From contig CANCGU010000086.1 in assembly GCA_947377705.1 (NCBI GenBank), forward strand, positions 1 through 9,748: a stretch of 9,748 nucleotides of DNA. Reading direction: 5' to 3'. Both the position numbers and the translations under genes were made by a program. Within the stretch, counting starts at the first letter, position 1, and each line of letters opens with the position of its first letter. This DNA is from Comamonadaceae bacterium (GTDB lineage: Bacteria; Pseudomonadota; Gammaproteobacteria; Burkholderiales; Burkholderiaceae). A model generated the notes under the pieces. The model worked only from the letters and a program-made list of their open reading frames with translations, was not told the DNA's origin and made no database searches. Shown here in pieces: positions 1 through 9,748 of the stretch.

Positions 1-725
1 TCAAGCGCGGCTTCGTCGTGCGGGTTGACCTCATTGGCCACCCGGTACACATGACCAGTGATGGACTTGTAGGGCGTGACGAGTTTTTCAAGCAAGGCAT
101 GGCCAAACAACACCAGGTGCACCTGCTGCCATTGCGCGCGCAAGTCCACCAACAACGTGAGCCAATCGCGTGCTTGCAAAGCGTCCCACACCGCATCGGG
201 CGCGTGCATGAGCACCACGTTTTCGTCAAACAAGGTGAGGGCATCGCGCACAGGGCCGCGCGTGGCGCGAATGCCTTGGGTTTCGATCTCAGCGGCTTGC
301 AGTTGATTGAGGCGGCGTTTGGCCAGCGGAAAGCGTTGCCAACACAAGCCGTTGAAGAAGTCGTGCAGGCCATCGCGTGTGGGGACTTGCGCGGTTTTGA
401 AGATGAAGTCTTCGTAGGCTTGGCCTTCGGAGAGGGCTGACTGGGGGACGAACGTCACTTCTTTGGCATCGCCAAGCGCGAGGCCAGCACGGGTCGTGTT
501 CACGCTCGCTGCGCTCGCAATATCACCCGAGCCCGCGCTGGCCTCTCGCATGGCTGCGTATGTGATTGCGTTAAGGGCTTCGGCCACGCTTTGCTGCTTT
601 AGCGCCAGTTGCGCCGAGGGTTCGCCGAGTTCGCGCCACGGCGCGAACCACGGTTGAGACCAATCGATTTCGGCTAAGACAGCACCTGCAAAGCCTTCTG
701 TGTTTGAACTTAAACCACGCGCCAA
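1..725 (-). CDS. DUF3025 domain protein, 3' end outside window
   Basis: The reverse strand is open without a stop from inside pyrC to the window edge, about 241 codons. The translation carries the DUF3025 hallmark stretch [20 protein letters not shown] followed by [14 protein letters not shown], and further on [12 protein letters not shown] and FGHALLEKL. The family has no established biochemical role. It is often found next to pyrC in Comamonadaceae (from memory), as here. No ATG or GTG lies in a sensible place. The best start I can see is a TTG at 725-723, inside the end of pyrC, with GAGG about 9 nt upstream. It would give [11 protein letters not shown] and a 16-nt overlap with pyrC, implying translational coupling. 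The segment encoded by 480-545 is an in-frame palindrome (separate entry) in what appears to be a linker between the N-terminal [11 protein letters not shown] part and the [16 protein letters not shown] block. The family call is firm; the start codon is uncertain. Confidence 0.85.
480..545. repeat. 66-bp imperfect palindrome inserted in frame in the DUF3025 gene
   Basis: The ends are inverted repeats: GAGGCCAGCACGGG at 480-493 and CCCGCGCTGGCCTC at 532-545, pairing at 13 of 14 positions. On the coding (minus) strand the one mismatch becomes a G-U pair, so the mRNA could form a continuous 14-bp outer stem. The 38-nt interior includes the direct repeat GCGAGCG-CA-GCGAGCG (coding strand) but no strong inner stem. 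The element is exactly 22 codons and encodes a small-residue, low-complexity stretch ([18 protein letters not shown] and onward). It looks like a REP-type or similar small palindromic element tolerated inside a coding region. I cannot name a family. Confidence 0.6.
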
Positions 726-1741
726 GGCAATGCCTCGCCAGAACGCAAAGGTTTCAAGTCGGCTTCGCCGAATGCGAAGCTCTCGGGTGGCATCCAGCTC
801 TCTTTACGCAGCGTGAGTGTGCCCGTGTTGCGAGGTAAACCGTAGAAGTCTGCGCCATGGAAGCTGGCAAAGCCTTCGAGCTTGTCGAGTGCCCCTGCGT
901 TGTCAAACGCTTCAGCGTACATAGGCATGGCGGCATGTGCGGTGTAGCAACCCGCGCAACCGGTGGCGTGCTCTTTGAGCTGTGCGGGGTGTGGGGCACT
1001 GTCGGTACCCAAGAAGAATTTGGGCGAGCCGCTGGTGGCCGCTTTGACCAAGGCTTGGCGATGTGTCTCGCGCTTCAACACAGGCAAGCAGTAGTAGTGC
1101 GGGCGAATGCCACCGGTGAAGATGGCGTTGCGGTTGAAGAGCAAGTGGTGCGCGGTGATGGTGGCGCCGGTGTACTTGTCGCTCGCAGCCACGTACTGCG
1201 CGGCTTCGGCAGTGGTGATGTGCTCGAACACAATTTTGAGTTCAGGAAAATCTTTACGCAGCGGAATGAGTTGTGTGTCGATGAACACAGCCTCGCGGTC
1301 AAACAAGTCAATGTCGGGGCTGGTGACTTCGCCATGCACCAACAACAACATGCCTGCCTTTTGCATGGCGTCGAGGGTTTTGTAGGTCTTGCGCAGGTCG
1401 GTCACGCCGGCATCGCTGTTGGTGGTGGCGCCGGCTGGATAGAGCTTGGCGGCGACCACACCTGCGTCTTTGGCACGGGGAATTTCGTCGGCGGGCAAGT
1501 TGTCGGTGAGGTAGAGCGTCATCAAAGGCTCGAAGCTCACACCTTTTGGAACGGCGGCCAAGATGCGTTGTTTGTACGCAAGCGCTTGCGCCGCCGTGGT
1601 GACGGGGGGCTTGAGGTTGGGCATGATGATGGCGCGGCCAAATTCGGCGGCGGTGTGGGGCACCACGGTGTTGAGTGCAGCGCCATCGCGCACGTGCAGG
1701 TGCCAGTCGTCGGGTTTTGTGATGGTGATTTGTTGCGTCAT
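710..1741 (-). CDS. pyrC: Dihydroorotase, class II (PyrC)
   Basis: Catalyses the reversible cyclisation of N-carbamoyl-aspartate to dihydroorotate, the third step of de novo pyrimidine synthesis, in the cytoplasm. The 343-residue length matches the class II enzyme of E. coli (about 348). The binuclear zinc site is complete: HLH at residues 14-16 in the [11 protein letters not shown] motif, the carboxylated lysine K99 in [11 protein letters not shown]136 in LLVHGEV, H174 in VFEHITT, and catalytic D247 in [10 protein letters not shown]18 and N42 (in MPNLKPP) fit the substrate-binding positions. The ATG start gives [14 protein letters not shown], placed as in the family; no strong Shine-Dalgarno precedes it (a purine-poor AGCGACAATCAGCAT). 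It is followed by, and probably overlaps, the DUF3025 gene. It is separated from the upstream glutamate transporter by a terminator and the hairpin-rich spacer, so it should have its own promoter there. Confidence 0.97.
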
Positions 1742-1774
1742 ATGCTGATTGTCGCTTTTTTGTTTCTGGGCTCG

Positions 1775-1852
1775 CTGTTGGTAGAGGGCATGGGCAGGTT
1801 CCTCATGCTGGGGTACCAGAAATCGTCACCTGCCCATGCCCTCTACCCACAG
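1775..1852 (+). repeat. 78-nt hairpin element 1 (conserved loop, private stem)
   Basis: The left arm at 1775-1799 and right arm at 1828-1852 pair over 25 bp with one mismatch (T1779 against C1848); the inner 20 bp next to the loop are perfect. The 28-nt apical part at 1800-1827 divides symmetrically into TCCTCATG, then CTGGGGTACCAG (a 4-bp CTGG/CCAG stem with loop GGTA), then AAATCGTC. It has no T-tract and is not a standard terminator. It lies 33 nt upstream of the pyrC ATG and would be in the pyrC 5' leader if transcription starts further upstream. The apical part recurs inverted in element 2; the stem does not. Confidence 0.85.
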
Positions 1853-1896
1853 ACTGCGACCTACAAAAGCTGGATTAGGGTTGTTGGTTAACGACC

Positions 1897-1974
1897 GTTG
1901 CGTGGCTTGGGTGCGGCGGCTGACGATTTCTGGTACTCCAGCATGAGGAAGCCGCCGTACCCAAGCTGCGCAAC
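1897..1974 (-). repeat. 78-nt hairpin element 2 (same loop, inverted, different stem)
   Basis: The left arm at 1897-1921 and right arm at 1950-1974 pair over 25 bp. The three deviations (arm positions 7, 8 and 17) are all G-U pairs if the plus strand is read as RNA. The 28-nt apical part at 1922-1949 is the reverse complement of the element 1 apical part with one difference, and keeps the 8-12-8 layout with CTGGTACTCCAG in the middle. Read in the same loop orientation, the stem arm matches that of element 1 at only about 9 of 25 positions, mostly near the loop. It is 44 nt from element 1, so the two form an inverted pair resembling a BIME in arrangement. Confidence 0.85.
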
Positions 1975-2009
1975 CCTCTCCGGCGAGAAACCTTCACGAG
2001 CAAAAACAA

Positions 2010-2046
2010 AGCAACAAAGAAAAAGGCGCCCCATCAAGAGACGCCT
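2010..2046 (-). terminator. Intrinsic terminator of the glt operon
   Basis: On the minus strand AGGCGTCTC, loop TTGAT, GGGGCGCCT (2046 to 2024) form a 9-bp stem using two U-G pairs. A T-rich run TTTTTCTTTGTTGC follows directly. It lies 54 nt past the gltL stop, as expected for the end of the gltIJKL message, and insulates pyrC. Confidence 0.85.
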
Positions 2047-2072
2047 CGACAAACCAACCTAACAAGCAAAAG

Positions 2073-2097
2073 CTAATTAGGTTCTGACCCCAATTAG
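2073..2097. repeat. 25-bp imperfect palindrome with GGGGTCAG core
   Basis: On the minus strand CTAATTGGGGTC, a central A, and GAACCTAATTAG face each other with one G-U pair and one G-A mismatch. On the plus strand the octamer AATTAGGT is directly repeated at 2075-2082 and 2092-2099. It starts three bases past the gltL stop codon. From memory, similar AATTGGGGTCAG sequences recur near IS200-like and REP-associated transposases in proteobacteria. That link is recollection, not shown here, and no transposase is in the window. Confidence 0.5.
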
Positions 2098-2100
2098 GTA

Positions 2101-2838
2101 TCAGTGCGCCAAGATCTTGTTCAAGAACTCTTTGGTGCGTGGCTGACGGTTCTCAGGATGGTTGAAAAACTCATCCTTCGAGCAGTCTTCCAAAATCTTG
2201 CCGCCCACATCCATGAAGATGACGCGGCTGCCCACTTTGCGCGCAAAGCCCATTTCGTGGGTCACGCACATCATGGTCATGCCTTCATTGGCCAAGTCCA
2301 CCATCACGTCCAACACCTCGCCCACCATCTCGGGATCGAGTGCTGAGGTGGGTTCGTCAAACAACATCACGATCGGGTCCATGCTCAAGGCGCGGGCGAT
2401 GGCAACGCGTTGTTGTTGGCCGCCTGAGAGTTGACCCGGGAACTTGTCTTTGTGCGCCATCAGGCCCACGCGCTCTAAGTATTTCAAGCCATGGGCGTGC
2501 GCTTCGTCTTCGCTGCGGCCTAAGACCTTTTGCTGGGCAATGGTCAGGTTCTCGGTCACCGACAAATGCGGGAACAACTCAAAGTGCTGGAACACCATGC
2601 CCACGCGACTGCGCAGTTTGGGTAGGTTGGTGTCTTTGCCGTGCACAGCGATGCCGTCGACCATGATTTCGCCTTCTTGGAATGGCTCCAAGGCGTTGAT
2701 GGTTTTGATGAGGGTGGATTTGCCTGAGCCCGAGGGGCCACAGACCACGACCACTTCACCCTTTTGGATGTTGGTAGAACAGTTGTTCAACACCTGAACG
2801 GGGCCGTACCACTTGGACACATTTTTTAATTCAATCAC
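2101..2838 (-). CDS. gltL: Glutamate/aspartate ABC importer, ATP-binding subunit GltL
   Basis: Hydrolyses ATP on the cytoplasmic face to drive import through the GltJ-GltK channel. All ABC motifs are present in the 245-residue protein: Walker [10 protein letters not shown] (34-42), Q-loop Q84, signature LSGGQQQ (137-143), Walker B IVMLFDE (156-162) followed by PTSALD, and switch H194. The length and the ending [14 protein letters not shown] fit the polar amino acid (PAAT) subfamily, close to E. coli GltL (241 aa). The start is GTG at 2838, with GGAG six bases upstream; no in-frame ATG fits the [12 protein letters not shown] beginning. It is the last gene of gltIJKL, 25 nt after gltK. The specificity is taken from the operon and from GltI, since ATPases of glutamate, glutamine and histidine systems look alike. 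Confidence 0.95.
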
Positions 2839-2863
2839 GATGAACTCCAGCGCAAATTAACGC

Positions 2864-3532
2864 TTAGCGAATGATGGCAATGCGCGCTTGCAAGCGACGC
2901 ACCAGGGCCGAGAGGCCAAAACAAATCACGAAATACACCACAGCGGCCAAGATGTAGACCTCTTCCACGCGGCCATAAATCTTGCCGGCGGTGACAAAAC
3001 CCTTGAGCAAGTCATACGCACCAATGGCGTAGACCAGCGAGGTGTCTTGGAACAAGATGATGGTTTGCGTGAGCAACACAGGAATCATGTTGCGAAACGC
3101 TTGGGGCAACACAATCAGGCGCATGTTCTGGCTGTAGCTCATACCCAAGGCTTGACCGGCCATGACCTGACCACGCGGGATGGACTGAATGCCTGCGCGC
3201 ATGATTTCGCTGAAGTAAGCGGCCTCAAACGCCACAAAGGTGATGGTGGCCGACAACTCAGCCCCAATCGAACGACCAATCAAAAACGGGATCAGTAAGA
3301 AGAACCACAGAATCACCATCACCAAAGGGATGGAGCGCATACCGTTCACATAAATAACGGCAGGCAGCGCTAAGGCCTTGTTGCCCGACAAGCGCATGAG
3401 CGCCAAGATCGTGCCAAACACAATGCCGCCCACCGTGGCGATCAGGGTCAGCTCCATGCTGAACAACATGCCCTTCAACACAAACTTGTTGAAAATGTCC
3501 CATTCGATAAAAGAAAAATCGAGTGCGCTCAT
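2864..3532 (-). CDS. gltK: Glutamate/aspartate ABC importer, permease GltK
   Basis: Inner-membrane subunit of the importer, pairing with GltJ to form the translocation path. It has 222 residues (E. coli GltK: 224) with hydrophobic segments near 22-46, 58-85, 95-108 and 185-208. Close family matches include RSIPLVMVILWF (66-77), FEAAYFSEIMRAGIQSIPRG (102-121) and LPQAFRNMIPVLLTQ, followed by LFQDTSLVYAI. The EAA coupling loop that docks on the ATPase spans about 109-147. The ATG lies 2 nt past the gltJ stop, and its G-rich ribosome site overlaps the final gltJ codons, so translation is probably coupled. Confidence 0.95.
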   Translation of the reverse strand: MSALDFSFIEWDIFNKFVLKGMLFSMELTLIATVGGIVFGTILALMRLSGNKALALPAVIYVNGMRSIPLVMVILWFFLLIPFLIGRSIGAELSATITFVAFEAAYFSEIMRAGIQSIPRGQVMAGQALGMSYSQNMRLIVLPQAFRNMIPVLLTQTIILFQDTSLVYAIGAYDLLKGFVTAGKIYGRVEEVYILAAVVYFVICFGLSALVRRLQARIAIIR

Positions 3533-3534
3533 GC

Positions 3535-4269
3535 TCAGTGCCCCCCGCCTACATTGCCCGCGACCACGAGGCCAGGGATTTGCATGCGGCGTTCAATGAA
3601 GGCCATCACACGGTTCACTGCAAAAGCTGACAGGGTGTACAGCGCCGTCACAGCCAAGTACACCTCAATGCCGCGCGAGGTTTCTTCTTGCACTTGCATG
3701 GCGTACATGGTGAGTTCGGCAATGGACACCGCAAAGGCTACAGATGAGTTCTTCAACAAGTTCATCGACTCGCTGGTCAGCGGCGGCCAAATGGTGCGAA
3801 ACGCGATAGGCAACAGCACATAGCGATACGTTTGCCAAGTGGTAAAGCCCATGGCCATGGCTGCGTAACGCTGGCCGCGTGGCATGGCTTGGATACCGGC
3901 GCGCAGCATCTCGGCCACGCGTGAGGAGGTGAAGAAGCCTAGGCCCAACACCACCAACGCAAACCCTGGCACTTGTTGCATCGCCGGGAAGATCTTGGGT
4001 AATACAAAGTACCAGAGAAAAATTTGGACCAACACGGGAATGTTGCGAAACAGCTCCACCCACGCGTTGGCGAATCTCGCTAACCAAGCATTCAAACGTG
4101 TGTCTTGGGGCAAGGTGCGCAGAACACCCATCAGGCACCCCGACACCATGGCCACCACCCAGGCACTGCCCGCGACTGAAAGCGTCCAGCCCCAGGCATC
4201 AAACATCCACTCGAGGTAGGTGCGTCCCCCACCGTCGTCCTGAAGAAAAACCTGCCAATCGAGTGTCAT
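3535..4269 (-). CDS. gltJ: Glutamate/aspartate ABC importer, permease GltJ
   Basis: Partner permease of GltK in the inner membrane. The 244-residue protein (E. coli GltJ: 246) has the GltJ-type start (TLDWQVFLQD, then TYLEWMFDAWGWTL), VELFRNIPVLVQIFLWYFVLP (71-91), and an EAA loop at about 120-158 with AGIQAMPRGQRYAAMAMG. TSESMNLLKNSSVAF follows, as in GltJ proteins. The distinction from GltK rests on this N-terminal part and on gene order. The ATG at 4269 lies 18 nt after the gltI stop and has no clear Shine-Dalgarno (upstream AGAACGTACAAAAC), so expression may depend on ribosomes finishing gltI. That could lower permease output relative to the receptor, which is common for such operons. Confidence 0.95.
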   Translation of the reverse strand: MTLDWQVFLQDDGGGRTYLEWMFDAWGWTLSVAGSAWVVAMVSGCLMGVLRTLPQDTRLNAWLARFANAWVELFRNIPVLVQIFLWYFVLPKIFPAMQQVPGFALVVLGLGFFTSSRVAEMLRAGIQAMPRGQRYAAMAMGFTTWQTYRYVLLPIAFRTIWPPLTSESMNLLKNSSVAFAVSIAELTMYAMQVQEETSRGIEVYLAVTALYTLSAFAVNRVMAFIERRMQIPGLVVAGNVGGGH

Positions 4270-4287
4270 GTTTTGTACGTTCTGAAA

Positions 4288-5187
4288 TTACTTCTTGGCG
4301 TAGGCTTCGACAGGCTTGTCGTTGGGGGTGGCCCAAGCTGCCTTGTTGGCGTCACTAGCAGGCATGCCGAGCTTGATGTTCTTGGGAGGAATGGCTTGCA
4401 CGAACCACTTGTCATACAGCTTCGCGAGTTCACCAGACTTGGCCAAACCGGCAATGGTGTCGTCGGCCAATTTCTTGAACGCAGGATCATCCTTGCGGAA
4501 CATGATGGCAATAGGCTCGACGTTCAACACTTCGCCCACTTGTTTGAAATCAGCGGGGGCTTTGGAGTTGGCGATGTTGCCTGCCAAGATTTGGCCGTCC
4601 ATCACAAACGCATCAGCGCGGCCAGACTCGAGCAGAAGGAAGCTGTCAGCGTGGTCTTTGCCGAACACTTCTTTGAAGTCAACGCCAGTAGCGCGTTCGT
4701 TCTTGCGCAACAGTTGCACAGAGGTGGTACCGGTGGTAGTCGCCACGTTTTTGCCGTTCAACTGAGCGATGGTGGTGATACCAGAGTTGGCACGCACCGC
4801 GATGCGCACTTCTTCCACGTAGGTGGTGAATGCGAAAGCCACTTGCTTTTGGCGGGCTTCGTTGTTGGTGGTCGAGCCGCACTCGATGTCCACCGTGCCG
4901 TTCTCGACCAAAGGAATGCGGTTTTGTGAGGTGACTGGGGTGTACTTCACTTCCAACTTCTTGCCTGCCGCTTTTTCGAGGTTGGCAATGATGCGTTGGC
5001 AAATCTCAACGTGGTAGCCCACATACTTGCCGTCACCCAAGGTGTAAGACAAAGCACCCGAGGAGTCGCGCACACCCATGGTGACGCTGCCAGAGGCTTT
5101 GACTTTGGCGAGGGTGTCATTGGCTTGCGCAAACGCGGTGCCAGCCAACAGGGTGGCAACAGCCAAGGTAACGAACTGCTTTTTCAT
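4288..5187 (-). CDS. gltI: Glutamate/aspartate-binding periplasmic protein GltI
   Basis: Periplasmic receptor that captures glutamate/aspartate and delivers it to GltJ-GltK. From ATG 5187 it is 299 residues (E. coli GltI: 302). Residues 1-20 form a Sec signal peptide ending in GTAFA before QAND. Family landmarks are VTSQNRIPLVENGT (85-98), ECGSTTNN (102-109, ligand cleft), TTGTTSVQLL (151-160), KDHADSFLLLESGRADAF (177-194), RKDDPAFKKL (231-240) and IPPKN (266-270), all in the E. coli order. An in-frame ATG at 5199 would add four residues (MEPH). I prefer 5187 because GGAG (5197-5194) sits six bases before it and the signal peptide then begins MKKQ. It is the first gene of gltIJKL. Aspartate versus glutamate preference cannot be judged. 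Confidence 0.95.
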   Translation of the reverse strand: MKKQFVTLAVATLLAGTAFAQANDTLAKVKASGSVTMGVRDSSGALSYTLGDGKYVGYHVEICQRIIANLEKAAGKKLEVKYTPVTSQNRIPLVENGTVDIECGSTTNNEARQKQVAFAFTTYVEEVRIAVRANSGITTIAQLNGKNVATTTGTTSVQLLRKNERATGVDFKEVFGKDHADSFLLLESGRADAFVMDGQILAGNIANSKAPADFKQVGEVLNVEPIAIMFRKDDPAFKKLADDTIAGLAKSGELAKLYDKWFVQAIPPKNIKLGMPASDANKAAWATPNDKPVEAYAKK

Positions 5188-5282
5188 GTGAGGCTCCATT
5201 TGAAGTAATGAATTAGAAGCTCACATTCTAGAGACAGTGCCCCTCGGGAATCCCCTAGGCATCTTCACATAGGTTTAAATAT
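5188..5282 (-). promoter_or_regulatory. Upstream region of gltI: candidate promoter and operator
   Basis: On the minus strand TAGAAT (5230-5225) matches a sigma-70 -10 box at five of six bases and lies about 40 nt before the preferred gltI ATG. No good -35 box is present at the right spacing. That place is instead covered by an imperfect dyad at 5242-5259 (minus strand CCTAGGGGATTCCCGAGG). A dyad replacing the -35 would suit an activator-dependent promoter; the binding protein is unknown. No intrinsic terminator for the upstream aldolase operon is visible here, so some read-through into glt is possible. Confidence 0.45.
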
Positions 5283-5987
5283 CTAGCCCCTTTTTAGTGC
5301 ATTGCGTTTCCACATTTCCCAAGGGCGATCCAGATGCATATCGTTCATATCGGACGTGGCTTTCGCTTCGGCTTCTGTGAGGAAATTGATCTCTCCCAAA
5401 CGCGATGCCTCGCTCTGCAAACGTGCATTGCTCTCGGTATAAACGGAACGGAACACGGCTTGTTGGATGGAAACGCCCACCGTCACGCTGCCGTGGCCAC
5501 GCATAAGTGCCACATTGGATTGACCGAGCACTGCGGCCAAAGACTCACCCAAGGCTTGGTTGCTGATCAACAAGTCGGAGCTCTCACCTGCACTGTGACG
5601 AATTTCATAAACGGGCGTCACCGCACCTAAAAAGCCACTCATGTGGCAAATAGGGCGCAAGCGCGCACCCGTGACGCCAAACGGAATAACTGCTGGTGAA
5701 TGGCTATGGACGATTGACATCACATCAGGGCGCGCTCTGTAGATGGCGCTGTGGATGAAACGCTCCACGTAAGTGCGGCGACCCTGCGCATCGTGTACGT
5801 TGCCGTCCAAATCGACCTCCACAATGTCTTGCGCTTCAACCAAAGCAGGCGCCATGCTGCGGGCAATGAAAAATCGCTCGGGATTCGTCGGGTGACGCAC
5901 ACTGATATGGCCAAAGCCATCCAATACGCCCTCATTGACCAAGATGTGGTTGGCTAGCGCTAAGTCTTCTAAGATTTGTGTTGTCAT
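5283..5987 (-). CDS. Class II aldolase/adducin-type protein (possible aromatic-acid decarboxylase)
   Basis: Metal-dependent enzyme fold acting by retro-aldol-like cleavage or decarboxylation. From ATG 5987 it has 234 residues. An in-frame ATG further upstream (6074) lies inside the preceding gene and adds an unrelated leader, so it is rejected. Family features are GFGHISVRHP (24-33), catalytic acid E75 in YVERFIHSAIY, metal ligands H94 and H96 in IVHSHSP, and H165 in ALMRGHGSV. The ending DRPWEMWKRNALKRG is typical of the small bacterial branch. In characterised aromatic pathways this fold includes CmtD-type and 3,4-dihydroxyphthalate-type decarboxylases (PhtC), which suits its place behind a Rieske oxygenase. 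Sugar-phosphate aldolase activity is the alternative. It lies 10 nt after the upstream receptor gene, with GAGAG as a modest ribosome site. It is the last gene of the cluster. Confidence 0.9.
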   Translation of the reverse strand: MTTQILEDLALANHILVNEGVLDGFGHISVRHPTNPERFFIARSMAPALVEAQDIVEVDLDGNVHDAQGRRTYVERFIHSAIYRARPDVMSIVHSHSPAVIPFGVTGARLRPICHMSGFLGAVTPVYEIRHSAGESSDLLISNQALGESLAAVLGQSNVALMRGHGSVTVGVSIQQAVFRSVYTESNARLQSEASRLGEINFLTEAEAKATSDMNDMHLDRPWEMWKRNALKRG

Positions 5988-5997
5988 GGTGCTCTCG

Positions 5998-6969
5998 TTA
6001 TTCTGCTTTGATGCCTGCATAGGCGGCCACGCGAGCCCAGCGCACCAACTCGGCGCGCATGAAATCTGTGCCATCTTCAGACGTGGTGAAAAAAGGCTCG
6101 AAGCCTAGCTTTTCAAACTTGGCTTTCATCTCAGGTGTTTTGCCGACCTGCACAAAAGCCGCGTTGAGCTTTTTCACAATTGCGGGCGGTGTGCCAGCAG
6201 GTGCATAGACCGCAAACCAATTGGCCAAGTCCACCCCCTTGTAACCGCCTTCTGCCAGCGAAGGCACTTGTGGCAAATTGGGGTTACGTTGGGAAGCCGC
6301 CATGGTCAGCGCACGAATGCGCCCTTGCTGAATGTAGGGCAAGGCATTTTGAACTGGGCTAAACATATAGGCGAGTTGCCCACCGACCAAATCGGTCATC
6401 GCTTGTGATTGACCTTTGTAGGGAATGTGATTGGTCTTGGTTCCTGCCAGTTGATTAAAAAATTCAGCATGCAAATGCTGCGGGCTACCCATGCCAGCAG
6501 AGCCATAGTTCAACTCACCCGGACTGGCTTTGGCCAAGTCCACAAATTCACGCAAATTGTTCGCTTTTACAGAGGGGTGGACCACCAACACCGAACCGGT
6601 TTGCCCCACCAAGGTGACGGTTTGTAAGTCTTTGAGCAAGTCATAAGGTAACTTGCGGTACACCGCCACGTTGGTGGCGATGGTTCCGGGTGAAACCAGC
6701 AGCGTGTAGCCATCGGGTTTGGCCTTGGCCACCATTTCTACGCCGATATTGCCGCCTGCGCCCAAGCGATTTTCAATCACCACCGGTTGACCTAACACCT
6801 CGCTGACTTTTTGCCCTAAGGTTCGCGCCAGTAAATCTGTGCCCCCGCCAGCGGCGACGGGCACGATGATTTGAATCGGCTTGTTAGGAAAGCTTTGCGC
6901 ATAGCTTGGACTGACGGCGCTGAGCAAACTCAACACCCCGACAAACAGCCATTGAAAAATATTCTTCAT
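5998..6969 (-). CDS. Bug-family (TctC-like) periplasmic solute receptor 1
   Basis: Periplasmic substrate-binding protein of the tripartite tricarboxylate transporter type. It has 323 residues, in the usual 310-335 range. A Sec signal peptide covers about 1-24 (cleavage after PSYA). The mature part begins QSFPNKPIQIIVPVAAGGGTDLLAR, with the family glycine-rich GGGTDLLAR at 41-49. Later come NRLGAGGNIG, KPDGYTLLV, LNYGSAGMGSPQHLHAE, IPYKGQSQAMTDLVGGQ and WFAVYAPAGTP, all Bug landmarks. Bug receptors bind carboxylates, including aromatic acids; the ligand here is unknown. No TctA or TctB membrane gene is in the window. It starts 21 nt after the decarboxylase gene with AAGGAA before ATG. Confidence 0.93.
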   Translation of the reverse strand: MKNIFQWLFVGVLSLLSAVSPSYAQSFPNKPIQIIVPVAAGGGTDLLARTLGQKVSEVLGQPVVIENRLGAGGNIGVEMVAKAKPDGYTLLVSPGTIATNVAVYRKLPYDLLKDLQTVTLVGQTGSVLVVHPSVKANNLREFVDLAKASPGELNYGSAGMGSPQHLHAEFFNQLAGTKTNHIPYKGQSQAMTDLVGGQLAYMFSPVQNALPYIQQGRIRALTMAASQRNPNLPQVPSLAEGGYKGVDLANWFAVYAPAGTPPAIVKKLNAAFVQVGKTPEMKAKFEKLGFEPFFTTSEDGTDFMRAELVRWARVAAYAGIKAE

Positions 6970-6990
6970 GTCGGTTCCTTATTCAGAGGT

Positions 6991-7983
6991 TTAAATTTTG
7001 AAAGCTTCGAGCGATTCTGGCGCAAACAACTCGGCCACATCCAATTGGCGAGGGGACAAGCCTTGCTCATGGTGGTAGCGTGTGAACGTCTCTAGTGTTT
7101 TTCGGTTTTTTTCTAAGCCGTAAGACCACCAATCGTCGCCAAACTCACGGCGTGCATCTTCCACATGTGCAGTCAACCAAGGCAGCATCGCTTTGAGTGC
7201 TGCGGTTTCGTACAAATCTTCATACGTGCGGCGCTGTGCTTCAATGAAGGCTTTGGTCAACGACTGCGCAATCCAACGATTGGCTTCATACACTTCGCGG
7301 CGAATGACCACCGTGTGCATGATGGGAAAGATTCCCGTTTCACGGTAATAAGCACGTTCGACATCCACATAATTTTCAAACAAACGCTTGACCTTGCCAT
7401 CGCCCTTGAGGAAAGAAGATGGCATGCGCGCGGTGTACAGCGCGTCTAACTCGCCCTCGTGCAGCATTTGCGACAGGGTTTGCGTGAGGCCAATTGGGTT
7501 GACTTGAATATTTGGCGGCAATTGCAATTTCATTTTTTCAATGCGCCCCGCCTCTTCCTCGCCGCCAAACAAATACGGTTGCGCATCCACGGGTACACCG
7601 TAGTGATCAGACAAGATGCCGCGAATCCAAACAGGCGCCGTCATTTGGTATTCAGGGCTGGCGATGCGCTTGCCGATCAAGTCTTTCGGTTCATTGATGC
7701 CACTGTTTGCATTGACATAAATGCACGAGTGGCGAAAAAAACGCGAAGGGAAAATTGGCAACGCTACAAAAGGGCGCTCGGGTTTCGACAGCGTCACGCA
7801 ATAGGACGACAGTGACATTTCAGCCACGTCAAATTCTTGAAAACGCGCCATGCGAAAGAAGGTTTCCTCCACAGGCAAGTTCAAGTAGTTCAGGTCAATG
7901 CCATCGACAGGTACCGTGCCATCCATCAAGGCGCGCGTACGGTCATAGTTCCAGCATGCAAAGCTCAGTTTCAATCGACTCAC
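6991..7983 (-). CDS. 4,5-dihydroxyphthalate decarboxylase family protein
   Basis: A 330-residue cytoplasmic protein without signal peptide, of the family named after Pht5, which converts 4,5-dihydroxyphthalate to protocatechuate. The fold is that of periplasmic binding proteins (NMT1/ThiY-like). Family signatures are LSFACWNYDRTRALMDG (6-22), LPVEETFFRM (36-45), FDVAEMSLSSY (51-61), FPSRFFRHSCIYVN (78-91), SPEYQMTAPVWIRGIL (109-124), LDALYTARMPSSF, YYRETGIFPIMHTVVIRR and the end LFAPESLEAFKI. Start is GTG at 7983: AGGAG lies six bases before it and no in-frame ATG fits. An out-of-frame ATG overlaps the preceding stop (TAATG) and opens a frame of only 14 codons. Many family members are annotated only by homology, so the true substrate may be another dihydroxylated aromatic carboxylate. 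The neighbouring Rieske oxygenase supports an aromatic pathway. Confidence 0.88.
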   Translation of the reverse strand: MSRLKLSFACWNYDRTRALMDGTVPVDGIDLNYLNLPVEETFFRMARFQEFDVAEMSLSSYCVTLSKPERPFVALPIFPSRFFRHSCIYVNANSGINEPKDLIGKRIASPEYQMTAPVWIRGILSDHYGVPVDAQPYLFGGEEEAGRIEKMKLQLPPNIQVNPIGLTQTLSQMLHEGELDALYTARMPSSFLKGDGKVKRLFENYVDVERAYYRETGIFPIMHTVVIRREVYEANRWIAQSLTKAFIEAQRRTYEDLYETAALKAMLPWLTAHVEDARREFGDDWWSYGLEKNRKTLETFTRYHHEQGLSPRQLDVAELFAPESLEAFKI

Positions 7984-7986
7984 ACA

Positions 7987-8979
7987 TTACTCCTGTTGTT
8001 TGATGCCAGCGCTATGGACAGCTTTGCCCAAGCGTTCGTTTTCATCCACGATGGCACGGCCATACTCACTCGCACTACCGCCAATGGCTTCGATGCCGGC
8101 GTTACTTAAAATTTGGATGGTCTCTGGCTGTTTTGCCACAGCCGTCATTTCAGCACTGATACGGTCTATCGCGGCTTGGGGGGTTCCGGTCGAGGCCAAC
8201 ACGCCAACGATAGGGGCAAAGTCAAAACCGGGAATCACCTCGGCCAGCGTCGGTACGTTTGGCTCTTGGCTGGAGCGCTTGCCTGCGTTATTGCCAATCA
8301 AATGCACCTGACCTGCTTTGACGAAACCAGACAGTGACGGCAGCGCAGAGAACAACATATCCACTTGACCGCCAATTAACGCGGGCACCGATTGGCCTGT
8401 GCCTTTGAATGGGATGTGCGTGATATCCAAAGACAAAGACGCTTTGAACGCCTCCATGCTCAAGTGATGTGTACTGCCAATGCCCGAAGACCCATAGGTC
8501 AATATGCCGGGTTTGCTCTTGGCCAAGGCGATTAATTCACGCAGGTTATTGGCGGGAATTTTGGGATGCACCGCCAGATACAAAGGTGCGCGTGCAGCCA
8601 GTGAGACGGGGACAAAGTCACGCTTGTAGTCATAGCTGATCGTTTTGTAGAGCGCAGGGTTGATGGAAAACATGGAGCCATCGGTGACCAAAAAGGTATA
8701 GCCATCTTTCGGCGATGACGCCATCGCTTGTGCAGCAACAACACCATTGGCCCCGGGTTTGTTATCCACGACCACCGGTTGCCCCAAACGTTCACCTAAA
8801 CGTTGCGCATAAATACGAGCCACGGTATCAGGCAAACCGCCAGCCGAATACGGGACGATGAATTTGATGGAGCGGTTGGGATAACCCTGAGCTAAAGCGC
8901 TCGATACAACGCCAGTTGCCGCGACGGCGAATGCCACAGATTGAAGCAAACGGCGACGTTGAATAAGGATAGATTTCAT
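7987..8979 (-). CDS. Bug-family (TctC-like) periplasmic solute receptor 2
   Basis: A second tripartite tricarboxylate transporter receptor, 330 residues. The leader is arginine-rich (QRRRLLQS, 7-14) then hydrophobic to SSALA at 30. RRRLLQ resembles a Tat signal, unlike receptor 1, whose leader is a plain Sec type. The mature part begins QGYPNRSIKFIVPYSAGG. The glycine motif is GGLPDTVAR (47-55) instead of the common GGxTDxxAR. Other landmarks are DNKPGANGVVAAQAM, DGYTFLV, YGSSGIGSTHHLSMEAF, HIPFKGTGQSVPALIGGQVDML and VGVLASTGTP. It diverges strongly from receptor 1, so the pair is not a recent duplication. The ATG follows the oxygenase stop by 25 nt with AGGAG at good spacing, and its stop overlaps the decarboxylase translation start region. 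Confidence 0.93.
   Translation of the reverse strand: MKSILIQRRRLLQSVAFAVAATGVVSSALAQGYPNRSIKFIVPYSAGGLPDTVARIYAQRLGERLGQPVVVDNKPGANGVVAAQAMASSPKDGYTFLVTDGSMFSINPALYKTISYDYKRDFVPVSLAARAPLYLAVHPKIPANNLRELIALAKSKPGILTYGSSGIGSTHHLSMEAFKASLSLDITHIPFKGTGQSVPALIGGQVDMLFSALPSLSGFVKAGQVHLIGNNAGKRSSQEPNVPTLAEVIPGFDFAPIVGVLASTGTPQAAIDRISAEMTAVAKQPETIQILSNAGIEAIGGSASEYGRAIVDENERLGKAVHSAGIKQQE
7990..7994 (-). promoter_or_regulatory. Ribosome site that fixes a GTG start for the decarboxylase
   Basis: AGGAG overlaps the final CAG GAG codons of the upstream receptor gene. It stands six bases from GTG 7983 but only two bases from the ATG at 7987-7985. The GTG is therefore the better-spaced start and the only one in the long frame. 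Confidence 0.7.
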
Positions 8980-9004
8980 GGTTGGTCTCCTGATTGTTTT
9001 TTAG

Positions 9005-9748
9005 TTAAACGGGTTCGGCGTTGTAGTCACGCCAATCCACCTCTTTGGGAATCACGGCTTGATAGGAACACATCGAGCCCGGAATGCGGAGCGGGCCAAC
9101 CCCAATAGGAGGCTCACCTTTGATGAAGCTTTGAACGGCATCCACCATCTGACGGCGGAATTCCACGATGGCCAAATCACTTGCCCCCAAGCGGTCATGG
9201 GTGCGATCTGCAATAGGCCCCATGGTCACCCACATGGCCATGTCTTGGTTAGGGATACCAGGAATTCCGGTGAAATTACCGGCCTTCATGGCTTGACGGT
9301 CTTGCATGAAATCATTCGCGACTGTGCGGACAGGGTTGAACTTCGTATCTACATCGACGCCCACTTGAGCGCACAAGAACTGGCGCCATGTCGCGGTTTC
9401 TGGCGTCGTCGCAGGGTCGCCCCATGCAATGAAGTGAAATGCGGTGTGTGTGTCGTCAATGGCGGTGTTGATGTTGGCCACGTTATAGAGGTTATTGGGG
9501 GGGATCAAGGCCGACGCAGGTGCCACAAACACCGTCGAGCGCACATAGTCGTGGGTGGCAGCATTGTGAATAGGGCGGCGAATGGCGGCATAGCGGAAGC
9601 CATAGGCATCACGCTGGGTTTGCATACGCGGCGCCTTGTCGGTCGAAGGCCGCAACCAGTTTTTATCTGTCGCTTTGGCCCCATCCACCCGGGCAGGCAC
9701 CATGTCTGACGAATGCAAGCTAGAGCTGTGCGCCGAGTCAATTTGACC
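9005..9748 (-). CDS. Rieske aromatic-ring hydroxylating oxygenase, catalytic part (5' end outside window)
   Basis: The frame is open from the window edge to a TAA at 9005, 247 residues; the N-terminal Rieske [2Fe-2S] domain is not in the window. The first residues, GQIDSAHSSSLHSSDM, carry the mononuclear-iron motif D-x2-H-x4-H (codons at 9739-9737, 9730-9728 and 9715-9713): bridging aspartate and two iron ligands. Further on IPGIPNQDMAMWVTMGPIADRTHDRLGASDLAIVEFRR is the signature of the phthalate 4,5-dioxygenase and vanillate demethylase type alpha subunits; the aspartate in NQD may be the third ligand. The enzyme would insert oxygen into an aromatic acid using electrons from a reductase not seen here. 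A TTG at 9718 is an internal codon, not a start. First visible gene of the operon. Reaction type (dioxygenation or O-demethylation) is open; the decarboxylase family next door favours a phthalate-like substrate. Confidence 0.88.
   Translation of the reverse strand, partial: GQIDSAHSSSLHSSDMVPARVDGAKATDKNWLRPSTDKAPRMQTQRDAYGFRYAAIRRPIHNAATHDYVRSTVFVAPASALIPPNNLYNVANINTAIDDTHTAFHFIAWGDPATTPETATWRQFLCAQVGVDVDTKFNPVRTVANDFMQDRQAMKAGNFTGIPGIPNQDMAMWVTMGPIADRTHDRLGASDLAIVEFRRQMVDAVQSFIKGEPPIGVGPLRIPGSMCSYQAVIPKEVDWRDYNAEPV

Follow-up and report, generated by a model that had tools for sequence, protein, structure and literature searches.

Scattered hairpins in the freshwater Limnohabitans/Rhodoferax group: a proposed REP-like element recognised in folded, single-stranded form

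Why would two neighbouring hairpins keep the same dimensions and nearly the same apical sequence, while their stems have little sequence in common? The question is raised by a 9,748-nt stretch of DNA from a Comamonadaceae bacterium (hereafter, the window). A sequence-only reading of it had described two 78-nt hairpins of identical 25-28-25 geometry, and the coordinates of arms and apices confirm this. Hairpin A (1775–1852, constrained strand minus) has 25-nt arms at 1775–1799 and 1828–1852, hairpin B (1897–1974, constrained strand plus) has arms at 1897–1921 and 1950–1974, and the two score 89.5 and 87.2 bits, respectively, against the covariance model introduced below. As that reading stated, inversion of one apical part makes the two (1800–1827 and 1922–1949) match at 27 of 28 positions, the 5' arms are alike at only 9 of 25, and both stems are self-complementary: on the constrained strands, the arms of A form 24 of 25 Watson–Crick pairs and those of B form 22 Watson–Crick and three G-U pairs (25 of 25). 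The apical part of A (minus strand) is GA-CGATTT / CTGG-TACC-CCAG / CATGAG-GA, in which the internal loop is conserved and the apical stem and loop are replaceable; that of B (plus strand) is GA-CGATTT / CTGG-TACT-CCAG / CATGAG-GA. None of 200 dinucleotide shuffles reproduces the double occurrence of this core in the window, and the 211-nt hairpin region folds with z-scores of −10.5 and −9.0 on the two strands.

The spacer of this two-hairpin unit (1853–1896) is assigned to no strand, and the constrained strands face outward from it. Next to hairpin A lies the start of pyrC, encoding dihydroorotase (710–1741, minus strand; TIGR00856, 460.6 bits), and facing hairpin B is the stop of a gene for a polar amino-acid ABC transporter ATPase (2101–2838, minus strand), whose best NCBIfam match, below the cut-off, is GlnQ and which is GltL-like, judged from its neighbouring genes. 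An inserted unit would extend from a T-rich stretch before A to an A-rich stretch after B, at roughly 1757–2008 with ends that are not base-exact, and similar units are present in three other genomes (G054, G042, and G061). The reading that we favour, with a probability of about 0.5, is that A and B are halves of one REPIN-like head-to-head element that is recognised when one DNA strand, namely the one bearing CGATTT...CATGAG, folds on itself.

The sequence-only reading was staked in part on the pair not being unique among genomes, and it is not. The nearest genome searched (G001) holds 11 copies with at most three mismatches, against none for the reversed control pattern. By the same kind of pattern search, 19 of 149 relatives are carriers, all 19 of them within the 84 genomes of the same genus; this search is incomplete, because a further genome (G065) yields three matches by covariance model. 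That model (R1) was built from 60 hairpins (alignment A1), consisting of 58 of 66 representatives, chosen for pairing and for arms less than 75 per cent alike, plus the two hairpins of the window; from a set of loose matches, 191 of 939 were retained (at least 18 pairs). With the model, hits at E ≤ 1e-4 come from 74 of 399 genomes of the same bacterial family, representing 41 of 141 genera, in a search that scored no more than 11 candidates in each genome; 3 of 300 genomes drawn at the order level match, all three from that family; both searches used stricter filters, by which weak matches are lost. A genome that we take to be a Polaromonas metagenome-assembled genome (MAG; G207), searched alone, has 62 model matches, three of them partial.

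A pattern scan of named genome contigs returned at least 120 matching stretches. The titles among the matches listed are those of Comamonadaceae (Limnohabitans, Rhodoferax, Polaromonas, Hydrogenophaga, Macromonas, and unnamed members), Aquincola, and unplaced Burkholderiales or beta-proteobacteria, along with three further titles: Chitinophaga pinensis, "Gammaproteobacteria bacterium", and "bacterium". A phage origin was rejected, as the core pattern occurs in no viral contig searched; a looser pattern matched at least 120 stretches of viral contigs, and among those listed none has 18 of 25 arm pairs, the best having 17. A plasmid search gave one weak 40-base match to the window unit. So far as searched, the hairpin family occurs in one bacterial family, the Comamonadaceae and their near kin.

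What is held constant in these copies? Among the 218 distinct cores that carry no more than one mismatch, which were not chosen for pairing, 203 have arms with at least 18 of 24 positions paired, ten have 12–17, and five have fewer. The 28-nt part is therefore not widely found without arms, an outcome that would have spoken against the sequence-only reading; 15 of the 218 cores lack good arms. In the 60 hairpins of A1, 96.8 per cent of stem cells are paired, compared to 58.7 per cent after shuffling and 35–48 per cent in a sliding-partner control, and changes on both sides are seen in 28 of 30 pairs. Because 58 of the 60 A1 rows were chosen for pairing, 203 of 218 is the fairer figure. Watson–Crick pairing drops from 91 per cent at position 26 to 55 per cent at position 27, and the stem is 24–25 bp long. 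In a few copies (L118 2607, L105 977, and L022 3675), pairing continues past 25 bp, in L118 over 35 of 35 positions.

The sequence-only reading had also held that pairing and a shared loop are kept while the stem is free. The pairing, the apical motif, and the free stem stand, but conservation lies in an internal loop rather than in the loop as such. Likewise, the 8-12-8 split around CTGG-NNNN-CCAG describes A and B and does not extend to the family, in which the internal loop CGATTT/CATGAG, frequently accompanied by GA/GA, is what stays constant (most of the sample had been retrieved with that core). The apical stem and loop vary: CTGG-TACY-CCAG is common, the stem may be replaced by TCGG/CCGT, GTGG/CCAC, GCGG/CCGC, AGG/CCT, or GTGCG/CGCAC, and variant loops include CTCG, ACCGC, TACCCC, and GCGTTTG. 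Five copies have TGATTT with CATGAA, which fits replacement of a C-G pair by T-A. The outer GA/GA, which may form tandem G.A pairs, alternates with Watson–Crick pairs.

Selection on a structure had been proposed from the two hairpins of the window, and across the family a pairing constraint is indeed found; it is seen, however, on one strand only. On the CGATTT strand, mismatched transition cells comprise 344 G.T and 36 A.C (221 of 243 hairpins, selected by a cut that counts Watson–Crick pairs only; of the 22 rows excluded, 21 have fewer than 14 such pairs and one is too short). On the TCCTCATG strand, under the same cut, the non-Watson–Crick transition cells are mostly A.C, which correspond to G.T/G.U on the opposite strand. 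Rows with five to eight core mismatches had entered the data set through a cut that counts G.U. Among 74 non-redundant stems, the ratio of G.T to A.C is 104:18, and in the "Y" hairpins of G207, whose copies are not independent, A.C is not rare (46 G.T to 21 A.C). The structural constraint acts only on the strand bearing CGATTT...CATGAG. A bias of 344:36 disfavours as its source both a cruciform, in which both strands fold, and copying of one arm from the other. The latter, which the sequence-only reading had offered as a possible origin of the hairpins, need not be invoked as the main cause, since no excess of G.T over A.C would be expected from it.

The same excess is what RNA would show, with G.U as a wobble pair, if the hairpin acted in transcripts through 3' end protection, processing, or as a protein-binding site. 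We consider such an RNA-level element possible but on the unlikely side. Only 9 of 172 intergenic hairpins lie between divergent starts (AS contexts), and some copies lie between co-directional genes, such as parE and parC, both of which an RNA-level role would accommodate. However, copies antisense to both neighbours are as biased (G.T:A.C of 115:4) as copies sense to both (87:9), lone hairpins antisense to both neighbouring genes retain the bias (27:1, or 19:1 when non-redundant), and lone copies away from contig ends show no sense preference (SA 26, AA 16, SS 14, AS 5, and in-gene 3); these contexts come from a simple open reading frame and hexamer caller, and single ones may be wrong. The flanks of non-redundant hairpins have no strongly conserved column, and no T-tract of an intrinsic terminator follows the hairpin on its 3' side (across positions 27–50 after the core, no position has T in more than 15 of 61 hairpins). 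Rfam searches likewise yielded no match at the gathering score: in one, the eight matches at E ≤ 1 are all to microRNA models far below their cut-offs, and in the other, covering eight loci, there is no match. Given the lack of both a sense preference and a T-tract, an mRNA 3' UTR or terminator was rejected as the sole role. Since the constraint is independent of which neighbouring gene is sense, the folded strand is probably DNA, RNA from an antisense or unannotated transcript being the less likely source.

Orientation relative to replication shows no clear bias in the two genomes compared. Signs of GC skew change near 1.17 Mb in one (G059) and at 1.3–1.43 Mb in the other (G051), and by eye 4 of 6 and 5 of 6 lone hairpins, respectively, lie in one replication sense, counts that are neither independent nor significant.

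Comparison of copies at orthologous positions shows that stems change in place with compensation. Two related species (G059 and G049) share 12 orthologous hairpins. Their flanks differ at 395 of 4575 sites (the flanks of paired hairpins overlap in this count) and their internal loops at 4 of 192 sites, and among 300 stem pairs there are nine compensated doubles, 11 single G.T changes (in either direction), no A.C, and four other changes. The stem of A at the pyrC locus varies among genomes (GGGCATG, GGCAGTG, or GGCCGTG), each version having its matching partner, and adjacent compensated pairs occur there; in two genomes (G010 and G048), the hairpins are partly broken. Copies recur at similar gene junctions. 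One of these is aldehyde dehydrogenase/DUF779, in records named Rhodoferax, Hydrogenophaga, and Macromonas; others are parE/parC, boxA/boxB, and the junction at a superoxide dismutase gene. Of these names, the topoisomerase subunits and DUF779 are supported by Pfam and the others were read from sequence. In three genomes (G066, G058, and G029), pyrC and the ABC gene nearly abut and the hairpin unit is absent; such empty sites could reflect either insertion or loss. No gene enclosed by a hairpin pair was seen; the hairpin clusters shared by at least three loci consist of neighbours at comparable gene junctions.

Most neighbouring copies are arranged as A and B are. The CGATTT strands point outward in 66 of 73 distinct neighbouring pairs no more than 400 bp apart, and, with hairpins close to contig ends set aside, 124 of 188 have a partner within the examined stretch and the other 64 are single. 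G207 holds 26 units whose cores are spaced 153–155 bp apart. Mean differences among these units are 0.058 and 0.019 for the internal loops, 0.366 and 0.254 for the arms, and 0.334 for the centre, values that are inflated by flips and mislabelled sides (left and right labels are doubtful in at least 4 of the 26). The centre of the G207 units (L476–L514) is a further palindrome, GGTAGCGCGCTACCGGTA, which occurs in both orientations.

A subset of hairpins is enclosed in larger composites. Twelve hairpins (L015, L060, and G466) lie inside GGGGTCAGANCAACATTAATT-type terminal repeats that resemble those beside the Y1 transposase gene of G466, the only genome used for this comparison and one that we take to be a Limnohabitans MAG. 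Within the composites, stems vary with compensation and the terminal repeats are nearly constant. Terminal-repeat composites of about 150 bp surround the hairpin in L296, L297, L299, L300, L015, and L060. Relative to a small asymmetry of the repeats, the core points one way in six and the other way in six of the 12, so inverted-repeat recombination also acts; it seems to flip parts of composites but should not create a strand bias.

These flips, together with the G207 centre in both orientations, bear on the proposal that the arms are complementary only because of template switching or inverted-repeat recombination at replication, with no selection on structure. Switching can produce multi-base compensations (in the part of PMC8794818 drawn on here), and adjacent compensated pairs such as those at the pyrC locus would be expected from it. 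Copying, though, gives Watson–Crick pairs alike on both strands and not a G.T:A.C ratio of 344:36, and the internal loops diverge little (4 of 192 sites) where the flanks do not remain so constant (395 of 4575). We regard this explanation as very unlikely.

If a folded DNA strand is what is recognised, the best-known kind of enzyme for reading it is a Y1 transposase, because TnpAREP enzymes, in the portion of the source cited, bind only one REP strand and contact loop or stem irregularities (PMC8266576). A REP-type Y1 transposase is accordingly the leading candidate for the reader, and a candidate only. Could the hairpins then be true REPs or REPINs of a resident REP-associated Y1 transposase (of TIRYT type)? 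Short palindromes, head-to-head dimers, a location at gene ends, several to many copies per genome, and, as proposed here for the hairpins, a single folded DNA strand recognised by irregularities in its stem are common to this family and to REP/REPIN and TnpAREP systems as the cited sections describe them (PMC3733652, PMC8266576, PMC6006769). The inverted doublet at short spacing that characterises REPINs is seen in the 66 of 73 pairs and the 26 G207 units. The Y1 protein of G059 (237 aa) scores 79.8 bits against the NCBIfam REP-associated tyrosine transposase, whose cut-off is 80. At genus level, 65 of 84 genomes contain Y1_Tnp matches, and at family level 292 of 399, in most cases one per genome; 63 of the 74 hairpin carriers have such a match, a somewhat higher share than the 229 of 325 among non-carriers.

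Other features tell against membership. Eleven of the 74 carriers have no Y1_Tnp match (lists compared by eye), for which reason a Y1 transposase was rejected as an obligate partner; the sequence-only reading had suggested looking for a gene always present in carriers, and Y1_Tnp, the single gene family examined, is not such a gene. REP elements of the REPtron kind adjoin their transposase gene, whereas hairpins were found by pattern at none of 18 Y1 loci (11 of them from pattern carriers) and by model at 3 of 31, the nearest about 3.9–4.9 kb from the Y1 gene (seven loci are common to the two sets, and other Y1 proteins are encoded at four of the 31). The three genomes concerned are G059, G001, and G042 (L293 8305, L292 7338, and L294 468). 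The 350-base flanks of five Y1 genes contain no hairpin and hold GGGGTCAG/CTGACCCC-type repeats instead. A GT[AG]G foot is present in 3 of 61 non-redundant hairpins and in 3 of 61 controls taken 20 nt further out. REPs of the CGTC class have, in the part of the source cited, a short 8–9 bp stem with a CGTC/TGTC end (PMC3733652); such an end is found in 7 of 61 hairpins compared to 2 of 61 controls, and the stem here is 24–25 bp. In foot motif and in Y1 gene neighbourhood, the hairpins do not behave as REPs. The family further differs from REPs in a stem sequence that is largely free and covaries and in a conserved two-sided internal loop near the apex.

The likeness to TIRYT elements, which carry terminal repeats with a GGGGWSAS motif according to the section cited (PMC3733652), lies in the 12 composites whose repeats are like those of the G466 Y1 gene and in a lone repeat of the window. 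Most hairpins, in contrast, have no terminal repeats: one occurs within 250 bp of only 23 of 264 hairpins, compared to about eight expected from overall repeat density, and the repeat of the window (2073–2097) encloses no hairpin. Taken together, we judge ownership by a resident Y1 transposase to be rather unlikely. Integron attC sites, too, have a folded strand recognised by its structure and unpaired bases (as described in part of PMC8266576), a resemblance of principle only.

Might the hairpins have been described before? Judged by titles and the openings of abstracts, the literature searched describes no hairpin with a conserved internal loop and a free stem, and the parts of the REP literature drawn on here describe no family whose stem sequence is irrelevant. 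The nearest named repeat is BRE, a Beta-proteobacterial repeat element known from Bordetella, Polaromonas, Delftia, and Rhodoferax. In the portions of the source cited, its full-length copies in Bordetella measure 75–91 bp and are GC-rich; BRE lies mostly between genes, and Polaromonas JS666 holds 29 copies and Rhodoferax ferrireducens four (PMC3110155). Compared by description only, BRE and the hairpins are alike in size, GC content, intergenic position, and presence in Comamonadaceae, and the 62 model matches of G207, taken as a Polaromonas MAG, add to the case that part of the family is already known as BRE. Conversely, and again by description only, BRE was found through more than 70 per cent sequence identity and occurs in tandem, variable-number arrays, and the cited portions describe neither hairpin nor internal loop (PMC3110155). 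We find the identity with BRE doubtful; unless the two are the same, the hairpins are a new variant of REP-like element.

Under our preferred reading, a REPIN-like element read as a folded single DNA strand, each hairpin consists of a 24–25 bp free stem, a conserved internal loop closed by GA/GA or Watson–Crick pairs, and a small replaceable apical hairpin. A protein would contact the internal loop and require of the stem nothing beyond a duplex of fixed length. Copies would have spread via single-strand transposition, although no transposition event was seen, and would now be kept for a host function at gene ends. More tentatively, and in our view improbably, the hairpins may represent a new class of strand-coded structural DNA element. 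In it, a protein of the host or of a mobile element would recognise both sides of the internal loop once a single DNA strand has folded, and would gauge a duplex of 24–25 bp whatever its sequence, so that the stem could be rewritten at the same gene junctions. If this is true, an element can rewrite its whole stem and still function at the same place, for example beside aldehyde dehydrogenase/DUF779 genes in records named Rhodoferax, Hydrogenophaga, and Macromonas. When wobble pairs favour one strand irrespective of transcription, the bias offers a simple statistical indication that chromosomes may be under selection for single-stranded DNA to fold. The dozens of free-stem copies in some genomes, with their interspecies orthologues, amount to a natural mutagenesis of what a hairpin-reading protein needs.

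Other elements of the window lie close to the unit or further along. An AGGCG...CGCCT hairpin-like sequence preceded by an A-run (2024–2046) is possibly the terminator of the minus-strand ABC operon, in which case the hairpin unit lies downstream of the terminator. The lone terminal-repeat-like copy at 2073–2097, CTAATTAGGTTCTGACCCCAATTAG, is of the kind that adjoins Y1 transposase genes in related genomes. Two proteins encoded at 5998–6969 and 7987–8979, which have no NCBIfam match, resemble tripartite tricarboxylate-type receptors, and near their genes are a class II aldolase-like gene and a LigXa_C gene.
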